Under the pieces are notes generated by a model, which worked only from the letters and a program-made list of their open reading frames with translations, did not search any database and was not told the DNA's origin. The position numbers and the translations under genes are program-made. A stretch of DNA of 64,000 nucleotides from Cryptosporangium arvum DSM 44712 (lineage in GTDB: Bacteria; Actinomycetota; Actinomycetes; Mycobacteriales; Cryptosporangiaceae): contig NZ_KK073874.1 in assembly GCF_000585375.1 (NCBI RefSeq), positions 3,844,001 to 3,908,000 on the forward strand. The letters are read 5' to 3'. Position 1 is the first letter of the stretch; every line of letters begins with the position of its first letter. Positions 1 through 64,000 of this stretch are shown in pieces.

Positions 1-101
1 ACCGCCTCGTGGGATCTGACCACTCCACGGTCGTCGACGGGTGCTTTACCGACGCGCGGAATTGAGTGCTGAGCAACGCGTCGACGCCGCTCGAAACCGG
101 C

Positions 102-635
102 CTAGTCCTCCCAGGCGAGCCAAGGGGCCAGGCGGCAGTCCGGGTCGTCGCAGCACTCGTGCAGGGTGGCGAACGCCTCCCAGAGCTCGTCGGCCTCATA
201 GCCCCAGGTCCCGTCCGGGTCGATGAGCTCCAAGCGGTCGGCGTCGACGTCGGAGATGAACGGGCCGTCGACGACCCGGTTCAGGACCCCACCGCACGTG
301 GCGCACTCCAGCCACGGCACGACGACCGGCGGTGTCTGCCGGTCCACCGCCGCCACGGGCGGGGCGAGCCGGACGCAGGTGCCGCCGGCCGGGTCGGGGC
401 GAGCGCGCCGAAGGGCGTCCTCGACGCGGCCGCGGACACCCCACACCTCGGCCAGCACGGCGATCTCGGCCCGGACGTTGTCCGCGGCCGGGACTCCGTG
501 CTCGAGCAGCCCCTCGACGAGCGTCTCGACGCCCGCTTCCTGCTCGCCGATCATGCGGAAGCCGACCACGTCCTCGGCCTGCGCCGGAGGTAGCAGCACC
601 GCCAGGGCCGTCCACTGCTCGATGCTCGCATCCAC
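102..635 (-). CDS. Hypothetical protein with two Cys clusters
   Basis: A 177-residue protein of unknown function. The N-terminal two thirds look helical and acidic. The C-terminal part holds ECATCGG (one CxxC pair) and ECCDDPDC, which together could bind a metal, although no known zinc-ribbon family was recognised. No signal peptide or membrane segment is visible. The ATG at 635 is the only convincing start. It lies downstream of, and on the same strand as, the sigma factor/membrane protein pair, but is separated from it by about 65 bases, so co-transcription is possible but not shown. Base composition and third-position GC resemble the neighbours. Confidence 0.6.
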   Translation of the reverse strand: MDASIEQWTALAVLLPPAQAEDVVGFRMIGEQEAGVETLVEGLLEHGVPAADNVRAEIAVLAEVWGVRGRVEDALRRARPDPAGGTCVRLAPPVAAVDRQTPPVVVPWLECATCGGVLNRVVDGPFISDVDADRLELIDPDGTWGYEADELWEAFATLHECCDDPDCRLAPWLAWED

Positions 636-702
636 CCGGCCACCCTAGGTGAGGCCGCGCCGCCGGGCGCTCCGCGGCGTCGTCGAGGAGCGCCCGGACG
701 GA

Positions 703-2139
703 TCAGTTCTTCCTGGTGAAGCGGTCGCCGTCCCAGTGGTACCGCTGTCGGACGCCGCCGGCGGGCGTGACGGTCACGGTCGTACCGGAGGCCTCGACCG
801 ACACCGCATCGGGGCCGGGGTCGATCCACGTCACGAGCTTCGTGGGCCCTCCCTCGGCGTGCGAGAAGTCCAGGAACAGCACCGCCCAGGCGGTCTGTGC
901 GTCGGGCAGGCCGGCCGTGTGGACCCGGAGGAGCAGAACCGGTCCCTCGACCCGCCCGAGCAGGTTCGCGAACGCGACCGGCCGGCCGGAGACCATCTCG
1001 TAGCGGAGCGTGCGGCCCTCCGCGTCCCTCCGGGTGGCCACGCCGCCCTGGAACGCCAGCGTCGGCAGGCTGCTCGCGTCGGAGTTCGACGCCGTGCCGA
1101 AGTGCTCGTCCACCGGCACCACGAACGTCTCGTCGGCGTAGTCGAGGCCGCGGACGGTCCGGTCACCGGGCCGCTCCGGCGGCGTCGTGCCGACCGGTGC
1201 GCCCTCCGGCCGCTCGCCGATGCGGTCCACGACGGCGTAGCGCTCGTAGGCGGTTCCCCGCCGGCCCAGCAGCTCGCCCGTGTCCGGGTCGACGACCAGG
1301 TCGAAGCTCGAGCGGTCGATCCGCAGCGAGAGCACCGCGCCCCGGCGGCCCAGCAGGTCGGCGCCGTCCGGGTCGTACCGCACACCCGGAATCAGCGCGG
1401 CGACATGGTAGAGCAGCGCGCGGACGCGCGGGAACGCCAGGCCGCCGGTGTCGAGCATGGTCTGGACGCGGTCGAACGCCCGCTCGGCGGCGGGCGCGCC
1501 GGGCGCCGACAACCGGTTGATCGCTGCCAGCAGCGCGGCCGGTTCGACGTTCGTGAGACCGCTCAGACGCGACGGGTCGGGATAGAGGACCGCGGCGTCG
1601 AGCGCAGGCGTGCCCGCGGGCGGCTGTTCACCGCTCTCGTACACGTCGACCGACGTGGCCTTGCCGTCCAGCACTCCGTAGCGGGTGCCGTCAGCCGAGT
1701 GCCACTCCTGTTTGTTCTGCGGCGGATCACCCGGCTGGAAGTTGTTGTTGTCGAGCGACCGCACGTACAGGAACTGGGTCGCGCCGACCACCGTCGGCGG
1801 TTGACGATCGGCGGCCGCGTCGACGCGGCGGAGCAGGTCGGCGAGCGTGGCGGCGGACAGCGTCGTGCCGTCGCCCGTCCCGGGTGCGACGGATTCCTCG
1901 TTGTTCAGGCCGATCACGGTCGTGCCCGCGGCGGCCACGGCGAGCGTGGCGGCCAGCGCACCCGCGGCCAGCATCGGCGCGGGCACCCGCAGCCGTCCGA
2001 CTGTCCAGCGACGGGCGCGGGCCGCCGATCGCGTCGCACGCATCTCGTCCATCAGCGCGATGCGCTGGCGGTCGGCCTGGGGCAGCGGACGGGGCGGGCG
2101 CGTGCGGAGCAGGGTGGCGAGGTCGTCGCGCTCATCCAT
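703..2139 (-). CDS. CU044_5270-like membrane-anchored protein, partner of ECF sigma factor
   Basis: A 478-residue protein with a short cytoplasmic N-terminus (about residues 1-50, charged), one membrane segment (about 55-77) and a long extracytoplasmic region. This architecture is typical of the actinobacterial CU044_5270 family, which regularly follows an ECF sigma gene. Start chosen at the ATG at 2139 (MDERDDL), which overlaps the end of the sigma gene by 8 bases. A longer reading to 2331 would run deep into the sigma gene and is rejected. The tight coupling suggests a sigma regulator or sensor, but no zinc-binding anti-sigma motif (HxxxCxxC) is present, so that role is inference. Confidence 0.8.
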   Translation of the reverse strand: MDERDDLATLLRTRPPRPLPQADRQRIALMDEMRATRSAARARRWTVGRLRVPAPMLAAGALAATLAVAAAGTTVIGLNNEESVAPGTGDGTTLSAATLADLLRRVDAAADRQPPTVVGATQFLYVRSLDNNNFQPGDPPQNKQEWHSADGTRYGVLDGKATSVDVYESGEQPPAGTPALDAAVLYPDPSRLSGLTNVEPAALLAAINRLSAPGAPAAERAFDRVQTMLDTGGLAFPRVRALLYHVAALIPGVRYDPDGADLLGRRGAVLSLRIDRSSFDLVVDPDTGELLGRRGTAYERYAVVDRIGERPEGAPVGTTPPERPGDRTVRGLDYADETFVVPVDEHFGTASNSDASSLPTLAFQGGVATRRDAEGRTLRYEMVSGRPVAFANLLGRVEGPVLLLRVHTAGLPDAQTAWAVLFLDFSHAEGGPTKLVTWIDPGPDAVSVEASGTTVTVTPAGGVRQRYHWDGDRFTRKN

Positions 2140-2767
2140 GACGGTGCTTCCTTCCGGTCGGTGTCGGGCCGGCCGCGGGCTCGGCGAGGGGAGGGTGTCC
2201 GGCCGGGCGCAGGCCGGTCGGCGGCGTCGCGTCCGAACGCTCCAGTTGGGCCCGGAGCTTGGCGCGGGCCCGCGAGAGCCGTGACCGGACGGTGCCGACC
2301 GGGATGCCGAGCGCCTCGGCGGCCGACGCATAGTCCAGTTCCGCGTCGACGCAGAGCGCGACGACCTCGCGTTCCGCGCGGCGCAGCCCGTCGAGCGCCG
2401 CCTGGGCGGCCGGGAGCAGCGCGTCGTCGTCGATCCGGCTCGCCACCGCCTCGCTGAAGTCGGGCTCGGCGGTCGGCGGGGGTAATCGCGACAACGCGGC
2501 GCGGTACCGGCGCCGGGCCCGGGCGAAGTCCCGGGCGTGGTTGGTCGCGATCCCCAGCAGCCAGGGCAGCAGCGAGGCCCCGGTCGGCTCGATGCGATCT
2601 CGGCGCCGCCAGGCTTCGAGGAACGTCATCGAGACGACTTCTTCGGCGGCCGACCAGTCGCTGAGCAGCCGGTACGCGTAGTTGTATACGCGCTGTGCGA
2701 ATTCGTTGAACAGGTCGCCGAAGGCGTCCGGTTCGCCTGCGCGGAGGCGGTCTCGCGAAATCGTCAT
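2132..2767 (-). CDS. ECF-type RNA polymerase sigma factor
   Basis: A 211-residue sigma-70 family protein. Region 2 lies at about residues 15-80 (FNEFAQRVYNYAYRLLSDW, then AAEEVVSMTFLEAWRR). Region 4 lies at about 120-175, with a helix-turn-helix around YASAAEALGIPVGTVRSRLSRAR. The start is the ATG at 2767 (MTISRDRL), preceded by an AGGGTAGG-like ribosome site; a longer reading to 3169 lacks family similarity. The stop overlaps the start of the next gene, a membrane-anchored protein, so the two are translationally coupled. It probably directs RNA polymerase to a small regulon that includes its own operon. Confidence 0.9.
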   Translation of the reverse strand: MTISRDRLRAGEPDAFGDLFNEFAQRVYNYAYRLLSDWSAAEEVVSMTFLEAWRRRDRIEPTGASLLPWLLGIATNHARDFARARRRYRAALSRLPPPTAEPDFSEAVASRIDDDALLPAAQAALDGLRRAEREVVALCVDAELDYASAAEALGIPVGTVRSRLSRARAKLRAQLERSDATPPTGLRPAGHPPLAEPAAGPTPTGRKHRHG

Positions 2768-2874
2768 CACGCACCTACCCTGGCCGCTCGCGGCGGGCGG
2801 TTCCCGATCTCCGCAGTCGAGGGTCATCGGCACCGCGGAGCGATCGTCGGGCGTCCCGTCGTGGGACGTCCTGG

Positions 2875-3183
2875 TCAGGCGAGGTCGACAGCGACCTCGT
2901 GGTGGTCGACCCGCTGATCCCAGCGGATCAGTGTTCGACGGGCGGCCGGCTCGACGACCGCTCGTTCGGGATCCTCGCCGGCGAACGCCCGAACCGCTGC
3001 CATGTCGGCGAAATAGACGATTGAGGTGAACAGGACGTCGGCTCCGTCGGTCCGGCGGAGTAGTCGCGCTCCGCGGAATCCGGGTACGTCGCGAAGGTGC
3101 TCGCTGACCTCGGTCTCGTAATGCCGTTGGTAGTCGTCGGCGGTGGCCCGCGGAGCCCAGCCCCGCCATGTTCGTGCGATCAC
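2875..3183 (-). CDS. Antibiotic biosynthesis monooxygenase (ABM)-like small protein
   Basis: About 102 residues from a GTG at 3183 with GGAG 8 bases upstream. The sequence VIARTWRGWAP, followed by YQRHYETEVSEHLRDVPGFRGARLL and a central VLFTSIVYFADMAAVRAF, fits the ferredoxin-like ABM/EthD fold of small dimeric stress or quinone-modifying proteins. The longer in-frame extension to 3417 has unrelated, low-complexity composition and is not used. The gene lies 107 bases upstream of the sigma gene on the same strand. No catalytic residues can be assigned; the family contains both enzymes and non-catalytic proteins. Confidence 0.6.
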   Translation of the reverse strand: MIARTWRGWAPRATADDYQRHYETEVSEHLRDVPGFRGARLLRRTDGADVLFTSIVYFADMAAVRAFAGEDPERAVVEPAARRTLIRWDQRVDHHEVAVDLA

Positions 3184-3703
3184 GTCCGGACTCCGATCGG
3201 TAGGCGAGGTCTTGGTGTGGCCCTGCTCGTTTACGGCCGCGTCGCCCGAGCCGGCCTGCGTGTGAATACCGACTGCCCGCAGTAGCCGCCGCGTTCCCAC
3301 CGAATCGCGGACCACTTCTGCTGGCAGTTTCCTCTGGCTCTCGCGTACTGCGATGGTGGCGTCAGCGCCGGAGGTATTGCGAGGCCTGCGCTCGTGCCAA
3401 TCACCCCGGATCGCCATGGCTTGCCGGCTCGGTGCGGCCGAGGCCGCTCGTCGGCGCCCGCTTCGAGTAGCGGCTCACGGCTCCCGCGCCGCGCAACGGC
3501 ACTGAGTCGTACGCCGCCACCGACGTCGAGCGGGAGTACTCGGCACGTACCGTCGTCCAGGAGCTCATGGCGTCGACAGCCGAGCCGTACAGAACGTGTA
3601 GAGATCGTGTAGATCCGCCCGCAGTACACCGTCAGAGCGGTTGACGGCACCTTTTGCCGATTCCACTATGGACACGTTCTGATCGCCGTTTCAGGGAGCG
3701 TTG
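3184..3703. other. 520-base stretch without a convincing gene
   Basis: Between the divergent ABM-like gene and the small secreted protein. Open frames exist on both strands (for example 3231-3650 on the minus strand), but none has a ribosome site, recognisable family or actinobacterial codon pattern throughout. The lower GC near 3590-3690 probably carries the promoter of the downstream gene. Confidence 0.5.
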
Positions 3704-3997
3704 ATGAAACTTGTCGCCAAGCTCGCCGCCTGCGTCCTCGCGGCGGGTGCCGCCGTCTTACCCGCCTCACCCGCACAAGCCTTGCCCGGCAACTGCAGCC
3801 ACGGATATGTGACGCCGTCCAAGACCACCAGCTGGGCGACGTGCACTACGGGCAACGGCAGGTTCGCGGCACTGGCCCATTGCACCGACGGCTACTACTA
3901 CGGGGGTCCCTGGAAGTACGTCGGCACCGGCTACTCCTACGCGACGTGCCCTTCGGACACCGTGATCAACGGCCACAACATGTACACCGAGGACTGA
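3704..3997 (+). CDS. Small secreted Cys-containing protein
   Basis: A 97-residue protein with a classical signal peptide (MKLVAKLAACVLAAGAAVLP, cleavage likely after PAQA near residue 26). The mature part of about 70 residues is rich in Tyr, Gly and Thr and has four Cys residues (NCSHGY, ATCTTG, AHCTDG, ATCPSD), suggesting two disulfides. Start set at the ATG at 3704, 5 bases after AGGGAG at 3693-3698; the TTG three bases earlier is too close to the ribosome site. It is a single gene followed by a strong hairpin. Function unknown; small disulfide-bonded exoproteins of this kind are common in actinomycetes. Confidence 0.75.
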   Translation: MKLVAKLAACVLAAGAAVLPASPAQALPGNCSHGYVTPSKTTSWATCTTGNGRFAALAHCTDGYYYGGPWKYVGTGYSYATCPSDTVINGHNMYTED

Positions 3998-4016
3998 TCC
4001 GCTTCCCACTGACGAT

Positions 4017-4057
4017 CGAACGGGCCGGGACGTCGACAACGGCGCCCGGTCCGTTCG
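4017..4057 (+). terminator. Rho-independent-type hairpin after the secreted protein gene
   Basis: Thirteen-base arms CGAACGGGCCGGG (4017-4029) and CCCGGTCCGTTCG (4045-4057), fully paired apart from one G:T, with a 15-base loop, 20 bases after the stop. No U-tract follows, as is usual in high-GC actinobacteria. It lies between two converging transcription units. Confidence 0.65.
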
Positions 4058-4122
4058 ACGCTCAGCTCCGTGCGCTGGTGTGCTGGCACTGGCCGGGAGA
4101 AGTCTCCATCGCGATCGCCACT

Positions 4123-4506
4123 TCACCGACCCGGCTCTGCGCCGCGATCGTCGACCGGCTCACCCTTCGGCGGCAACATCGGCGGAACCGGCACCGACTC
4201 CTCCGGTTCGCCCAAGCCCACACCCGCGCTGAGCAGCACTGACTTCACGGCCAGCACGAACCCGACCCTGCGGTACACCGCGTTCGACGCCGGGTCGTCC
4301 ACCGCCGGGAAGGCGTGCAGCCACCGCGGCCGACCGGTTCCGGCGGCATGAGCCGTAGCTGCCGCTGCGGCCTGGCCCGCGATGCCCCTGCCCTGGAACT
4401 CCGGCAGCACGGTCCGGCCCATCTCGAAGACGCCACGTCCGCTCGGCGTATCCGACGCTGCCCACCGGGTCGCCGGACGCGCGCAGGCGCACGCGACGGC
4501 CGGGCG
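4123..4506 (-). pseudogene. GNAT acetyltransferase remnant, 5'-truncated and frameshifted
   Basis: The C-terminal half of a GNAT protein is readable in two frames. The first part (upstream of about 4433) gives GDPVGSVGYAERTW, the typical beta-strand before the acetyl-CoA loop. It continues after a one-base frame change as VFEMGRTVLPEFQGRGIAG, which contains the acetyl-CoA-binding loop, and then as NAVYRRVGF. The usual N-terminal 60-80 residues are missing because the piece abuts the end of the epimerase gene at 4507. An ORF from the ATG at 4422 would start inside the fold and lack the first strands, so a functional enzyme is unlikely. Confidence 0.75.
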
Positions 4507-5451
4507 TCAGCGCGGATTTCCCGCCCGCAGCCAGGCGATGTAGTCCGCGGCCGCAGCGGCGGTGTCGTACCGGGGTTCGAACGTGGTGTCCTCGCGCAAG
4601 CGGGTGATGTCGAGCCAGCTCAGCGGGCGCTGGCCGTCCGAGGGGAGGTCGCATCGGAAACCGGGCTCGACGGAGCGGATCGCGGTGACGACGTCGGCGT
4701 TGCTCGTGGCCCGACCGGAGCCGACGTTGTACGTGGAGTGGTGCAACTCCTCCGCGAGCTGCAGCAGTGCGAGCGCGCGACCGGTGTCCTTGACGTAGAG
4801 CAGGTCGAGCGCGTCCTCTGCCTTCGGGGGTGCGAGGAGCCCCGACAGGTCGGGCTCGGCCCGCAGGGCTGCGGCGTGGGCCAGGGACGGAGCGGCGAAG
4901 AACGGGTCGGGCAGGTGTCCGCCGGGTCCCCAGGTCCCCGAGATGCGTGCGTTGACGACGTTCACATCGGTCACGTCCGAGAGGTGGCCGGCGAGGAGTT
5001 CGGTGATCTTCTTGAACGTCGGGATGGGGTGGATGTGCTCGAAGGAAATCGGCATGTCCTCGGTCAGCGCGCCGTGGTAGGCGAAGCCGTAGACGCCGAT
5101 CGTGCTCGCGGTCACGACACGGCGCACGCCCCAGGCCTGGGCGGCGCGGACGATGTTGAGGAACGCCTCCAGGGCTGCTCCCGTGGCCTCGATCGGGTCG
5201 CCGTCGGTCACCGGCCACGGCAGGGCGACGGCGAGATGCACGATTCCGGTGATCGGGTACTTCCGGCCGACGTCGAGCAGGGCGTCGAGGTCGGCGACGT
5301 CGGCCTGGACGACGTGGATCGGTAAGTCGGCCAGGTGCGGGGGGACCTGGGGGGTGCGGCGCTGGAGCAGGACGCACTCCTCGCCGGCCTCGGTGAGGGC
5401 GCGGACGGTGTGCGAGCCGATGAAGCCCATCCCTCCGGTTACCAGGATCAT
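4507..5451 (-). CDS. NAD(P)-dependent epimerase/dehydratase-type extended SDR
   Basis: A 314-residue extended short-chain dehydrogenase-like protein. The N-terminal Rossmann motif is TGGMGFIGSH (residues 5-14), followed by a VVTAST strand and the substrate-side NARISGTWGPGG. The usual catalytic YxxxK is replaced by IPTFK, so the active-site Tyr appears to be missing while the Lys is kept. Substrate unknown. The gene is divergent from a MarR regulator, with 71 bases between them carrying a 25-base palindrome, so repression by that MarR protein is likely. Confidence 0.85.
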   Translation of the reverse strand: MILVTGGMGFIGSHTVRALTEAGEECVLLQRRTPQVPPHLADLPIHVVQADVADLDALLDVGRKYPITGIVHLAVALPWPVTDGDPIEATGAALEAFLNIVRAAQAWGVRRVVTASTIGVYGFAYHGALTEDMPISFEHIHPIPTFKKITELLAGHLSDVTDVNVVNARISGTWGPGGHLPDPFFAAPSLAHAAALRAEPDLSGLLAPPKAEDALDLLYVKDTGRALALLQLAEELHHSTYNVGSGRATSNADVVTAIRSVEPGFRCDLPSDGQRPLSWLDITRLREDTTFEPRYDTAAAAADYIAWLRAGNPR

Positions 5452-5474
5452 GGTGGCGCCTTTCGCAGTAAGTC

Positions 5475-5499
5475 TGATGATCAGTAGTACTGACGATCA
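5475..5499. promoter_or_regulatory. MarR-type operator between epimerase and marR genes
   Basis: Imperfect palindrome with arms TGATGATCAGTA and TACTGACGATCA around a central G (10 of 12 positions symmetrical). It lies midway in the short divergent gap, positioned to control both genes. Confidence 0.65.
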
Positions 5500-5521
5500 G
5501 CCTACGCCTAAGATGGGGGCC

Positions 5522-5959
5522 ATGGCTACCCCGTCGAGCACCAGCGCTGACCCGCACGAAGTCCTGGGCTACCTCCTCAAGCACGCCACTCAGAAACTCA
5601 TGGCGCTGACGGATGCGGCGCTCGAGCCGTTGGGGATCGACAGCAAGGACTACGGGGCGCTCCGGGTACTGGCCCACCGCGAACCGACGTCGCAACTGCA
5701 GGTGGCGCAGACGCTCGGCATCGACCGCACCACGATGGTGGCGTTGCTGGACGTGCTCGAACGCAAGGGCATCGTCACGCGCCGACCCGACCCCGCGGAC
5801 CGACGCAAGAACGTCGTCGAGCTCACCGAACAGGGGTTGCAGACCTACGACGCGGCCCAGGTCGCGTACGAAAAGGCCGAGAGCGGGTTCCTGGCGGGGC
5901 TCAGTCCGAGCGCGTCGAGTCAGCTCCGCCGAACGCTGCGAACCCTCGTGGTGAACTGA
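5522..5959 (+). CDS. MarR family transcriptional regulator
   Basis: A 145-residue winged-helix regulator. The helix-turn-helix and wing are seen in TSQLQVAQTLGIDRTTMVALLDVLERKGIVTRRPDPADRRKNVVELT, including the conserved DxRxxxxxLT-type wing (DPADRRKNVVELT). The flanking N- and C-terminal helices form the dimer region. Start taken at the ATG at 5522 after GGGGGCC; an ATG at 5513 would add three residues. It is divergent from the epimerase gene and probably autoregulated through the palindrome in the gap. The ligand cannot be predicted. Confidence 0.92.
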   Translation: MATPSSTSADPHEVLGYLLKHATQKLMALTDAALEPLGIDSKDYGALRVLAHREPTSQLQVAQTLGIDRTTMVALLDVLERKGIVTRRPDPADRRKNVVELTEQGLQTYDAAQVAYEKAESGFLAGLSPSASSQLRRTLRTLVVN

Positions 5960-5989
5960 CCCGGCTGGGCCGACCGGATGGCGGGCGGC

Positions 5990-7816
5990 TCACACCAGCG
6001 CGCGGCTCGCTTCGCTGCGGTGATCACGGTGAGCGCCGACCAGGCCGGCCAGCGCCGCGCGGCAACGGTCCGGCCCCTCGACCTGCTGGGCACGGCGTCG
6101 CGCGAAGGCCTGAACGAGGGGTGAGTACCGATAGGTCTCGGCACCGACCGCCTGGAGCAGATCAGCGTCCACCAGGTCTTCCAGTGCGGCGTGCGCCTCG
6201 GCGCGCGGCAGTCCGGTCATCGCGGTCACGTCGTCCACGCCGCGCACCGGCGTGACGAGGAGGGCGCCCAGGCGGAAGACGGTGGCCACCACCGCATCGA
6301 GCCGACCCTCCGCCCGGCGCATCGGCTCGTCGACGATCTTGCAGTCCTCGTGCATGACGACCGGCTCGCGAAAATCCTCGTCCAGCTGCGCCACGATCCG
6401 CTCGACCGTCCACATCGGCCTGTCCAGGAGCCGGGCGGCGGCGACGCGCACCGACAGCGGGTGGCCCGAGCAGGCGGCCACCAGCTCGGAAGCCGGGTCC
6501 GGCTCGACGGCGATCCGGTGGTGCCCGGCGATCTCGCCCAGCAGGTTCAGCGACTCGTCGTCGCTGAGCGGCCCGAGCCGCAGCCAGGACACCGCGGACA
6601 ACCGCAGCAGCCGGCGTGTCGCCGTGACGATCACGGCGCAGGCCGGCAACAGCGGCTCGACTTGAGCACTGCTGTCGGCATCGTCGAGAACCACCAGCAT
6701 CCGGCGGCCGGACGCGATCGTGCGCCACAGGGCGGAGCGCTCGGCCACCGTGTCCGGCACGGAGACGCCCGGCCGCACGGTGCGGAGCAGTGATCCGAGC
6801 GCCTCGTGGACGCCCATCGGTCGTCCGGTGCGAGCACCCAGGTCCAGGTGCACCCGGCCGTCCGGGAAGTGCTCGGCGAACAGGTGAGCCACGTGTACGG
6901 CCAGGGTCGACTTGCCCGAGCCCCCGAGACCGGTGATGCCGGCCAGCGCTGCGCCGTCCCGGGTGAGGATGTGGCGCAGCCGGTCGACCTCGGCTCGACG
7001 GCCGGTGAAGTCCTGGATGTCGGGGGGCGTCTGGTCGGGCCGGACGGACCGCGGCTCGTCCGGCCCGGTCGGCGGAACGACCACCTCGTCACCCCGCAGC
7101 AACCGCTGGTGCAGCCGCTGGAGCTCCGGACCGGGCTCGATGCCGAGCTCCTGGTGCAGGCGGGTCCGCAACCGCCGGAACGCCTCGAGCGCCTCCACGG
7201 TCCGGCCGCTGCGATGCAGAGCGGTCATCCACAGCTCGGTGAGACGTGCATCCATCGGCCGTTCGGCGACCGCCGCACCCAGATCTGCGCAGATCGCCTC
7301 GTGTCGACCGAGCGCCAGCTCGGCGTCGAACCACTGCTCACGGGCCGTGCGGTAGGACTCTTCCAAGCGGGTGCGCTGGGCGGCGGCGAATTCAGCGTGC
7401 ACGCCGCCGAGGGCCGGCCCGGCCCACAGGTCCAACGCTCGACGCAGGGCCGCCGCGGTCTCCGTCATGTCGCCGGATCGCCGGGCGACGCGCGCCCGGC
7501 GTACCAGAAGATCGAACTCGTCCGCGTCGACCTCGGCTCGGTGCCGCACGAGGGAGTAGCCACTCGCTGATCGCCGGAGCTCCGCTTCCGCAGCGGGAAG
7601 GACCTGCCGTAACCGGGCGGCGTAGGTGCGCACGGTGCTGTGCGCCGACGGCGGCGGCTCTGCACCCCACAGAGCGTCGACCACGTCCTCGATGGGCACG
7701 GGCGTGTTCCGCAGGAGCAGCAGGCTCAACAGTCCGCGCTGCTGAGGCGAACCGAGGGTGAGGTCGCCGGCGTCCGTGACCGCCCGAACCGGGCCGAGCA
7801 GAGTGAAACGCACCAT
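5990..7816 (-). CDS. AfsR/SARP-type regulator with BTAD and NB-ARC domains
   Basis: A 608-residue regulator. Residues 1-95 form an OmpR-like winged helix (RFTLLGPVRAV through RTYAARLRQVLP, then SGYSL). Residues 100-245 are the bacterial transcriptional activation (BTAD) helical domain. Residues 268-480 form an NB-ARC STAND ATPase with Walker A GLGGSGKST (296-303), kinase-2 RMLVVLDDAD (372-381) and GHPLSVR as the GLPL-like motif. A winged-helix-like tail completes the protein; there are no TPR repeats, unlike full AfsR. ATG at 7816 chosen because the fold begins there. It is divergent from the SDR/cupin genes and probably activates them. Confidence 0.9.
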   Translation of the reverse strand: MVRFTLLGPVRAVTDAGDLTLGSPQQRGLLSLLLLRNTPVPIEDVVDALWGAEPPPSAHSTVRTYAARLRQVLPAAEAELRRSASGYSLVRHRAEVDADEFDLLVRRARVARRSGDMTETAAALRRALDLWAGPALGGVHAEFAAAQRTRLEESYRTAREQWFDAELALGRHEAICADLGAAVAERPMDARLTELWMTALHRSGRTVEALEAFRRLRTRLHQELGIEPGPELQRLHQRLLRGDEVVVPPTGPDEPRSVRPDQTPPDIQDFTGRRAEVDRLRHILTRDGAALAGITGLGGSGKSTLAVHVAHLFAEHFPDGRVHLDLGARTGRPMGVHEALGSLLRTVRPGVSVPDTVAERSALWRTIASGRRMLVVLDDADSSAQVEPLLPACAVIVTATRRLLRLSAVSWLRLGPLSDDESLNLLGEIAGHHRIAVEPDPASELVAACSGHPLSVRVAAARLLDRPMWTVERIVAQLDEDFREPVVMHEDCKIVDEPMRRAEGRLDAVVATVFRLGALLVTPVRGVDDVTAMTGLPRAEAHAALEDLVDADLLQAVGAETYRYSPLVQAFARRRAQQVEGPDRCRAALAGLVGAHRDHRSEASRALV

Positions 7817-7954
7817 TTGATAGTCCCGAACGACGGTGAATTCTCCAACTGCATGCGGCGTGACGTGCGTGACGCTTCGGGTATGCGCCGCGTCAACGTT
7901 TCGTCGGCGCCGGGGGAGGACGCTCGATTTCACGACCTTGATGAAGGAGCCGGC

Positions 7955-8800
7955 ATGGATTCACTGATCGGGAAGGTTGCCGTCGTCACGGGTGCGACCA
8001 GCGGAATCGGGGTGGATGTGGCGCGCGCGTTCGTGGCCGAAGGGGCGAACGTCGTCCTGGCCGGACGCCGCCGGGAGTTGGGCGAGGCGCTGGCCGGGGA
8101 ACTCGGACCGGCGGCGTCTTTCACGGCGACCGACGTGTCGGACGAAGGTGCCGTCGCCGCGCTCCTGGACCTCACCGTCGAACGGCACGGGCGTCTGGAT
8201 GTTCTCGTCAACAACGCCGGGTCGCCGTCACAGTTGGGCAGCATCGAAGACGTGGACGCCGCGGCGTTCCGCGCCGCCCACGAGGTCAACCTCATGGGTG
8301 CGCTGTACGGGATCAAGCACGCCACCGGGCATCTGCGCAGGCAGGGGAGCGGCGGCAGCATCATCAACATGGCCAGCATCACGGGGACGCGGGCCGTCTA
8401 CGCCGGTGTCGCCTACTCGACCTCGAAGGCCGCGCTCATCAGCCTCTCGCAATGGGCAGCCGCCGAGTTGGGCAGCTACGGGATCCGGGTCAACTGCATC
8501 TCGCCGGGCTTCGTCACGACGGGACGCTTCGGCAAGGCCGCCGGCGTCGCCGAGGAGACGGCGCAGGCCCGCCTCTCGGCGCTCGAGGCGTACGCACGTG
8601 AGCAGGCCCGCTCCCTGCAGGCCCTGCCTCGGCCCGGTTTCGGCCCGGACGTTGCCGGAGCGGCCGTCTATCTCGCCGGCGATGCGAGTGCCTACGTGAC
8701 GGGTCACGACCTGGTGGTCGACGGCGGCCTGTCCCTCGGGCAGCCGCTCGAGGCCATGGTGCGGCTCCGCGACGCGATGGCCGCCATCTATCTCAGCTGA
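7955..8800 (+). CDS. Short-chain dehydrogenase/reductase (SDR)
   Basis: A 281-residue classical SDR. NAD(P)-binding motif TGATSGIG near residue 12, NNAG, catalytic Ser in NMASITG, YSTSK active site, and C-terminal VDGG. ATG at 7955 is preceded by AAGGAG at 7944-7949. It is the first gene after the divergent gap to the AfsR-type regulator and is followed 22 bases later by a cupin gene, so they probably form one operon. An insertion between about residues 195 and 225 (KAAGVAEETAQARL) suggests a bulky or unusual substrate; the exact substrate is unknown. Confidence 0.9.
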   Translation: MDSLIGKVAVVTGATSGIGVDVARAFVAEGANVVLAGRRRELGEALAGELGPAASFTATDVSDEGAVAALLDLTVERHGRLDVLVNNAGSPSQLGSIEDVDAAAFRAAHEVNLMGALYGIKHATGHLRRQGSGGSIINMASITGTRAVYAGVAYSTSKAALISLSQWAAAELGSYGIRVNCISPGFVTTGRFGKAAGVAEETAQARLSALEAYAREQARSLQALPRPGFGPDVAGAAVYLAGDASAYVTGHDLVVDGGLSLGQPLEAMVRLRDAMAAIYLS

Positions 8801-8822
8801 CGCCGCAGAACGGAGACGTCTC

Positions 8823-9278
8823 GTGTCAGTCTTCACCACCCCTGACGACCAGCCGGTGTACCGGCTCCTGAACTCGGATGCCCGGATGCTGGCTACCGGC
8901 CGGCAGACCGGAGGCGACCTCACCGTCGTCGAGAGCACCGGCTTGCGTGGTCACTCGACGCCCCGGCACCGGCATCTGCTGGCGACCGAGACCTTCGTCC
9001 TGCTCGACGGCGAAATGCTCATCCAGGTCGGCGACGAGCGCAGGGAAGCCGCCGCCGGGCACGTGGCCGTCCTCCCTCGAGGAATACCGCACAGCTTCGT
9101 CGTGATCAGCCCATCGGTCCGATACCTCACGCTGCACTCGCCCGGCGGCTTCGACGAATTCGTGCGTGAACTGAGCGAGGCGTCGGCGGCGGGTGGACCG
9201 ACGGATCCCGGTGCGCTGATGGCGGTCGCCGCCCGGCACCACATCGAGATGCTCGGCCCCGGTATTTCCCTGCCCTGA
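8823..9278 (+). CDS. Cupin-domain protein
   Basis: A 151-residue single-domain cupin. Metal-ligand motif 1 is PRHRHLLATETFVLLDGE, with the two His and the Glu in the expected spacing, and motif 2 is PRGIPHSF. GTG start at 8823 with GGAG about nine bases upstream. It lies 22 bases after the SDR. Such proteins may be dioxygenases, isomerases or sensors; here it was probably part of a small catabolic or tailoring operon whose third member, a flavoprotein, is now broken. Confidence 0.85.
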   Translation: MSVFTTPDDQPVYRLLNSDARMLATGRQTGGDLTVVESTGLRGHSTPRHRHLLATETFVLLDGEMLIQVGDERREAAAGHVAVLPRGIPHSFVVISPSVRYLTLHSPGGFDEFVRELSEASAAGGPTDPGALMAVAARHHIEMLGPGISLP

Positions 9279-9339
9279 CGAGTGCCGTCCGTCCCTCAGT
9301 CCCACGACGGAGCCGCGCGGACAACACCATTCGCTTCCT

Positions 9340-10027
9340 GTGCGCACCGGCGTCGCAGTTGAATCGCACACCGTGACCGACGGGGTCCATCTGCTCACCG
9401 TCGACGACGGCTCGGTGATCGAAGCCGAGTCGGTGATCGGGACGACCGGCGCATTCGGCACGCCATGGGTACCCCCGTTCGCCGCCGAGCTCGATCCGTC
9501 CGTCCGGCAGCTGCACTCGGCGGAGTACCGACGGCCGGACGACCCGCGGCCGGGGCCGGTCCTGGTCGTCGGCGCGGGTACGTCGGGCGCCGACGTCGCC
9601 ATGGACCTCGTCGGCGAACACGAGGTATGGATGGCCGGTCGCAGCACCGGATCGGTTCCGGTCGCGTTGGCGCGCAGCCGGACAGTGCGGCGGCTGGGGT
9701 TCGGCCGCCGAGTTCCATCCGGACCGCTCGGACGGTTCCTGCGGGGCCGGCCGAATCGCGCGGCCCCGCTGGTCTGGCAGTCCCCGGCGACCCTGCGCGC
9801 CGCGGGCGTCCGACGGGTTCCCCGCGTCGCCGGTGTTCAGGACGGCCGGCCCCGCCTGACCGACGACCGTGTACTCGATGTGCCGAACGTCGTCTGGTGC
9901 ACCGGCTACCGGCCGGGCTTCCAGTGGCTGGTTCCGCACGCCGTCGGTCCGGCCGGTTGGCCCTGGCACGAACGCGGTGTCTCCACGTCGATTCCCGGCC
10001 TCGGGTTCGTGGGCCTGCCGGGGCCCG
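9340..10027 (+). pseudogene. Flavin-containing monooxygenase-like gene, both ends lost
   Basis: The reading frame encodes the middle and C-terminal part of a CzcO/FMO-type flavoprotein: ESVIGTTGAFGTPWVPPF, then the NADPH-binding motif VLVVGAGTSGADVAMDL, and the WCTGYRP motif near the C-terminus. The FAD-binding GxGxxG that should precede this by about 100 residues is absent; the sequence between the cupin stop and 9340 cannot encode it. The C-terminus is broken after GLGFVGLPG, where a second decayed flavoprotein begins on the other strand. It is probably the lost third gene of the SDR/cupin operon. Confidence 0.75.
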
Positions 10028-10205
10028 CGAGGCATGGCCGCCGGCGTCCACGACCAGGTTCGCGTCGGCACTGGATCCGTCCACCGCGACCCCGGTAACG
10101 CGGCTGTCGTCCGCCGGGGTCAGCAGACCCGTCGCCGTGCTGCCGCCGAGGACCTCAACGTGTGCGGGTGGATCATCCGACCATCGTTTGACCAGTGCGG
10201 ATCCG
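10028..10205 (-). pseudogene. Fragment of a second FAD-dependent oxidoreductase
   Basis: Read on the minus strand, this stretch encodes EVLGGSTATGLLTPADD followed by RVTGVAVDG and LVVDAGGHASRAP. That is the characteristic middle segment of a GIDA/UbiH-like FAD enzyme, in which LVVDAxGxxS is the second dinucleotide-associated motif. Both termini are missing. It meets the plus-strand flavoprotein remnant head-on near 10027, so the junction marks an old deletion or inversion rather than a live gene. Confidence 0.6.
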
Positions 10206-10330
10206 CCGCCACGTCGCCGAACGGCGCCCCGGCAATCCGGCTATCGATCCGCCCACGCTGATGCCGGTTGAGGTAGGCGCAAGGGCCATGTGCGCGACGT
10301 CAACGTTCTATCGGCACGCGACTGATCGGC

Positions 10331-11264
10331 TAGGGCCTGTTTGAAAAGCTGGTCACCGTAGCCATTCGTTGATCGCGGCGATGTGCAGCGTCGTGAGAAA
10401 GCGGACGGCGAGTTTGTCGTAGCGAGTCGCGACCGCCCGGTAGCGCTTGAGGCGGTTGATCCCGCACTCGACCGCGTGGCGCTGCTTGTAGGTCTCGGCG
10501 TTGAACGTCGGTGGGCGGCCGCCGGCGCTGCCGCGAGGTCGGCGGTGGGCCAACCGGTCGGCTGGTTCGGGGATGGTGGCGCGGATTCCGCGTCGGCGCA
10601 GGTAGACGCGGTTGGCGCGGGATCCGTAGGCCTTATCGGCTAGGACCCGCGCCGGCCGTGTCCTAGGCCTGCCGACTCGACCGGGGACACCGATCGCGTC
10701 GATCACCGGCTGGAACTGCGGCGCGTCTCCGGCCTGCCCGGCGGTGACCAGCAGCGACAGCGGACGCTGTCCGCCCTCGGCCGCGAGATGGATCTTGGTG
10801 CTCAACCCGCCGCGTGACCGTCCCAGACCATGGTCGTTGGGCTCTGCGGTGCACCCTCCCGGCGGTTGTTTCTGATCGACCCCCTTTTACGGGCGCCCGC
10901 GGCGTGCTGGTGAGCCCGGACCACGGTGGAGTCGACGGACACGTCCCAGGTGATCAGCCCCCGGGCCTGGGCGCGGGACTGCAGATCGGACACGATGCGC
11001 GCCCAGGTCCCGTCCCGCTGCCAGTCCCGGAACAGCGCATACGCGGTCTCCCACGGCCCATACCGTTCGGGCAGGTCCCGCCACGGCGCCCCGGTCCTCA
11101 CCCGCCACCGGATCCCATCAATGACCTGCCGCCGCGAACGCGGCGGCCGACCACCCGGCTTAGCCGACGGCAACACCGCCGACAAGACTTCCCACTCCGC
11201 ATTCGTCAGATCACCACGAGCCACGCATCACCCAACGAACGAAGCGCTTTTCAAACACGCCCTA
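10331..11264 (-). mobile_element. IS5-type insertion sequence, apparently complete
   Basis: About 930 bases bounded by near-perfect terminal inverted repeats: GGGCCTGTTTGAAAAGC at the left (10333-10349) and the complement of GCTTTTCAAACACGCCC at the right (11246-11262), one mismatch. A TA dinucleotide flanks each end (10331-10332 and 11263-11264), consistent with the short TA target duplication of this group. Its transposase is read in two overlapping frames. It sits between decayed flavoprotein genes and a metallo-hydrolase gene. Confidence 0.85.
10353..11224 (-). CDS. IS5 family transposase, two frames joined by probable -1 frameshift
   Basis: The first frame (11224 down to about 10802) encodes the N-terminal DUF4096-like helix-turn-helix part ([33 protein letters not shown]) and the first catalytic Asp ([16 protein letters not shown]). 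The second frame (down to 10353) encodes the DDE remainder, including [25 protein letters not shown] and the C-terminal Glu region [18 protein letters not shown]. At AAAAGGGGG (minus strand, 10888 to 10880) a -1 slip changes ARKRG into ARKKG and continues without stop into [13 protein letters not shown], the usual sequence of this family. The transposase is therefore probably functional through programmed frameshifting. Confidence 0.85.
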
Positions 11265-11427
11265 GCACCATGGCCGAATCGATCGGTACCGATACCGCAT
11301 TCTCGGCGCCGACGCGCTGAGGACGAATCGGTACGCCCCCAGGTGGGTCCAGGCGGCGCTCGGCTTCGCCGCAGCGCACGAACTCGCCGTGGCCGTGGGT
11401 GCCGAGACCGACGGCACCCGCCCGCGC

Positions 11428-11459
11428 TCGCCCCTGAGCATCCGCCCGCTCAGGGGCGA
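11428..11459 (+). terminator. Strong hairpin upstream of the metallo-hydrolase gene
   Basis: Perfect 12-base arms TCGCCCCTGAGC (11428-11439) and GCTCAGGGGCGA (11448-11459) with an eight-base loop. It ends 33 bases before the ATG of the next gene, so it may terminate an upstream transcript or act as a leader structure. Confidence 0.5.
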
Positions 11460-11492
11460 CGACCGCGTCGCCTCTGACGCAAAGGAGTGCAC

Positions 11493-12347
11493 ATGAGTGC
11501 TGTCCCCGCTGACACCACCGCCCTCGACCTCGGCGAGATCACGCTCACTTTCGTGCCGGACGGTGAGCTCCGCGCCGATCCGGCCGTGGCCTATCCGGCC
11601 GGGCACGAAGACATCTTCACCGACGGTCTCGACGTCGTCGACGAGGACGGCATGCTGCTGCTCAGCATCGGCGCCATCCTCGTCACCGCCGGCACTTCCC
11701 GGGTTCTCGTCGACGTCGGCATCGGTGACCGCAGGATCCCCCTCATCCGGCCCGGAGCCTCCCGGGACGGGTACATGGGCGGAGGAGCACTACTGCGCAA
11801 CCTCAGCGCACTCGGCGTGGAACCGGAGCAGATCGACACGATCCTGCTCACCCACCTGCACGCCGATCACGTCGGCTGGATCGGCGACGGGGACGCCACG
11901 TTCCCGAACGCGGAGTACTGGGTCGGCGAAGGCGAGTGGCAGTACTGGATCCGGCCGGAGAACAGCGGCGGCCCCGTCGGGCCGCGCCCGAACGAGCTGG
12001 AGATCATCGGCTCCAGGCGCCGACGCCTCGTCGACGGAGCCGAGCCCGTCGACGGCATCACGGCCGTGGACACCGCCGGGCACACGCCCGGCCACTTCGG
12101 CTTCGCGGTGCGGGGAACCAACGCCTGCGCGTTCGTCGTCGGCGACGCCCTGCACTGTCCGGCGGAGGCGTTGCGGCCGGACCTGGCCTGGGTCGGCGAC
12201 GTCGACGGGGGAGCCGCGATCCGGACCCGCCGCAACATCGCTGCGCACGTCAGGGACACCGGTGCGGTCCTCGTCGGTCCCCACTTCCCGAACGCGGTGT
12301 TCATGGAGTACTCGTCGTCCGGGCTCATCCCGTTCGCGACGACGTGA
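11493..12347 (+). CDS. MBL-fold metallo-hydrolase
   Basis: A 284-residue metallo-beta-lactamase-fold protein. Metal-binding motif THLHADHVGW, a downstream DTAGHTPGHFG carrying the third His, the bridging Asp in VVGDALH, and a C-terminal GPHFP His give a complete dinuclear centre. ATG at 11493 follows AAGGAG at 11482-11487. Similar actinobacterial proteins include lactonases and esterases, but the sequence does not fix the substrate. It is a single gene, convergent with LysR, preceded by a 12-base-arm hairpin and by the IS5-type element about 230 bases upstream. Confidence 0.88.
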   Translation: MSAVPADTTALDLGEITLTFVPDGELRADPAVAYPAGHEDIFTDGLDVVDEDGMLLLSIGAILVTAGTSRVLVDVGIGDRRIPLIRPGASRDGYMGGGALLRNLSALGVEPEQIDTILLTHLHADHVGWIGDGDATFPNAEYWVGEGEWQYWIRPENSGGPVGPRPNELEIIGSRRRRLVDGAEPVDGITAVDTAGHTPGHFGFAVRGTNACAFVVGDALHCPAEALRPDLAWVGDVDGGAAIRTRRNIAAHVRDTGAVLVGPHFPNAVFMEYSSSGLIPFATT

Positions 12348-12383
12348 CGCGACTCGTCATCGGGTCAGCACCCTGCGGCTCCG

Positions 12384-13295
12384 CTAGGACCCGCCCTCGA
12401 GTTGGTTCTTCACGTCCCGGGGCACGCGTACACCGCGGGTACGCAGGTCGGCGATGAAGCGGGCGGAGAGCGGGTCCGGCTCCGGCAGCGTGACCGCGAA
12501 CAGCGGGCGAGTCCACCGGGGTGAGAAGGAGCGGACCACGCCGGGGAAGCCGGAGCTGACGGCGCTGACCGGGGTGATCGCGATCCCGAGTCCGGCCGCG
12601 GCGAGCTGTGGTGCCGCAGCGGTGACCGATGTTCTCAGCACCGGTTCGAGGCGAAGGCCGGCTGCGCTGAGCGACCAATCGAGCCAGCTGCTCAAGCCGT
12701 TGTCGGGCGCGAAGTGCACCAGTCCCTCACCCGCGAGCTCGGACAGGCCCACCGATCTCCGCTCCGCCAGCCGATGACCCTTCGGTGCCGTCAGCACGAT
12801 CTCCTCGTCACCGAGAGCCGTGGACGTGTACGGGCCGTCCAGAGGGCCGGAGAGCACCAGCAGGTCGGCCTCCCCATCCTCGAGGAGTTTCGGTAGGCCG
12901 TCCGGCACGACCACCTCCCGGAGGCCGATCGCCACGTGCGGGTAGTGCCGGTGCCAGGCGCGGATCACCGGGGCGATCAACGGCACGGTCAGACTCTGGG
13001 CGCAGACCAGGCGCAGCGATCCGCCCTTCGCCTCACCCGTTGCCCTGGCCGAGCGGACCGCGGACGCCGCTGCGTCGATGGCTCGCCGGGCGTCCGCGAC
13101 CGCCGCCCGGCCGGCGGGGGTGAGTGAGACGCCACGGGGTTCCCGCCGCAGCAGAGGCGTACGGGTCTCGCGCTCCAGCGCGGCGATCTGCTGGGACACC
13201 GCCGGCTGCGACGAGTGCAGCAACCGGGCCGCCTCGGTGATCGAGCCGGTGTCGGTGACCGCGACCAGACATTCCAGCGCACGGAGAGTAGCCAT
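12384..13295 (-). CDS. LysR family transcriptional regulator
   Basis: A 303-residue LysR protein. Residues 1-60 form the winged helix (RALECLVAVTDTGSITEAA, SQPAVSQQIAALE, GVSLTPAG). The periplasmic-binding-like effector domain follows from about residue 90 (LRLVCAQSL through GLGIAITPVSAV). ATG at 13295. Divergent from an NAD-dependent epimerase with 108 bases between starts, the normal arrangement for a LysR protein and its target. The AT-richer gap contains TTATGGGAGACCCTCGAAAG-like sequence but no clear T-N11-A box. Confidence 0.92.
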   Translation of the reverse strand: MATLRALECLVAVTDTGSITEAARLLHSSQPAVSQQIAALERETRTPLLRREPRGVSLTPAGRAAVADARRAIDAAASAVRSARATGEAKGGSLRLVCAQSLTVPLIAPVIRAWHRHYPHVAIGLREVVVPDGLPKLLEDGEADLLVLSGPLDGPYTSTALGDEEIVLTAPKGHRLAERRSVGLSELAGEGLVHFAPDNGLSSWLDWSLSAAGLRLEPVLRTSVTAAAPQLAAAGLGIAITPVSAVSSGFPGVVRSFSPRWTRPLFAVTLPEPDPLSARFIADLRTRGVRVPRDVKNQLEGGS

Positions 13296-13403
13296 TCAAA
13301 GATCTTATGGGAGACCCTCGAAAGATAGATATTCCTGAGGGAAGTGGCGCCGGTCGCCGAGCGCTGGACACAGGTGGAGACCATTCCGATCGAGGAGAAC
13401 GAC

Positions 13404-14336
13404 ATGGCACAGACCTTCGTCACGGGCGGTTCCGGCTTCATCGGCCGCAAGCTGGTCACGCGCCTGCTGGCCGACGGGCACGGGGTCAAGGTTCTGGTCC
13501 GCAGCGCGGCGTCCGCCGACGTCGTGGCCGCGCTGGGCGCCCAGCCGGTGCGCGGCGAGCTGACCGATCCCGATTCCTGGCGCGCCCAGGTCGAGGGCAG
13601 CGAGGTGCTGTTCCACCTGGCCGCGGAGACCGACATCACGGCTGACCGGGAACGGCAGGAGCTGGTTACGGTGGGCGGCACGCGGGCGGCCCTGCAAGCA
13701 GCCCGGCAGGCCGGGGTGGCCCGGTTCGTGCACTGTGGCAGCGAAGCCGCCCTGCTGGCCGGCGAGCCGCTCGTCGAGGTCGACGAGAGCGCGCCACTGC
13801 GACCGGACTCGGAAGCCGCGTACTGCGCGACGAAAGCGGACGCGGAGGCGTTGGTACTGGCCGCGAACGCGCCGGGCTTCGTCACCGTGTCGATCCGCCC
13901 GCGGTTCGTCTGGGGACCGGAGAGCTCACTGGTCGAAGGTCTGGTGCAGGCGGCCCGCAACGGCGAGTTCGCCTGGGTCGAGGGCGGCCGGCACACCACC
14001 GACGTCACGTTCGTCGACAACGCGGTCGAGGGCCTCGTTCTGGGATGGCTGCGCGGCCGGCCGGGCCAGGCGTACTTCGTGACCGATCAGCACCGCGTGA
14101 TCCTTCGCGAGTTCCTCGAGGAGAACTTCGCGCTCTACGGAGTCGACGCCACGATCCCCGACCTGGACGCCGACACGGCTGCCCGCGTGATTCCCGTACC
14201 GGCGCGCTGGTTCCTGGAGCAGGCCTGCACCCTGCGCACCGACAAGGCCGTCGCCGAACTCGGATATCGAGCGATCCTCACGCAGGCCGAAGGCTTGGAC
14301 GCCGTGCGGAACGCGGTCATCCGCAGCGCCGCCTGA
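13404..14336 (+). CDS. NAD-dependent epimerase/reductase (extended SDR)
   Basis: A 310-residue extended SDR. Rossmann motif TGGSGFIGRK (residues 7-16), a strand LFHLAAETDI, the catalytic AYCATK (Tyr and Lys present) and RPRFVWGP for cofactor and substrate positioning. Resembles 3-beta-hydroxysteroid dehydrogenase/dihydroflavonol-reductase-like proteins; substrate unknown. ATG at 13404 follows GAGGAGA at 13392-13398. Divergent from LysR, the likely regulator. Its stop codon is the first of three in-frame TGA codons spaced 18 bases apart in a tandem repeat. Confidence 0.9.
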   Translation: MAQTFVTGGSGFIGRKLVTRLLADGHGVKVLVRSAASADVVAALGAQPVRGELTDPDSWRAQVEGSEVLFHLAAETDITADRERQELVTVGGTRAALQAARQAGVARFVHCGSEAALLAGEPLVEVDESAPLRPDSEAAYCATKADAEALVLAANAPGFVTVSIRPRFVWGPESSLVEGLVQAARNGEFAWVEGGRHTTDVTFVDNAVEGLVLGWLRGRPGQAYFVTDQHRVILREFLEENFALYGVDATIPDLDADTAARVIPVPARWFLEQACTLRTDKAVAELGYRAILTQAEGLDAVRNAVIRSAA

Positions 14337-14383
14337 GTCCGCGTCACCGCCTGAGTCCGCGTCACCGCCTGAGTCCGCGTCGC
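14330..14383 (+). repeat. Three tandem copies of an 18-base repeat across a stop codon
   Basis: Unit CGCCTGAGTCCGCGTCAC repeated exactly at 14330 and 14348 and with one change at 14366. The first copy contains the epimerase stop codon. As 18 is a multiple of three, each copy repeats an in-frame TGA. Confidence 0.9.
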
Positions 14384-14683
14384 CGACGGCAGGATCGGCG
14401 GGGAACGGGCAGCCGACGACGTGGCGACGATCATGGCTCAGTGGACACGGCCGTCCTCGGAGTGCCCGCCCAGGAAGCCCTGCGTGGTGGCGGCACGTTC
14501 GCCCCGCCGCCGCTGCGGGCAACCAGGGTGGTCGTTCAGGAGGTGCTCGCCAACGGCTCGGCCCTGGTCGCCGCCGGGCATCGTCCGCTGACCGTCGGTC
14601 TACCGCGCTACCACCGCGGTGCCCCTCGGGGCGGAGCCGCCATCAGTACGAGGGGACGGCGGCTCCGCCCCGATCGCGACGGA
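14384..14683. other. Gene-free stretch with a possible coding remnant and hairpin
   Basis: Plus-strand frame 14442-14640 reads as plausible protein (VLGVPAQEALRG, VVVQEVLANGSALVAAGH) but has no good start, ribosome site or recognisable family, so it may be a fragment. The right part holds the hairpin at 14628-14671. Confidence 0.4.
14628..14671. terminator. Bidirectional terminator hairpin
   Basis: Perfect 14-base arms GGGGCGGAGCCGCC (14628-14641) and GGCGGCTCCGCCCC (14658-14671), 16-base loop, between two converging units and 13 bases past the end of the minus-strand secreted protein gene. Confidence 0.7.
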
Positions 14684-15103
14684 TCAGCAGGTCGGCGAGT
14701 CCATGATCCGAAGCCCGACGACGTCGCCGAGGCTGGCGCGCATCCGACCGAGGTCGATGAACTGGTTGGGCGGCAGACATTGGGTGATTCCGCTGGAGAA
14801 GCGGAGGAAAGCGCCGTCGTCGTTGCGGCTGTTGTAGGCGAAATCAGCGCCTCGGCTCCGGGAGCCGAGGGTCTGGAAGCCGCTCGTCAGGTCCTGGTAC
14901 GACGCTGTCGGTGAGCTCGAGATCCAGTTCGCGGTGCTCAGGTAGAAACAGACCTTCGGCCAGGCGCACCCCCGGACGTCTGGTTCGGCGGTGGCCGGCG
15001 ACGCGGTGAACAGTCCGCCGGCGAGCACGGTCGTCGCGACGACGGCCGTCGACAGCATGGCTTTCTTCAGGCTGTTCGACGTGCGGATTCCCTGGGCCCT
15101 CAT
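14684..15103 (-). CDS. Secreted protein, peptidase-inhibitor I36-like
   Basis: A 139-residue exported protein. Signal peptide residues 1 to about 42 (charged n-region, then LSTAVVATTVLAGGLFTA, cleavage likely after ATA). The mature part carries CAWPKVCFYL, SYQDLTSGFQTLGSRSRG, AYNSRNDDG and QCLPPNQFIDLGR, the pattern of small crystallin-fold peptidase inhibitor family I36-like exoproteins. The ATG at 15103 overlaps the TGA of the upstream gene (ATGA), which fixes the start; a GTG at 15118 is a weaker alternative. Probably co-translated with the peptidoglycan-binding protein and acting outside the cell. Confidence 0.7.
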   Translation of the reverse strand: MRAQGIRTSNSLKKAMLSTAVVATTVLAGGLFTASPATAEPDVRGCAWPKVCFYLSTANWISSSPTASYQDLTSGFQTLGSRSRGADFAYNSRNDDGAFLRFSSGITQCLPPNQFIDLGRMRASLGDVVGLRIMDSPTC

Positions 15104-15531
15104 TGGTAGGTCCCGCACGTGAGGAAAGCGCCGCCGCTGTAATAGTAATGAGCCCAGAGCATCGCATTGCGCGTCTGCGGGCCGTAGACCCCGTCCTGGG
15201 CGATATTGGCGCCGCGCTGCACGTTGCGGACCGCCGTGGCGGTGCGTGCGCCGTAAATGCCGTCAACGGTGAGCCCGGCGCCGTGGCAGCGGTTCAACGA
15301 GTCCTGGAGGGCCCGCACGGCGGAACTCTGATTTCCGTTTCCCAGAGTGCAATTGGTGTCGCGACCGATAGCGGGGATGAGCGCTCGGGTCTTCCCGTTG
15401 GTGTTGGGGCGGTCGGCCGTCCCGGTGCAACTGGCCGCCAGCGCGGGTTCCGCGGTCAAGCCGAGGCCCGCGGCGATTCCTGCGGTGACGAGTGCAGCGC
15501 TGAGTGCATTTCGAACACGGTTGGTTTTCAT
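15100..15531 (-). CDS. Secreted peptidoglycan-binding protein
   Basis: A 143-residue exported protein. Signal peptide about residues 1-33 (MKTNRVRNALSAALVTAG, cleavage near ALAA). Mature domain from about residue 65 is a peptidoglycan-binding type 1 (PF01471-like) repeat: VRALQDSLNRC, LTVDGIYGARTATAVRNVQ, then DGVYGPQTRNAM. Start at ATG 15531 after AAAGG; a longer reading to 15609 has no export logic. No catalytic domain, so it may target or inhibit other wall enzymes. It overlaps the next gene by four bases, forming a two-gene exoprotein unit. Confidence 0.85.
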   Translation of the reverse strand: MKTNRVRNALSAALVTAGIAAGLGLTAEPALAASCTGTADRPNTNGKTRALIPAIGRDTNCTLGNGNQSSAVRALQDSLNRCHGAGLTVDGIYGARTATAVRNVQRGANIAQDGVYGPQTRNAMLWAHYYYSGGAFLTCGTYQ

Positions 15532-15683
15532 CGGCGCCTTTCCGGCAATCCGCGAAGAGAAACTCGCGGAGGAAGGGTGAATGGTCTTGCGTGGTGCGGC
15601 GTGGATCAACCGGAGCTCCGGACGTCATCCAACAGTCATTTGTTGACGATTCACCACTGCGCCCCCGCAGGGACCGCCCGGGC

Positions 15684-17090
15684 TCAGCACCGGCGGAATC
15701 CGGGAACGCGGCGCACGGTCACGGCGGCTGCCAGCTGCCATTCGGGCGGGACGCCGACGACCTTCCACTTTTCGCCTGCGCGCAAGGCGCGCTGCCAGGA
15801 CGCGAGCAGGACCGCGCGGTCGGCCACGAAGACTTCAACGACGAAGTGGTCGCCGACGGCCGAGGCGTCGCCGAAGAACTGGTAGCCGTACCAGGTCCGC
15901 AACCGGTCGGGCTGCTGCCAGTTCTCGACCGGCTGCGCCCAGCGCGTCCGATCGTCGGCCGAAGCCGATCGCCGCGTGAGCACCATCGTCCGGTGCGGGG
16001 GAAGGTCGGACGTGCCGACAAAGGCCTGGCAGCCTTGGACGTCCTGGCCGGACCGCGGAGACGTGATCTGCACCTCCCGGCTGGCGTAGGCCGGAGCCGC
16101 CGCCGGCCGGGCCGGGAGCTCTCTGGCCGGCAACGCCACCGTCGCCACGGACAGCGTCAGCGCCAGGATCAGCGCGGTGACGGACGGCCTGCGCCGGGCG
16201 GGCGGGAGCGCTGCCAGCCGCCGGAGCCGTGCGGCCCAGACGACCGGGTCCGTCGGCCGGGCGGCCGGATCGGGATCCATCGCGGCGAGCACCTGGTCGA
16301 TGAGCGCTTCGCTACCGGGGAGACGCAGCGCGCCGAGGCCGGCCGCGAGCGTCTTCCTGCTGACGTTCACGTAGCCGGGATCGGACGCTGCGGGCGGACC
16401 GACCCCGGTGAGGCAGTAGCAGGCGACCGCACCCAGCGCGTAGATGTCCGACGCCGTGCTCCGCGGCGCGCACGGGTCCCGGAGCACCTCGGGGGCCGCG
16501 TAGCCCGCGGTGTGCATCCCCCGCTCGTCGGCCGGCTCTTCCAGCAGGCGAAGACCGCCGAGATCGACCAGGATGAGACCGTCGGCCGGATCGATGACGC
16601 AGTTGCTCGGTTTGACGTCGCTGTGCAGCAGGGAGTTGCCGCTGGCGGCGGAGCGGGTGTGCAGGCCTCCCAGCGCGTGAGCGAGGTCCTCGACGAGCGC
16701 GAGCCGCTCGTCGAGGTTCCGATGGGTGATCGGCGCGTCGGCCACCTTCTCGGCCAGGGTCGGGCCGGAGATCCAGGGCATCACCACGTGCGGCACGCCC
16801 GGCCCGTCCCCCTCTCCCTGGTGGGCGAGGAAGAAGTCGAGCATCGGGACCAAGCGGGGAACGTCCAAGCTGGCCAGCAGGATCCGGTGGTCCTGCCAGC
16901 GCTGCCGGTCGGCCGCGGTGGGCCAGTCGGCCCCGACCCCGGGCGGGCGGTGGAGCTGTTTGACGGCGAACCACGGACCGTCGTCCCGGTCGCCTCGGAA
17001 GCGGGCCCGCCACGCGACGCCCTCTCCACCGTGTCGCGCGGATCCGACCAGCTCGAAGCGGTCCGGTTGGTCGGGTGGTCCGGCTCTCAC
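15684..17090 (-). CDS. Transmembrane Ser/Thr protein kinase (kinase A)
   Basis: A 468-residue Hanks-type kinase. Gly-rich loop GGEGVAWRA (21-29), ATP-binding Lys 44 (FAVKQL), hinge MPWISGP, catalytic loop HSDVKPSN (156-163, Ser in place of Arg in HRD), metal-binding DLG (176-178) instead of DFG, and APE (199-201). One membrane segment at about 303-321, then an outside domain of about 130 residues with two Cys (354 and the C-terminal 468), ending in AAAVTVRRVPG. The start at 17090 is the alternative codon just before the kinase fold. Closely paralogous to the kinase at 17997 and divergent from the FHA gene. Confidence 0.9.
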   Translation of the reverse strand: MRAGPPDQPDRFELVGSARHGGEGVAWRARFRGDRDDGPWFAVKQLHRPPGVGADWPTAADRQRWQDHRILLASLDVPRLVPMLDFFLAHQGEGDGPGVPHVVMPWISGPTLAEKVADAPITHRNLDERLALVEDLAHALGGLHTRSAASGNSLLHSDVKPSNCVIDPADGLILVDLGGLRLLEEPADERGMHTAGYAAPEVLRDPCAPRSTASDIYALGAVACYCLTGVGPPAASDPGYVNVSRKTLAAGLGALRLPGSEALIDQVLAAMDPDPAARPTDPVVWAARLRRLAALPPARRRPSVTALILALTLSVATVALPARELPARPAAAPAYASREVQITSPRSGQDVQGCQAFVGTSDLPPHRTMVLTRRSASADDRTRWAQPVENWQQPDRLRTWYGYQFFGDASAVGDHFVVEVFVADRAVLLASWQRALRAGEKWKVVGVPPEWQLAAAVTVRRVPGFRRC

Positions 17091-17284
17091 AACGGCTCCA
17101 CTGTGGTCACTGCGGCCGGGCTGCTTCGAATGTAGTCGGCGAGCGGCCCTGCGGGGGTGCAGTTACCGGACCGGTTTCGCGTGTATACGACTACCGCAGC
17201 CGAGTACCAACGACCACGGACCCGGTCGAGCATCGTCCACAATGGCGTCGACTGTCGACGTCAGACGTCCGGGAGGTACGCGCG

Positions 17285-18007
17285 ATGGGACATCCGGTCA
17301 CCGTCCATCACGAGCGGCGGCTCTACCCGGTCACGCACGGGGAAGAGCTGATCTTCGGGAGGGGGCGGAACTGCCAGATCCGGCTCGCCCATGAACCCGA
17401 AGACACCCGGGTTTCCCGGACCGCCGGGTCGTTCAGCCTGCTCCCGGACTCGGTACTGATCCGCAATCTCTCCACCAGCAGGGAGCTGTACCTGGTCGCC
17501 GCGCAGACGCCGGATCGTGTGCTCGAGCCGCACAGCGCGACGACCTCGCTACCCCACCTGACGTTCGATCTGGTGGTCGTCGGCAACCACGGCCGAACCT
17601 ATCCGCTCCGGGTCGACGCGTCACGACTCACCGCTACGCCGGCGGTCCGGCGTCCGAGCCGCGCTCAGGCGGGGGAGAAGTTGACCGCTCCGGGAGCCGA
17701 CGACCTCAACCTGACCCCGGCCAGACGACGACTACTGGCCGCGCTCTGCCGGCCGTTGCTCGACGGGAAGGACGATCCGGCCACGTATCGCGAGATCGCC
17801 GTCCGGCTCGGTCTGAACGCCGGGCACGTCCGGAACAGCCTCCGGGAGGTGCGCGAAATGCTCGCGGGCGCCGGTGTACCGGGGATGGTCGTCGCGGCCG
17901 CCGATGCCTCCCCGGATCTGCGCATCGCGCTGGCCCGCTGGGCGATCCGCAACGGAGTGGCCGCCGACTCCGAACTCGTCGTCCGCGAGGATCGCCATGG
18001 CGTCTGA
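17285..18007 (+). CDS. FHA domain protein with C-terminal winged helix
   Basis: A 240-residue protein. Residues 10-95 form a forkhead-associated domain (IFGRGRNCQIRL, TRVSR, VLIRNLS) that would bind phosphothreonine. After a proline/arginine linker, residues 140-215 look like a winged helix (LTPARRRLLAALCRPLL, TYREIAVRLGLNAGHVRNSLREVREML). ATG at 17285 lies eight bases after GGGAGG. It overlaps the following kinase gene by 11 bases and is divergent from kinase A, so it is the likely phospho-dependent effector of one or both kinases, perhaps a DNA-binding one. Confidence 0.85.
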   Translation: MGHPVTVHHERRLYPVTHGEELIFGRGRNCQIRLAHEPEDTRVSRTAGSFSLLPDSVLIRNLSTSRELYLVAAQTPDRVLEPHSATTSLPHLTFDLVVVGNHGRTYPLRVDASRLTATPAVRRPSRAQAGEKLTAPGADDLNLTPARRRLLAALCRPLLDGKDDPATYREIAVRLGLNAGHVRNSLREVREMLAGAGVPGMVVAAADASPDLRIALARWAIRNGVAADSELVVREDRHGV

Positions 18008-19556
18008 CTACGAGGATCCGCCGACCCGGACGGGCTCCGGCGAGCCGGCCTTTCCGAAGGCCGTTCGGCCGGAGCCGCCGATCGCCGGCGAGACGGTCTG
18101 GTTCGTCGGCCCACCGGAGGAGCCGGACCGCTTCGAGGTCAGCGGCCCACCGACAGCCGGTTCCGAGGGCGTGACCTGGCGGGCGCGGTACACCGGCAGG
18201 CTCAACAGCCCGCTGGCGATCGCCGTGAAGCAGCTGAACCGGCCACCCGGGGCAGGTCTCGACTGGCCGTCGCCGGCTGAGTTCAGCCGATGGCAGGACC
18301 ATCGCATCCTGCTGCAGAGCATGCTGGCGCCGCATCTGGTCTCGGTGATCGACGTGTTCCTCGGCAGTCCGCCGCACCCGGCCGACGCCGAGGAGTCTCC
18401 CGGACTCATCCCGTACGTGGTGATGCCGTGGATCGAGGGTCCGTCGCTGGCCCGGTACGTGGAGGGCTCCCGGGCCACCGTGCGCTCGCTGTCCGAGCGG
18501 CTCGCGCTGGTCCGCGATCTGGCCGAGGCGCTGGGCTCCCTCCACGCGATCACCCGGGCCGGGGGCAACGTTCTGACCCACCGCGACATCAAGCCCGGCA
18601 ACTGCATCGTCACCCCCGACCGGGGACTGGTGCTCGTCGACCTGGGCACACTGCGGCTCACCGAGGACGGCTTCGACGACCTCGGGATGCACACCCCGGA
18701 GTACGCGGCACCGGAGGTGCTCGCCGACCCCCGAGCATCCCGCGGGAAGCCCTCCGACGTGTATTCGCTCGGCGCCGTGGCGTATTTCGCGCTCGTCGGC
18801 GCCGATCCGCCGGCCGCCGACCGTGGCGACGTGACCGGGGTCCACCTGAGGTCGGTTGCCGCCTCGGCGCGGATCCCGGATCCGGAGGCGTTCGCGGACC
18901 ACCTGCTCACCGCGATGCACTCCGATCCGGCCGTGCGGCCGACCGACCCGGTGAACTGGGCGAACGAACTCGTGCGGCGAGGCACGCCGTCCGGCGCGCC
19001 GGCCACGCGGATGCTTCCGGCAGCACTGGTCGCCGTCCTGGTGGCCGTGCTGTGCGCGGTGGCATTGGTGTGGGGGCAGTCGATCGGCGGCCGATCGAGC
19101 ACGCCGGCCGTCGGTACACCGCCCACCGTCGGGTTCACCCCGCCGATCCCGACCCGCTACGGGGTACAGATCGTTGAGCCCGCGCCGGCCCAGCGCGTTC
19201 AGCGCTGCGCGGTCTTCCGTGGCCGATCGGCGCTGCCCGCAGGCAAGACGATGGTGCTGGCGATGCGCAACCGGACAAACGGCGAACCGGTCCGCTACCT
19301 CGTCGAGGTCGACGGCTGGGATCGTCCGTCGCGCCTGGCCACCTGGCGGGGGAAACAGTTCTTCGGTACCGCTGACAGCTCGGTCGGGCAGGAATACACC
19401 GTCGAGGTGCTGGTCGTCGATCTCGGTGCGGTCACCAGGAGCATGCGCGCAGCGCACGCGGCGGGTGAACTCTGGACCCTCGAAACGCTCCCGGCGACCT
19501 GGGAGGTCGCTGCCGCCGTCACGGTCCGCCGTATCGCCGGGCCCGGGAACTGCTGA
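17997..19556 (+). CDS. Transmembrane Ser/Thr protein kinase (kinase B)
   Basis: A 519-residue paralogue of kinase A with a 40-residue acidic N-terminal extension. Lys 78 (IAVKQL), complete catalytic loop HRDIKPGN (195-202), DLG (215-217), APE (238-240), one membrane helix at about 339-360, and a similar outside domain of about 140 residues (VQIVEPAPAQRVQRC through AAVTVRRIAGPGNC). ATG at 17997 overlaps the FHA gene by 11 bases, so the pair is translationally coupled. It is probably the main partner of the FHA protein and senses an extracellular signal. Confidence 0.92.
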   Translation: MASDYEDPPTRTGSGEPAFPKAVRPEPPIAGETVWFVGPPEEPDRFEVSGPPTAGSEGVTWRARYTGRLNSPLAIAVKQLNRPPGAGLDWPSPAEFSRWQDHRILLQSMLAPHLVSVIDVFLGSPPHPADAEESPGLIPYVVMPWIEGPSLARYVEGSRATVRSLSERLALVRDLAEALGSLHAITRAGGNVLTHRDIKPGNCIVTPDRGLVLVDLGTLRLTEDGFDDLGMHTPEYAAPEVLADPRASRGKPSDVYSLGAVAYFALVGADPPAADRGDVTGVHLRSVAASARIPDPEAFADHLLTAMHSDPAVRPTDPVNWANELVRRGTPSGAPATRMLPAALVAVLVAVLCAVALVWGQSIGGRSSTPAVGTPPTVGFTPPIPTRYGVQIVEPAPAQRVQRCAVFRGRSALPAGKTMVLAMRNRTNGEPVRYLVEVDGWDRPSRLATWRGKQFFGTADSSVGQEYTVEVLVVDLGAVTRSMRAAHAAGELWTLETLPATWEVAAAVTVRRIAGPGNC

Positions 19557-19610
19557 TCGGTCGATGCATCGGGCCGGACGTCAGCCGAGCGGCCGCCCCA
19601 GTGGTTCCGG

Positions 19611-19622
19611 ACCGGTCGGTAC
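19611..19622. promoter_or_regulatory. Probable TetR operator in front of tetR
   Basis: ACCGGTCGGTAC, preceded by TTCCGG, resembles the motif at 22974-22994 in front of the SDR/ABC genes (ACCGATCGGTCGGTAC). The shared CGGTCGGTAC suggests one regulator acting at both places. It lies 22 bases before the ATG. Confidence 0.5.
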
Positions 19623-19643
19623 GGAATGGGTAAGCTGGATCGC

Positions 19644-20249
19644 ATGGACACCCAGCGCGCGCCGATCGGCCGACCTCGAGGCTTCGACGCCACTGAGGCC
19701 TTGGAACAGGCGATGAGGGTGTTCTGGGAGCACGGCTACGAGGGCGCGAGCCTGCCCGACCTGACCGGGGCGATGGGGATCAGCCGCACGAGCATGTACG
19801 CGGCGTTCGGCAACAAGGAAGAGCTGTTCCGCAAGGTCCTGGCGCGCTACACCGCGGGCCCGGCGTCCTACGGTGCGGAATCGCTGGCCGAGCCGACCGC
19901 CCGCCGGGTGGCGCGGGTGTTCCTCGACGGCGCGGTCCGGAGCAGTACCCTGCCGGATTACCCGACCGGCTGCCTGAGCCTGCGCGCGTCCCTGGTCGGG
20001 AGCGAGGACGGCCGGGTGATCCGGGAACTGCTGGCCGCGTGGCGCGACGAGACCAGAAGCCATCTGACCGAGCGCTTTCAGCGGGCTCTCGACGAAGGCG
20101 ATCTGCCCGCGGGAACCGACCCGGCGTTCCTCGCGGTCTACCTCATGACGCTCGACAACGGCATCTCCGTGCAGGCTGCGGGCGGCGCCGACCGCGAGAC
20201 CCTGCAGCGCATCGCCGACGCCGCCCTGCAGCACTGGCCACCCGTCTGA
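19644..20249 (+). CDS. TetR family transcriptional regulator
   Basis: A 201-residue TetR protein. The helix-turn-helix covers FDATEALEQAMRVFWEHGYEG and LTGAMGISRTSMYAAFGNKEELF (residues 12-60). The ligand domain resembles the YxaF/AcrR-like group with a C-terminal TetR_C_16 type fold (PTGCLSLRASLVGS). ATG at 19644 preferred; an ATG at 19626 would add six residues and lacks a ribosome site. It converges on the hydrolase/ABC operon. A motif upstream recurs in the SDR/ABC divergent promoter, which makes it a candidate repressor of those genes. Confidence 0.9.
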   Translation: MDTQRAPIGRPRGFDATEALEQAMRVFWEHGYEGASLPDLTGAMGISRTSMYAAFGNKEELFRKVLARYTAGPASYGAESLAEPTARRVARVFLDGAVRSSTLPDYPTGCLSLRASLVGSEDGRVIRELLAAWRDETRSHLTERFQRALDEGDLPAGTDPAFLAVYLMTLDNGISVQAAGGADRETLQRIADAALQHWPPV

Positions 20250-20265
20250 CACCTCGGCGCTCCGG

Positions 20266-21183
20266 TCAGAGGTGCTCGGTGTAGAAGCCGACGAGACGCT
20301 CGGCGGCGGCGTCGACGTACTCGGGCACGTCGTACATCTCGTAGTGGCGGGCACCGGCGATCACCAGGCGGTCGACGGGGTTGGGTGCCATGGCCCAGAG
20401 CCGCTTGCCCGACTCGTCGAAGCCGGTCCCGGCGAGGTGCTCGGCGAGCACGAGCAGCAGCGGCTGGGTCAGGAGCTCGTCGACCAGGTGGTAGGCGTCG
20501 AAGCCCAGCAGCAGCGAGTCGCCCCGGCTCAGGCGGCGGTTGGTCGAACGCTCGTGGTGGCCGCGTCCGGTGCGGTAGTACCTGATCGCCTGGAGGAGGT
20601 CGACGTCGGTCACGCCGGCCGTCTCGGCGTCGGCCATGGTGTCGGGGAGCCAGTTCTCCCGGGTCAGCCGGCCGGTGCGCGTCTCCTCGAGGCGTGCGTC
20701 CGCCAGCGCCTCGAGCGCGGCCACCGGCCCGTCGGACTGGAAGCCGCGGAACGACGCGCCGATCTCGCCGGGATCGACCGTGCCGACTGCCCGGATGCGG
20801 TGGTCCGTGCGGGCCACGTGGACCGCGTACCCACCGCCCGCGCAGATGCCGAGGACGCCGACGCGGCGCGGGTCGACGCCGGGGACGGTGCTCAGCGCGT
20901 CGATCGCGTAGGAGATGTCTTCGCTGCGGCGGTACGGGTCCTCGAGATCGCGCGGCTCGCCGCCGCTCTCCCCCTGGTGCGCGGGGTCGAAGGTGAGCGC
21001 GGCGATCCCGCCGGCGGCGAGACGGGAGGCGTAGTTCGCGCCGATCTGCTCCTTCACGCTGCTGCCGGGCGTCGAGAGCACCACGGCGCGCAGCGGGGCC
21101 GACACGTCGGCGCCGCCGTCGGGCAGATGAAGGTCGCCGGCGAGCTCGATCGGCCCGCGGGGAATCGGGAGGTGCTGGATCAT
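20266..21183 (-). CDS. Alpha/beta hydrolase with Cys nucleophile
   Basis: A 305-residue alpha/beta hydrolase of the YcjY/dienelactone-hydrolase-like group. The nucleophile elbow is LGICAGGGYA, with Cys 114 in place of Ser. A catalytic His follows in AGARHYEMY near residue 281. The oxyanion region is STPGSS near residue 40. Related proteins also carry GICAGGG, so the Cys is not a mutation. It ends a three-gene minus-strand operon after an ABC ATPase and permease with 10-base gaps, so it may process a compound exported by that transporter. Confidence 0.85.
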   Translation of the reverse strand: MIQHLPIPRGPIELAGDLHLPDGGADVSAPLRAVVLSTPGSSVKEQIGANYASRLAAGGIAALTFDPAHQGESGGEPRDLEDPYRRSEDISYAIDALSTVPGVDPRRVGVLGICAGGGYAVHVARTDHRIRAVGTVDPGEIGASFRGFQSDGPVAALEALADARLEETRTGRLTRENWLPDTMADAETAGVTDVDLLQAIRYYRTGRGHHERSTNRRLSRGDSLLLGFDAYHLVDELLTQPLLLVLAEHLAGTGFDESGKRLWAMAPNPVDRLVIAGARHYEMYDVPEYVDAAAERLVGFYTEHL

Positions 21184-21193
21184 CGAAGACTCC

Positions 21194-21910
21194 TCAACGT
21201 CGGGGTTCCCACCGGAACAGCTTCAGCGCGAGCACGACGGCCACCACGACCCAGGCCAGAGCCGGGCCCAACAGTGGCAGCGACTCCGCGAGCGGCACGC
21301 CGCCGTTCCAGGAATTCACGATCAACTCGGCGGCCGAGCCGCCCGGCAGCAGGCGCTTGAGCACGGTCAGCTCGTCCGTGCCGGCGATGCCCACCCAGCT
21401 CGCGACGCCGATCGTCAGCAGGCTGACCGGCAGCGTCGTGACCTGAGCCTGCTCCGGCGAGCCGGTCAGGCCCGCGGTGGCCAGTGCCAGCGCGATCATC
21501 ATCAGGAACGTCACCAGGATCGCCACGATCAGGAGCACGCCGTCGGCGGGCCCGTCGGTCACCGCGGCGAACACCGCGAGCACGACCACCGCCTGGACCG
21601 TGGCCAGCACGCTGACCGGCAGCGTCAGCCCGGAGAGGATCGCGGCGTCGCCCGCCGTGGTCGAGCGCAGCCGCTTGAGGAACAGATCCTGCCTGCGGGC
21701 CGCGAGGGTGGTCACCGCGGTGGCGTAGAGGCTGAAGGCACCGATCGTGATCACGAGGATCGCCGCCACGTACCCGTCGCTGCCGAGCTGGGCGAAGATG
21801 TCGCGGCGGTAGATGAAGAAGGCGCTGACCGCGAGCGGCATGAGCGTCGAGATCAGCACCGCCCGGTTGCGGAAGATCTGCACGAACTCGCTGGATGCGA
21901 TGGGGAACAC
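21194..21910 (-). CDS. ABC-2 type transporter permease
   Basis: A 238-residue membrane protein with six predicted helices (about residues 17-35, 46-70, 92-118, 122-147, 155-175 and 207-230) and little else, as in ABC-2 drug or lipid exporters. It follows the ATPase gene by 10 bases and precedes the hydrolase gene by 10 bases, so the three are one operon. The substrate is unknown; the arrangement resembles drug-export pairs of the DrrA/DrrB type. Confidence 0.88.
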   Translation of the reverse strand: MFPIASSEFVQIFRNRAVLISTLMPLAVSAFFIYRRDIFAQLGSDGYVAAILVITIGAFSLYATAVTTLAARRQDLFLKRLRSTTAGDAAILSGLTLPVSVLATVQAVVVLAVFAAVTDGPADGVLLIVAILVTFLMMIALALATAGLTGSPEQAQVTTLPVSLLTIGVASWVGIAGTDELTVLKRLLPGGSAAELIVNSWNGGVPLAESLPLLGPALAWVVVAVVLALKLFRWEPRR

Positions 21911-21920
21911 GGCGACGCCT

Positions 21921-22826
21921 CTATCGGGTCGGGGTGGGGGCCGGGTCGGCCTCGATGGCGCGGAAGACGTCGTCGAGCCGGGTCCGGGCGGCGGAGAGGT
22001 CCCGCAGCTCGACGCCGCGCGCGGCGGCCCAGTTCAGCAGTGCGGTGAGATCGGCCTGCAGCTCGAACGTCTCGATCGTGTAGGACAGCCCGTCGGCCGC
22101 CGGGGAGCCGATCGGTGGCGCCTGGGCCCCCGGGGCGAGCGAGAACCGGATCGAGGAGGGCAACGTCCGAGTCAGGTCGGCCACTGTTCCCTGATGGCGG
22201 AAGGTTCCCCGGTGCATGAGCCCGATCCGGTCGGCGTACTGCTGGGCTTCCTCCAGGTAGTGCGTGGTGAGCACCACAGTGGACCCGTGGTCGCGCAGGT
22301 CACGCACGGCCTCCCACAGGGCGTCCCGGGACTGGATGTCCAGCCCCGTGGTGGGCTCGTCGAGGAAGATCAGCTCCGGCCTCCCGTAGACCGCGGTGGC
22401 GAAGTCGAGCCGCCGCTTCTCACCGCCGGACAGCTGCCCCACCCGGACGTCGGCCTTGCGGTGGAGGTCGACGACGCCGAGGACCCGGTCGACCGAGTCT
22501 TCGCGGCCGGAGAGCCGGCCGACCAGCCGGACGGACTCGGCGACGGTGAGGTCGCCGGCGAAGCCGCTCTCCTGCAGCATGATTCCCATCCGGGGCCGGA
22601 TCGCCCGCCGGTCCGCCGGGCTCGCGCCGAAGACCCGGACGGCGCCCGACGAGACCTTTCGATGACCCTCGACGGCCTCCAGTGTCGACGTCTTCCCTGC
22701 TCCGTTCGTGCCGAGGAGCGCGTAGAGCTCGCCCTGCTCGACCCGGAAGGTCAGGTCCTCGACGGCGCGGAAGTCTCCGTAGGAGATGGTCAGACGGTCG
22801 ACTTCGATGACCGCGCTGGGCGACAC
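21921..22826 (-). CDS. ABC transporter ATP-binding protein
   Basis: A 301-residue ATPase. Walker A GTNGAGKTS, Q-loop MLQESG, signature LSGGEKRR, Walker B LIFLDEPTTGLD, and switch His in LTTHYLEEA. The C-terminal extension ends in LDDVFRAI, typical of DrrA-like export ATPases. Start is the GTG at 22826 with GGAGG ten bases upstream; a longer reading to 22943 runs into the promoter. Partner of the permease immediately downstream. Divergent from the SDR gene, with a strong palindrome between. Confidence 0.9.
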   Translation of the reverse strand: MSPSAVIEVDRLTISYGDFRAVEDLTFRVEQGELYALLGTNGAGKTSTLEAVEGHRKVSSGAVRVFGASPADRRAIRPRMGIMLQESGFAGDLTVAESVRLVGRLSGREDSVDRVLGVVDLHRKADVRVGQLSGGEKRRLDFATAVYGRPELIFLDEPTTGLDIQSRDALWEAVRDLRDHGSTVVLTTHYLEEAQQYADRIGLMHRGTFRHQGTVADLTRTLPSSIRFSLAPGAQAPPIGSPAADGLSYTIETFELQADLTALLNWAAARGVELRDLSAARTRLDDVFRAIEADPAPTPTR

Positions 22827-22973
22827 GCTTACCTCCACTGACGGGTGTCCGTCGGTCCGCCTGACGACCGACGTGAACCAGTGGAAGCCATGTCCTGGGA
22901 ACACAGTCAAGGCCTGGCGCGACTTCGGCACCGATCGATACACAACTCTCCGTGCCGCGCTACACTACTTCTG

Positions 22974-22985
22974 GACCGATCGGTC
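22974..22985. promoter_or_regulatory. Perfect palindrome in SDR/ABC divergent promoter
   Basis: GACCGATCGGTC is perfectly symmetrical and is followed directly by GGTAC. Related CCGATCGATAC lies at about 22932. The element sits between the ABC operon start (22826) and the SDR start (23024) and resembles the site upstream of the tetR gene at 19644. Confidence 0.6.
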
Positions 22986-23023
22986 GGTACAGAAATACGC
23001 GAGCCTTGCGAGGAATGAGAGAC

Positions 23024-23776
23024 ATGAACGACTTAGCAGGAATGACCGCCTTGGTGACCGGCTCCACCACCGGAATCGGCCGCGCGACCGCGGTCGCGCT
23101 CGCCGCGCGAGGCGCCAGCGTCGTGGTGACCGGCCGCAACGCCCAGCGCGGCGCCGAGGTGGTCGAGAAGATCCGGGCCGACGGCGGCGCGGCCCGCTTC
23201 GTCGCCGCTGACCTGACCAGGCAGGAGGACATCGCCCGGCTGGCTCAGGACGCCGGCGCCGTGGACGTGCTCGTGAACAACGCCGCGGTGGCCAGCTTCG
23301 GCCCCAGCGCCAGCATCACGATCGAGCAGTACGACGCGATGCTCGAGGGCAACCTGCGCGCGGTCTACCTGCTGACCGCCGCGCTCGCTCCGCGGATGGC
23401 CGAGCGGGGGAGCGGAAGCGTGATCAACGTCAGCAGCGGATCCGCCCAGGTCGGGGACGACAACAACGCGGTCTACGCCGCCACCAAGGGCGCGGTGAAC
23501 GCCTTGACCCGTGCCTGGGCGGCGGAGTACGGACCGGCCGGGGTGCGCGTCAACGCGGTCGCGCCGGGGCCGGTCTACACGGGCGTACCGGTCGAGTACC
23601 TCGACCGGTACATCCCGCTCATCCCGCTGCGCCGCGTCGCCCAGCCGGAGGACGTCGCGGAGGTGATCGCGTTCCTCGCCGGCCCCGGTGGCTCGTACGT
23701 GAACGGAGCCACGATTCCGGTGGACGGCGGTCTCACCGCGGTCGAGCCCCCGAAGCAGCCGGTGGCGGCGGCCTGA
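23024..23776 (+). CDS. Short-chain dehydrogenase/reductase (SDR)
   Basis: A 250-residue classical SDR. TGSTTGIG cofactor motif, NNAA, Ser in INVSSGSA, YAATK catalytic pair, and VDGG near the C-terminus. ATG at 23024 lies nine bases after AGGA; an ATG at 23015 is too close to it. First gene on the plus side of the palindrome-containing gap shared with the ABC operon, followed by MerR and DUF2255 genes. Resembles FabG/glucose-dehydrogenase-like oxidoreductases, substrate not predictable. Confidence 0.9.
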   Translation: MNDLAGMTALVTGSTTGIGRATAVALAARGASVVVTGRNAQRGAEVVEKIRADGGAARFVAADLTRQEDIARLAQDAGAVDVLVNNAAVASFGPSASITIEQYDAMLEGNLRAVYLLTAALAPRMAERGSGSVINVSSGSAQVGDDNNAVYAATKGAVNALTRAWAAEYGPAGVRVNAVAPGPVYTGVPVEYLDRYIPLIPLRRVAQPEDVAEVIAFLAGPGGSYVNGATIPVDGGLTAVEPPKQPVAAA

Positions 23777-23811
23777 CGGCAGGCCCGAGCCCGATCATCG
23801 AAGGAGCGCTG

Positions 23812-24159
23812 GTGGCCTGGAGTACCCGCGAGCTCGCCGAGCTGGCCGGCACCACCGTCAACGCCATCCGGCACTACCACCGGATCGGACTGCTCGAGGA
23901 GCCGCAGCGTCGGCAGAACGGCTACAAGCAGTACGGTGACGAGCAACTCGTCCGACTCCGACGTATCCGGCTGCTCGTGGAGCTGGGTGTCCCGCTGGCC
24001 CGGATCGCCGAGCTGGGGCTGGACGAGGCGCTCGCGCCGGCGGTCCTCCGAGAGATCGACGCCGACCACTCGGCCGAGGTCGAGCGTCTCCAACGCGCCC
24101 GCTGCGCCATCGCCGTCCTGCTGCGCGACGAGGCGCCGTCGGAGCGATCGTCCGTATGA
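23812..24159 (+). CDS. MerR family transcriptional regulator
   Basis: A 115-residue MerR protein. N-terminal winged helix with STRELAELAGTTVNAIRHYHRIGLL and the YGDEQLVRLRRIRLL wing, followed by a coiled-coil-like dimer helix with a short C-terminus and no Cys cluster, so not a metal sensor. GTG start at 23812 after AAGGAGC. Its stop overlaps the start of the DUF2255 gene (ATGA). Confidence 0.9.
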   Translation: MAWSTRELAELAGTTVNAIRHYHRIGLLEEPQRRQNGYKQYGDEQLVRLRRIRLLVELGVPLARIAELGLDEALAPAVLREIDADHSAEVERLQRARCAIAVLLRDEAPSERSSV

Positions 24160-24569
24160 GCCTGCTGGAAAGGACCGCTGTGACACCCGATGCACCGGAG
24201 CTGCGCGCCTGGACCGCAGCCGAGCGGGAACTGCTCGACCGTGCTCCGCTGATCCGTGTCGCGGGTGTGCGGGACGACGCGACGCTGCGGCCGTTCGTAC
24301 TCATCGGACATGTCCGCGTCGGGCCGGACGAGCTCGTGCGCTCACTCAACGGTATCGGTGGCACCTGGTACCGCGGAGCGGTCCGCACCGGCCGCGGCGA
24401 GATCGACGTCGACGGTCGGCGCATCCGGGTCGCGTTCCTCCCCGATGCCGGCCGCGAGGACGAGGTCGACCGTGCTCTGCACGCGCGCTACGGCAACGAC
24501 TCCGGCGTCCGCCGGATGACGTCGCCCCGGGCGCGGGAGGCGACGCTGCGGGTGGTTCCGCTCGTCTGA
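24156..24569 (+). CDS. DUF2255 family protein
   Basis: A 137-residue protein of the DUF2255 family, recognised by LNGIGGTWYRGAVRTGRGEI in the middle and the basic TSPRAREATLRVVPL end. Family members are small flavin- or pyridoxamine-oxidase-barrel-like proteins of unknown function. The ATG overlaps the merR stop, so the two are translationally coupled; it may report or act on the same compound that MerR senses. Confidence 0.8.
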   Translation: MSLLERTAVTPDAPELRAWTAAERELLDRAPLIRVAGVRDDATLRPFVLIGHVRVGPDELVRSLNGIGGTWYRGAVRTGRGEIDVDGRRIRVAFLPDAGREDEVDRALHARYGNDSGVRRMTSPRAREATLRVVPLV

Positions 24570-24694
24570 CGACACTGTGACGTGGGTCACCAGGTCCGAG
24601 CATTGAGTATGTTCCCACACCCGGGTTTCTCCTGGGGCGGCGACGACGGAGCACTCTCCGCCGTCGTCACCCCGGGAGAAGGAGAGGGACGAGC

Positions 24695-26266
24695 ATGCCG
24701 TTGCTCGGTTCGAGCCCCGCGTCGCGGTTCGGTACCGCGCTCGTCACCGCCGCCCTGCTGCTGACCGGGTGCACCGCAACGTCGCCGGCGGAGCGGAAAA
24801 CCACGCCGATCACCTGGAGCCCGTGCGGAACCGCACTCGAATGCGGCACGGTTCCGGTGCCGCTCGAGTACACCGAGTCCGACGACAAGCAGATCGCGCT
24901 GACCGTGATGCGCCACCCGGCCACCGACCCGGCGCAGCGCATCGGCACCCTGTTCTTCAATCCCGGCGGCCCGGGATACCCCGCCACCGAGCTGATGAAG
25001 ACGCTGGACTCGCCCACCGGGATGTTCTCGCCCGACGTGCTGGCCCGCTTCGACATCATCGGCGTCGACCCCCGCGGCGTCGGGCGCTCCTCCGGCGTCC
25101 GCTGCCTCACCGACGACCAGCGGGCCGACGCCGTGGCCGCCGACTTCGACCCCGCGATCCCCGGCGGCAAACCACTGCCCCGACTGCTCGCCGACGCCAC
25201 CGCGTTCACCCGGGGTTGCGCCGACCACCAGAGCCGAGCGTTCCTCGCCAGCCTCTCCACCGACAACGTCGCCCGCGATCTGGACCAGGTCCGTGCCGCG
25301 ATCGGCGAGGAGCAGATCAGCTTCTACGGAACCTCGTACGGCACCGTGGTCGGTCGGATGTACGCCACGTTGTTCCCGGATCGCGTGCGCCAGGTGGTGC
25401 TCGACGCCCCCGTCGACACCGGACGCTGGTTCGGTGATCCGCTCGCGTTCCTCAACGAGGTGGCCGTAGCCAGCGAGCGGACCCTCGACGCCTGGTTGGC
25501 GACCTGCCGCGCCGAGGGCGTGCGGGTGTGCCCGTTCGGCGACGGGAACCCCGGAGCCGCGCTCGACACGCTCCTCACCCGGCTGGAGGCGAAGCCGCTG
25601 CCGGTGAAACCCGTGGCGGGCCTGACTCCGGGCGGCACGCTCGACGGCGCCAGGGCACTCGAGGCCGTCCGGGCCGCGGCGGGCGCCGCGGTCACCTGGC
25701 CCGTTCTCACCGCGGCGCTGCTCGGCGCGCAGCGGGGCGACGGGGCGCTGCTGCACTTCCTGTGGACGGCGGTCACCCTCTCGCCCTTCCCGGTACCGAC
25801 CGCCCTGAACGAGGTGCACACCGCGGTGCGCTGCGCCGACTGGAACACCCCGGCCGACGTCGCCGCGCACACCGCCGCCGCCCGCGACGTCGTCGAGCAG
25901 GCGAAGCGAGTGGGCACCCGGGCCGCCTACAGCGCACTGAACTGCGCCCGCTGGCCGGCGCCGAACACCGACCGCTTCACCGCGCCGCTCACCGGCGCCG
26001 GCGCACCGCCCACGCTGGTGATCGGTGGCCGCCTCGACCCGGCGACGCCGTACCACTGGGCCGTGGCCACGACCGCGACCCTCGAGTCGGCGGTGCTGCT
26101 CACGCGCGAGGGCGTCGGCCACGGCTCCTACCGGACGAGCAACTCGCCGTGCGTCGACAGCGCGGTCGACGCCGCGCTGATCAGCCGGGCGCTGCCCGCG
26201 GACGGGACCGTCTGCACCCCGGACGCGCCCGCCACCACGAAGCCGCTCGCCACCCCGCCCCGCTGA
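24695..26266 (+). CDS. Tap/SlpD-type secreted peptidase lipoprotein
   Basis: A 523-residue alpha/beta hydrolase of the Streptomyces tripeptidyl aminopeptidase family. Lipobox LLTGC with acylated Cys 26, oxyanion loop NPGGPG (89-94), nucleophile FYGTSYGT (Ser 214), Asp in GGRLDPATPY and His in GVGHGSY; the C-terminal TAP-like domain is present. It would release N-terminal peptides on the outer membrane face. ATG at 24695 follows AAGGAGAGG. Monocistronic; the leader at 24640-24680 contains inverted repeats (GACGACGG with CCGTCGTC). Confidence 0.9.
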   Translation: MPLLGSSPASRFGTALVTAALLLTGCTATSPAERKTTPITWSPCGTALECGTVPVPLEYTESDDKQIALTVMRHPATDPAQRIGTLFFNPGGPGYPATELMKTLDSPTGMFSPDVLARFDIIGVDPRGVGRSSGVRCLTDDQRADAVAADFDPAIPGGKPLPRLLADATAFTRGCADHQSRAFLASLSTDNVARDLDQVRAAIGEEQISFYGTSYGTVVGRMYATLFPDRVRQVVLDAPVDTGRWFGDPLAFLNEVAVASERTLDAWLATCRAEGVRVCPFGDGNPGAALDTLLTRLEAKPLPVKPVAGLTPGGTLDGARALEAVRAAAGAAVTWPVLTAALLGAQRGDGALLHFLWTAVTLSPFPVPTALNEVHTAVRCADWNTPADVAAHTAAARDVVEQAKRVGTRAAYSALNCARWPAPNTDRFTAPLTGAGAPPTLVIGGRLDPATPYHWAVATTATLESAVLLTREGVGHGSYRTSNSPCVDSAVDAALISRALPADGTVCTPDAPATTKPLATPPR

Positions 26267-26269
26267 CCC

Positions 26270-26406
26270 GTGACGGCTCGGGGGCCGGTGATGTCGCCGT
26301 CGGTGGTGAACGCGTAGCCGAAGTCGAGGTGACAGTGCGCTGGGGGAGCGACGGTACCGAGGTCGATACCGGCTTCCTCGGTCAGCTCACTCAACGCGGC
26401 ATCCAT
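26270..26406 (-). pseudogene. NUDIX hydrolase fragment
   Basis: About 45 residues (ALSELTEEAGIDLGTV, then PPAHCHLDFGYAFTTDGD) match the middle of a NUDIX domain (RExxEExG-like helix and the following strand). The rest of the domain is absent on both sides. It follows the truncated glycolipid-binding-like gene on the same strand and may have been joined to it by deletion. Confidence 0.55.
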
Positions 26407-26737
26407 GGGGGTCGAGTCGGCCGGCGATGTCCGTGTCGCTGATCGTCATCGGGCCCGGGTAGTCGAGCACCAGTCCCTCCGCGTCGACAGGTAGGTCGGC
26501 CGTGAGGCCCCCGTCGAGGCTCGTGAACCGGTAGACGTCCGCCCCGTCCCGGTCCAACCGCGTGTAGCGCTGCGGCTCCGGCCAGGGCTGCAGATCCATC
26601 CCATCGACATAGGCGACGGTGATGTCGGCGGCAGCGCCGCGCACCAGTCCGAGCCGGCGGACCGGCAACGTGTTCGTGAACGGCGTGTCGGCGATGTCGA
26701 CGTATTTGCAGCCGTCGAGGTTCCCAGAAGACGTCAT
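26387..26737 (-). pseudogene. 5'-truncated putative glycolipid-binding (PF06475-like) gene
   Basis: The 116 residues readable from an ATG at 26737 carry the C-terminal half of the family: GCKYVDIADTPFTNTLPVRRL, QRYTRL, and GGLTADLPVDAEGLVLDYPG. Family members are normally about 180-190 residues, and no N-terminal half is found upstream. The tail after LDYPG is unrelated. Translation is possible but a complete fold is not. Confidence 0.65.
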
Positions 26738-26937
26738 CCACCGGAGCCTCCGATCTCGCCGACGTGTCAGAGCGACAGCGCCGGACACCATACGTGCTTC
26801 CTCCCGCCGCCGGAGCCGAACGGTGGTGGCAGGCGACCATCAGTGCGATGGCCGAGCACGTGTGGGGTCGCGGAGAATGCCGAGGACGACGGCGGCCGGC
26901 GCCAACGTCGAGCCGGGCTCTGGAGGACGCCGTGGTG

Positions 26938-27543
26938 ATGCCGCTCATCGACTCGACCCAGGTGCGCCCGCGCCGGCGATGGTATGCGCTGGCGGGCGTG
27001 CTTCCGGTCCTCGGCATCATCGTGGGCGTCATCGCGTTCGTCTTCGGCCTGTGGGCCAGCGTCGGTGTGCGGCCCGACGTGGCCGTCGAGTCCCGTGGCG
27101 GCGCCGAGTCGTCGGCGTCGATCGTCAGCAGCAGCACGTACTGGATGGTGTACGTGCCTCGAGGCACCGCCCCCGTTCCTCCCTGCACCGCCTCGCCGGC
27201 CACCTCCGTCGAGGTCACCCCGCTCAGGGGCGACCTTTTCTCCTACCGCTCGGGCGGCACGCGTTGGGAGGCTCAGTACCGGCTGGTCGTCACCAGCCCC
27301 GGCTATTACACGATCAACTGCGGCGGGACGCCGTTCGTGGTCGCCGACGCGACCAGGACCGCCAACGCCGCTGCCTTCGGCACCCTGGGCGCGCTCGGTG
27401 GGCTGCTGGGCCTGCCGTGCGTGGGTCTCGTCGCCGGATTCGTCGCCTGGCTCGTCGTATTTCTGCGGCGGAGAGGCAGCCGCAAGCGGCTCGAACTCGC
27501 CGTTGCCCATCAACCGTACGGGTGGCCTTCCACCCGGTGGTGA
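26938..27543 (+). CDS. Two-helix membrane protein of unknown function
   Basis: A 201-residue protein with one membrane helix at about residues 15-38 and another at about 145-175. The segment between them (about 100 residues with two Cys, PPCTASPAT and YTINCGGTPF) would lie outside. GGAGG at 26922-26926 serves GTG at 26932, GTG at 26935 or ATG at 26938; the ATG is used, and the GTG at 26935 is equally good. It converges with the TIR-STAND gene. No family recognised. Confidence 0.65.
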   Translation: MPLIDSTQVRPRRRWYALAGVLPVLGIIVGVIAFVFGLWASVGVRPDVAVESRGGAESSASIVSSSTYWMVYVPRGTAPVPPCTASPATSVEVTPLRGDLFSYRSGGTRWEAQYRLVVTSPGYYTINCGGTPFVVADATRTANAAAFGTLGALGGLLGLPCVGLVAGFVAWLVVFLRRRGSRKRLELAVAHQPYGWPSTRW

Positions 27544-27573
27544 GTTGACCGGGGCGGTGGGCGCCGGCGGAAA

Positions 27574-30500
27574 TCAGCCGCCCAGTAGCCGATTCCGCGC
27601 GGCGGCCGCGATCGCGGTCACGACGTCGGCGGGAAGCGCCTGCGGATCCTCCACAACGGTTCGCCACGAGCCGTTGCGCAGGGCCAGGCAGACGATCGGC
27701 AGCAGGCCCTCGTGATCGGAGCGTTCTCCGGCCGCCGCGACCAGTGCCCGCGACGACTGGGGCTGCGGCATCAGCAGCGCCAGCTGGCGGCACCGCTGGT
27801 AGTCACCGATGATCGCCATCGTCTTGACCAGCTCGACGAGCACCTCGGTCTGCCTGGCCACTCGAACCGCCTTCGCGCGCTCGGTCAGCTCACGGGCCGA
27901 GACGCGGTCTCCGGTCCGCGCGACGGTCCGGGCCAGCGCGGCCAGCGCGCGGGCTTTGAGCTTCGAGTCCTCGATCCGGTCGGCCCAGCGCGCGGCCTCC
28001 TCGCCGAAGCGGCGGGTCTCCGAGGGACGCTCGCCGGCCGCCTCGACCAGCGTCGTGAAGGCGACGCACCGGCTCCTGGGGTCGGTCAGCGTGGCAGCCC
28101 ACTGCTCGGCCGCGGCCAGGCCGTCCTCGGCCACCAGCCGCCGGGCCTCCGCGACGGCCGCGAGCGCCGGATTCTCGGCAGCCGTGCCGGTGCTGCTCCG
28201 CTCGCCGGGGACGGCCGTCCGGGTCGGCGCCCGGCCGCCGGCGGCGAAGTCGTCGTCGTCGGCCAGCGCCTCGGCGAGCGTCAGCTGCAGCCTCGTCCGT
28301 TCGGCACCGTCGCGCATGGCCCAGATCACGGCGTGGGCCAGGTCGTGGTCACCGATCGTCAGGGCGATCCGGGCCAGGCCGGTCTGGACGCCCATCGACC
28401 ACTCGGTGCCGATGCTGGGCGGGATCAGTGCGGCGGCCCGCTCGGCCAGCGCCTGGGCGCGTTTCTCGTCACCGGCCCCGGCCGCGGCGCAGGCCAGGTC
28501 GCGGAGGGCGGCTGAACGTTCGCCCGGATCGAGCAGGAGATCGGCTTCCGCCTCCGTCGTCGTGCGATCCGTCCGCCGGGGGGCATTCGGGGCGGTCGCG
28601 GCGGCCAGCCGTGCCCGCGCCGCGGCTCGCTGCCCGGGGTGCGAGATCGTCCCGATGACGCCCTCGGCCCGACGCGTCAGGCTCCACGCCTGCTGCCGGC
28701 GTCCGGCCGCCTTCGCCACCGCGACCAGCGTCCCCAGCGCCTCGACCCGATCGGCCAGGTCGTCGACCCGGTCGGCCGCCCGCCGCGCCTTGTCCAGCAC
28801 TGTGCCGCAGTGCGCGTCCTGGCCGGCGCTGGCCGCCGCCCCGGCGACGGCGGCCAGCGCGTCCGCCTGCTGCCGGGCCGGCCGGACCGCGAGCGCATGC
28901 TGTTCGGCCAGGTCCAGGCAGCCCGCGTCGGCCAGCGCGACCGCCAGGTCCGCCACGCACTGACCAGGCCGGTAGGGCGCGGCGACCGCACGCGCGGCTC
29001 GCCAGGCGACGTCCTGGTCACCGACGTCCTGTGCCGTCTTGGCGACCTCGAGGGCTGCGACCAGCCATCGCTCCCGGTCACCGATCAGGTCCAGACGCCG
29101 CTGGGCCTCGGCCAGCAGCAACCCGGCCGGGCCGTCGGGCTCCTGGTAGGCGCGCGCGGCCGCGCAGGCGTCGAGGACCGCTTCGGCCTCGTCGTCGTGG
29201 CGGACCACCTCCTCGGCCCGCCCGGCCAGCTCACGAGCGACGTCCATCAGGCCTCTGTCGAGCGCGGCGCCGGCCACCAGGACGAGCGTCGCCGACCGTC
29301 GCTCGCGGCTCCCGATCGACGCGCAACAGCGGACGGCGCGCTCGGCCAGCGTCCGCATCCGCGTCTCGTCGGTCTCGTCGGCCAGGCGCAGCATCGCCGC
29401 GTATCCGCTGGCCCGGCCCTCCGCGGTCGGAATCTCGGCAACGACGGCGTCCGCCGCACCGAGGTCACCGTTGGCCAGGTGCACCTGAGCCAGCGACACC
29501 AGCGCCTCGACGCGCCGCTCGGGCGGCCGGATCGAGCCGGCCAGCTCGCGGGCGAGCGTGGCATCCCGCCGGGCCAGCAGCGCGACGACCTCGGTGGTCG
29601 CTCTCACCCTGGCCTTCGCGTAGCCGGGAGAGCTGCCGTAGAGCCGTAGTACGGAGATCGCCCCGGCGGGCTGTTGGGACTCCGCAACCAGCTTCGAGAC
29701 CCTGGGCAGCGCGTTGATCCGCACCCTCGGGGTACTGATCCGGCCGAGGAGCTTGCAGGCCCCCACCGCGTCGCCCTGTCGGGCCAGCGCGCTGGCCCGC
29801 CGGAACCGGATGTTGTCCTGCGAGGTGGCGTCGTCGGGCGGGATCTGCCGCTCGGACCGCCCGGCCCGGCGCATGAGTTTGTCCATCGTGCTCCGGTCGC
29901 CCTTGTCCCTGGCGATCTCCGCGATGTCCAGCCAGGCCGCAGTCTCCCAGTAGGGGTGACCTATCCGGTGCGCGACCTGCTCGGCGCGGTGCAGCTCACC
30001 GGACTCGGCCAGCGCCGCCGCCAGTGCCGCGAGCACCCTCCCTCGCTGCGGGCCGTCCTCGAGCGACACGCCCACCGACTCCGCGCCGGAGTACACGCCC
30101 AGATCGATCAGGGCCAGCCCCAGCGCGAGGAGCACGCGGCCTTGTTCGCGTTGGTCGGTGACGGTCCGCGCCAGCGTCACGGCGCGCGCGACCTGGCCGG
30201 CCTGGGCCACCGCCCGCGCCAGCGCGGTGATCGCCTGGACGTGCTTGGACTCCACGAGCTGCGCCGCCCGGGCCGCCGCCTCCTCGATGACCGGCTCGGC
30301 CAGCGTGGCCCGGTCGGCCTCGGCCAGCGACTTGACGACCATCGTCAGCGCGTCGGCACATTGGTAGGGGTCGGTGATCCGCCCGGCCATCCGGAGGACC
30401 TCGGCGACCAGCCGCGCGGGGTCCACCGCCGACCCGATCGCCCGCGCCACCGCCTGGATCCACTGGTACTCATTCAGTGGCGTCGCACTCGGCTCCGGGG

Positions 30501-32343
30501 ACGGGTCGGCGCGACTCAACGCCCGCTGGGCCTCCTTGCTCCGGTCGAGGTCGGTGATCGACCTGAACAGCGCAGCGGCGCGGGGCCGGTCACCCAGCGC
30601 CAGCCACAGCGCGGGCAGCGTCACGGGCAGGTACCTGTTGCGGTGCAGCAACCGATCGCGGGCGGCCGAGACCCCGGCCAGCACGGTCAGGTCGGCGACG
30701 GCGGGCCGGCCCGTGGCGCAGATCAGGTCGTGCGCCTCCCTGGTCTCGGCGAGTGCCGCGGCGTCGCTGGAGGTCTCCGCGTAGAGGCGGTCGTGGCGGA
30801 AGGCGTCGGTGGCCAGCCGCGTCAGTGCGTCCTGCTCGCCCGCCGCGCGCAGCATGCCGGGGTAGTCGAACAGCAGATAGGGAGGCGTCGTCCCGGCCGG
30901 CCATCTCCGCGCCGCGTAGGCATCCGCCCAGGCGATGATCTCGCGGCGGTGGCCCGGGAGACGGTCGGCGAGCCTGGCCTCGGCTGTCGCCTGCAATGCG
31001 GCATGGGCGAACGTCAGGGTCGACCCGCCGCCGTCCGCGGCACCTCCCTTTTCCGCGGCCACGCGCACGATGGTGCGGCCGAAAAAACTTCCGAGCATCC
31101 GCTCGACGTCCCGGAGCGTGAGCCCGGCCAGTTCGGCCAGGTCCTCGGGTCGGAGGCCACCCCCCGCCGCCGTGATCAATCCGAGCAGTCCGCCGTGCAC
31201 CTGTTCGGTGTCGAGCAGCACATCCAGTTCCTGGCCGGCGCGTCGCTCGTCGTCGGCGGCGTACCCCAGCTGGGCCAGCCGGCGGGGCGTGCACGCGCGC
31301 AGCGGATGGTCGTCGCGGACGTCGGCGGGCAGGCCCGGCTCGGGACGGCTGGTCACCAGGATCCGCACGCCGTCCGGGAGCCGGATCGGCAGCAACGTCG
31401 CAATGCTCGGAACCCCGGCCGACCGGCGATCCTCGTCGAGGCCGTCCACCAGCACCAGCAACCGGCGGCCCGACCGGCGGACCCGCTCGGCCGCCTGTTC
31501 CAGCAGCATCAGCCAGCTCTCGCCGAACGAGCCGATCGCCGCATCCGCCTGACCGGCGGTGACCAGATCCGACAGCTGCGCCCCGATCGACTCCACGAAC
31601 TCCGCGCCGGTCGCCTCGGCCAGCCGTCTCGAGTCGACGAAGAACGACACGACCTCGAGGTCGTCCGGCGGCTTGAGGGCGAACTCCGACATCAGCGCCG
31701 ACTTCCCGGCCCAGGCCTCGCCGACCCACCACGCGTAGGGGGCCTCGCCACGGCAGAAGGCGCTCAGTTCCGCCAGTTCGGACTCGCGGCCGAGCAACCC
31801 GCCTGCCGGTGGGTACTGCCGGATCCGGACCCGCTGCCGGTCCAGATGATCGCGCCGCCGGGCGGGCGCGGCCGCCGCGACCACCGGCCCGCCCGCAACG
31901 GCGGTCAGTAATCGATCGCGCCCGACCGGCGTCCTGCCCACATCGAACAGATCGCTGTAGACGACCTGAGGTAACACACCCTGGAGCGCGCAGTCCTCGA
32001 TGCGAACCGGGATCAGCCGCCGAGTGTCGCCGACCGGATCACGGGCCCACGCGGCCGTCCATTCCGCCCGGCACACCGCCGAGTCCAGGTAGGCCGCCGA
32101 GACGACGGCCACCGTGTGATCGGCCTCCACCGCCTCGTCGACCTTCGACGGCCACTGCGTACCCGGCGTCATCGACCAGGGTTGAAAGATCACGTCGTAG
32201 CCCGCGTCGCGGAGCGCCAGCGCGATCCATTCCGCCCATGAGGCGTCGTCAGCAGTGAACGACACGAATACCTTCAGTGTCCCGCTGCTCGCTCGTTGTA
32301 TTCCCCCCACGCGTGCAGCATCCCACGAGCCGTCAGGCGTCAC
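27574..32343 (-). CDS. Giant TIR-STAND protein with long helical-repeat region
   Basis: A 1589-residue cytoplasmic protein. Residues 20-135 form a TIR domain (LKVFVSFTADDASWAEWIA, then AVVSAAYLDS) with CRAEW placing a Glu (94) at the NADase catalytic position. Residues 180-480 form a STAND NTPase: Walker A GEAWAGKSAL (208-217), Walker B LLVLVDGLDED (295-305), sensor VTSRP (330-334). From about 620 to the end are Ala/Arg-rich helical hairpins resembling TPR or related solenoids. Start uncertain: GTG at 32343, or GTG at 32310 (11 residues shorter). Such fusions act in anti-phage or developmental signalling; the role here is inferred. Flanked by IS110 and broken genes. Confidence 0.88.
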   Translation of the reverse strand: MTPDGSWDAARVGGIQRASSGTLKVFVSFTADDASWAEWIALALRDAGYDVIFQPWSMTPGTQWPSKVDEAVEADHTVAVVSAAYLDSAVCRAEWTAAWARDPVGDTRRLIPVRIEDCALQGVLPQVVYSDLFDVGRTPVGRDRLLTAVAGGPVVAAAAPARRRDHLDRQRVRIRQYPPAGGLLGRESELAELSAFCRGEAPYAWWVGEAWAGKSALMSEFALKPPDDLEVVSFFVDSRRLAEATGAEFVESIGAQLSDLVTAGQADAAIGSFGESWLMLLEQAAERVRRSGRRLLVLVDGLDEDRRSAGVPSIATLLPIRLPDGVRILVTSRPEPGLPADVRDDHPLRACTPRRLAQLGYAADDERRAGQELDVLLDTEQVHGGLLGLITAAGGGLRPEDLAELAGLTLRDVERMLGSFFGRTIVRVAAEKGGAADGGGSTLTFAHAALQATAEARLADRLPGHRREIIAWADAYAARRWPAGTTPPYLLFDYPGMLRAAGEQDALTRLATDAFRHDRLYAETSSDAAALAETREAHDLICATGRPAVADLTVLAGVSAARDRLLHRNRYLPVTLPALWLALGDRPRAAALFRSITDLDRSKEAQRALSRADPSPEPSATPLNEYQWIQAVARAIGSAVDPARLVAEVLRMAGRITDPYQCADALTMVVKSLAEADRATLAEPVIEEAAARAAQLVESKHVQAITALARAVAQAGQVARAVTLARTVTDQREQGRVLLALGLALIDLGVYSGAESVGVSLEDGPQRGRVLAALAAALAESGELHRAEQVAHRIGHPYWETAAWLDIAEIARDKGDRSTMDKLMRRAGRSERQIPPDDATSQDNIRFRRASALARQGDAVGACKLLGRISTPRVRINALPRVSKLVAESQQPAGAISVLRLYGSSPGYAKARVRATTEVVALLARRDATLARELAGSIRPPERRVEALVSLAQVHLANGDLGAADAVVAEIPTAEGRASGYAAMLRLADETDETRMRTLAERAVRCCASIGSRERRSATLVLVAGAALDRGLMDVARELAGRAEEVVRHDDEAEAVLDACAAARAYQEPDGPAGLLLAEAQRRLDLIGDRERWLVAALEVAKTAQDVGDQDVAWRAARAVAAPYRPGQCVADLAVALADAGCLDLAEQHALAVRPARQQADALAAVAGAAASAGQDAHCGTVLDKARRAADRVDDLADRVEALGTLVAVAKAAGRRQQAWSLTRRAEGVIGTISHPGQRAAARARLAAATAPNAPRRTDRTTTEAEADLLLDPGERSAALRDLACAAAGAGDEKRAQALAERAAALIPPSIGTEWSMGVQTGLARIALTIGDHDLAHAVIWAMRDGAERTRLQLTLAEALADDDDFAAGGRAPTRTAVPGERSSTGTAAENPALAAVAEARRLVAEDGLAAAEQWAATLTDPRSRCVAFTTLVEAAGERPSETRRFGEEAARWADRIEDSKLKARALAALARTVARTGDRVSARELTERAKAVRVARQTEVLVELVKTMAIIGDYQRCRQLALLMPQPQSSRALVAAAGERSDHEGLLPIVCLALRNGSWRTVVEDPQALPADVVTAIAAAARNRLLGG

Positions 32344-32613
32344 TCAAACGCGAGACCGTCAGGTCTTCTTCTTTGCGCTCCGACATCAGAGACTTGCCGA
32401 TCACGACTCGACAGTGGTTCCGACCGCCCTCAGCCAGCAAGCTCCTCCCGACCGGGGACCTGGCTGCGCATCGGGCGGCGCCCACCGCGGCGCGCACGAG
32501 GGGCAGCCGGCGTCGGCAGCCACCGGTTCCGGTGACCAACCGACGGGGGCTCGACAGCGGACTCGGAAAGGACGGGCGGCAGGCCGAACGTCCTCAACTG
32601 GCTCCCCTCTGTG

Positions 32614-33110
32614 TCAACCCGCGGCAGCGGCTGCCGTTCTAGGGTGGTGATCGGCGGGTCCGGGAAGTGACTTTTCCGAAGTGCCGGCGTCGGGGTGTGA
32701 GCCGGTCGCGATGGAGTCAAGAGTCGTCCCCGGTTGTCCTCCCGGGCCGGTCCGGGAGCCCGTGGCCGCTCTCATGGTGTCGTTGAGCATGGTGCGATAG
32801 ACGAACGTCGGACAGGCGGCGTTTGAGCGCGCGCATCGCTTCCATCGAGGTTTTGCCTTCGCTCTTGCGGCGGTCGTAGTAAGCCCGTCCGATGGTCGCG
32901 TTGCGTAACTGGACCACGGCCATGATGTGGAGCACGCGGTTGATCTGCCGGTTGCCGCCGCGGGAGAGCCGGTGCCGGACATGGGCGAGCCCTTCGATCG
33001 AGGTATGGGGGCAGGAGAATCGCACTGTTCGGTGCAGAGCGACCCGGGCTCGCACGATCAGAGTCCGTCCGTCCCAACTGCCGCCCGGGCATGGTTGTGG
33101 CAGCTGACCG
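32614..33110 (-). pseudogene. IS110-type transposase remnant, frameshifted
   Basis: Only the C-terminal (transposase_20 and tail) part is present: AHVRHRLSRGGNRQINRVLH, AVVQLRNATIGRAYYDRRK and SMEAMRALKRRLSD. One extra base near 32804 then shifts the frame, and the family tail continues as VYRTMLND and GTTLDSIATGSHPDAG. The N-terminal RuvC-like catalytic DEDD domain is missing. No element ends seen. Confidence 0.75.
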
Positions 33111-33296
33111 CGAAGCATGATCGCCTCTGCTGAAATCGCCCCGATCTCGTCCGTTCGATGCCGTTGCGGTAGCCCACCTCGGCCGCCACGGCGAATCGTT
33201 CCGCCTGTTTCCGAGTCCGGCCTGCAGAACTGCGCTGGTGTCTAGTCCCTTGCCTGACCCGCCCTCACACAATCGGGCTCGTTCTAGCCATCCACA

Positions 33297-33451
33297 GCGC
33301 CCCATGCCGCGGTGGCCACGCATCTGGGCACCCGACAGGACGCCGCCCTGCGGACGATCGAGCAGGTCGGCCGCAGCGCATTGGACGACGTTCGGTCGGT
33401 GCTCACCGAGTACCGGGGCAGCCGGACGGCGGATTCGCCGTCCGTGCAGTG
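33297..33451 (+). pseudogene. Histidine kinase (HisKA_3) fragment
   Basis: About 51 residues (AAVATHLGTRQDAALRTIEQ, then VGRSALDDVRSVLTEYRG) match the dimerisation helices just after the phospho-acceptor of NarL-type sensor kinases. It ends in a normal TGA and is followed 14 bases later by a response-regulator pseudogene, so this is the last piece of a decayed two-component pair. Confidence 0.6.
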
Positions 33452-33465
33452 ATTCCGCTGGGCCG

Positions 33466-34112
33466 ATGATCGGTCGACTGACTCGCGTCGTGCTCGCGGA
33501 CGACGAAGCCTCGTACCGCGGCGCCGTCCGGGAACTCATCGACGCGACACCTGACCTCACGGTTGTCGGCGTGGCCGAAACCGGTCGCGAGGCGATCGCC
33601 GTCGCTGGAGCCTCGCGGCCCGACGTGGTTCTGATGGACGTGCGGATGCCGGACGGCGACGGAATAGCCGCCACCGCACGCCTCACGGCCGGAATGGCCC
33701 CGCTACGGATACTCGTGCTGACCACCTTCGATGTGGACGACCATGTCTTCCGCGCGCTCCGCGCAGGGGCGAGCGGATTCCTGCTCAGAGACGTCCCGCC
33801 CCCGCGATAGCTCGACGCGATTCGAACGATTGCCGCGGGCGAGTCGCTGCTCGCTCCCCGGGTGACTCGGCGGCTGATCGCTGCCTGGATGGACCGGACG
33901 CCGCCGCGCCGCGTGCTCGATGGTGTGACGCCCAGGGAGCGCGACGTCCTCGCGCTGACCACTCGAGGGTTGTCGAACACGCAGATCGAGGCGGCGTCGC
34001 GGGTGAGCCGGGGAACTCTCAAACCCATATCGGGAACTTGCTCGCCAAGTTGGCGGCACGTGATCGGGCGCAGCTGGTGATCGCCGGCTACGAGGCCGGA
34101 CTTGATACCTGA
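33466..34112 (+). pseudogene. NarL/LuxR-type response regulator with stop and frameshift
   Basis: The receiver domain (residues 1-113, phospho-Asp in PDVVLMDVRMPDGDG) is intact from the ATG at 33466. A TAG at 33808 then interrupts the frame. The same frame continues as LDAIRTIAAGESLLAPRVT and VTPRERDVLALTTRGLSNTQ. A further extra base near 34023 breaks the LuxR helix-turn-helix, whose end (NLLAKLAARDRAQLVIAGYE) is in another frame. Closely resembles the intact regulator at 49329. The two lesions argue against readthrough. Confidence 0.85.
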
Positions 34113-34199
34113 GAACCGGAGCAACGGCTCGGACGCACGCCATGCGTTACTGTGCGCACCCAGATCGACGTGCGGGCTACCAGAAGTGAGGTGACGTGC

Positions 34200-34694
34200 G
34201 TGTCGACAGCGGGCACGGTCGACGAGGCGATGGTCCGGCACTTGTTTCGTGCGCTGGCGGACACGAGTTGGTCTTGGACGGAGACAGCGCTCGCGGATGT
34301 CGTCTCGCGGCTGGGTTGGACCCTCTCCCGGCGCACCGAGCGGATTGTGTCGGCGGACACGGGTCTTGCCCTGGAGGATCCTTTCGCGCGATTCCAGGTC
34401 GACGGGGTGGGAGGCATCGACGTGGCGCGGTTGATGCTGACGCCTCTCCGTGTGGACGACCCCATTGTCCGGGCTGCGGTCGACGACGTCTTCGCCGCGG
34501 TGACGGCCACGGCGACCGTGGTGCTGGGAACGCCCACGCGCCGGCTGCCCGGAGCCTTTCCCGAGGTCCGCTGGCGCGGTACGGGCGCTTCGATCGTGCT
34601 CAGGGCATCACCGAGTGCCGTGGAAGTGGAGTGGGCGGGCACCTCCTATCTGGAACAGATGGACAAGTTGAGAGAGCTGGAAGATGCCGGTTGA
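34200..34694 (+). CDS. DUF6301 family protein
   Basis: A 164-residue actinobacterial protein of the DUF6301 type, with SWSWTETALADVVSRLGW near the N-terminus and RWRGTGASIVLRASPSAVEV near the C-terminus. Soluble, acidic. GTG at 34200 is eight bases after GAGG at 34188-34191; a GTG at 34152 would add 16 residues. It overlaps the next gene by 11 bases. Family function unknown; members often lie near secreted-toxin or type VII loci, but no toxin gene is present here. Confidence 0.7.
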   Translation: MSTAGTVDEAMVRHLFRALADTSWSWTETALADVVSRLGWTLSRRTERIVSADTGLALEDPFARFQVDGVGGIDVARLMLTPLRVDDPIVRAAVDDVFAAVTATATVVLGTPTRRLPGAFPEVRWRGTGASIVLRASPSAVEVEWAGTSYLEQMDKLRELEDAG

Positions 34695-35082
34695 CCGATG
34701 GGCGGCGTTGAGCGAGGCGTTGGCGCTGGGGCTGACCCGGCTGGCGATCGACGATTTCTTGGTACTCGATGCGGCGGCCGGGTACGTGCAGTGCTACCAG
34801 CACGATGACCGGCTGCTGACCGAAGCGTTGGATACCGGGGATCCGCGGTTGCGTGAACTTGGCTGGGGAGACCCGGACGAGGTGGATCAGAATCTCTCGG
34901 TGGTGGTGGCCTGGCCGTTCTCGCATGGCGCTGCGTGCGAACTGGCCGAGCGATGGGTCCGCACGTTGCGTGACGTCTATGACGCCGATCCGAATACTCT
35001 GCGGTACCTGGCGGCGAACGCGTCCTCGAATGACGACTGGGACGCGGGATATTTGGGGATCGCACAGCGGCTCGACGAATGA
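34684..35082 (+). CDS. YbjN/TY-Chap-like small protein
   Basis: A 132-residue acidic protein (YVQCYQHDDRLLTEALD, WGDPDEVDQNLSVVVAWPFS, ELAERWVRTLRDVYDADP) compatible with the TY-Chap chaperone-like fold related to YbjN and type III secretion chaperones. ATG at 34684 overlaps the DUF6301 gene by 11 bases, so the two products are made together and may form a complex. The assignment is from pattern only. No membrane segment. Confidence 0.6.
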   Translation: MPVDRWAALSEALALGLTRLAIDDFLVLDAAAGYVQCYQHDDRLLTEALDTGDPRLRELGWGDPDEVDQNLSVVVAWPFSHGAACELAERWVRTLRDVYDADPNTLRYLAANASSNDDWDAGYLGIAQRLDE

Positions 35083-35206
35083 GCGCAGCTGCTGGGCCGG
35101 GATGGCGTCGGCTCGGCTCGGAGCGTCGATCTCTCGCGCGCATGCAACCTTTCTTCGCGGAACCTCCGTCCTTCTGGCGTGACATCGTGCGGCGAGGAGG
35201 CCTGAT

Positions 35207-35698
35207 TTGCGGAGAGCCGATGAGGAACAATTCCGTGTCTTCGTGAGTGAGCGCATGGAGCGCTGGCGACGCGGCGCGTTCCTGCTGTGCCGCGATTGGC
35301 ACGCCGCCGACGACGTGGTCTCGGTGACGGTGGGCAGGATCTTCGAGAAGTGGCGGAAGGTCGCCGCCGCGGACAACCCCGACGCCTATGCGCGGCGCAT
35401 GCTGGCCCGAGCCTGGGCCGACGAGTGCCGCCGCTCGTGGCGTCGGGAGTTACCCAGCGACGACCTGCCCGACGGCGCACTGCCCGCGGATCACCGGATC
35501 GAGGACCAGCAGTCGCTGGCCGAACTCCTCGACTCGCTGGGCCCGCGGCAGCGCGCGGTGGTCGTGCTGCGGTTCTACTTCAGCCTGTCGGTCGAGGAGA
35601 CGGCAGAGGCATTGGCCATCTCATCCGGAACTGTGAAGAGCCAGTCGGCGCGTGCACTGACCACGCTGCGCTCGCTCGCCAACTCTCCCCAAGCCTGA
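35207..35698 (+). CDS. SigE family RNA polymerase sigma factor
   Basis: A 163-residue SigE-type sigma factor. Region 2: FRVFVSERMERWRRGAFLLC, WHAADDVVSVTVGRIFEKW. Region 4: LGPRQRAVVVLRFYFSLSVE, then EALAISSGTVKSQSARALTTL. TTG start at 35207 follows GGAGG at 35196-35200; no better start exists. It is followed 14 bases later by a single-helix membrane protein. Typical of actinobacteria, where these factors control small regulons; the target promoter is not visible. Confidence 0.9.
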   Translation: MRRADEEQFRVFVSERMERWRRGAFLLCRDWHAADDVVSVTVGRIFEKWRKVAAADNPDAYARRMLARAWADECRRSWRRELPSDDLPDGALPADHRIEDQQSLAELLDSLGPRQRAVVVLRFYFSLSVEETAEALAISSGTVKSQSARALTTLRSLANSPQA

Positions 35699-35712
35699 CA
35701 GGAGGCGACAGA

Positions 35713-36447
35713 ATGACGCAGCAGATGTTCGAGGACCTGGTCGGCCAGCCTCCGCCGTCGACGGTCGACGTGGACGCGATCATCCGGGACAGGACGCGGC
35801 GACGGCGAATCCGTCAGGCCCCGATGGTGATGGCGGCGGTAGCAGTGGTCGCGGTCGGCGCGACCATCGCCGGCTTCGGCCACCTCGGCACCGGAACGAC
35901 CTCCAGGGATGACGTCGTCGTCGGCAAGGCACCGGCCGGCGGCACCAAGATCCGGCTGGTCGTGGACACCGCTGAGGGTAAGGCCAAGAGCGCGGAAGAG
36001 CTGACCAAGGCCTACGACGAAGCGGTGAAAAAGGCGGTGCGCGGCGCCGAATGGAAGGACGGAAAGCCTCCTCGGGTGACCGATGAGGAAGCCGCGCCCC
36101 CGGCCGAATTCATTTTCGGCGCGACCCTGATCGTCGACGGCAAGCCCGGAGCGCTGGTCATCCAGATCGAGAACGCCGGCGAAGGGCCCGATGACCTCGC
36201 CACGTTCCCCCTGAACTGCGACAACCCGGATGGACACTGCAAGATGACCGAAGGCCCCAACGGGGAGAAGCTCGTTGTCCGCCGATGGGACTACCGGGAC
36301 GGCAACTGGCAAAAGGGTGACGTCTATACCAACGTCACCGTCGGTCTGGGCGAAAACCGGACGCTGAACCTGGAGTCGCACCAGGATCTGCTGACCGAGA
36401 AGCAGATCAGCGCGATCGTCTCCGACCTCGCCAGCCGCATCGAGTAA
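35713..36447 (+). CDS. Single-helix membrane protein, partner of SigE-type sigma
   Basis: A 244-residue protein with a 36-residue basic cytoplasmic head, one helix (about 37-56) and a large outside domain rich in Lys and Asp with a possible disulfide (LNCDNPDGHCK). ATG at 35713 follows GGAGG at 35701. The order sigma then membrane protein parallels three other pairs in this window, so it may sense an external signal and control sigma; no zinc-binding anti-sigma motif is seen. Confidence 0.75.
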   Translation: MTQQMFEDLVGQPPPSTVDVDAIIRDRTRRRRIRQAPMVMAAVAVVAVGATIAGFGHLGTGTTSRDDVVVGKAPAGGTKIRLVVDTAEGKAKSAEELTKAYDEAVKKAVRGAEWKDGKPPRVTDEEAAPPAEFIFGATLIVDGKPGALVIQIENAGEGPDDLATFPLNCDNPDGHCKMTEGPNGEKLVVRRWDYRDGNWQKGDVYTNVTVGLGENRTLNLESHQDLLTEKQISAIVSDLASRIE

Positions 36448-36492
36448 CGCCGGAGCGCCGGGGTCCGCGTTCCGGGGTGCTGCCCGGCCTCG

Positions 36493-37080
36493 TCACCGGC
36501 TCGCGGGCGCGGTCAGGCCGGCTGCGGCGCGGACGGTCAGGTCGAATTCGCGGTCGGCGAAGCCGGCGAACGCGCGGTAGGTCGGGCTGGCGGCCCAGTG
36601 CGCGTACGCCGCGTCGAGGGTGGCGGTGCCGGCCAGTCCGGCCAGCTCCGCCGTCCGGGTGGCGACGTCCCGAGCCTCCAGCGCCTCGGTCATCGTCCGG
36701 GCGAGCACGGCGCGCTTGAGCACGGCGCGCTCGTGCAAGGTCGCCGAAGAGGCGATCAGGCGTTGACGGGTTGCGGCACGGCGATGTCGGTCGGCGTCGA
36801 AAACGGGGTCGGCGGCGAGGACCGCCGCACGCACGAGCTGGAGCGGCGAAGCATCCGCCGCGCCGTCGGCGATGGCGTGCCGGAAGGTGGCCGCGAGCAG
36901 GTCCTGGCCCCAGAACAGCACCTCGGGCTTGTCGGGGAAGTGGCGGAAGAACGTCGCCTTGGTCAGCCCGGCGCGGGCGGCGATCTCGGCGGTGGACACC
37001 GCGTCGAACCCGCGCTCGGCGAAGAGCTCGAGGGCGGCGTCCTCGAGCCGCGCGTGCGCGTCCGGTTGCCAGCGGGCCAT
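36493..37080 (-). CDS. TetR family transcriptional regulator
   Basis: A 195-residue TetR protein. Helix-turn-helix at residues 10-55 ([37 protein letters not shown]). Ligand domain unremarkable, C-terminus short. ATG at 37080. Divergent from a cupin gene with 101 bases between; a 21-base symmetric element sits near the cupin start, so it probably represses the cupin/CMD operon and itself. Confidence 0.92.
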
Positions 37081-37133
37081 GTCCCCACCCTAGCGTCGCG
37101 ATGTGACTCGGTCTCGTCGAGGTGTACGCTTTT

Positions 37134-37154
37134 TGATGAGACCAAGACTCATCA
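37134..37154. promoter_or_regulatory. TetR-type operator upstream of cupin gene
   Basis: Perfect arms TGATGAG (37134-37140) and CTCATCA (37148-37154) separated by seven bases, 27 bases before the cupin ATG. Confidence 0.65.
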
Positions 37155-37181
37155 CTGGGTCACGTCCGAGGAGAGAACATC

Positions 37182-37721
37182 ATGAGACGTCTGACCGTTC
37201 GCCGCGTCGTCACCGGGCACGACAGCGAGGGCAGGTCGCGTGTGGTCGACGACCGGGACGTGGAGGCGATCACCTCCGCGCTGATGCCCGGCTTCGCCGC
37301 GTACCGGCTGTGGGGTGGCGACGAGCCGCCCGCCTTCCCGAACGACGGGTCGCCCAGCGGCGTCGCGACGTGGTTCCCGCCGCCGGAGGGATCGCGTTTC
37401 ATCGTCATCACGCATCCCCCGGAGGGACAGACCCCACCGGTGGGCGTGGACGCAGCCGCAGCCACCGCCGAGCTGGAGCGGCAGATGCCCGGCATGTTGA
37501 CCTCGATGGAGCCCGACGGCTCCGGGATGCACACCAGCGACACGATGGACTACCTGATGGTCGTGCACGGTGAGGCCACGCTCGAACTCGACGACGGCGA
37601 GCGAGCCGTGGTGCGGGTAGGCGATGTGGTCGTCCAGAACGGCACCCGGCACGTGTGGCGCAACTATGGCACCGAGCCCTGCACGCTCGTCGCTGTCTCG
37701 GTCGGCGGGAGCCGGCCGTGA
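37182..37721 (+). CDS. Cupin-domain protein
   Basis: A 179-residue cupin. A N-terminal unassigned half (residues 1-105) precedes the double-stranded beta helix (about 110-175): MHTSDTMDYLMVVHGEATLE and NGTRHVWRNYGTEPCTL. The ATG at 37182 is 27 bases after a palindromic operator. It is followed by a carboxymuconolactone-decarboxylase-like gene whose GTG or ATG starts within 50 bases, so a two-gene operon under TetR is likely. Substrate unknown; the pair suggests aromatic or peroxide metabolism. Confidence 0.85.
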   Translation: MRRLTVRRVVTGHDSEGRSRVVDDRDVEAITSALMPGFAAYRLWGGDEPPAFPNDGSPSGVATWFPPPEGSRFIVITHPPEGQTPPVGVDAAAATAELERQMPGMLTSMEPDGSGMHTSDTMDYLMVVHGEATLELDDGERAVVRVGDVVVQNGTRHVWRNYGTEPCTLVAVSVGGSRP

Positions 37722-37768
37722 CGGAGGGCCTGGCGGTCCCACGCCGCAGCAGCGAACGGAGAACTTCG

Positions 37769-38362
37769 ATGGCGGCCGGAGACCATGGTCTGGGCGGGCG
37801 TCTCCCGCTCGTCGACCCCGCCGCGTTGACCCCGGCCCAACAGCCCTTCTACGACGCCGCGATGGAGGAGCAGTACCCGTGGTCGCAGCGGGCGGGCTTT
37901 CAGTTCGTCACCGAGGATCGACGTCTGATCGGGCCGTACAACGCGTTCCTCCGCCGTCCCGAGGTCTCCGAGAAATTCCAGGAGTTCGCCAAGGCCGCGT
38001 CTCGCCACTCGTCGCTGTCGCCGCAGCTGTGTGAGGTCGTGATCCTCGCGGTCGGGTCAGCCTGGGGCTCGGACTACGAGGTTTACGCCCATCGGATCCT
38101 GGCGCAGGTCGCAGGAGTCACCGCCGACGACGCGGCGGCGATGGCGGCGGGGCGTTCCCCCGGGAAGCTCGGTCGCGAGGCGGAGCTCGTCTTCGCTCTC
38201 GTGCGTCAGCTGACCGTCGAGCATCACGTCGACCGGACGCTCTACGACGAGGCCCGGTCGGTCTTCGGTGAACAGGGCCTCGTTGACATCGCCGCGTTGA
38301 CGGGCGTGTACCTCACCGTCAGTAGCGTGCTCAATCTCTTCGCCGTGCCCGCGCCCGAGTAA
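37769..38362 (+). CDS. Carboxymuconolactone decarboxylase/AhpD-like protein
   Basis: A 197-residue all-helical protein. The family signature is SPQLCEVVILAVGSAWGSDY followed by YEVYAHRILAQVAGV. The usual CxxC of AhpD peroxidases is absent (SAWGSDY instead), so decarboxylase-like or unknown chemistry is more likely than peroxidase. ATG at 37769 is seven bases after GGAGAA; a GTG at 37718 overlapping the cupin stop is a possible alternative start giving 17 more residues. Confidence 0.85.
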   Translation: MAAGDHGLGGRLPLVDPAALTPAQQPFYDAAMEEQYPWSQRAGFQFVTEDRRLIGPYNAFLRRPEVSEKFQEFAKAASRHSSLSPQLCEVVILAVGSAWGSDYEVYAHRILAQVAGVTADDAAAMAAGRSPGKLGREAELVFALVRQLTVEHHVDRTLYDEARSVFGEQGLVDIAALTGVYLTVSSVLNLFAVPAPE

Positions 38363-38378
38363 CTGCTCCTCGTCGGTC

Positions 38379-38407
38379 CACCGGGTCGAGCTCAGCGAAA
38401 CCCGGTG
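38379..38407 (+). terminator. Weak hairpin after the CMD-like gene
   Basis: Arms CACCGGGT and ACCCGGTG with a 13-base loop, 16 bases after the stop codon, ahead of the next sigma operon. Confidence 0.4.
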
Positions 38408-38489
38408 CATCACTCGCTTCCTCCGCGGCATTGCACCGCGTTCGCTACCGCGGTGAACCATCACGTCCCGGGCTGCTACTCAGAACCTG

Positions 38490-39032
38490 ATGGACGATCC
38501 CGATCTGCCTCTGCTCACCGCCGTCGCCCGTGGCGACCAGCGCGCACTCGAGGTGCTCTACGAGCGGCACGGTCAGGCACTGCTGGCGTACGCCGTCTCG
38601 ATGCTCGGTGACCTCGCAGCCGCGCAGGAGGCAGTCCAGGACACCATGCTGGCCTGCTGGCGGCAGGCGTCCGGATTCGCCTCCCGCTCGACCGTTCGAA
38701 CGTGGCTGTTCGGCATCGTCCGACGCCAGGGCCTGAGCCGTTTACGCCGACGGACCGAGCCATCGATGGATACCCGCGACCTGTCCGTGGCTGACTCGTC
38801 ACCCGGACCGGAGCAGACGGCGCTGGCCCGCGCCGAGGTAGCGGAGGTCCGGGCTGCGCTGAAGCACCTGTCCGATGAGCACCGTGAAGTCTTGTGGCTG
38901 ACGTTCGGCGCCGAACTTCCCCAGGCCGGAATAGCCGAGATGCTCGGAATCCCGGTGGGAACCGTCAAGAGCCGTCTGCATCTCGCGCGCGCCGCATTGG
39001 GCGCTGCTCTGCCCGAGGAGGCACACCGATGA
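38490..39032 (+). CDS. ECF RNA polymerase sigma factor
   Basis: A 180-residue ECF sigma factor. Region 2: LYERHGQALLAYAVSMLGDL, then AQEAVQDTMLACWRQA and TVRTWLFGIVRRQGLSRLRR. Region 4: LKHLSDEHREVLWLTFGAEL, AEMLGIPVGTVKSRLHLARA. ATG at 38490. First gene of a five-gene operon (two ATGA overlaps follow) with three membrane proteins and an ABC ATPase, so the sigma factor probably drives its own transporter operon. Confidence 0.93.
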   Translation: MDDPDLPLLTAVARGDQRALEVLYERHGQALLAYAVSMLGDLAAAQEAVQDTMLACWRQASGFASRSTVRTWLFGIVRRQGLSRLRRRTEPSMDTRDLSVADSSPGPEQTALARAEVAEVRAALKHLSDEHREVLWLTFGAELPQAGIAEMLGIPVGTVKSRLHLARAALGAALPEEAHR

Positions 39033-39856
39033 CGCAACCCTCCGATCGTGACGCCGCGGCCTGGCGCGTCACCGCAGCCGCCATACGCGCCGAGGCCGCG
39101 GCCGTCCCCGCGCCGGGGCCGGAACTCTTCGCCCGAGTGGCCGCGCAGTTGTCGTCGCCTCACCCGGCCACCACGCCGAACCCGGTTGTTCGCCCGATCG
39201 CGGGCTACGGCGCCGCCACGCATCGGCTCACGGCACGACCGGCCGTGGCGGTACGACTGATGCTCGCGCAACTGCGGATCCTGCACCGCGCGGTCTGGCC
39301 CGCGACCGCGCTGGTGCTCGCGCTCGGCGTCACGCTCGCCGCGATCGGCCCCGACCACCGCGCAGCCGACCTGCTCGGGCTGATCGCACCCCTGGTCGGA
39401 ACGCTCGCGCTGGCCGCGCTACCGGCCCCCGGCGCCGAGCCCGAGTTCGCCGTCGCCTCCGGCACCTCCCCGCGAACCGTGTTGCTCGCCCGGCTCGCCG
39501 TGCTGTCGACCTGGACCGCCGGGCTGGCCTTCGTCGCGTCGCTCGTGCTGACCGGCGACAACACGCTGACCACTCTGGTGGAAAGCTGGCTCGGCCCGTT
39601 CGCGCTGCTCACCGCGGTGAGCGTCGTCGGGGCGGTGCTGTCGCGCCCGAGCGTGGGAGTGGCGGCTGCCGTGGCGCTCTGGGGTCTGCGCTGCGTCACG
39701 CGCACCCCGGGCGCGTGGGAACCGCTGGCCCGCGTCGTCGACCGCTGGTGGACCACCAACCTCACCGTCCTCGCGGTCGCGGTCACGGTGACAGCGGTGG
39801 CCGTGGGGCTCGCGCCGGTGAACCCCCACCGCCTGCGGAACTACTCAGAAGCATGA
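39029..39856 (+). CDS. Membrane protein, probable sigma regulator
   Basis: A 275-residue protein with a 90-residue soluble N-terminus (ELFARVAAQL region) and six hydrophobic segments from about residue 92. ATG overlaps the sigma stop (ATGA). Its position matches that of the zinc-binding anti-sigma gene in the parallel operon at 56105, but HxxxCxxC is absent, so an anti-sigma role is inference. It may instead be a transporter subunit. Confidence 0.75.
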   Translation: MTQPSDRDAAAWRVTAAAIRAEAAAVPAPGPELFARVAAQLSSPHPATTPNPVVRPIAGYGAATHRLTARPAVAVRLMLAQLRILHRAVWPATALVLALGVTLAAIGPDHRAADLLGLIAPLVGTLALAALPAPGAEPEFAVASGTSPRTVLLARLAVLSTWTAGLAFVASLVLTGDNTLTTLVESWLGPFALLTAVSVVGAVLSRPSVGVAAAVALWGLRCVTRTPGAWEPLARVVDRWWTTNLTVLAVAVTVTAVAVGLAPVNPHRLRNYSEA

Positions 39857-40527
39857 GACCCCTTGCCCTCTGGCGTCACGAGTTCGGCCGCGCCGGGTGG
39901 ATCACGCTGGTCGCTCCTCCGCTGGCGCTGCTCGCTCCGCTGGCCCTCACCGCGCTCGGTGGCGCCGAGCGGCAGCGGCTGCTGCTGGCCGGCCCGGAGG
40001 CGGTTCTGCCGCTCGCGGTCGCGCTGGCCGCGGTGAGCATCGTCGCCCGTGATCCGGTCACCGAGCTGCATCTGACCCTGCCCACCCGCCTCCGCGCGAC
40101 GCTCCTGCGCCGACTGGCGCTGCTGCTCCTCGTCGCGGGCATCGTGGCCGGGCTGTATTGCGCGTTGCTGATCGTGTTCGACGCCTGGGCCGGACCGCGG
40201 AGCACGCCGCTGCCCCAGAGCCTGCTCCTGTGGTCCGCCCCGACCCTCGCCCTGACCGCGGTCACGGTCGCCGTCGGCGGACTCACTCGCAGCCTGACGC
40301 TGGCCACCACCACCGCGGGCGGCCTCTGGCTGGTCGAGCAGCTGTTCGCGGGCGTGTTCACCGAGCACGTGCCCTGGCTGTACCTGTTTCCCACGTTGAG
40401 GCTCGGCGTCGGCCCGGACTGGACCGCGAGTCGCCTCACGCTGCTCGCCGTCGCGCTGGTCGTCGCAGTCGGCGCCGCGTGGACGCTCGGTCGTCCCGAG
40501 CGGCTGCTCACCGAGGAGGACCGATGA
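39853..40527 (+). CDS. ABC-2 type membrane protein
   Basis: A 224-residue protein with about six hydrophobic helices, starting with the short charged MRPLALWRHEFGRAGW typical of ABC-2 permeases. ATGA overlap with the preceding gene. It probably forms one half of a permease with the next gene product. Confidence 0.78.
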   Translation: MRPLALWRHEFGRAGWITLVAPPLALLAPLALTALGGAERQRLLLAGPEAVLPLAVALAAVSIVARDPVTELHLTLPTRLRATLLRRLALLLLVAGIVAGLYCALLIVFDAWAGPRSTPLPQSLLLWSAPTLALTAVTVAVGGLTRSLTLATTTAGGLWLVEQLFAGVFTEHVPWLYLFPTLRLGVGPDWTASRLTLLAVALVVAVGAAWTLGRPERLLTEEDR

Positions 40528-41303
40528 CCGCGCTGCTCGCTTCCGCGCGCTACGAGTTCGCGATGCAGATCCACAAGATCTCGCTCTGGATCGCGCCCCT
40601 CGTTCTCGCCGGCGCGCTGGTCGTCCTCCAGGGCGAACGCGGTCCCCTCCGCGCCGGGGACACGATGGACGGGCGCCAGGTCATGGCCAGCTGGGCCCTG
40701 CTCTTCGGCTTCCTGGTTCCGATCGCCGCGGGAATGGTGCTCGCCGACCGCGGTGTCCGCGACCACCGGCTGCACGTCGAGCCGATCCTGGCGAGCCTCC
40801 CGGCCTCCTTCGGGACGCGGTTGACCGGCAAGTACCTCGGGTCGGTGGCGGCTACCGCGGCCCCGCCGCTGCTCGCGCTGCTGGCCGCGGGCTGCTACGA
40901 AGCCGTCAGCCGTGGCGAACCGCTCGTCGTCGGGTGGGCGCTCGTCGCTTTCGTACTCGTAACGCTGCCGGGCTTGCTGTTCGTCGGCGGATTCGCGCTG
41001 GTCTGCCCGCCGCTGATCTCCGCACCGCTGTTCCGGGTGCTGTTCCTCGGCTACTGGTTCTGGGGCAACCTGACCTTTCCGAAACTCATGCCGACGCTCT
41101 CCGGGACCCCGCTCGCACCCATCGGTGACTACGCCGCCAGCTGGCTGATGGGCACCCCCGCGCTCTACACCGCCGCCGGCGGCGTCCTGCGGCCGGACGT
41201 CAGCGCCGCCACCGCCGCGCTCAGCGTCGCTCTCCTCGTCGTCGGCGGCCTGCTACCGCTGTTCATCGGTGCCGGCCTGCGGGCCCGGGCCGCCACCCGC
41301 TGA
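40524..41303 (+). CDS. ABC-2 type transporter permease
   Basis: A 259-residue membrane protein with about six helices and a N-terminal amphipathic MTALLASARYEFAMQIHK segment. ATGA overlap with the gene before it and an 11-base gap to the ATPase. The aromatic WFWGNLTFPKLMP segment lies near the fourth helix. Substrate unknown. Confidence 0.82.
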   Translation: MTALLASARYEFAMQIHKISLWIAPLVLAGALVVLQGERGPLRAGDTMDGRQVMASWALLFGFLVPIAAGMVLADRGVRDHRLHVEPILASLPASFGTRLTGKYLGSVAATAAPPLLALLAAGCYEAVSRGEPLVVGWALVAFVLVTLPGLLFVGGFALVCPPLISAPLFRVLFLGYWFWGNLTFPKLMPTLSGTPLAPIGDYAASWLMGTPALYTAAGGVLRPDVSAATAALSVALLVVGGLLPLFIGAGLRARAATR

Positions 41304-41314
41304 AGGGAACCCTC

Positions 41315-42238
41315 GTGGACGCCATCCAGATCGCCGGACTCACCCGGCGCTTCCGCCGCGTCGACGCGCTCCGCGGCGTCGATCTCACCGTGCCGGGCGG
41401 GATGTTCGGTCTGCTCGGCAGCAACGGCGCCGGCAAGACGACGCTCATGCGCACGCTGGCGGGGGTGCTCCGGCCGACGTCCGGCACCGTGATCGTCAAC
41501 GGGCACGACCTCACGAGCCGCGACGGGCGGCTCGCCGTCCAGCGTCGGCTGGGCTACCTACCGCAGGACGTCGGCGTCTATCCGGACCTGACCGCGGCCC
41601 AGTTCCTCGACTACGTCGCCCTGCTCAAGGGCCTCGACGACAGCACCGCCCGGCGTCGCCAGATCGAGGCGCTGCTGGACACCGTCGGGCTGTCCGACGT
41701 GGCCGGACGTCGGCTCAAAGGTTTCTCCGGAGGCATGCGTCGCCGCGTCGGCATCGCCCAGGCCCTGCTCGGGGATCCGACGCTGATCATCGTTGACGAG
41801 CCGACCGCCGGGCTCGATCCAGAGGAACGGATCCGGTTCCGCACACTGTTGAGCACGATCGCCACCGGGCGCACCGTGCTGCTCTCGACGCACATCGTCG
41901 AGGATGTCGCCCAGACGTGCGGAACGACTGCGGTGATGGCCGCCGGCCGGGTCATCTACACGGGCCCGGTTTCGGACGTGGTCGCCGCGGGGAACGACCG
42001 GACCTGGGAGATCAGCCGCCCCGGCTCGGCCGGCCCACTCCCTCCGGGTGCGGGCACCGTGGTGTCCGCGGTCGCGGTCGGCGCCGCGGTCACCTACCGG
42101 GTCATCGCCGAAGGACAGCCCGCTGCCGACGCCACCCCGGTCGCGCCGACACTCGAAGACGGCTACGTGGCCTTGATGCACCGGGCCCGGACCGCGGAGG
42201 CCGGTAGCGGGGTGGGGAGCGGTCAGCTCCGGGGCTGA
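41315..42238 (+). CDS. ABC transporter ATP-binding protein
   Basis: A 307-residue ATPase. Walker A GSNGAGKTT, Q-loop YLPQDVG, signature FSGGMRRR, Walker B LIIVDEPTAGLD, switch STHIVEDV. C-terminal 80 residues form a small accessory domain. GTG start at 41315 after AAGGGAACC. Closely resembles the ATPase at 56905 of the second sigma/ABC operon. The operon ends with a hairpin at 42249. Confidence 0.92.
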   Translation: MDAIQIAGLTRRFRRVDALRGVDLTVPGGMFGLLGSNGAGKTTLMRTLAGVLRPTSGTVIVNGHDLTSRDGRLAVQRRLGYLPQDVGVYPDLTAAQFLDYVALLKGLDDSTARRRQIEALLDTVGLSDVAGRRLKGFSGGMRRRVGIAQALLGDPTLIIVDEPTAGLDPEERIRFRTLLSTIATGRTVLLSTHIVEDVAQTCGTTAVMAAGRVIYTGPVSDVVAAGNDRTWEISRPGSAGPLPPGAGTVVSAVAVGAAVTYRVIAEGQPAADATPVAPTLEDGYVALMHRARTAEAGSGVGSGQLRG

Positions 42239-42248
42239 CGATCCGGCT

Positions 42249-42276
42249 CACGCGGCCACCGTTTCGTGGTCGCGTG
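42249..42276 (+). terminator. Hairpin terminator of the sigma/ABC operon
   Basis: Arms CACGCGGCCAC (42249-42259) and GTGGTCGCGTG (42266-42276), one G:T pair, six-base loop, ten bases after the stop. Confidence 0.65.
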
Positions 42277-42367
42277 TGTCTCACGTCCGGCGTGGAACGG
42301 ACGGCTGGACCCGGCGTTGGCGGAGACCACCTACCCGGCCGGTCGACGAGTGAGGGAGCGACCGAGG

Positions 42368-42880
42368 ATGGCCAGAGTCGTCATGCAGGCTGTGGTTTCG
42401 GCCGACGGCTACATCGCCTATCCCGATGACACCGTCGGATCGCTCTTCGAGTGGTATGGCAACGGAGACTGCGCTGTCAAGGCCCACGAGAAGTGGGCGT
42501 TCGACGTCAGCCGCGCCTCGGCCGAAGAGGGCCTTCTGGGACGCCATCAAGGTCACGGTGATCGGCCGTCACCTGTTCGACACCACCGATGGCTGGGCGG
42601 GCATACCCGCTGCCGGTGATGAGCTCGTCGTCGTCACACATCGGCCGCTTCCCGACGAATGGCTCGCCAGGTTCCCCGAGGCACCGTTCCGCACCGCTGA
42701 CTCGGCCGGGGCCGGAATGCCCTTGCCGAGCAGATCGCTGGTAACGGACTGGTCTGCGTGACCGCAGGCGACATCGGAGGACAAGCGTTCTCGATGGGTC
42801 TGGTCGACGAGGTGGCGATGGATGTCGTCCCGGTAGTCATATGGGCACAAGGATCCGGTTCTTCGGCAGCCACAGGCAGC
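42368..42880 (+). pseudogene. DHFR/RibD-C-like reductase gene with three frame breaks
   Basis: A start with MARVVMQAVVSADGYIAYPD (ATG at 42368 after GAGG) looks normal. The frame changes near 42525 into AFWDAIKVTVIGRHLFDTTDGW, again near 42718 into AEQIAGNGLVCVTAGDIGGQ and VDEVAMDVVPVV, and again near 42840 into RFFGSH. Together these give a nearly complete dihydrofolate-reductase-like protein, so this is a recently inactivated gene rather than noise. Confidence 0.8.
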
Positions 42881-42914
42881 GCACTGCCAGCGGCATGAGA
42901 GTCAGCAGTTCCCC

Positions 42915-43300
42915 CTCGACGTCGATGTCGACGATCTCGCTGCCGCGCTCGGGCTGGACGTGACCCGTCTGGTGCTGGGCCGGCAGGTCGCCCGGCCTCG
43001 CTACGCGCCGTCTGATCGGATGGTGTTGGTGTGGCCGGGCCACCACCTTCCGCGGGAATGCCGGCCGGTTTTCGTCGTGACGCCTGAGACGGTGTTGCGG
43101 TGGCACCGGGAGTTGGTTGCCCGCCGCTGGACCTACCCGCTGACCGGCGGCAACCGGCGTTGCCGACCCGAGCCGACCGTGGACCTGGTGCTGCGGCTCG
43201 CCCGGGAGAACCGCCGCTGGAGTGCGCGCCGATCGTCGGGGGAGCCCGCAAACTCGGCATCACGAGGGCCGGTGTCCCAGAGCGGCACGATCGAACGCCG
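42915..43300 (+). pseudogene. Integrase-core-type transposase N-terminal remnant
   Basis: Frame reads RLVLGRQVARPRYAPSDRMV, RPVFVVTPETVLRWHRELVA, RRWTYPLTGGNRR and LVLRLARENRRW, the helix-turn-helix start of an IS3/IS481-like transposase; a frame change near 43215 gives CAPIVGGARKLGIT, the next expected segment. The catalytic core is absent. It directly follows the broken DHFR-like gene. Confidence 0.7.
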
Positions 43301-43467
43301 CGACCTGCGCTACGGCCTCATCCACGAGAGGCCGTAGCGCAGGTACAGCGAACCGCTGGGACGATCACTTCCGGTTCAAACCGGAACCCGGCGAACGCAG
43401 ACGCAGCTATCGGAAGCGACGGCGCACGCTCCATCGTTCCTGATCACAACGGTGATCGGCCGACGCA

Positions 43468-43920
43468 TCAGTCCCGGTCCGACGGGGAGCCCGATCGGAC
43501 CGGCTGCCGGCGCTCCAGCATGCGGCCCCGAAGAACCAGCAGGTCGATGCCCTCGTACCGGCCGAAGTATTCGACATATCGGCTGATGAGACCGTCCCGG
43601 AACGTCAGGACGATGCAGTTCTCCATCTCCACGCGCTCGCCGGCCGGCGCCAGCCCCGGTCCGCCCTTGCTGACGCCGTGCCACAGCATCTCGATGACGA
43701 CCGCGTCACCGGAGGCGGTGATCCGCTGAACGTCGATGGTTCGGTCGTCGACGAGGTTCGCCGCGTTCGATCCCGACGTGGTTTCCCATCCTGCTCCGTG
43801 AGAAATGTTCAGGGCGGGGAATTCGACCCGGCCGTCTTCGGTCATCAGCGCGGCCTTGCGCTCGGCGTCGTGCGCGTTGTAGGCGGCGATGAATTCACGT
43901 GCGATCTCTGTGTTGCCCAT
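43468..43920 (-). CDS. SnoaL/NTF2-like protein
   Basis: A 150-residue NTF2-fold protein (EIAREFIAAYNAHDAERKAA, ALMTEDGRVEFPA, CIVLTFRDGLISRYVEYFGR). ATG at 43920 fits the start of the fold. Family members are polyketide cyclases, dehydratases or ketosteroid-isomerase-like enzymes; residues for one reaction cannot be fixed. Downstream of MFS and MMPL transporter genes on the same strand with an 84-base gap. Confidence 0.8.
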   Translation of the reverse strand: MGNTEIAREFIAAYNAHDAERKAALMTEDGRVEFPALNISHGAGWETTSGSNAANLVDDRTIDVQRITASGDAVVIEMLWHGVSKGGPGLAPAGERVEMENCIVLTFRDGLISRYVEYFGRYEGIDLLVLRGRMLERRQPVRSGSPSDRD

Positions 43921-44004
43921 GACCACTCTTTTCTCGGATGATGCCGGTCTCATTGATCCGGTCGACAATTGCGCCGCCTCCCTCGGCGGTGCTTCAGGCT
44001 CGAG

Positions 44005-45471
44005 TCATCGCATCGCGGCTCGCTCGGGCTCCGGCGACGACGAGTCGCCGCGGCGGCGAGTGGTTCGGCCGAGCATGATCACCAGCACCGTCGCGACGGC
44101 GAACGCGCCGGAAGCGAACGCGATGTAGCTGTACACGCCGGTGGCTGAGTTCGAGGTTTCGCCATCGACGGCCACGGCGGTGAACTTGAGCATCGCCGCG
44201 CCGACGAAGTCGAGCACCACCGACCCGATCGAGACCGAGACCATGATCAGGCCTGAGACGACGCCCTGCCGTTCCGGGGACGCCAACGTTCCCGCTGTGT
44301 TGAAGCCGGAGGTCAGGAGTGCTCCCGCCACCACGCCGAGGGCGAGCGCGCAGCAGAGCGCGAACGCGAAGTGGGAAGCCCCGACGAACATCCCGACGCT
44401 CACTACCGTTCCGAGCGTGACCACGCCGGCCAACGCCGGAATCGGGCCGAGGCGCGCGGCGAGCCACCCCGCCAACGGACCTCCGACCATGATTCCGATT
44501 CCCGCGCTGCCGAGCAGAATCGCCACGGATCCCGTGCCGGCCAGCCCGTACCCGAGGTCTTCGTCCGGAGAGACGTCGCTGATGAGCGAGATGAGCTGGA
44601 GCATGCTCTGGAACGCACCGGCGCCCAGGGCGACGATGAAGAGTGTGAGCCCCAGGGGCTTTCCGAGGTTCCGGATGTCGATCAGGGGATCGGGTTTCCG
44701 CGTCGAGACGAGGAACCACCACGCCAGTGCCGCGGCGCCACCTACGAGCAGAGCCAGCGGACCGGCGGAAAGCCAGCCGAGGCCCGAGCCCAGACTGATG
44801 TAACTCAGCACGCCGGCCAGGCCGCCGCCGAGCAGAAGGGCACCGCTGAAGTCGATCGTGCCCGGTGTCGTGATCGACGACTCGGGGATGAGGGCGCGTA
44901 CGGCGAGCGCCATCGCGAAGGCGACGCCGGCCGCCAGGACGAACAGGATCTGGAAGCCGTAGTCCTCGGCCAGTTTCTCGATGAGGAACCGGGACGCGAT
45001 GTTGAGCACTGCGGAGCCGGAGGTCACGATGCCCACGACGATCAGCCCGATACGGGGCGCACAAAGGCTTCGCACGATCGCGACGGCCAGGAACACCGCC
45101 GCCAACGCCGATCCCTGCAGCATCCGCCCCGGCACGAACAACCAGATACTCGGAGCCACCGCGCACAACACCGCGCCCGCGCCACTGATCAGCAACGTCA
45201 ACACGAGTATCTTGCGCCGACCATGAATATCGGCACTCTTACCCAGCAGGGGAGCCCACGCCACTCCCGCCAACGTCGCGCTGGCGTTGAGCCACCCCAC
45301 CTGATCGGTGTCGAAATGGTCCAGCATCTCCGGAAGGACGAGCAACGGCGCAGAGACGGCCGAGTCGGCGACGAAGCTGACCAGGGCCAGTACGGCCACC
45401 AGGCCGATCAGCCGCGCGTTCCACTTCGTGTGCAGCCCCGCGTCTGCGGTTTCGATCGTGCGTTGCCGCAT
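44005..45471 (-). CDS. MFS multidrug-type transporter, 14 helices
   Basis: A 488-residue DHA2-type major facilitator. Motif A-like GKSADIHGRRKILV after helix 2, motif C-like region near GAVLCAVAPSIW, and about 14 hydrophobic segments. ATG at 45471 follows AAGGAG. It lies 73 bases after the MMPL gene, suggesting a two-exporter operon. Substrate unknown; DHA2 members usually export hydrophobic drugs. Confidence 0.9.
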   Translation of the reverse strand: MRQRTIETADAGLHTKWNARLIGLVAVLALVSFVADSAVSAPLLVLPEMLDHFDTDQVGWLNASATLAGVAWAPLLGKSADIHGRRKILVLTLLISGAGAVLCAVAPSIWLFVPGRMLQGSALAAVFLAVAIVRSLCAPRIGLIVVGIVTSGSAVLNIASRFLIEKLAEDYGFQILFVLAAGVAFAMALAVRALIPESSITTPGTIDFSGALLLGGGLAGVLSYISLGSGLGWLSAGPLALLVGGAAALAWWFLVSTRKPDPLIDIRNLGKPLGLTLFIVALGAGAFQSMLQLISLISDVSPDEDLGYGLAGTGSVAILLGSAGIGIMVGGPLAGWLAARLGPIPALAGVVTLGTVVSVGMFVGASHFAFALCCALALGVVAGALLTSGFNTAGTLASPERQGVVSGLIMVSVSIGSVVLDFVGAAMLKFTAVAVDGETSNSATGVYSYIAFASGAFAVATVLVIMLGRTTRRRGDSSSPEPERAAMR

Positions 45472-45544
45472 CGACGACTCCTTGGTCCAGGCGGCGGTGG
45501 CCGCACGAATGATGTGTTCAACAAGGGATCCAGGCCACGAGGCG

Positions 45545-47743
45545 TCAGATCGGGACGCGCACGGGTGCCGATCGGACCCGTTGGGGGGCGCCGTCCAGTC
45601 GGGAGCGCAGCTTCTCGCCCTCGACGTCCACATCGGGCAGTAGCCGGTCGAGCCAGCGCGGAAGCCACCAGGCCGACTTGCCCAGCAGGATCATGGCGGC
45701 CGGAACGATCGTCATGCGGACGATCAGCGCGTCGAAGAGCACGGCGGTGCCGAGGGCGAACCCGATCGACTTGATGAACGCGGCCGGTGCGAGGACGAAC
45801 CCGGAGAAGACGCTGATCATGATGATCGCGGCGGCGGTGACGACCCGGGCGCCGTGCTCGAATCCGCCGATTACCGCGGAACGGGCCGGGGCGCCGTGAA
45901 CGTACTCCTCGCGCATGCGGGTCACCAGGAAGACCTGGTAGTCCATGGCCAAGCCGAAGACGATGCCGATCAGGATGATCGGGAGGAAGCTGGTGATCGG
46001 CCCGACCTGGTCGACGCCGAGCGCACCCGCGAACCAGCCCTTCTGGAACACCGCGACCACGGCGCCGAAGGTGGCCGCGACGCTGAGCAGGAACCCGGCG
46101 GTGGCCTTCAGGGGCACCAGCACCGACCGGAACACCAGTGTGAGCAGGATGAACGCGAGGCCCACCACGACCGCGAGGTACGGGATCAAGGCGTCGCCGA
46201 GTTTGGTCGAGATGTCGATGTTGAGGGCGGTCAGACCGGTGACGGCGATAGTCGCGCCGGGTACGAGGCCGTCCTGCTGCCGGATCGCCCGGACCAGATT
46301 CTTGGTCGCGTCGGTGCTGGGACCGCTGTCCGGGATGACCGTGAGGATGGCGGTGTCGCCGGCTTCGTTGACCGCCGGGTCGGCGACCGCTCCGACGTCG
46401 TCGATGTCGTGGATCCGCGTCGCCACCTGCTCGGCCGCCTGCGACGCCGTTCCGCTCCGTGCGTCGACGACGACGATCAGCGGACCGTTGAAGCCGGGCC
46501 CGAAGCCCTCGGAGAGCAGGTCGTACGCCTTGCCTTGAGTGGTCTCCTCGGACGCGGTGCTGTCGTCGCCCAATCCCAGCCGCATGTCCAGCGTGGGCAG
46601 CGCGACCACGCCGAGCCCGATGACGGCGAGCAGCAGCACCGCTAGGGGCCGTCGGGCGATCATCCGCACCCACCGGGCGCCGAGGGTGGGACGGCTGTAG
46701 GTCTGCGAGAAGTGGGTGTGCTGCCCGGATTTCCGATCGCCGCGGATTCGCCGGCCGGCGAATCCCAGCAGCGCCGGTAGCAGGGTCAAGGCGATCACGA
46801 CGGACACGGCGACGGTGAACGCCGCGGCGAGGCCCATCTGGGTCAGGAACGGGATACCGACGACGGCCAGTGCGGCCAGGGCGATGATCACGGTGAGACC
46901 GGCGAACACGACCGCGGAGCCGGCGGTGCCGACCGCCCGGCCGACGGCGTCCTCCCGCTCCCGGCCGGCAGACAGTTCGTGCCGGTAGCGGGAGACGATG
47001 AACAACGCGTAGTCGATCGCGACGGCCAGGCCGAGCATCAGCGCGAGGGTCGGCGTCTCCGACGACAGGTCGACGAATCCGGACGCGGCGGTGATCACGC
47101 CGATGCCGATCGCGATGCCGAGGATCGCGGTGAGCAGCGGCAACCCGGCGGCGATCAGCGACCCGAACGTGATGGCGAGCACGACGGCCGCGACCACCAC
47201 ACCGATGATCTCGGTGAAGCCACCCTCGTCCTCGCCGGCCACGGCGTCACCGCCGGCCTCGACCCTCAGGCCGCCGGCCCGTGCGCGCTCGAGGACGCTC
47301 GTGAGGGCATCGTGTGCGCCGTCGGACACCTCGTCCCCTGGCACTTCATAGGTGGCCTCGGCGAATCCGATCGTGCCGTCTTCGTTGACCGCGTCGGCGC
47401 TGAACGGGTCGGCGACCGCGGCCACCTGCGGCGACTGCTTCAGCTCGGCGACCGCGGTGTCGATCGCACGCCGGTACGCCGGGTCGCGCAGCGTCTCGCC
47501 GTCGGGCGCGGCGAACACGACCCGGGCGGTGGCACCGCCGGCCGATGCCTCCGGGAATCGCTCGGCGAGCAGGTCCATCGCCTGCTGCGACTGGGTGCCC
47601 GGGATGGTGAACGAGTCCTTTGTCGGCTCTTCCAGCGCGGACGCGCCGAACAGCGTCGCGGCCAGGACCGCTAGCCAGGCGGCGGCGATCCACCGTCGGC
47701 GGCGGAAGGCCAACCGGCCAATCCGGTAAAGGAGCGTGGCCAT
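45545..47743 (-). CDS. MMPL-family RND transporter
   Basis: A 732-residue RND-type exporter made of two repeats, each with one helix, a large outside loop and five helices. Features: helix 1 RWIAAAWLAVLAATLFGA, LMLGLAVAIDYALFIVSRYR with the conserved Asp-Tyr pair of helix 4, and VFGLAMDYQVFLVTRMREEY with the same pair in the second repeat. ATG at 47743 after AGGAGAAA. Closest in layout to actinomycete MmpL proteins for lipids or drugs. Divergent from a histidine kinase, which may control it. Confidence 0.92.
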   Translation of the reverse strand: MATLLYRIGRLAFRRRRWIAAAWLAVLAATLFGASALEEPTKDSFTIPGTQSQQAMDLLAERFPEASAGGATARVVFAAPDGETLRDPAYRRAIDTAVAELKQSPQVAAVADPFSADAVNEDGTIGFAEATYEVPGDEVSDGAHDALTSVLERARAGGLRVEAGGDAVAGEDEGGFTEIIGVVVAAVVLAITFGSLIAAGLPLLTAILGIAIGIGVITAASGFVDLSSETPTLALMLGLAVAIDYALFIVSRYRHELSAGREREDAVGRAVGTAGSAVVFAGLTVIIALAALAVVGIPFLTQMGLAAAFTVAVSVVIALTLLPALLGFAGRRIRGDRKSGQHTHFSQTYSRPTLGARWVRMIARRPLAVLLLAVIGLGVVALPTLDMRLGLGDDSTASEETTQGKAYDLLSEGFGPGFNGPLIVVVDARSGTASQAAEQVATRIHDIDDVGAVADPAVNEAGDTAILTVIPDSGPSTDATKNLVRAIRQQDGLVPGATIAVTGLTALNIDISTKLGDALIPYLAVVVGLAFILLTLVFRSVLVPLKATAGFLLSVAATFGAVVAVFQKGWFAGALGVDQVGPITSFLPIILIGIVFGLAMDYQVFLVTRMREEYVHGAPARSAVIGGFEHGARVVTAAAIIMISVFSGFVLAPAAFIKSIGFALGTAVLFDALIVRMTIVPAAMILLGKSAWWLPRWLDRLLPDVDVEGEKLRSRLDGAPQRVRSAPVRVPI

Positions 47744-48066
47744 GGAACATTTCTCCTATCGAGGACGTACGGGATCGTTGTTCGCGGACAGCTGCGAACG
47801 CGACGCCGCTGGTTGCCGCGGCGCGGGTCGACCAGACCGGTCGTCGGCCGCGCCGTCCGGCGTCGAAATGCGACACATGGATCGTTCGCCAGGACGGCCG
47901 CTCCCGTCATCGGCCCGTCGCGGTGACTCCACCCGCCGCGATCGCGGTGGCCCCGGGTGGCCCGCTACCGCGATCGCAGGTGCTGTTCCGGCCGGGCGCG
48001 GCGTCGCCTACTGCGCTCGCAGTAGAACGTTTGTAGCCGCGCGCACGACCTGGTTACTGTCGTTTC
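47744..48066. promoter_or_regulatory. Divergent promoter region between MMPL and kinase genes
   Basis: A 323-base gene-free gap. It holds CCGCGATCGCGG (47936-47947, perfect palindrome) and a second CCGCGATCGC at 47968-47977, plus GTTCGC(8)GCGAAC near 47779. These are candidate regulator sites; no gene is seen. Confidence 0.5.
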
Positions 48067-49332
48067 GTGAATGCTGACGAGCCGGTCGGCGGCCGTCTCG
48101 TGGCCGCGAAACATCGTGCGATCGCCGACCCGGAGCGGGTGGCCGACCGCCTGCGCCGGTTCGCGGTCACGCATCCCACCGCCACTCGCCTGATCGGGGT
48201 CGGCGTCCTCCTTCTGCTCACCGTGATCGTCACCGCGGTGCCTGACCCGTCCGCGTTCACGCCGACCGCGATCGTCACCGCCGTCGTGGTGGCGGCGAGC
48301 TTCGTCGTCATTCCGGCACTGCACTGGCCGGATTGGTTCATCCCGGCGATCGCGACCGCGGGCGTGATCGCCGCGACGCCGTCCGGGGCGACCGACTCGC
48401 CCGCCCGGTCCGCCCTGATTCTGGCGATCTTTCTGTTCTCGTGGCGCTCCGAGAACGTCCTTGCGGTCGTCGTCACCACCGCCGCGAGCGTCGCCGCGGT
48501 GCTGGCCGGCGGCGCGGTGGCCACCGTCTACGACCACATCGGGTGGGACGCCTTCGAGGTCCTGCCGTGGGTCGTGGCGGCCGCCGCGCTCGGGCAAGCT
48601 TTCCGGGCCCACCAGGCGCGGCGAGCCATGCTCGTGGAGCGGGCCCGCCGCGCGGAGCTGGGCCGTGAGATCGAGGCACGTAACCGCGTCCAAGCAGAAC
48701 GGCTACGCATCGCGCGCGAGTTGCACGACGCGGTCGGCCACCAGGTCGCGCTCATCAACGTCCAGGCCGGCGCCATGACCCTCCTGCTGGACCGATACGA
48801 CCTCGACCGGGCCCGCCAATCACTGGAACACATCCAGGACGCCAGCGAAGCCGCGCTCTCCGAGCTCAAGCTCACCGTCGGCCTGCTGCGCCAGCCCGGC
48901 GAGCACGAGCCCGTCGAACCGGCCGGACGGCTCAGCCGGCTCGACGAGCTGATCGCCTCCTTCACGGCCACCGGGCTACGGGTCGCCTGCAACGTCATCG
49001 GTCCGGCCAGGCCACTACCCGACGCCGTCGACCTCACGGCCTACCGGCTGATCCAGGAATCGCTGACCAACACCGCGAAACACGCTGCGGGCACCTCCGC
49101 ATCGGTCCGGCTCGACTTCCGTCCGGGAGTCCTCACGCTGACGGTCGAGGACGACGGTCCGGCGGCCCGGACCGGGCCACGGGTGGCAGCCGAGGGCACG
49201 ATAGGGCACGGCATCATCGGCATGCGCGAGCGAGCCGCCGCACTCGGCGGCCGGCTCTCCGCCGGTCCTCGCCCCGAAGGTGGCTTCCGGGTCACCGCCG
49301 AGCTACCTACTCTCGTCGGCGCGACGGCGTGA
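48067..49332 (+). CDS. Sensor histidine kinase, NarL-type
   Basis: A 421-residue kinase. Four to six membrane segments in residues 40-180, HisKA_3 with phospho-His 220 (ERLRIARELHDAVGHQVALI), HATPase from about 320 (LIQESLTNTAKHA, EDDGP, GTIGHGIIGMRERAAALGG). GTG start at 48067. It overlaps the response-regulator gene by four bases (GTGA), forming a classical pair. No extracellular sensor domain, so it may detect membrane stress or a partner such as the divergent MMPL transporter. Confidence 0.93.
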   Translation: MNADEPVGGRLVAAKHRAIADPERVADRLRRFAVTHPTATRLIGVGVLLLLTVIVTAVPDPSAFTPTAIVTAVVVAASFVVIPALHWPDWFIPAIATAGVIAATPSGATDSPARSALILAIFLFSWRSENVLAVVVTTAASVAAVLAGGAVATVYDHIGWDAFEVLPWVVAAAALGQAFRAHQARRAMLVERARRAELGREIEARNRVQAERLRIARELHDAVGHQVALINVQAGAMTLLLDRYDLDRARQSLEHIQDASEAALSELKLTVGLLRQPGEHEPVEPAGRLSRLDELIASFTATGLRVACNVIGPARPLPDAVDLTAYRLIQESLTNTAKHAAGTSASVRLDFRPGVLTLTVEDDGPAARTGPRVAAEGTIGHGIIGMRERAAALGGRLSAGPRPEGGFRVTAELPTLVGATA

Positions 49333-50003
49333 CGGGGGTACGCGTCCTGCTCGCCGACGACCAGGACATCGTCCGCGCGGGCCTGCGCCTCATGGTCGAC
49401 AACGCCCCCGATCTGACGGTCGTCGGTGAAGCCGCAACCGGCACCCATGCCGTGCGAATGGCCCGCCAGACGCGCGCCGACGTCATCCTCATGGACATCC
49501 GCATGCCCGAGCTCGACGGCCTCGCCGCCACCCGTCGGATCTGCGCCGATCCCGACCTCGCCGGCGCGAAGGTACTGATCCTGACCACCTTCGAGGTCGA
49601 CGAGTACATCTTCGAAGCGCTCCGTGCCGGTGCGAGCGGATTCCTCGGCAAGGGCGCACGGCCGGAAGCTCTGATCGACGCGATCCGCACCGTCGCCCGC
49701 GGCGAGTCCCTGCTCTCACCCGCAGCTACCCGCGGGCTCATCGCCCGCTACCTCGCCCTGGAAGACCAGCCCCCGGCCCCGGCCTCCGGAGTTCTCGACG
49801 GGCTCACCGAACGGGAACACGAAATCGTCGCCCTGGTGGCCACCGGCATGTCGAACAACGAGATCGCCGATCGCCTCACGCTGAGCCCTCTCACCGTCAA
49901 GACGCACGTCAACCACGCCATGACCAAGCTCGACGCCCGCGACCGCGCTCAACTGGTCGTCATCGCCTACCAAGCCGGTCTCCGCGGACCGCGGAGTGGA
50001 TGA
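49329..50003 (+). CDS. Response regulator, NarL/LuxR type
   Basis: A 224-residue response regulator. Receiver domain with phospho-Asp 56 in ADVILMDIRMPELDG and Thr/Lys switch residues (LTTFEVDEYIF, SGFLGKG); LuxR helix-turn-helix at about 155-215 (LTEREHEIVALVATGMSNNE, SPLTVKTHVNHAMTKL). GTG start overlaps the kinase stop. Close homologue of the broken regulator at 33466, which suggests duplication of this system. Confidence 0.94.
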   Translation: MTGVRVLLADDQDIVRAGLRLMVDNAPDLTVVGEAATGTHAVRMARQTRADVILMDIRMPELDGLAATRRICADPDLAGAKVLILTTFEVDEYIFEALRAGASGFLGKGARPEALIDAIRTVARGESLLSPAATRGLIARYLALEDQPPAPASGVLDGLTEREHEIVALVATGMSNNEIADRLTLSPLTVKTHVNHAMTKLDARDRAQLVVIAYQAGLRGPRSG

Positions 50004-50335
50004 CGCTCCTGGGCACCCCCGCGGGTCACCCCCGCGTCTGGACGCCACCTCGCCGGACCACGTCGTGGGTCCATCGAACGAGTAGCCGCGGAATAAGCGC
50101 AGCGGCACGCACCATGCCGCTGCGTCAGGTGCCGGGCCGCACCGGGACGAGGATCCAGCGAGCAAGCAGTTCGGTGTACGACGAAGCGTCGACTCGGTAC
50201 TGCGCGGTGCGAGCTCTCAGCCGGAGCGAGCGGACGCCGGCCGCGACATGCGTCTGGCGAGCCTTAACGGCCGACTGCCCGCCCTGGAAAACCGTGCCTG
50301 GCGCGGTTCGTGGATTCTGGCTCAAACAGTGTGAT
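50004..50335. other. 332-base stretch without a gene
   Basis: Holds the hairpin at 50098-50124 ending the two-component operon and otherwise no gene-like frame. The right end is the edge of the broken ISL3 element. Confidence 0.5.
50098..50124 (+). terminator. Hairpin after the two-component operon
   Basis: Perfect ten-base arms CGCAGCGGCA (50098-50107) and TGCCGCTGCG (50115-50124), seven-base loop. Confidence 0.6.
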
Positions 50336-51690
50336 TGATCGGGTCGTGGCTCGTTGTCCAGTTGCTGCCTCATCTGGCTGGGATCGAGATCGACGAGGTG
50401 ATCGGTGGCGAGTCCGGCGTGCTGCTGGCCGCCGGAGTCCATGGTCAGCGTTCCGAATGTCCGGAGTGCACCGCGTCCTCGACGCGGGGCATTCGTGGTA
50501 TCGGCGCAGGACCGCCGCCGCGCCCACCGCTGGTCGGTCCACCCAGATCTGGCTTCGAGTGCGCCGATTCTTCTGCGAGAACACAGGCCGGTGACGGTGC
50601 GCGGGGTCGATGACTTCGCTCTGAAACGTGGCCATCACTACGGCACCGTGCTGGTCGATTTCCTGACCGGGAAAGCCATCGACCTGTTGCTCGGCCGGGA
50701 CGCCGATCCGCTGGCTGACTGGCTGCGGGCGCATCCGAAGCCGCTGGTGATCTGCCGCGACCGTGCCACCGCCTATGCTGAAGGCGCGGCCACCGGGGCC
50801 CCGAGGCGGAGCAGGTCGCTGACCGTTCCCACCGGTGGCAGAACCTCGCCGCGGCGGTCGAACGCACCGTCGTCGGACACAAGAAGTGCCTGGAAGAGCC
50901 CACCGCGCCAGCCACCGAGACACCGGCCCCGCCACTCGATGCGGAGCCGACCGGGGCGATGGCCGAGCGCCGCAAGGCCAACCATGCGCTGGTCCACGAC
51001 CTCGTCGCCCAAGGGGCGAGTTTCCGGCAGATCGCGAAGCATTTGGGCTGGAGCCAGCGCACGGTCGCCCAGTATGCGCACGCGAAGACATGGCAGGAAC
51101 TGATGGTCGGCCATAAGCCGCGGCCCACCCTCCTGGACCCATTCGTCCCCTACCCGCGTGAACGCATCGGTCAGAGTTGTCGGCATGCGACCCGGCTTCA
51201 CGGCGAGGTCACCGCGAAGGGCTTCACCGGCGGCTACGGGATCGTCCGAGCCTTCGTCGAGCAGCACCGCACGAAACCCGACCTCGCGCAGGTGCGGCGG
51301 CCGCCCTCGGTGCGGGAAGTGACCGGCTGGATCTGCCGGCATCCCGACAACCTGGTCGAACACGACGGTCAGGCGTCTCCAGGCGATCCTCGATCGGTGC
51401 CCTGAACTGAACACGGCCGTCGAACTGGTGCGCTCCTCCGCGCACATTCTCACCCACCTGCACGGCCACCGTCTCGGCGAGTGGATCACCTCGGCTCAGG
51501 ACTCCACGCCGTCGCCGATCGCGCGGTTCGCCACCGGCTTGACCAACGACCTGGCCGCGGTCACCGCCGGGCTGAGCCAGCCGCACAGTTCAGGACCGGT
51601 TGAGGGCAACGTCAATCGGATCAAAATGGCCGCACCGGGTTCGACCTTCTCCGCAAACGCGTGCTCCTGGCGCGCTAACCAGCCGCAGGG
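50336..51690 (+). pseudogene. ISL3-type transposase, broken by several frameshifts
   Basis: Consecutive segments of one ISL3 (transposase_12) protein lie in changing frames: LPHLAGIEIDEV and CPECTA near 50360-50480, [20 protein letters not shown] and [17 protein letters not shown] near 50605-50775, [20 protein letters not shown] and TKGFTGGYGIVRAF-like sequence near 50960-51260, then HLHGHRLGEWI and GPVEGNVNRIK, ending NGRTGFDLLRKRVLLAR. At least four frame breaks make it inactive. No inverted repeats identified. Confidence 0.8.
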
Positions 51691-51704
51691 CTGACGCGAC
51701 GCTC

Positions 51705-52244
51705 TCACCGGCGCAGGACTGTCCTGATGAAGTCGGACTTCGCGCGGGTATACGCCTCCCGATCCGATCCATAGACCTCGCTCAGGCGCCGCTTGAGGAT
51801 CTCGTACTCCTGGGCCAGCCTCTCGTTCCGCCGCAGCGCATCCCGGAACGCCAGCTGCTCCGCCCAGCGGGCATGACCGGCCGTGATCACATGCAGGTGC
51901 GCGACTCGGCGTTTCCCGGCGGCGTCGGGCTTGACGAAGAAGCGCCGCCACGGTCGGCGATCCAGCTCGGGCGGCACATAGCTCCAGCCAGCGGCAAGAA
52001 GGTCCCTCGAACAGTGGCCGACCACGCCGTCCATGTCGCGGACTGACGCCATGAGATCGACGATCGGTTTCGCGGCGAGGCCGGGAACGGCGGTCGAGCC
52101 CACGTGCTCCACTCCGTCGACCAGCCACGGAGCCAGCAGATCGCTCAGGCGGCCACTCTCCGCCCTCGCCAGCCCCACCCACTCGGTGTTATAGGAGTGA
52201 AGCTTTGCTTTCTCATGCGCCCACGCAGGAACGGCGCCGCTCAT
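51705..52244 (-). CDS. GrpB family (UPF0157) nucleotidyltransferase-like protein
   Basis: A 179-residue GrpB protein. Nucleotidyltransferase-like core with VEHVGSTAVPGLAAKPIVDL (the GSTAVPGLxAKxxxDL signature), AHLHVITAG, and the C-terminal AREWAEQLAFRD-like region followed by YTRAKSDFIRTVL. ATG at 52244. It lies immediately beyond the broken ISL3 element. Family function is not settled; some members act with CoA or dephospho-CoA kinase. Confidence 0.92.
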   Translation of the reverse strand: MSGAVPAWAHEKAKLHSYNTEWVGLARAESGRLSDLLAPWLVDGVEHVGSTAVPGLAAKPIVDLMASVRDMDGVVGHCSRDLLAAGWSYVPPELDRRPWRRFFVKPDAAGKRRVAHLHVITAGHARWAEQLAFRDALRRNERLAQEYEILKRRLSEVYGSDREAYTRAKSDFIRTVLRR

Positions 52245-52494
52245 GACCCGAATACTACGACCGCGAACTCCAAGCGATCTTCACACTTATTGAGCCGGAA
52301 CCGGTTCGTGATCGCGTTTGTTCATGAGTTCTGACCGCATCTCCGGCCCGGGAATATCGGTGCTTGCGAGTTTTGACCGCGGTCGAGAGCTTGCGTGACG
52401 ACCTTGGGCGTGCCTCGGCAGACGCTGGAACGCTCGAGCTGTCCCGTACGGCCGGTGCCCGGCTCGCCGCACGTCGTTTACTGAAGGAGCACCC

Positions 52495-52986
52495 GTGTCC
52501 GCGTACGGCCCAGCGGTTTTCCTGTCCCGTCGCGACGGTGTCGAGCCGACCGACAACGAGCGGCAACGCGTGCTCAGCCTGGTGATGGAGGCGGCGGCCC
52601 GGCTTCGGCTCACGGACGAGAACGGCGAGCCGGCCCGCCCCCGCCCGTACGGTGATCCGTTGGGTGTTCTGCTCTACTCCGGCTACATCCACGGGCAGAT
52701 GCCCACGCCGATCCAGCGGGACCAGGGCGAGATCCGGACCACCCAAGGCCAGCGCGTCGCCGCCGAGGTCGAGAAGGCCGCACCAGGCGTCTACACGTTC
52801 GAGGCGGGCCGCGGCCTACCCGCGGGGGCGCTGTTGCGTAGAGCGAGGGTAGACGCGCGAAGGTTCGGTCTCGTCGCGAGTTCGGAGCCAGAATGCCGTC
52901 GGCGACGAGCATGTCGACGGTGGGCGGTGGGCGGTGTTGTCGCGGTAGACGGTGAGGGCGGTGTAGTTGGCTGGACCGCCGCGTGA
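52495..52986 (+). CDS. Hypothetical protein, C-terminus doubtful
   Basis: A 163-residue frame from a GTG with AAGGAG at 52484-52489, so the start is convincing. Residues 1-110 (VFLSRRDGVEPTDNERQRVL, GVLLYSGYIHGQMPTPI, QRVAAEVEKAAPGVYTFEAG) look like real protein. From about residue 112 the composition changes to Arg/Gly-rich and resembles the antisense of coding DNA, so the original 3' end may have been lost. Family not recognised. Confidence 0.5.
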   Translation: MSAYGPAVFLSRRDGVEPTDNERQRVLSLVMEAAARLRLTDENGEPARPRPYGDPLGVLLYSGYIHGQMPTPIQRDQGEIRTTQGQRVAAEVEKAAPGVYTFEAGRGLPAGALLRRARVDARRFGLVASSEPECRRRRACRRWAVGGVVAVDGEGGVVGWTAA

Positions 52987-53139
52987 ACGGTACCCACGTG
53001 AGGCTTGCCGTCAGCAGACGGCTGCTCGCCTCTGTGTCGACCGGTTGCGCGGTGGACATCGCCTCGATCGTGGCGTGTGACCAGCGCGCTGAGCAGCGGC
53101 GGACCGTCTCGCTCTCCGGGCCCGGCCGCGCTGTCGGGG

Positions 53140-53793
53140 TCACCGGGGCTTACGGTAGGCGCTCGGATCGCAGGTGTGGACGGCCGTCGGGTCCGTGACG
53201 AGTCGGTACGTGTAGGACGCGCAGTCGACGAACGTCGCGATGCTGATGGCTTTGGCGGACCGTTCGAGGACACCCTTCGACGGGCCGTCCGAGCCGATTC
53301 CCGCGCGGTGGACGATCCACTCGATGTCCATCGCCTCGTCGGCGAGGTATCGCATGACCGCTTCGTTGTCCTCGTGCTGGCCGATGTAGCCGCGGGCGAT
53401 GCTGTTCCGGACGGCCCGGAGGTAGAGCGGCAGTCGTCGGCCGGGCGGGGCGCTGAGGCCGCCGGCCTGGTAGACGAATCGGGCGACGCCGGCGCGTCGC
53501 AGGGCGGGAACGAGGTTGCGCACGAACGGCGTGTTGATTTTCTGCGACTTCTGCAGCTCTTTGTCGCCCAGCAGGCAGATGACGGCGTCGACGCCGTCGG
53601 CGAGCCGGTCGAGGTCGAGGTCGTCGGTGATGGATCCCTGGTGGATCTCGAGGTTCGGGCTGTCGGTCGCGAGCTTGCGGGGGTTGCGCACCAGCGCCCT
53701 GACCCGGTGCCCGTCGTCCAGCGCGATAGAGGTGAAGTGTTTGCCGGTCTGTCCGGTCGCGCCGAACACGAGGAACGTCTTCTGGGGGCTCAT
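53140..53793 (-). CDS. NAD(P)H-binding atypical SDR (NmrA-like)
   Basis: A 217-residue protein. N-terminal VFGATGQTGKH (NmrA/YwnB-like Rossmann motif), VDAVICLLG, and RRAGVARFVYQAGGLSAP. No catalytic YxxxK. ATG at 53793 is preceded by AGGAAG. Divergent from a TetR gene with two identical palindromic sites between, so it is very probably under that regulator. May be a redox sensor or a quinone/flavin reductase. Confidence 0.88.
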   Translation of the reverse strand: MSPQKTFLVFGATGQTGKHFTSIALDDGHRVRALVRNPRKLATDSPNLEIHQGSITDDLDLDRLADGVDAVICLLGDKELQKSQKINTPFVRNLVPALRRAGVARFVYQAGGLSAPPGRRLPLYLRAVRNSIARGYIGQHEDNEAVMRYLADEAMDIEWIVHRAGIGSDGPSKGVLERSAKAISIATFVDCASYTYRLVTDPTAVHTCDPSAYRKPR

Positions 53794-53812
53794 GTGCTTC
53801 TTCCTAGGTAGC

Positions 53813-53856
53813 GATGACACGTCGTGTCATCACCTCACTATGACACGTCGTGTCAT
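53813..53856. promoter_or_regulatory. Two identical TetR-type operators
   Basis: The 17-base site ATGACACGTCGTGTCAT, palindromic apart from the central T, occurs twice, at 53814-53830 and 53840-53856, centres 26 bases apart. It occupies most of the 79-base gap between the NAD(P)-binding protein gene and tetR. Confidence 0.8.
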
Positions 53857-53872
53857 CGCTTACCATCGGTCC

Positions 53873-54487
53873 ATGCGATGGGCTCCCGATACGCGCAGCA
53901 GGCTCGAACGAGCGGCGTTGGAGCTGTTCTCCGAGCAGGGGTACACGGCGACGACCGTGCCGCAGATCACGGCGCGCGCCGGCCTGACCACGCGGACGTT
54001 CTTCCGGTACTTCGCCGACAAACGCGAAGTGCTCTTCGGTGGGAGTGAGGTCCCCGACATGGCCGCGGCCCTCATCCGCGAAGCGCCGCCCGAGTTGCGG
54101 CCGATGGACGTCATCAGGCACGTTCTCCATCAGGTGGCGGCGGCGCGGTTCGACGGTCAGAGGGAGCGGACGGCCGCGTGGAGGCGAATCATCAACGCGA
54201 ACGACTCACTCCGTGACCGCGACGCCCGCAAGCGCGCCGACCTCGTCCTCAGCGCCCGCACGGCGTTCGTCGAGCGTGGCGAGTCGCCACTCAGCGCCAC
54301 GCTTCACGCCGAGGTGGGAGCGCTCGTGTTCCACGTCGCGCTTGAGGAATGGCTGACCGAGCCGGAACCACGACCGATGGCGGAGACCGTCGACGACGTC
54401 CTCACCCGAATCGACGTGACGATCGCGGCCGACGAATCGCGTGACGTGCCGCCCGGTGATCCGGTCACCGCGTCCGATCGTCCGTGA
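53873..54487 (+). CDS. TetR family transcriptional regulator
   Basis: A 204-residue TetR protein. Helix-turn-helix at residues 8-52 (RLERAALELFSEQGYTATTV, ARAGLTTRTFFRYFADKREV). ATG at 53873. The start lies 17 bases after the second of two identical operators, so autoregulation together with control of the divergent NAD(P)-binding protein gene is almost certain. Ligand unknown. The C-terminal tail is rich in Asp and Pro. Confidence 0.93.
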   Translation: MRWAPDTRSRLERAALELFSEQGYTATTVPQITARAGLTTRTFFRYFADKREVLFGGSEVPDMAAALIREAPPELRPMDVIRHVLHQVAAARFDGQRERTAAWRRIINANDSLRDRDARKRADLVLSARTAFVERGESPLSATLHAEVGALVFHVALEEWLTEPEPRPMAETVDDVLTRIDVTIAADESRDVPPGDPVTASDRP

Positions 54488-54520
54488 TCGGCGTTCGAGG
54501 GTGCGGCCGGCCGTTCTGCT

Positions 54521-55339
54521 TCACCGCCCGCGGTTGACCCAGACCTGATTCACCCGGACGTACAGCACCTCGAACCCGGCCCTGATCATGTTGTTCAGCG
54601 ACGGGTTCGTGCCCTCGACCGGCGGGACGTACGTCTCCGCGACCAGCACCTCGCAACCGGCCGTCTCGGCCACGGCCGCCCGGGCGGCGAGCAGTGCGGA
54701 CTGTGCGCCGTGGCCCCGGTGCCCGGGTAGCGTCGCCGCGCCGTACATCGATGCGGTCGGTGGCGCGAGCCGGGTCGCGGCGGCCGCCACCATCTCGTCG
54801 TCGTCCCACGCCGCGAAGCCCAGGAACTCGCCCGACCGCCAGGCGGGCGCGTACAGGCCGGCGACCAGCGTCGGGTCCATGCCGAAGCCCGCGGCGATCA
54901 CCGCTGCGGCCCGGTCGGCGTCCGCGTCGGTGACCGGGCGCACCCGTAATCCGGTTTCTCCGGGTCGGAACGCGGCCATCGGGCAGGCCAGTTTCACCCA
55001 CGACGAGCCGGCGTTGATCCCGTGCCGGGCGGCGATGTCGTCCCAGTCGTCCGGCAGCCGGTCCGGGGCGATCTGGAAGGTGGCCCGGGTGCTTCCGTGA
55101 GCGGTGAGGAAGTCCACGGCGGCGTCCACCACGCCGGCGGTCACCGGTTCGGTGACGCCCAGTCCGAGGACCTTCGTCCAGAAGCCGGTCGGGTCCTCCG
55201 GCGTCGATACCACGACGCCGCCGCCGAGCCGGGTCGCGGCGATCCCGAACGTCTCCCGGTCGGCCGGGCTCGTGCCCGAGGCCAGCGCGTAGAGCGACTC
55301 GGCTTCGGCCGTTTCGGCGATCGCACCCCAGTGCCGCAT
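54521..55339 (-). CDS. GNAT family acetyltransferase, two-domain
   Basis: A 272-residue protein. The N-terminal half (to about 150) is a degenerate GNAT-like domain; the C-terminal half has a classical fold with LRVRPVTDADADRAAAVIAA, GFAAWDDDEMVAAAA and an acetyl-CoA loop ATLPGHRGHGAQSALLAAR. ATG at 55339 preceded by GGAG. Converges with tetR, divergent from the ECF sigma gene at 55566. Substrate unknown. Confidence 0.85.
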   Translation of the reverse strand: MRHWGAIAETAEAESLYALASGTSPADRETFGIAATRLGGGVVVSTPEDPTGFWTKVLGLGVTEPVTAGVVDAAVDFLTAHGSTRATFQIAPDRLPDDWDDIAARHGINAGSSWVKLACPMAAFRPGETGLRVRPVTDADADRAAAVIAAGFGMDPTLVAGLYAPAWRSGEFLGFAAWDDDEMVAAAATRLAPPTASMYGAATLPGHRGHGAQSALLAARAAVAETAGCEVLVAETYVPPVEGTNPSLNNMIRAGFEVLYVRVNQVWVNRGR

Positions 55340-55509
55340 GGTTTCTCCGCTTCCCGCCGGACAATTCAGGTGCGACGGTAATGGCCCGGACAAACTTGTC
55401 ACGCGGCTCCCCGAGATCACGAGCGACGCCCCAACCCGAGCGGGTGACCAGCGTCCGACAGGGCCTGCTCGTGGTGCGGACCGCGAAGGCGCACCGCCGC
55501 TCGGTGTGA

Positions 55510-55534
55510 CCTAGGGCACAGAGGCCTAGGAAAC
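55510..55534 (+). promoter_or_regulatory. Paired CCTAGG sites and GGAAAC box before sigma gene
   Basis: Two palindromic CCTAGG hexamers (55510-55515 and 55525-55530) run into GGAAAC (55529-55534), which resembles the -35 element of ECF promoters. This fits autoregulation by the downstream sigma factor but is not proof. Confidence 0.4.
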
Positions 55535-55565
55535 CCGACGCTCGGCGCCGGACGATCAGTCGGAT

Positions 55566-56108
55566 GTGAAACCGACCGTCGTCACCGAGGAGCAGCTGCT
55601 CCGGCGCATCGCGCGGGGGGACCGGGACGCCTTCGACGAGCTCTACCGGCGTACGTCGCCCTATCTCGCGATGCGTCTCCGCCGGCGCTGCGCCGACGAA
55701 GGCCTGGTGGCCGAGGTCCTGCAGGACACCTTTCTGAGCGTGTGGCGTACGGCCGGATCCTTCGGGTCGGTGCGCGGGGCCGGGGGAGCGGGCTGGCTCT
55801 GGACCATCGCGGCGCGTCGGCTCGTCGACGCGTTACGGGCGCGGCAGCGTGTCCGGGAGGTGCCGACCGACGAGCTGCCGGCCCGCAGCGCGCCCCCGGC
55901 CGAGGACGAGGCGCTGGCCGGCGCGGTGGGGGACGAGCTCGGCGCGGCGCTCGCCGCCCTCGCCCCGGACCTGCGCGAGGTCCTGCGCGCCATGGTGCTG
56001 GACGGCCTCACCGTCCGGGAGACCGCGGTGCTGCTCGGGGTGCCGGAAGGAACCGTCAAGACGCGCGCGCGGCGGGCGAAGATCGCATTGCGGGGGGCTC
56101 TGTCGTGA
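55566..56108 (+). CDS. ECF RNA polymerase sigma factor
   Basis: A 180-residue ECF sigma factor. Region 2: RRIARGDRDAFDELYRRTSP, VAEVLQDTFLSVWRTAGSF; region 4: LAPDLREVLRAMVLDGLTVR, LLGVPEGTVKTRARRAKIAL. GTG at 55566. Its stop overlaps the GTG of a zinc-binding anti-sigma gene. First gene of a five-gene operon ending with ABC transporter genes, parallel to the operon at 38490. Confidence 0.94.
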   Translation: MKPTVVTEEQLLRRIARGDRDAFDELYRRTSPYLAMRLRRRCADEGLVAEVLQDTFLSVWRTAGSFGSVRGAGGAGWLWTIAARRLVDALRARQRVREVPTDELPARSAPPAEDEALAGAVGDELGAALAALAPDLREVLRAMVLDGLTVRETAVLLGVPEGTVKTRARRAKIALRGALS

Positions 56109-56896
56109 CCAGTCATGTTCCGGGGAAATCGCTCGCCGCCTACGCCCGTGGCGAGCTCGACGACGCGTCGTCGTGGACGGTCGAGGCGCATGTGGACAGC
56201 TGCCCGGTGTGCGTGATGCGGCTCGGAGACATGGCCGGGCCGGACGTCGAGGCGATGGTCGACGCCGGACGGGCGGGCATCGCGGCGCACTGGCCGGTGA
56301 CCGCTCCGGTGCGCCGGCGCGCCTGGCAGCCCGCGTGGCGACGATGGACGAGCTGGTCGTTGGTGGCTCCGGCGGTCGTCACGGTGCTGGCGCTCCTCGC
56401 CGCTTTCGTGTTGGACCGGGAGTATCCCGACCGGCCGTCGCTGGTGCTGCTCCTCGCGCCGGTCGCGCCGCTGGCCGGCCTGGCGCTCGCCTGGTCGCAC
56501 CACGGCGACCCGGGCTGGGAGGCGGTGGCCGGAACCGCACGGGCCGGCCTGGACCTGCTGCTGCGCCGCTCTCTGGTGGTGCTGGCCGCGGTGGTTCCCC
56601 CGCTGGCGGTCGTCGGCTGGGCCCTCGGCCGGGCCCCGGCCCTGTGGCTGTTGCCCTGTCTCACCTTCACCTCGGCGACGCTCCTGCTGGGCAGCCTCGT
56701 CGGCGTGTCTCGGGCCGCGGCCGTGCTGGGCGGCGGCTGGGTCCTCGCGATCGCGACGCCGGCCGTCGTCGCCGGTGTGTCACCGGTGCTGATCCAGCCG
56801 GCGAGCGTGCCCGTCTGGGCCGTCGCCGGTGTCCTCATGCCCGTTCTGACTTTGCTGCGTTCAGGCGCCATGCGGCGCCTGAACAGCTGGAGATAG
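56105..56896 (+). CDS. Transmembrane anti-sigma factor with zinc-finger head
   Basis: A 263-residue protein. The N-terminal 40 residues hold the ZAS motif HVDSCPVC (His, Cys, Cys in HxxxCxxC spacing), the hallmark of anti-sigma factors. Five to six membrane helices follow from about residue 82. GTG overlaps the sigma stop. Unlike single-helix RsrA/RskA-type anti-sigmas, the large membrane part suggests sensing in the bilayer or from the co-encoded ABC transporter. Confidence 0.88.
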   Translation: MTSHVPGKSLAAYARGELDDASSWTVEAHVDSCPVCVMRLGDMAGPDVEAMVDAGRAGIAAHWPVTAPVRRRAWQPAWRRWTSWSLVAPAVVTVLALLAAFVLDREYPDRPSLVLLLAPVAPLAGLALAWSHHGDPGWEAVAGTARAGLDLLLRRSLVVLAAVVPPLAVVGWALGRAPALWLLPCLTFTSATLLLGSLVGVSRAAAVLGGGWVLAIATPAVVAGVSPVLIQPASVPVWAVAGVLMPVLTLLRSGAMRRLNSWR

Positions 56897-56904
56897 GAGT
56901 TCCG

Positions 56905-57702
56905 ATGATCCGCGCAGTCAGCGATCACGAGATTCAGCCGCCCGGGTACGCCTGGTCGATCGACGCCGCGGGGCTGCGGGTGAAGGCCGGTAAGCACCGC
57001 GCGGTGAACGACCTGAACCTGTCGCTGAGCACCGGCGTGCACGGTCTGCTCGGCCCGAACGGCGCCGGCAAGACCACTCTCATGCGTGCCCTGTCCACGG
57101 TGATCAAGCCGGAGGACGGTGTCCTGCGCCTGCTCGGCACGGACGCGCGGCGTAGCGACGGTCTGCGGCAACTGCGTACCAAGCTCGGCTACCTGCCTCA
57201 GCACTTCGGCTTCTACCCCAAGTTCACCGTGCGCGACTACGTCGAGTACATGGCCTGGTTACGGGAGATGCCGAAGCGGGCGGTGCCGGCGGCGACCCAA
57301 CGCGCGATCGACCGGGTCGGCCTGACCGACCGCGCCGACTCCCGGCTGAAGTCGCTGTCCGGCGGCATGCTGCGCCGTGCGGGGATCGCGCAGGCGATCG
57401 TCAACGATCCCGCGGTGCTGCTGCTCGACGAGCCGACGGTCGGACTCGATCCGGAGCAGCGGGTCGAGTTCCGCGGCCTGCTCCGCGACCTCGGCGCCGA
57501 CAGCTGTGTCGTGGTCTCCACGCACCTGGTCGAAGACGTCGTGGCGGCCTGCACCGACGTGGTCGTGATGGCGGCCGGCTCGAGTGTCTTCCAGGGTGTG
57601 CCGGCCGACCTGATCCGCCTCGGTGACGACGGCGGGATCGGCGACAGCCCGGCCGAGCGCGGCTACTCCCTCCTGCTCCAGCGCCATCGGGACGGTGTCT
57701 GA
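56905..57702 (+). CDS. ABC transporter ATP-binding protein
   Basis: A 265-residue ATPase. Walker A GPNGAGKTT, Q-loop YLPQHFG, signature LSGGMLRR, Walker B VLLLDEPTVGLD, switch STHLVEDV. ATG at 56905 after AGGAG. It shares the layout and many residues with the ATPase at 41315. The C-terminal accessory domain is much shorter than there. Confidence 0.92.
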   Translation: MIRAVSDHEIQPPGYAWSIDAAGLRVKAGKHRAVNDLNLSLSTGVHGLLGPNGAGKTTLMRALSTVIKPEDGVLRLLGTDARRSDGLRQLRTKLGYLPQHFGFYPKFTVRDYVEYMAWLREMPKRAVPAATQRAIDRVGLTDRADSRLKSLSGGMLRRAGIAQAIVNDPAVLLLDEPTVGLDPEQRVEFRGLLRDLGADSCVVVSTHLVEDVVAACTDVVVMAAGSSVFQGVPADLIRLGDDGGIGDSPAERGYSLLLQRHRDGV

Positions 57703-59054
57703 TGGCCGGTCCGACGCGCATCGAGCTGCGCCGCTCGAACGCGCGCGCCCTCGGGCTCGTCGTCGGTGTCGTCGCCGCGGCCTGGTTCGCCGGCGAGACC
57801 GGCCACTGGTGGCGCCAATGGAACTCGTTGGCCATCGTGGCGACGTCCGCGATGTTCGTCCTGGCGCCGCTGGCACTGGCCGGGGGCGCGATGTTCGGCC
57901 GCCGGGACGGGCTGACCCGCGCCGACGAGCTCATCAGCAGCACCGGGCGACCGCGTTGGCACCGGGTCACGCCCGGGATCGCCGCCCTCACGATCGCGAC
58001 GACCGTCGGGTATCTGCTCGTCGTGACCGTGGACGCCGTGGTGGTCGCGGTCAACGGCAGCTATCTCGGTGTCGCCGGTCTGCTGTCGATGCTGGTGGAC
58101 GTCACCGTCCTCGCCGGTGCCGTCTGGGTCGGGATCGGCGTCGGCCGGGCCTGGCCGTCCCCGATGGTCCCGCCGGCCTTGGCCGTCATCGGTCTGGTGG
58201 TCCAGCTGGCCGGTGACACGATCACCGGGCCCGACGGTTCGGCCACCCCGCTGGCTGCCCTGTCGATGCTGGTCCAGCCGCTGGGTGCCGACTGGGAGAC
58301 GGCCAGCCGGGCGGCGGTCCTCGGCCGGCTGGCCCTCGGTCTCGGCCTGCTGGCCGGGGGCGCTCTGCTGACGGTCGGCGCCTCCCGGCTCATCCGCGCC
58401 GGTGGCCCGGTCGCGGTGGCGGCCGGTGTGGCGGTGATGATGGTGGTGTCGCCGACCGCCGCGTCGCGACCCACCAACCAGATCGACGCCGCGGCTCAGC
58501 GTCTGGTCTGCGCGAACAATGGTCCGCAGGTGTGTGTCACCGCGGTGCACGCCTACCTGCTGCCGTCGGTGGTTCCCCAGGCGCGCGCCGCGCTGACGAA
58601 GCTGGCCAAACTCCCGGACGCGCCGACGCGGATCGTCGAATGGCACGCCGACACCGTCGGCACCGGCGACGACTTCGACTATCTGAGCGACACCCCGAAG
58701 ACCGAGCCCGGCACCGTGTTCTTCCGGCTCGACCTGGCCGATCAGGACCGGGACACCGACATCGAGGCCAGCATCCTCAACGGCGCGGGCACGACCGCCA
58801 ACGGCTGCCGGCTCAACGACCCGGACGCGTTGTGGGCGGCCGGTGCCTGGCTCGCCGGCGGCGACACCCTCGACGTGAAGGATTTCGTCTTCGGTCTGAA
58901 GCTGTTCCCCGACGACTACCAGCCGGTGCTGCGAAAACTACGAGAGGCTCCCGAGAAGGAGCAGATCCGCCGCGTGACGGCGTTGCGTGACGCCGCCAAC
59001 GCCTGTCGGACGACCAACCTGACCGCCATCCTCACCGGGACGAGCGCCGCATGA
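57702..59054 (+). CDS. ABC-linked membrane protein with outside C-terminal domain
   Basis: A 450-residue protein. About six to seven helices in residues 10-260, then a soluble domain of about 190 residues that starts after RPTNQIDAAAQRLVC and holds several Cys (RLVCANNGPQVCVTA, NGCRLNDPD, ANACRTTN). It is a permease fused to an outside domain rather than a simple ABC-2 protein. ATG overlaps the ATPase stop by one base (TGATG). Confidence 0.82.
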   Translation: MAGPTRIELRRSNARALGLVVGVVAAAWFAGETGHWWRQWNSLAIVATSAMFVLAPLALAGGAMFGRRDGLTRADELISSTGRPRWHRVTPGIAALTIATTVGYLLVVTVDAVVVAVNGSYLGVAGLLSMLVDVTVLAGAVWVGIGVGRAWPSPMVPPALAVIGLVVQLAGDTITGPDGSATPLAALSMLVQPLGADWETASRAAVLGRLALGLGLLAGGALLTVGASRLIRAGGPVAVAAGVAVMMVVSPTAASRPTNQIDAAAQRLVCANNGPQVCVTAVHAYLLPSVVPQARAALTKLAKLPDAPTRIVEWHADTVGTGDDFDYLSDTPKTEPGTVFFRLDLADQDRDTDIEASILNGAGTTANGCRLNDPDALWAAGAWLAGGDTLDVKDFVFGLKLFPDDYQPVLRKLREAPEKEQIRRVTALRDAANACRTTNLTAILTGTSAA

Positions 59055-59668
59055 TCCGCTGGACGGTGCTGTACGTGCGTTCCCGACGTCTCCCGGCGGC
59101 CGTCGCCTTCTCAGCGGTCGCGGTCGCGGTGGTGGCCGGCGTCTGGCGGCTGTTCTCGGACAGCCCGGCGACACCCGCGAACCTTGCCGTCGGCGTGGGC
59201 CTCCTGGCGTTGGCCCCGCTGATCCCGACGCTGAGCGGCGACGACGACGCCCTCGAGTCGACCGCCGCCCTGCCGTGGCCGCCCCGCCGGGCCGCGCACC
59301 TGGTCGCGCTGTTCGGCGGAGGGGTCGCGCTACTGACCGTCGCCGCGGCCCTGGGCATCGAATTCGGAACCGGATGGCAGATCGTTCGCAACGGCGCCGG
59401 TCTGACCGGACTGATCGGTCTGGGCGCCGCGCTCACCGGCGCCCAGCTCGCCTGGCTCGTCCCGGTCGTCTGGACCGGTATCCAGGTGATGGGCGCGGCC
59501 GCCGCCGCGGGCGGGGTCGAACGGCAGCTTCTGTTCTGGCAGCTGCAGCCGGACAGCAGCCGCGCCGCCGCGGTCGTGGCCGTGGTGCTGGCGGCGGCCG
59601 GTCTCCTCACGTACGCGATCCGCGGGTGCCCCCGGCGTTCGCCCGGTGAGGTCACCGTGGGCCAATGA
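59051..59668 (+). CDS. Membrane protein of ABC operon
   Basis: A 205-residue protein with about six helices, beginning with the short basic MIRWTVLYVRSRRLP. ATGA overlap with the preceding gene. Probably the second permease subunit. It is the last gene of the sigma/anti-sigma/ABC operon and is followed by 340 gene-free bases. Confidence 0.8.
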   Translation: MIRWTVLYVRSRRLPAAVAFSAVAVAVVAGVWRLFSDSPATPANLAVGVGLLALAPLIPTLSGDDDALESTAALPWPPRRAAHLVALFGGGVALLTVAAALGIEFGTGWQIVRNGAGLTGLIGLGAALTGAQLAWLVPVVWTGIQVMGAAAAAGGVERQLLFWQLQPDSSRAAAVVAVVLAAAGLLTYAIRGCPRRSPGEVTVGQ

Positions 59669-60008
59669 GCCCGGACCGACACGTTCGGACCGGTCGAGCC
59701 CGCCCCACCGGAACCCGTGGATACCGCGTGGTCGCGGGCATCCGACCGACCGGAGACGGGTCGACCCAGATCGAACTCGGTCCGCCGGACCTGCGGCCGG
59801 CGTAGTTCGACCCTGCCGAGGGGGGTGCGTCGGCGCCGCCGGGCCCACCCCAGTCCGACGATTCGCGGCGTGCCTGTGCGCTGGACCCGCGGCGGTCGGA
59901 CGGACCGGCACGCGGCCACCCGGCGGCTCGAGCACCGCCTGGGCGATCGGGGCGAAGGCCGGGGCGGCTGATCGACGTCGATCAGCCGCCGACACGGCCC
60001 GATGCCGA
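59669..60008. other. 340-base stretch without a gene
   Basis: Between two convergent units. Frames present on both strands lack ribosome sites and families. Its notable content is the 28-base palindrome at 59963-59990. Confidence 0.5.
59963..59990. terminator. Perfect 28-base palindrome, probable terminator
   Basis: Arms GGCGGCTGATCG and CGATCAGCCGCC around ACGT form a perfect palindrome, 19 bases past the stop of the minus-strand SnoaL gene. As RNA it would make a 12-pair hairpin with a four-base loop on either strand. Confidence 0.6.
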
Positions 60009-60770
60009 TCAGAACAGGCTGTTCCCGTGGGGCAGGGTGGCCGGGATCTCGGGGGTGACGTCCCAGTGCTCGACGATCCTCCCGGCGTCGACGCGGAAGA
60101 GGTCGTAGAACGCGGTCGGGGTCGGCCCGAACCTGCCCTCGGACACCGTGAGCACGAAGTTGCCCTCGGCGATCACCTGGTGGACGGTGTCGTAGACCAT
60201 CGCGATGCCCTGGTCGGCCAGCGCTTGGAGCGCGGATCCGAGCCCGTCGAGGTTGTCGCCGATGGCGACGTTGTGCTGGGCGTAGCTCTCGGTGCTGAGG
60301 TACTCGGTGAGCAGGTCGACCTTGCCGCCCTTGAGCACGTTCTCGACGAAGCCGGCCACCAGTTCCCGGTTGGCGTCGGTCTGGTCCAGGTCGGTGACCT
60401 CGGTGGGGCCGTCGGTCTGCGAGCGGCCGGACACCGTCTCGGCGACGACCGGAGTGAGCGCGTCCCAGTGCTCGGCGAGCACGCCGTCGGCCACACGGAA
60501 GATGTCGAAGGCGACGAGCGGGTCGGGCCCGAAGCCGTGGTAGGTGCCGTGCAGGGCGACCAGGTCACCGTCGGCGACGACCCGGTGCAGGTCGTAGCGG
60601 AAGCCGTCGGGCAGGTTCTCGACGAGCCCGCGGATGCCCTCGGGGCCGTCGGCGGCGAGGCTGCTGTGCTGGACGTAGTCGGGGGAGACCCAGCGGTCGA
60701 CGGCGGTCGCGTCCTTGTCGCCGAACAGCTGGCCGGTGGCGGTCAGAACGACGTTCTTGGTGGTGGTCAT
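60009..60770 (-). CDS. Tandem SnoaL/NTF2-like protein
   Basis: A 253-residue protein made of two NTF2-like repeats: residues 1-125 (VVLTATGQLFGDKDATAVDR, WVSPDYVQHSSLAADGPEG, DIFRVADGVLAEHWD) and 130-253 (LVAGFVENVLKGGKVDLLTE, YLSTESYAQHNVAIGDNLDG, DLFRVDAGRIVEHWDV). Each carries YxQH and EHWD. ATG at 60770 follows AGGAGAG. Divergent from an AraC gene, its likely regulator. SnoaL-like proteins often act on small hydroxylated compounds; a single substrate cannot be named. Confidence 0.85.
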   Translation of the reverse strand: MTTTKNVVLTATGQLFGDKDATAVDRWVSPDYVQHSSLAADGPEGIRGLVENLPDGFRYDLHRVVADGDLVALHGTYHGFGPDPLVAFDIFRVADGVLAEHWDALTPVVAETVSGRSQTDGPTEVTDLDQTDANRELVAGFVENVLKGGKVDLLTEYLSTESYAQHNVAIGDNLDGLGSALQALADQGIAMVYDTVHQVIAEGNFVLTVSEGRFGPTPTAFYDLFRVDAGRIVEHWDVTPEIPATLPHGNSLF

Positions 60771-60788
60771 GATTTCACTCTCCTGTTC

Positions 60789-60802
60789 CGTTGGTCCCAA
60801 CG
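60789..60802. promoter_or_regulatory. Inverted repeat in SnoaL/AraC divergent promoter
   Basis: CGTTGG and CCAACG separated by TC, 19 bases upstream of the SnoaL gene start on the minus strand. Candidate AraC or promoter-associated site. Confidence 0.4.
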
Positions 60803-60846
60803 TAGGAGAGGGACGGTGATGTGACCGGGTACGGTAGTGACCTGTG

Positions 60847-61782
60847 ATGGTCAAAAACCGCCAAGCGATCCGGGAGATCGGCTTCGCTGCGCCGGCCGGG
60901 GTCTCGCGTGGCGTCGAGGTCCTGAGCCTGGCGCAGTTCCGGTCCCGGGTCGTGTCCGGTCCGCCGCGGCGGCCGACCTTCCATCACCTGCTGACGATCG
61001 AGCGCGGTTCGTTGCGGCACACGGTCGACTTCACCGGCTACACCGTGTCGTCGGGCGACTGGCTGTGGGTGCGGCCGGGGCAGGTGCAGCAGTGGGGCGA
61101 GCTCGGTGACGTCGGCGGCACGCTCATCCTGTTCGAACCCGATTTTCTCGATTCCGCCACGGTGGCCGCCGCGCGGCTCGGGGACACCTACGCTCCGGTC
61201 GTCTACCAGCCGGCCGAGGACGAGCGGCAGCGGTTGACCGACGCGGCCGTGCATCTCTCCCGGGCGTTCGAGGCGCCAGGAGGTCTGCCGCTCGACATCC
61301 GTCAGACCGTGCTGCGGCACCTGCTCGCGGTACTGCTGCTGCGGCTGGCGTTCGTCCCGGGCGACAGCACGTCGGAACCGGGCGACACGTTCCGGCGCTT
61401 CCGCGACGCGGTCGAGCACGCGTTCGTGCGCACCCGGCGGCTGGAGGACTACGCGCGCACGCTCGGCTACTCCAGCCGCACGCTGTCCCGGGCCACCCGG
61501 GCGGCGGTGGGGATCAACGCGAAGGATTTCATCGACCAGCGCGCGGTCCTGGAGGCCAAGCGTCTTCTCGCGCACAGCGATCAGACCGCCGCGCAGGTCG
61601 CGGTCCGGCTCGGCTTCAGCAGTGCCACGAACTTCACCAAGTACTTCCACCAGCGCACGGGCACCACACCGATCGCGTTCCGCGCCGCGATGCGCGGCGC
61701 CCCCCACGCCTCTCCAGGGCCGACGCCCGCTCACCTCGCGAGCGCGCGGCAGAGCTCGCCGCCCCGTGGCGAGCCCAGCTGA
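60847..61782 (+). CDS. AraC family transcriptional regulator
   Basis: A 311-residue AraC protein. N-terminal cupin-like ligand domain (LTIERGSLRHTVDFTGYTVS, WLWVRPGQVQQWG) and C-terminal double helix-turn-helix at about 200-285 (LEDYARTLGYSSRTLSRATR, AAQVAVRLGFSSATNFTKYF). ATG at 60847; the GTG at 60844 would add one residue. Divergent from the tandem SnoaL gene with 76 bases between. A hairpin at 61822 follows. Confidence 0.93.
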   Translation: MVKNRQAIREIGFAAPAGVSRGVEVLSLAQFRSRVVSGPPRRPTFHHLLTIERGSLRHTVDFTGYTVSSGDWLWVRPGQVQQWGELGDVGGTLILFEPDFLDSATVAAARLGDTYAPVVYQPAEDERQRLTDAAVHLSRAFEAPGGLPLDIRQTVLRHLLAVLLLRLAFVPGDSTSEPGDTFRRFRDAVEHAFVRTRRLEDYARTLGYSSRTLSRATRAAVGINAKDFIDQRAVLEAKRLLAHSDQTAAQVAVRLGFSSATNFTKYFHQRTGTTPIAFRAAMRGAPHASPGPTPAHLASARQSSPPRGEPS

Positions 61783-61821
61783 GGCGCTGTCGTACAAGGT
61801 GCTTGTTGCTGATCGGGGGCG

Positions 61822-61843
61822 GCGGGCGTCTTCTCCCGCCCGC
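61822..61843 (+). terminator. Hairpin after araC-type gene
   Basis: Arms GCGGGCG (61822-61828) and CGCCCGC (61837-61843), eight-base loop, 40 bases after the stop. Confidence 0.45.
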
Positions 61844-62015
61844 GGTGGTCAGCGTCGTGGCGCGCCGGTGGTCGACCGCCGTTCCGGGTCCGCGACCGGT
61901 TGACGTACTGACTGCTCTGCCAGTCGGGGGAGGATCCAACCTCCGAATCGACGAAAGGCCCAAATAGGTATTATCGCTCGTAGAGACGCTCTGGCGCGCA
62001 TATTTCGGGGGGATC

Positions 62016-63104
62016 ATGCCGGTCGAAATCGCGCTGTGGCGCGCTGATACCGACCCGCCATCTCGTCTGGCGCCCACGGGTGTGCCGCTGGAGTCCCAGC
62101 TCGAGCAGCTCATCGAGACCGACCCGGCAATCCTCGGCGAACCCTTGCTGCTGATCGGCCGACAGGTGCCGACCGGCTACGGCACGTTCATCGACCTGCT
62201 CGCGGTCGATGCCGAGGGTGGTCTGCACGTCCTGGAGCTCAAACGCGCCCGGACGCCGCGGGAAGTCGTAGCGCAGACCCTGGACTACGGATCCTGGGTG
62301 GTCGGGCTCAGCCACTCCGACGTCCATGAAGTGTTCGCCGGCTACCGGCCCGGCCTCCCGTTCGAGGCGGCCTTCGCCGAGCGGTTCGGAGCAGCCCCGC
62401 CCGACGAACTCAACACCCGCCAGCATCTGACGATCGTCGCCAGTGACATCGACCCAGCGACCGAACGCATCGTGTCCTACCTCAACACCGGCTTCGCTGT
62501 ACCGGTCAATGTCTTGTTCTTCCGCTACTTCACCGACGCAGATCGCTCCTACCTAGCCCGTACCTGGCTTCTCGACGACGCGCCCAGCATCGGCGGCCGC
62601 CCGACGGGCACACGCCGCGGCACTCGCGAGGAGTGGAACGGACAGGACTGGTACGTCGCGTTCGGCGAAGAGGCCGGCTCACGGAATTGGGACGACGCGC
62701 GCAGCTACGGCTTCGTCTCGGCCGGCGGCGGGACATGGTTCACCAAGACGCTACGAGCGCTTCCGGTCGGCGCCCGCATCTTCGTCCATATTCCCAAGAA
62801 CGGGTACGTCGGCGTCGGAATCGTCGCCGGCCCCGCTCAGACATCCACCGACGCGGTCCTGACGATCAACCTCGACCGGCAGCAGTTCACCGACCTCGCC
62901 CTGCAGGGGTCCTACCGGCTCGGCGAACCGATCGACCCGGACCACGCCGAGTACATCGTCCCCGTGGAGTGGATCCATACCCGCGACCGCGATCAGGCGA
63001 TCTGGCAGCGCGGAATGTTCGCCAACCAGAACAGCGCGTGCAAACTGCGTAACCAATTCACTCTCGACGCGCTCAGCCGCGCCTTCGGCCTCGAGAACGG
63101 CTGA
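62016..63104 (+). CDS. NucS/DUF91-like nuclease with probable EVE-like C-terminal domain
   Basis: A 362-residue protein. Residues 25-100 form a PD-(D/E)xK nuclease of the NucS/DUF91 kind: FIDLLAVD (Asp 60), HVLELKRART (Glu 74, Lys 76) and a downstream VVAQTLDYGSW (Gln 87). Residues about 212-345 (YVAFGEEAGSRNWDDARSYG, WFTKTLRALPVGARIFVHIP, GYVGVGIVAG) resemble an EVE/PUA-superfamily domain that could recognise modified bases. ATG at 62016. Single gene. The pairing recalls modification-dependent restriction enzymes, but that role is inferred and the substrate is unknown. Confidence 0.75.
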   Translation: MPVEIALWRADTDPPSRLAPTGVPLESQLEQLIETDPAILGEPLLLIGRQVPTGYGTFIDLLAVDAEGGLHVLELKRARTPREVVAQTLDYGSWVVGLSHSDVHEVFAGYRPGLPFEAAFAERFGAAPPDELNTRQHLTIVASDIDPATERIVSYLNTGFAVPVNVLFFRYFTDADRSYLARTWLLDDAPSIGGRPTGTRRGTREEWNGQDWYVAFGEEAGSRNWDDARSYGFVSAGGGTWFTKTLRALPVGARIFVHIPKNGYVGVGIVAGPAQTSTDAVLTINLDRQQFTDLALQGSYRLGEPIDPDHAEYIVPVEWIHTRDRDQAIWQRGMFANQNSACKLRNQFTLDALSRAFGLENG

Positions 63105-63181
63105 CGAGTGACGCGCTCAACTGCCGGGCGCCACGCGTCGGTCGTACCGCACGGATCGTCTGCGCTTCGGGAGTTCGGACG

Positions 63182-64000
63182 TCACTCGAGGAGACCGATG
63201 CTGGCGAGCACCGCCGAGCGGTAGAGCACCAGCGGGTCAGCCGACCCGTCCAGGCGCACGAGGACGATCTGGTCCCGCGCGCCGAGCGACGCCCGGCCGC
63301 CGGCGCCATCGCGGAGCGACACGACGACGTGTCTTCCGTCCGGGGTCGCGACGATCTCGCCGAGCCGTTGATCGTCGCCGACGTCGAGGAGCTCGGTGCG
63401 TCGGCCGTAGATGTCCGCCACGAGGAGGGCGTCGTTCCGCTCGTACAGCATGCGGCCACGGGTCAGCGCGAGCCTCGGCTGCGCGTGCGACGGTGCCCTG
63501 GTGACGTCACCACCCGCAGTGAGTGTGAGAACTTCACCCCCGGGTGAGAACCGCAGTCCGGCCGGGGAATCCGCGTCCATCCCGGCGACACCGGTAGCCG
63601 CCGGCGTCGCCTTCACCGCACGGAGCTGAGCGATGGCCAGATCCGACGACCAGACGCGGGTGGGCGACGGCGTCCCGAGGTCGGGATCCTCGTCCACCTC
63701 CGCGATCAGCGCGTAGTCCCCCGCGAACGTCGCGGTGACTCTCCCGAGGTCCGCCGGCCCGCCGATGATGGGGCGGACCTTCCCGCTCGGAAGGTCGACG
63801 ACGAGCAGGCGGGCGTCCGCCGTCGCCACGGCGTAGCGCCCGTCCCGGGCCAACGACACGTCACCGACCGGGCGCACCAGCGTCCGGACCGTACCCGCCG
63901 GGCTGATCAGGCTGAGCGCCCGGAGCCCTCGCACCAGATGCACGGCGACGAACGCCCCCTCGGCGAACACACCCCGCGTGAACGCCGGGACGGTCGTGCG
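63182..64000 (-). CDS. Propeller-like protein, 5' end beyond window
   Basis: At least 273 residues; the frame stays open to the window edge, so the true start lies outside. Repeated motifs of the kind VSLARDGRYAVATADARLLV, GRVTATFAGDYALIAEVDED, LRFSPGGEVLTLTAGGD and EIVATPDGRHVVVSLRDG indicate beta-propeller blades of the WD40/TolB type. A GTG at 63970 is not preceded by a ribosome site. This could be the C-terminal part of a lipoprotein of the LpqB type or a separate propeller protein. Confidence 0.65.
   Translation of the reverse strand, partial: RTTVPAFTRGVFAEGAFVAVHLVRGLRALSLISPAGTVRTLVRPVGDVSLARDGRYAVATADARLLVVDLPSGKVRPIIGGPADLGRVTATFAGDYALIAEVDEDPDLGTPSPTRVWSSDLAIAQLRAVKATPAATGVAGMDADSPAGLRFSPGGEVLTLTAGGDVTRAPSHAQPRLALTRGRMLYERNDALLVADIYGRRTELLDVGDDQRLGEIVATPDGRHVVVSLRDGAGGRASLGARDQIVLVRLDGSADPLVLYRSAVLASIGLLE

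Follow-up and report, generated by a model that had tools for sequence, protein, structure and literature searches.

A stand-alone TIR-STAND-TPR protein in an actinomycete genome and the N-terminal modules carried by its relatives

One gene in the analyzed window (i.e., the whole 64,000-nucleotide stretch, G000:C1:3844001-3908000, within a 9.196-Mb single-contig genome) encodes a real, intact, stand-alone TIR-STAND-TPR protein (Table 1). On balance, we favor the reading that it acts as a single-protein, NLR-like, NAD-consuming abortive infection switch, which would most likely be triggered by a phage protein. The kind of protein is already known: bacterial TIR-NB-TPR proteins have been reported, and their NB relatives are numerous in actinobacteria (PMC9806590); FxSxx systems with TIR-AP-ATPase-TPR genes, as well as EAD adaptors, have been described (PMC7159879), as have STAND sensors with TPR arms (PMC10907252, PMC12931631). 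The TIR-STAND-TPR kind is thus known in actinobacteria, and only the details of this member and of its module history are new. What is new is modularity, in that the shared core is joined in different relatives to a TIR, a trypsin-like protease, EAD1, an Xre-type HTH, or no recognized N-terminal domain. The protein is also a clear-cut actinomycete example of an animal- and plant-like immune architecture encoded by a single gene.

Table 1. Window coordinates of the TIR-STAND-TPR gene, its parts, and the flanking debris.
Feature	Position	Strand	Basis
TIR-STAND-TPR protein, 1589 aa	27574..32343	minus	Open frame; coding-type codon bias; PADLOC STAND_TPR, 6.9e-80
TIR domain, residues 25-135	31939..32271	minus	Pfam TIR_2, 6e-28; 43-56% identity to TIRs of relatives; PDB TIRs matched by profile, 1.1e-7
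Glu94, putative NADase glutamate	32062..32064	minus	Conserved in 5/5 aligned TIR rows; pairs with Glu of 3h16
STAND NTPase and following helical part, residues 181-597	30553..31803	minus	PADLOC STAND_TPR match; Foldseek, best MalT and Apaf-1; VIA
Walker A GEAWAGKS, residues 208-215	31699..31722	minus	G213 and K214 invariant in 15 sequences
Walker B LLVLVDGLDED, residues 295-305	31429..31461	minus	V299-D305 invariant in 15 sequences
TPR-class alpha solenoid, putative sensor, residues 600-1589	27577..30546	minus	All-helical hairpin model; profile matches; TPR_12/TPR_19 of relatives
IS110-family transposase 3' remnant (flanking debris, outside the system)	32598..32987	minus	85% nucleotide identity to copies in G003; NF033542, 2.5e-5, profile positions 261-331 only
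Frameshifted NarL-type response regulator (flanking debris)	33238..34080	plus	Receiver, 4.1e-20; DNA-binding half in another frame from 33811

The 1589-residue frame described in an earlier note on this DNA is intact. It lies on the minus strand, which that note left unstated, begins with GTG, and has no internal stop. Frame length by itself is no proof of a gene here, because a 745-aa open frame (29674-31911, plus strand) overlaps it on the opposite strand. This antisense frame is skipped by a codon bias-based gene caller and is probably a by-product of high GC. A chance origin of the 1589-aa frame was ruled out by codon bias and homology; its GC fractions at the three codon positions (0.77/0.55/0.89) match the pattern of genuine genes in this GC-rich (71%) window. 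No clear ribosome-binding site precedes the GTG at 32343, which leaves the exact start codon uncertain.

The N-terminal domain was recognized as a TIR by Pfam, and the glutamate to which the earlier note had drawn attention was found at residue 94. When a profile built from the five TIR rows was compared with solved structures in the PDB, solved TIRs were matched, and the E94 column was aligned with a glutamate of the bacterial TIR 3h16. This position is established as that of the NADase glutamate of TIR domains; TIR domains can also serve as scaffolds. Residues 1-640 were modeled with AlphaFold (pLDDT, 74), and the TIR part had only moderate pLDDT. The VIA match list obtained with this model was filled by the NTPase domain, and the TIR fold was hardly probed by structural comparison.

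The STAND NTPase was also borne out, with an intact Walker A motif from residue 208 that includes K214 and an intact Walker B motif near residue 300, as had been claimed. Residues 181-597 were aligned with positions 99-486 of the PADLOC STAND_TPR profile. In Pfam, NPHP3_N was matched just over the cutoff (1.4e-5, residues 201-333). With 20.3 bits against a NACHT cutoff of 26.7, the window protein falls outside bNACHT and Pfam NACHT; one relative, L031, barely clears that cutoff (26.9 bits). Structure searches with the model of residues 1-640 supported a STAND fold. MalT and Apaf-1 were the top Foldseek matches, with low TM-scores (0.32 or less by query length). With VIA, Avs3 in its complex with phage terminase reached a Z value of 14.9, but at 24 Å rmsd over 375 residues; Apaf-1 reached 12.0 (7.0 Å over 351 residues) and MalT 12.1. 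The plant TIR-NLR RPP1 spanned the TIR and NTPase jointly (model residues 22-362; Z, 10.5; 13 Å), and further matches included the STAND-TPR protein 6mfv, plant resistosomes, and many ORC/Cdc6 AAA+ proteins. At Z values of 10-15, these matches back a STAND/AAA+ fold for the modeled domain and do not speak to function.

The C-terminal arm had been described as roughly 950 residues of helical repeats belonging to no nameable family. The length was close to this figure (about 990 residues, all helical in the AlphaFold model), but the repeats do have a family. The model of residues 580-1589 (pLDDT, 76) is an extended series of helical hairpins, and a solenoid profile of eleven sequences matched TPR/PPR chains in the PDB, namely, 3zpj (1.1e-15), a consensus TPR (2.9e-10), and MalT (7.6e-5). 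Additionally, Pfam TPR_12 and TPR_19 were found in relatives L034 and L055. Profile, model, and relatives together place the arm in the TPR class and rule out an unknown repeat family. A 33-residue periodicity was detectable in the solenoid (z, 4.1). Foldseek searches with the solenoid yielded generic alpha-solenoid matches only, with very high rmsd, and were uninformative on the ligand. Identity to relatives was 19-28% in the solenoid versus 39-44% in the NTPase core, a difference that, at the sequence level, would fit a conserved switch joined to a varying sensor.

A TIR with a conserved glutamate, an NTPase with intact Walker A and B motifs, and a C-terminal TPR solenoid define the TIR-STAND/NB-TPR architecture, and all were found in the window protein. 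Among described proteins, bacterial TIR-NB-TPR proteins (the plant TNP architecture) have the three parts in the same order (PMC9806590). However, their nucleotide-binding domain is of the NB-ARC family, whereas the window NTPase is NPHP3_N/NACHT-like in Pfam, and the two are likened by architecture. PADLOC STAND_TPR (PDLC01173) shares the NTPase, the helical region, and the C-terminal TPRs. Its description has an N-terminal Xre-HTH, which is found in relative L055 and not in the window protein. Because a TIR replaces this Xre-HTH, we class the window protein as a TIR-bearing NLR-like protein with a STAND_TPR core and not as the HTH form. The same description mentions association with a cas1-less type I-E system; no CRISPR-associated gene was present among the window neighbors scanned, and a search on the STAND_TPR/cas1-less type I-E link found nothing in the literature covered.

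Avs proteins resemble the window protein in build, with an N-terminal effector, a central STAND NTPase, and a C-terminal repeat sensor, and in the fold match to Avs3. This is a likeness of build and not of membership: Avs1-5 membership was ruled out by the Avs models (sole match, Avs1b at 0.021, 10 bits). The effectors of Avs1-4 are nucleases and that of Avs5 is a Sir2 domain, in contrast to the TIR of the window protein; Avs5 proteins, with TPR/PPR sensors, deplete NAD+ upon sensing a phage protein (PMC12931631). FxsT, the TIR-AP-ATPase-TPR protein of FxSxx-COOH systems, likewise combines a TIR, an ATPase, and TPRs in a single actinobacterial protein (PMC7159879). However, no radical-SAM, FxSxx peptide, or FxsA/B/C gene occurred among the window neighbors scanned, and an FxSxx-COOH system was ruled out, with the TIR reaching only 20.4 bits against FxsC_Nterm (cutoff, 130) and no FxsT match.

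Relatives were sought with residues 1-610 across 200 genomes of the order. The core was found at 1e-60 or better in at least 9 of the 200, a lower bound because scoring was limited to a few candidates in each genome. Within the genus, its presence is patchy: of three congeners, G001 has two distant copies, and G002 and G003 have no copy at 1e-40. The lack of a close relative in two of the three congeners supports the reading in the earlier note. Plasmid-borne relatives in Streptomyces and Rhodococcus match from the NTPase core onward only, and several are annotated as serine or trypsin-like proteases. A phage-borne origin was rejected, as none of 50,697 phage records matched, and scans of viral and genome contigs with six short motifs, which reach close relatives only, returned no relative. 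Neighbors of the relatives (glycosyl hydrolases, transporters, dehydrogenases, and sigma factors) differ by locus save in one closely related pair. No partner gene common to these loci was seen, which agrees with the single-gene system claimed earlier. The genome of the window carries a second TIR-STAND-TPR gene (L021:7579-11178, G000:C1:4600351-4602159), which adjoins a GH1 glycosidase and has a core 40% identical to that of the window gene.

The N termini of these relatives differ. TIRs were recognized by sequence in the window protein, L021, L022, L023, L032, and L058; L033 also bears one, its frame lacking the first part of the domain. Trypsin_2 stands at the N terminus of L025 and L028, EAD1 at that of L056 (L056:9700-10312) and L057 (L057:8300-8677), and HTH_26 (Xre type) at that of L055. 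The remaining relatives have N termini that are short or without a recognized domain. Such a core with TIR, trypsin, EAD1, or HTH modules would fit an effector slot. The core of L056 (EAD1) is 76-77% identical to those of the TIR-bearing L032 and L058; these near relatives show one switch with different effectors, and effector exchange can thereby be tested. A separate search for EAD1 gave no match in the genome of the window and 24 and 26 matches in the two genomes of L056 and L057.

In a core tree of 19 rows, the window protein was grouped with the two trypsin-bearing rows (97/98), away from the other TIR rows. Forcing all seven TIR rows into one clade cost 93 log-likelihood units, and a single TIR clade was rejected (p-AU, 1.3e-66), with the caveat that the window row has a long branch (1.52) and that the AU test is subject to the same long-branch attraction as the model. 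The EAD1 rows nest within the TIR rows, and the other six TIR rows as one clade were rejected too (p-AU, 2.8e-5). The window TIR is 56% identical to the TIR of L023, a protein of a congener, although the two cores share 41%; the L023 TIR is less similar to any other TIR (42-54%). The simplest reading, though not the sole one, is that a TIR recombined with a different core. Because it sits on this long branch, the window core may differ in function.

The switch that we favor builds on the three-part anatomy, the conserved TIR and NTPase residues, the STAND fold, the more rapid divergence of the TPR-class solenoid compared with the core, and the N-terminal module exchange among relatives. At rest, the protein would be kept closed by its solenoid. 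We infer that the TPR arm (residues ~600-1589) would bind a ligand, which is most likely a protein that the phage produces in the course of infection. Upon binding, the STAND NTPase would swap its nucleotide and the protein would oligomerize. The clustered TIRs would then cleave NAD+ via Glu94, and cell growth would stop, or the cell would die, ahead of phage release. Instead of merely consuming NAD+, the TIR could make a cyclic ADP-ribose-type signal that activates a separate effector, as in Thoeris; bacterial TIRs often produce cADPR isomers (PMC10022894). This version appears quite unlikely, as no effector gene lies beside the window gene or was seen to be common to the loci of relatives, although a distant effector is possible.

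Experimentally characterized bacterial STAND sensors of this layout detect phage proteins (PMC10907252). This argues against allorecognition, in which a protein from a non-kin strain or from a conjugating element would be sensed by the TPR arm, with the TIR killing or arresting the mixed or invaded hyphal compartment. The host, a large-genome actinomycete, and the patchy core within the genus would suit such a role; multicellular bacteria are enriched in related conflict systems, and STAND sensors of a similar type have been suggested to act in non-self recognition (PMC10907252, PMC7159879). Nothing specific to the window gene points there, and we hold allorecognition to be unlikely. MalT being the best Foldseek match, the STAND and TPR parts might alternatively sense a metabolite or a host protein in a signal transduction regulator, with the TIR as a scaffold and not an enzyme, and an HTH does occupy the same N-terminal position in L055 and in the PADLOC STAND_TPR description. 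We find a MalT-like role decidedly unlikely: the window protein has a TIR instead of an HTH, its Glu94 is conserved, other relatives bear trypsin-like or EAD1 modules, which are typical of conflict systems (PMC7159879), and no conserved operon partner was seen at their loci.

A broader proposal, which we put forward tentatively as possible rather than probable, is that the actinobacterial STAND-TPR core may be a cassette platform for N-terminal effectors (TIR, trypsin-like protease, EAD1 adaptor, and HTH), that the window protein may have gained a TIR through a recombination event of its own, independent of the main TIR group, and that its TPR arm may recognize a phage protein that is not a known trigger of any defense.

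The gene had also been placed in an island of mobile debris. The debris is real, with the IS110 remnant 255 bp upstream of the gene and the frameshifted response regulator beyond it, followed by a SigE-family sigma factor; the case for a defense island is weak. No second convincing defense gene was found among the neighbors scanned, the others being metabolic or regulatory. DNA comparison with three congeners showed the left flank to ~24.1 kb to be rearranged in G003 and the remainder scattered, and no empty insertion site could be shown. An insertion cannot be delimited, because the region lacks synteny to the congeners over a long stretch. This context fits a stand-alone gene in variable DNA and not a demonstrated defense island. 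By eye, 33288-33452 resembles part of a histidine kinase. Downstream lie, in order, a 259-aa gene without a family, a glycolipid-binding family gene (26387-26791), and a TAP-like alpha/beta hydrolase gene (24695-26266). The glycolipid-binding gene covers positions 68-176 of a 180-position profile, lacks the first third, and is probably truncated at its N terminus. The hydrolase matches the PADLOC model C3a206 (5.5e-86) and is probably an ordinary secreted peptidase. Farther off, a protein-kinase-like gene (17874-19556) matches the defense kinases PD-T4-6 and mad6, for which generic kinase likeness is the likelier explanation.
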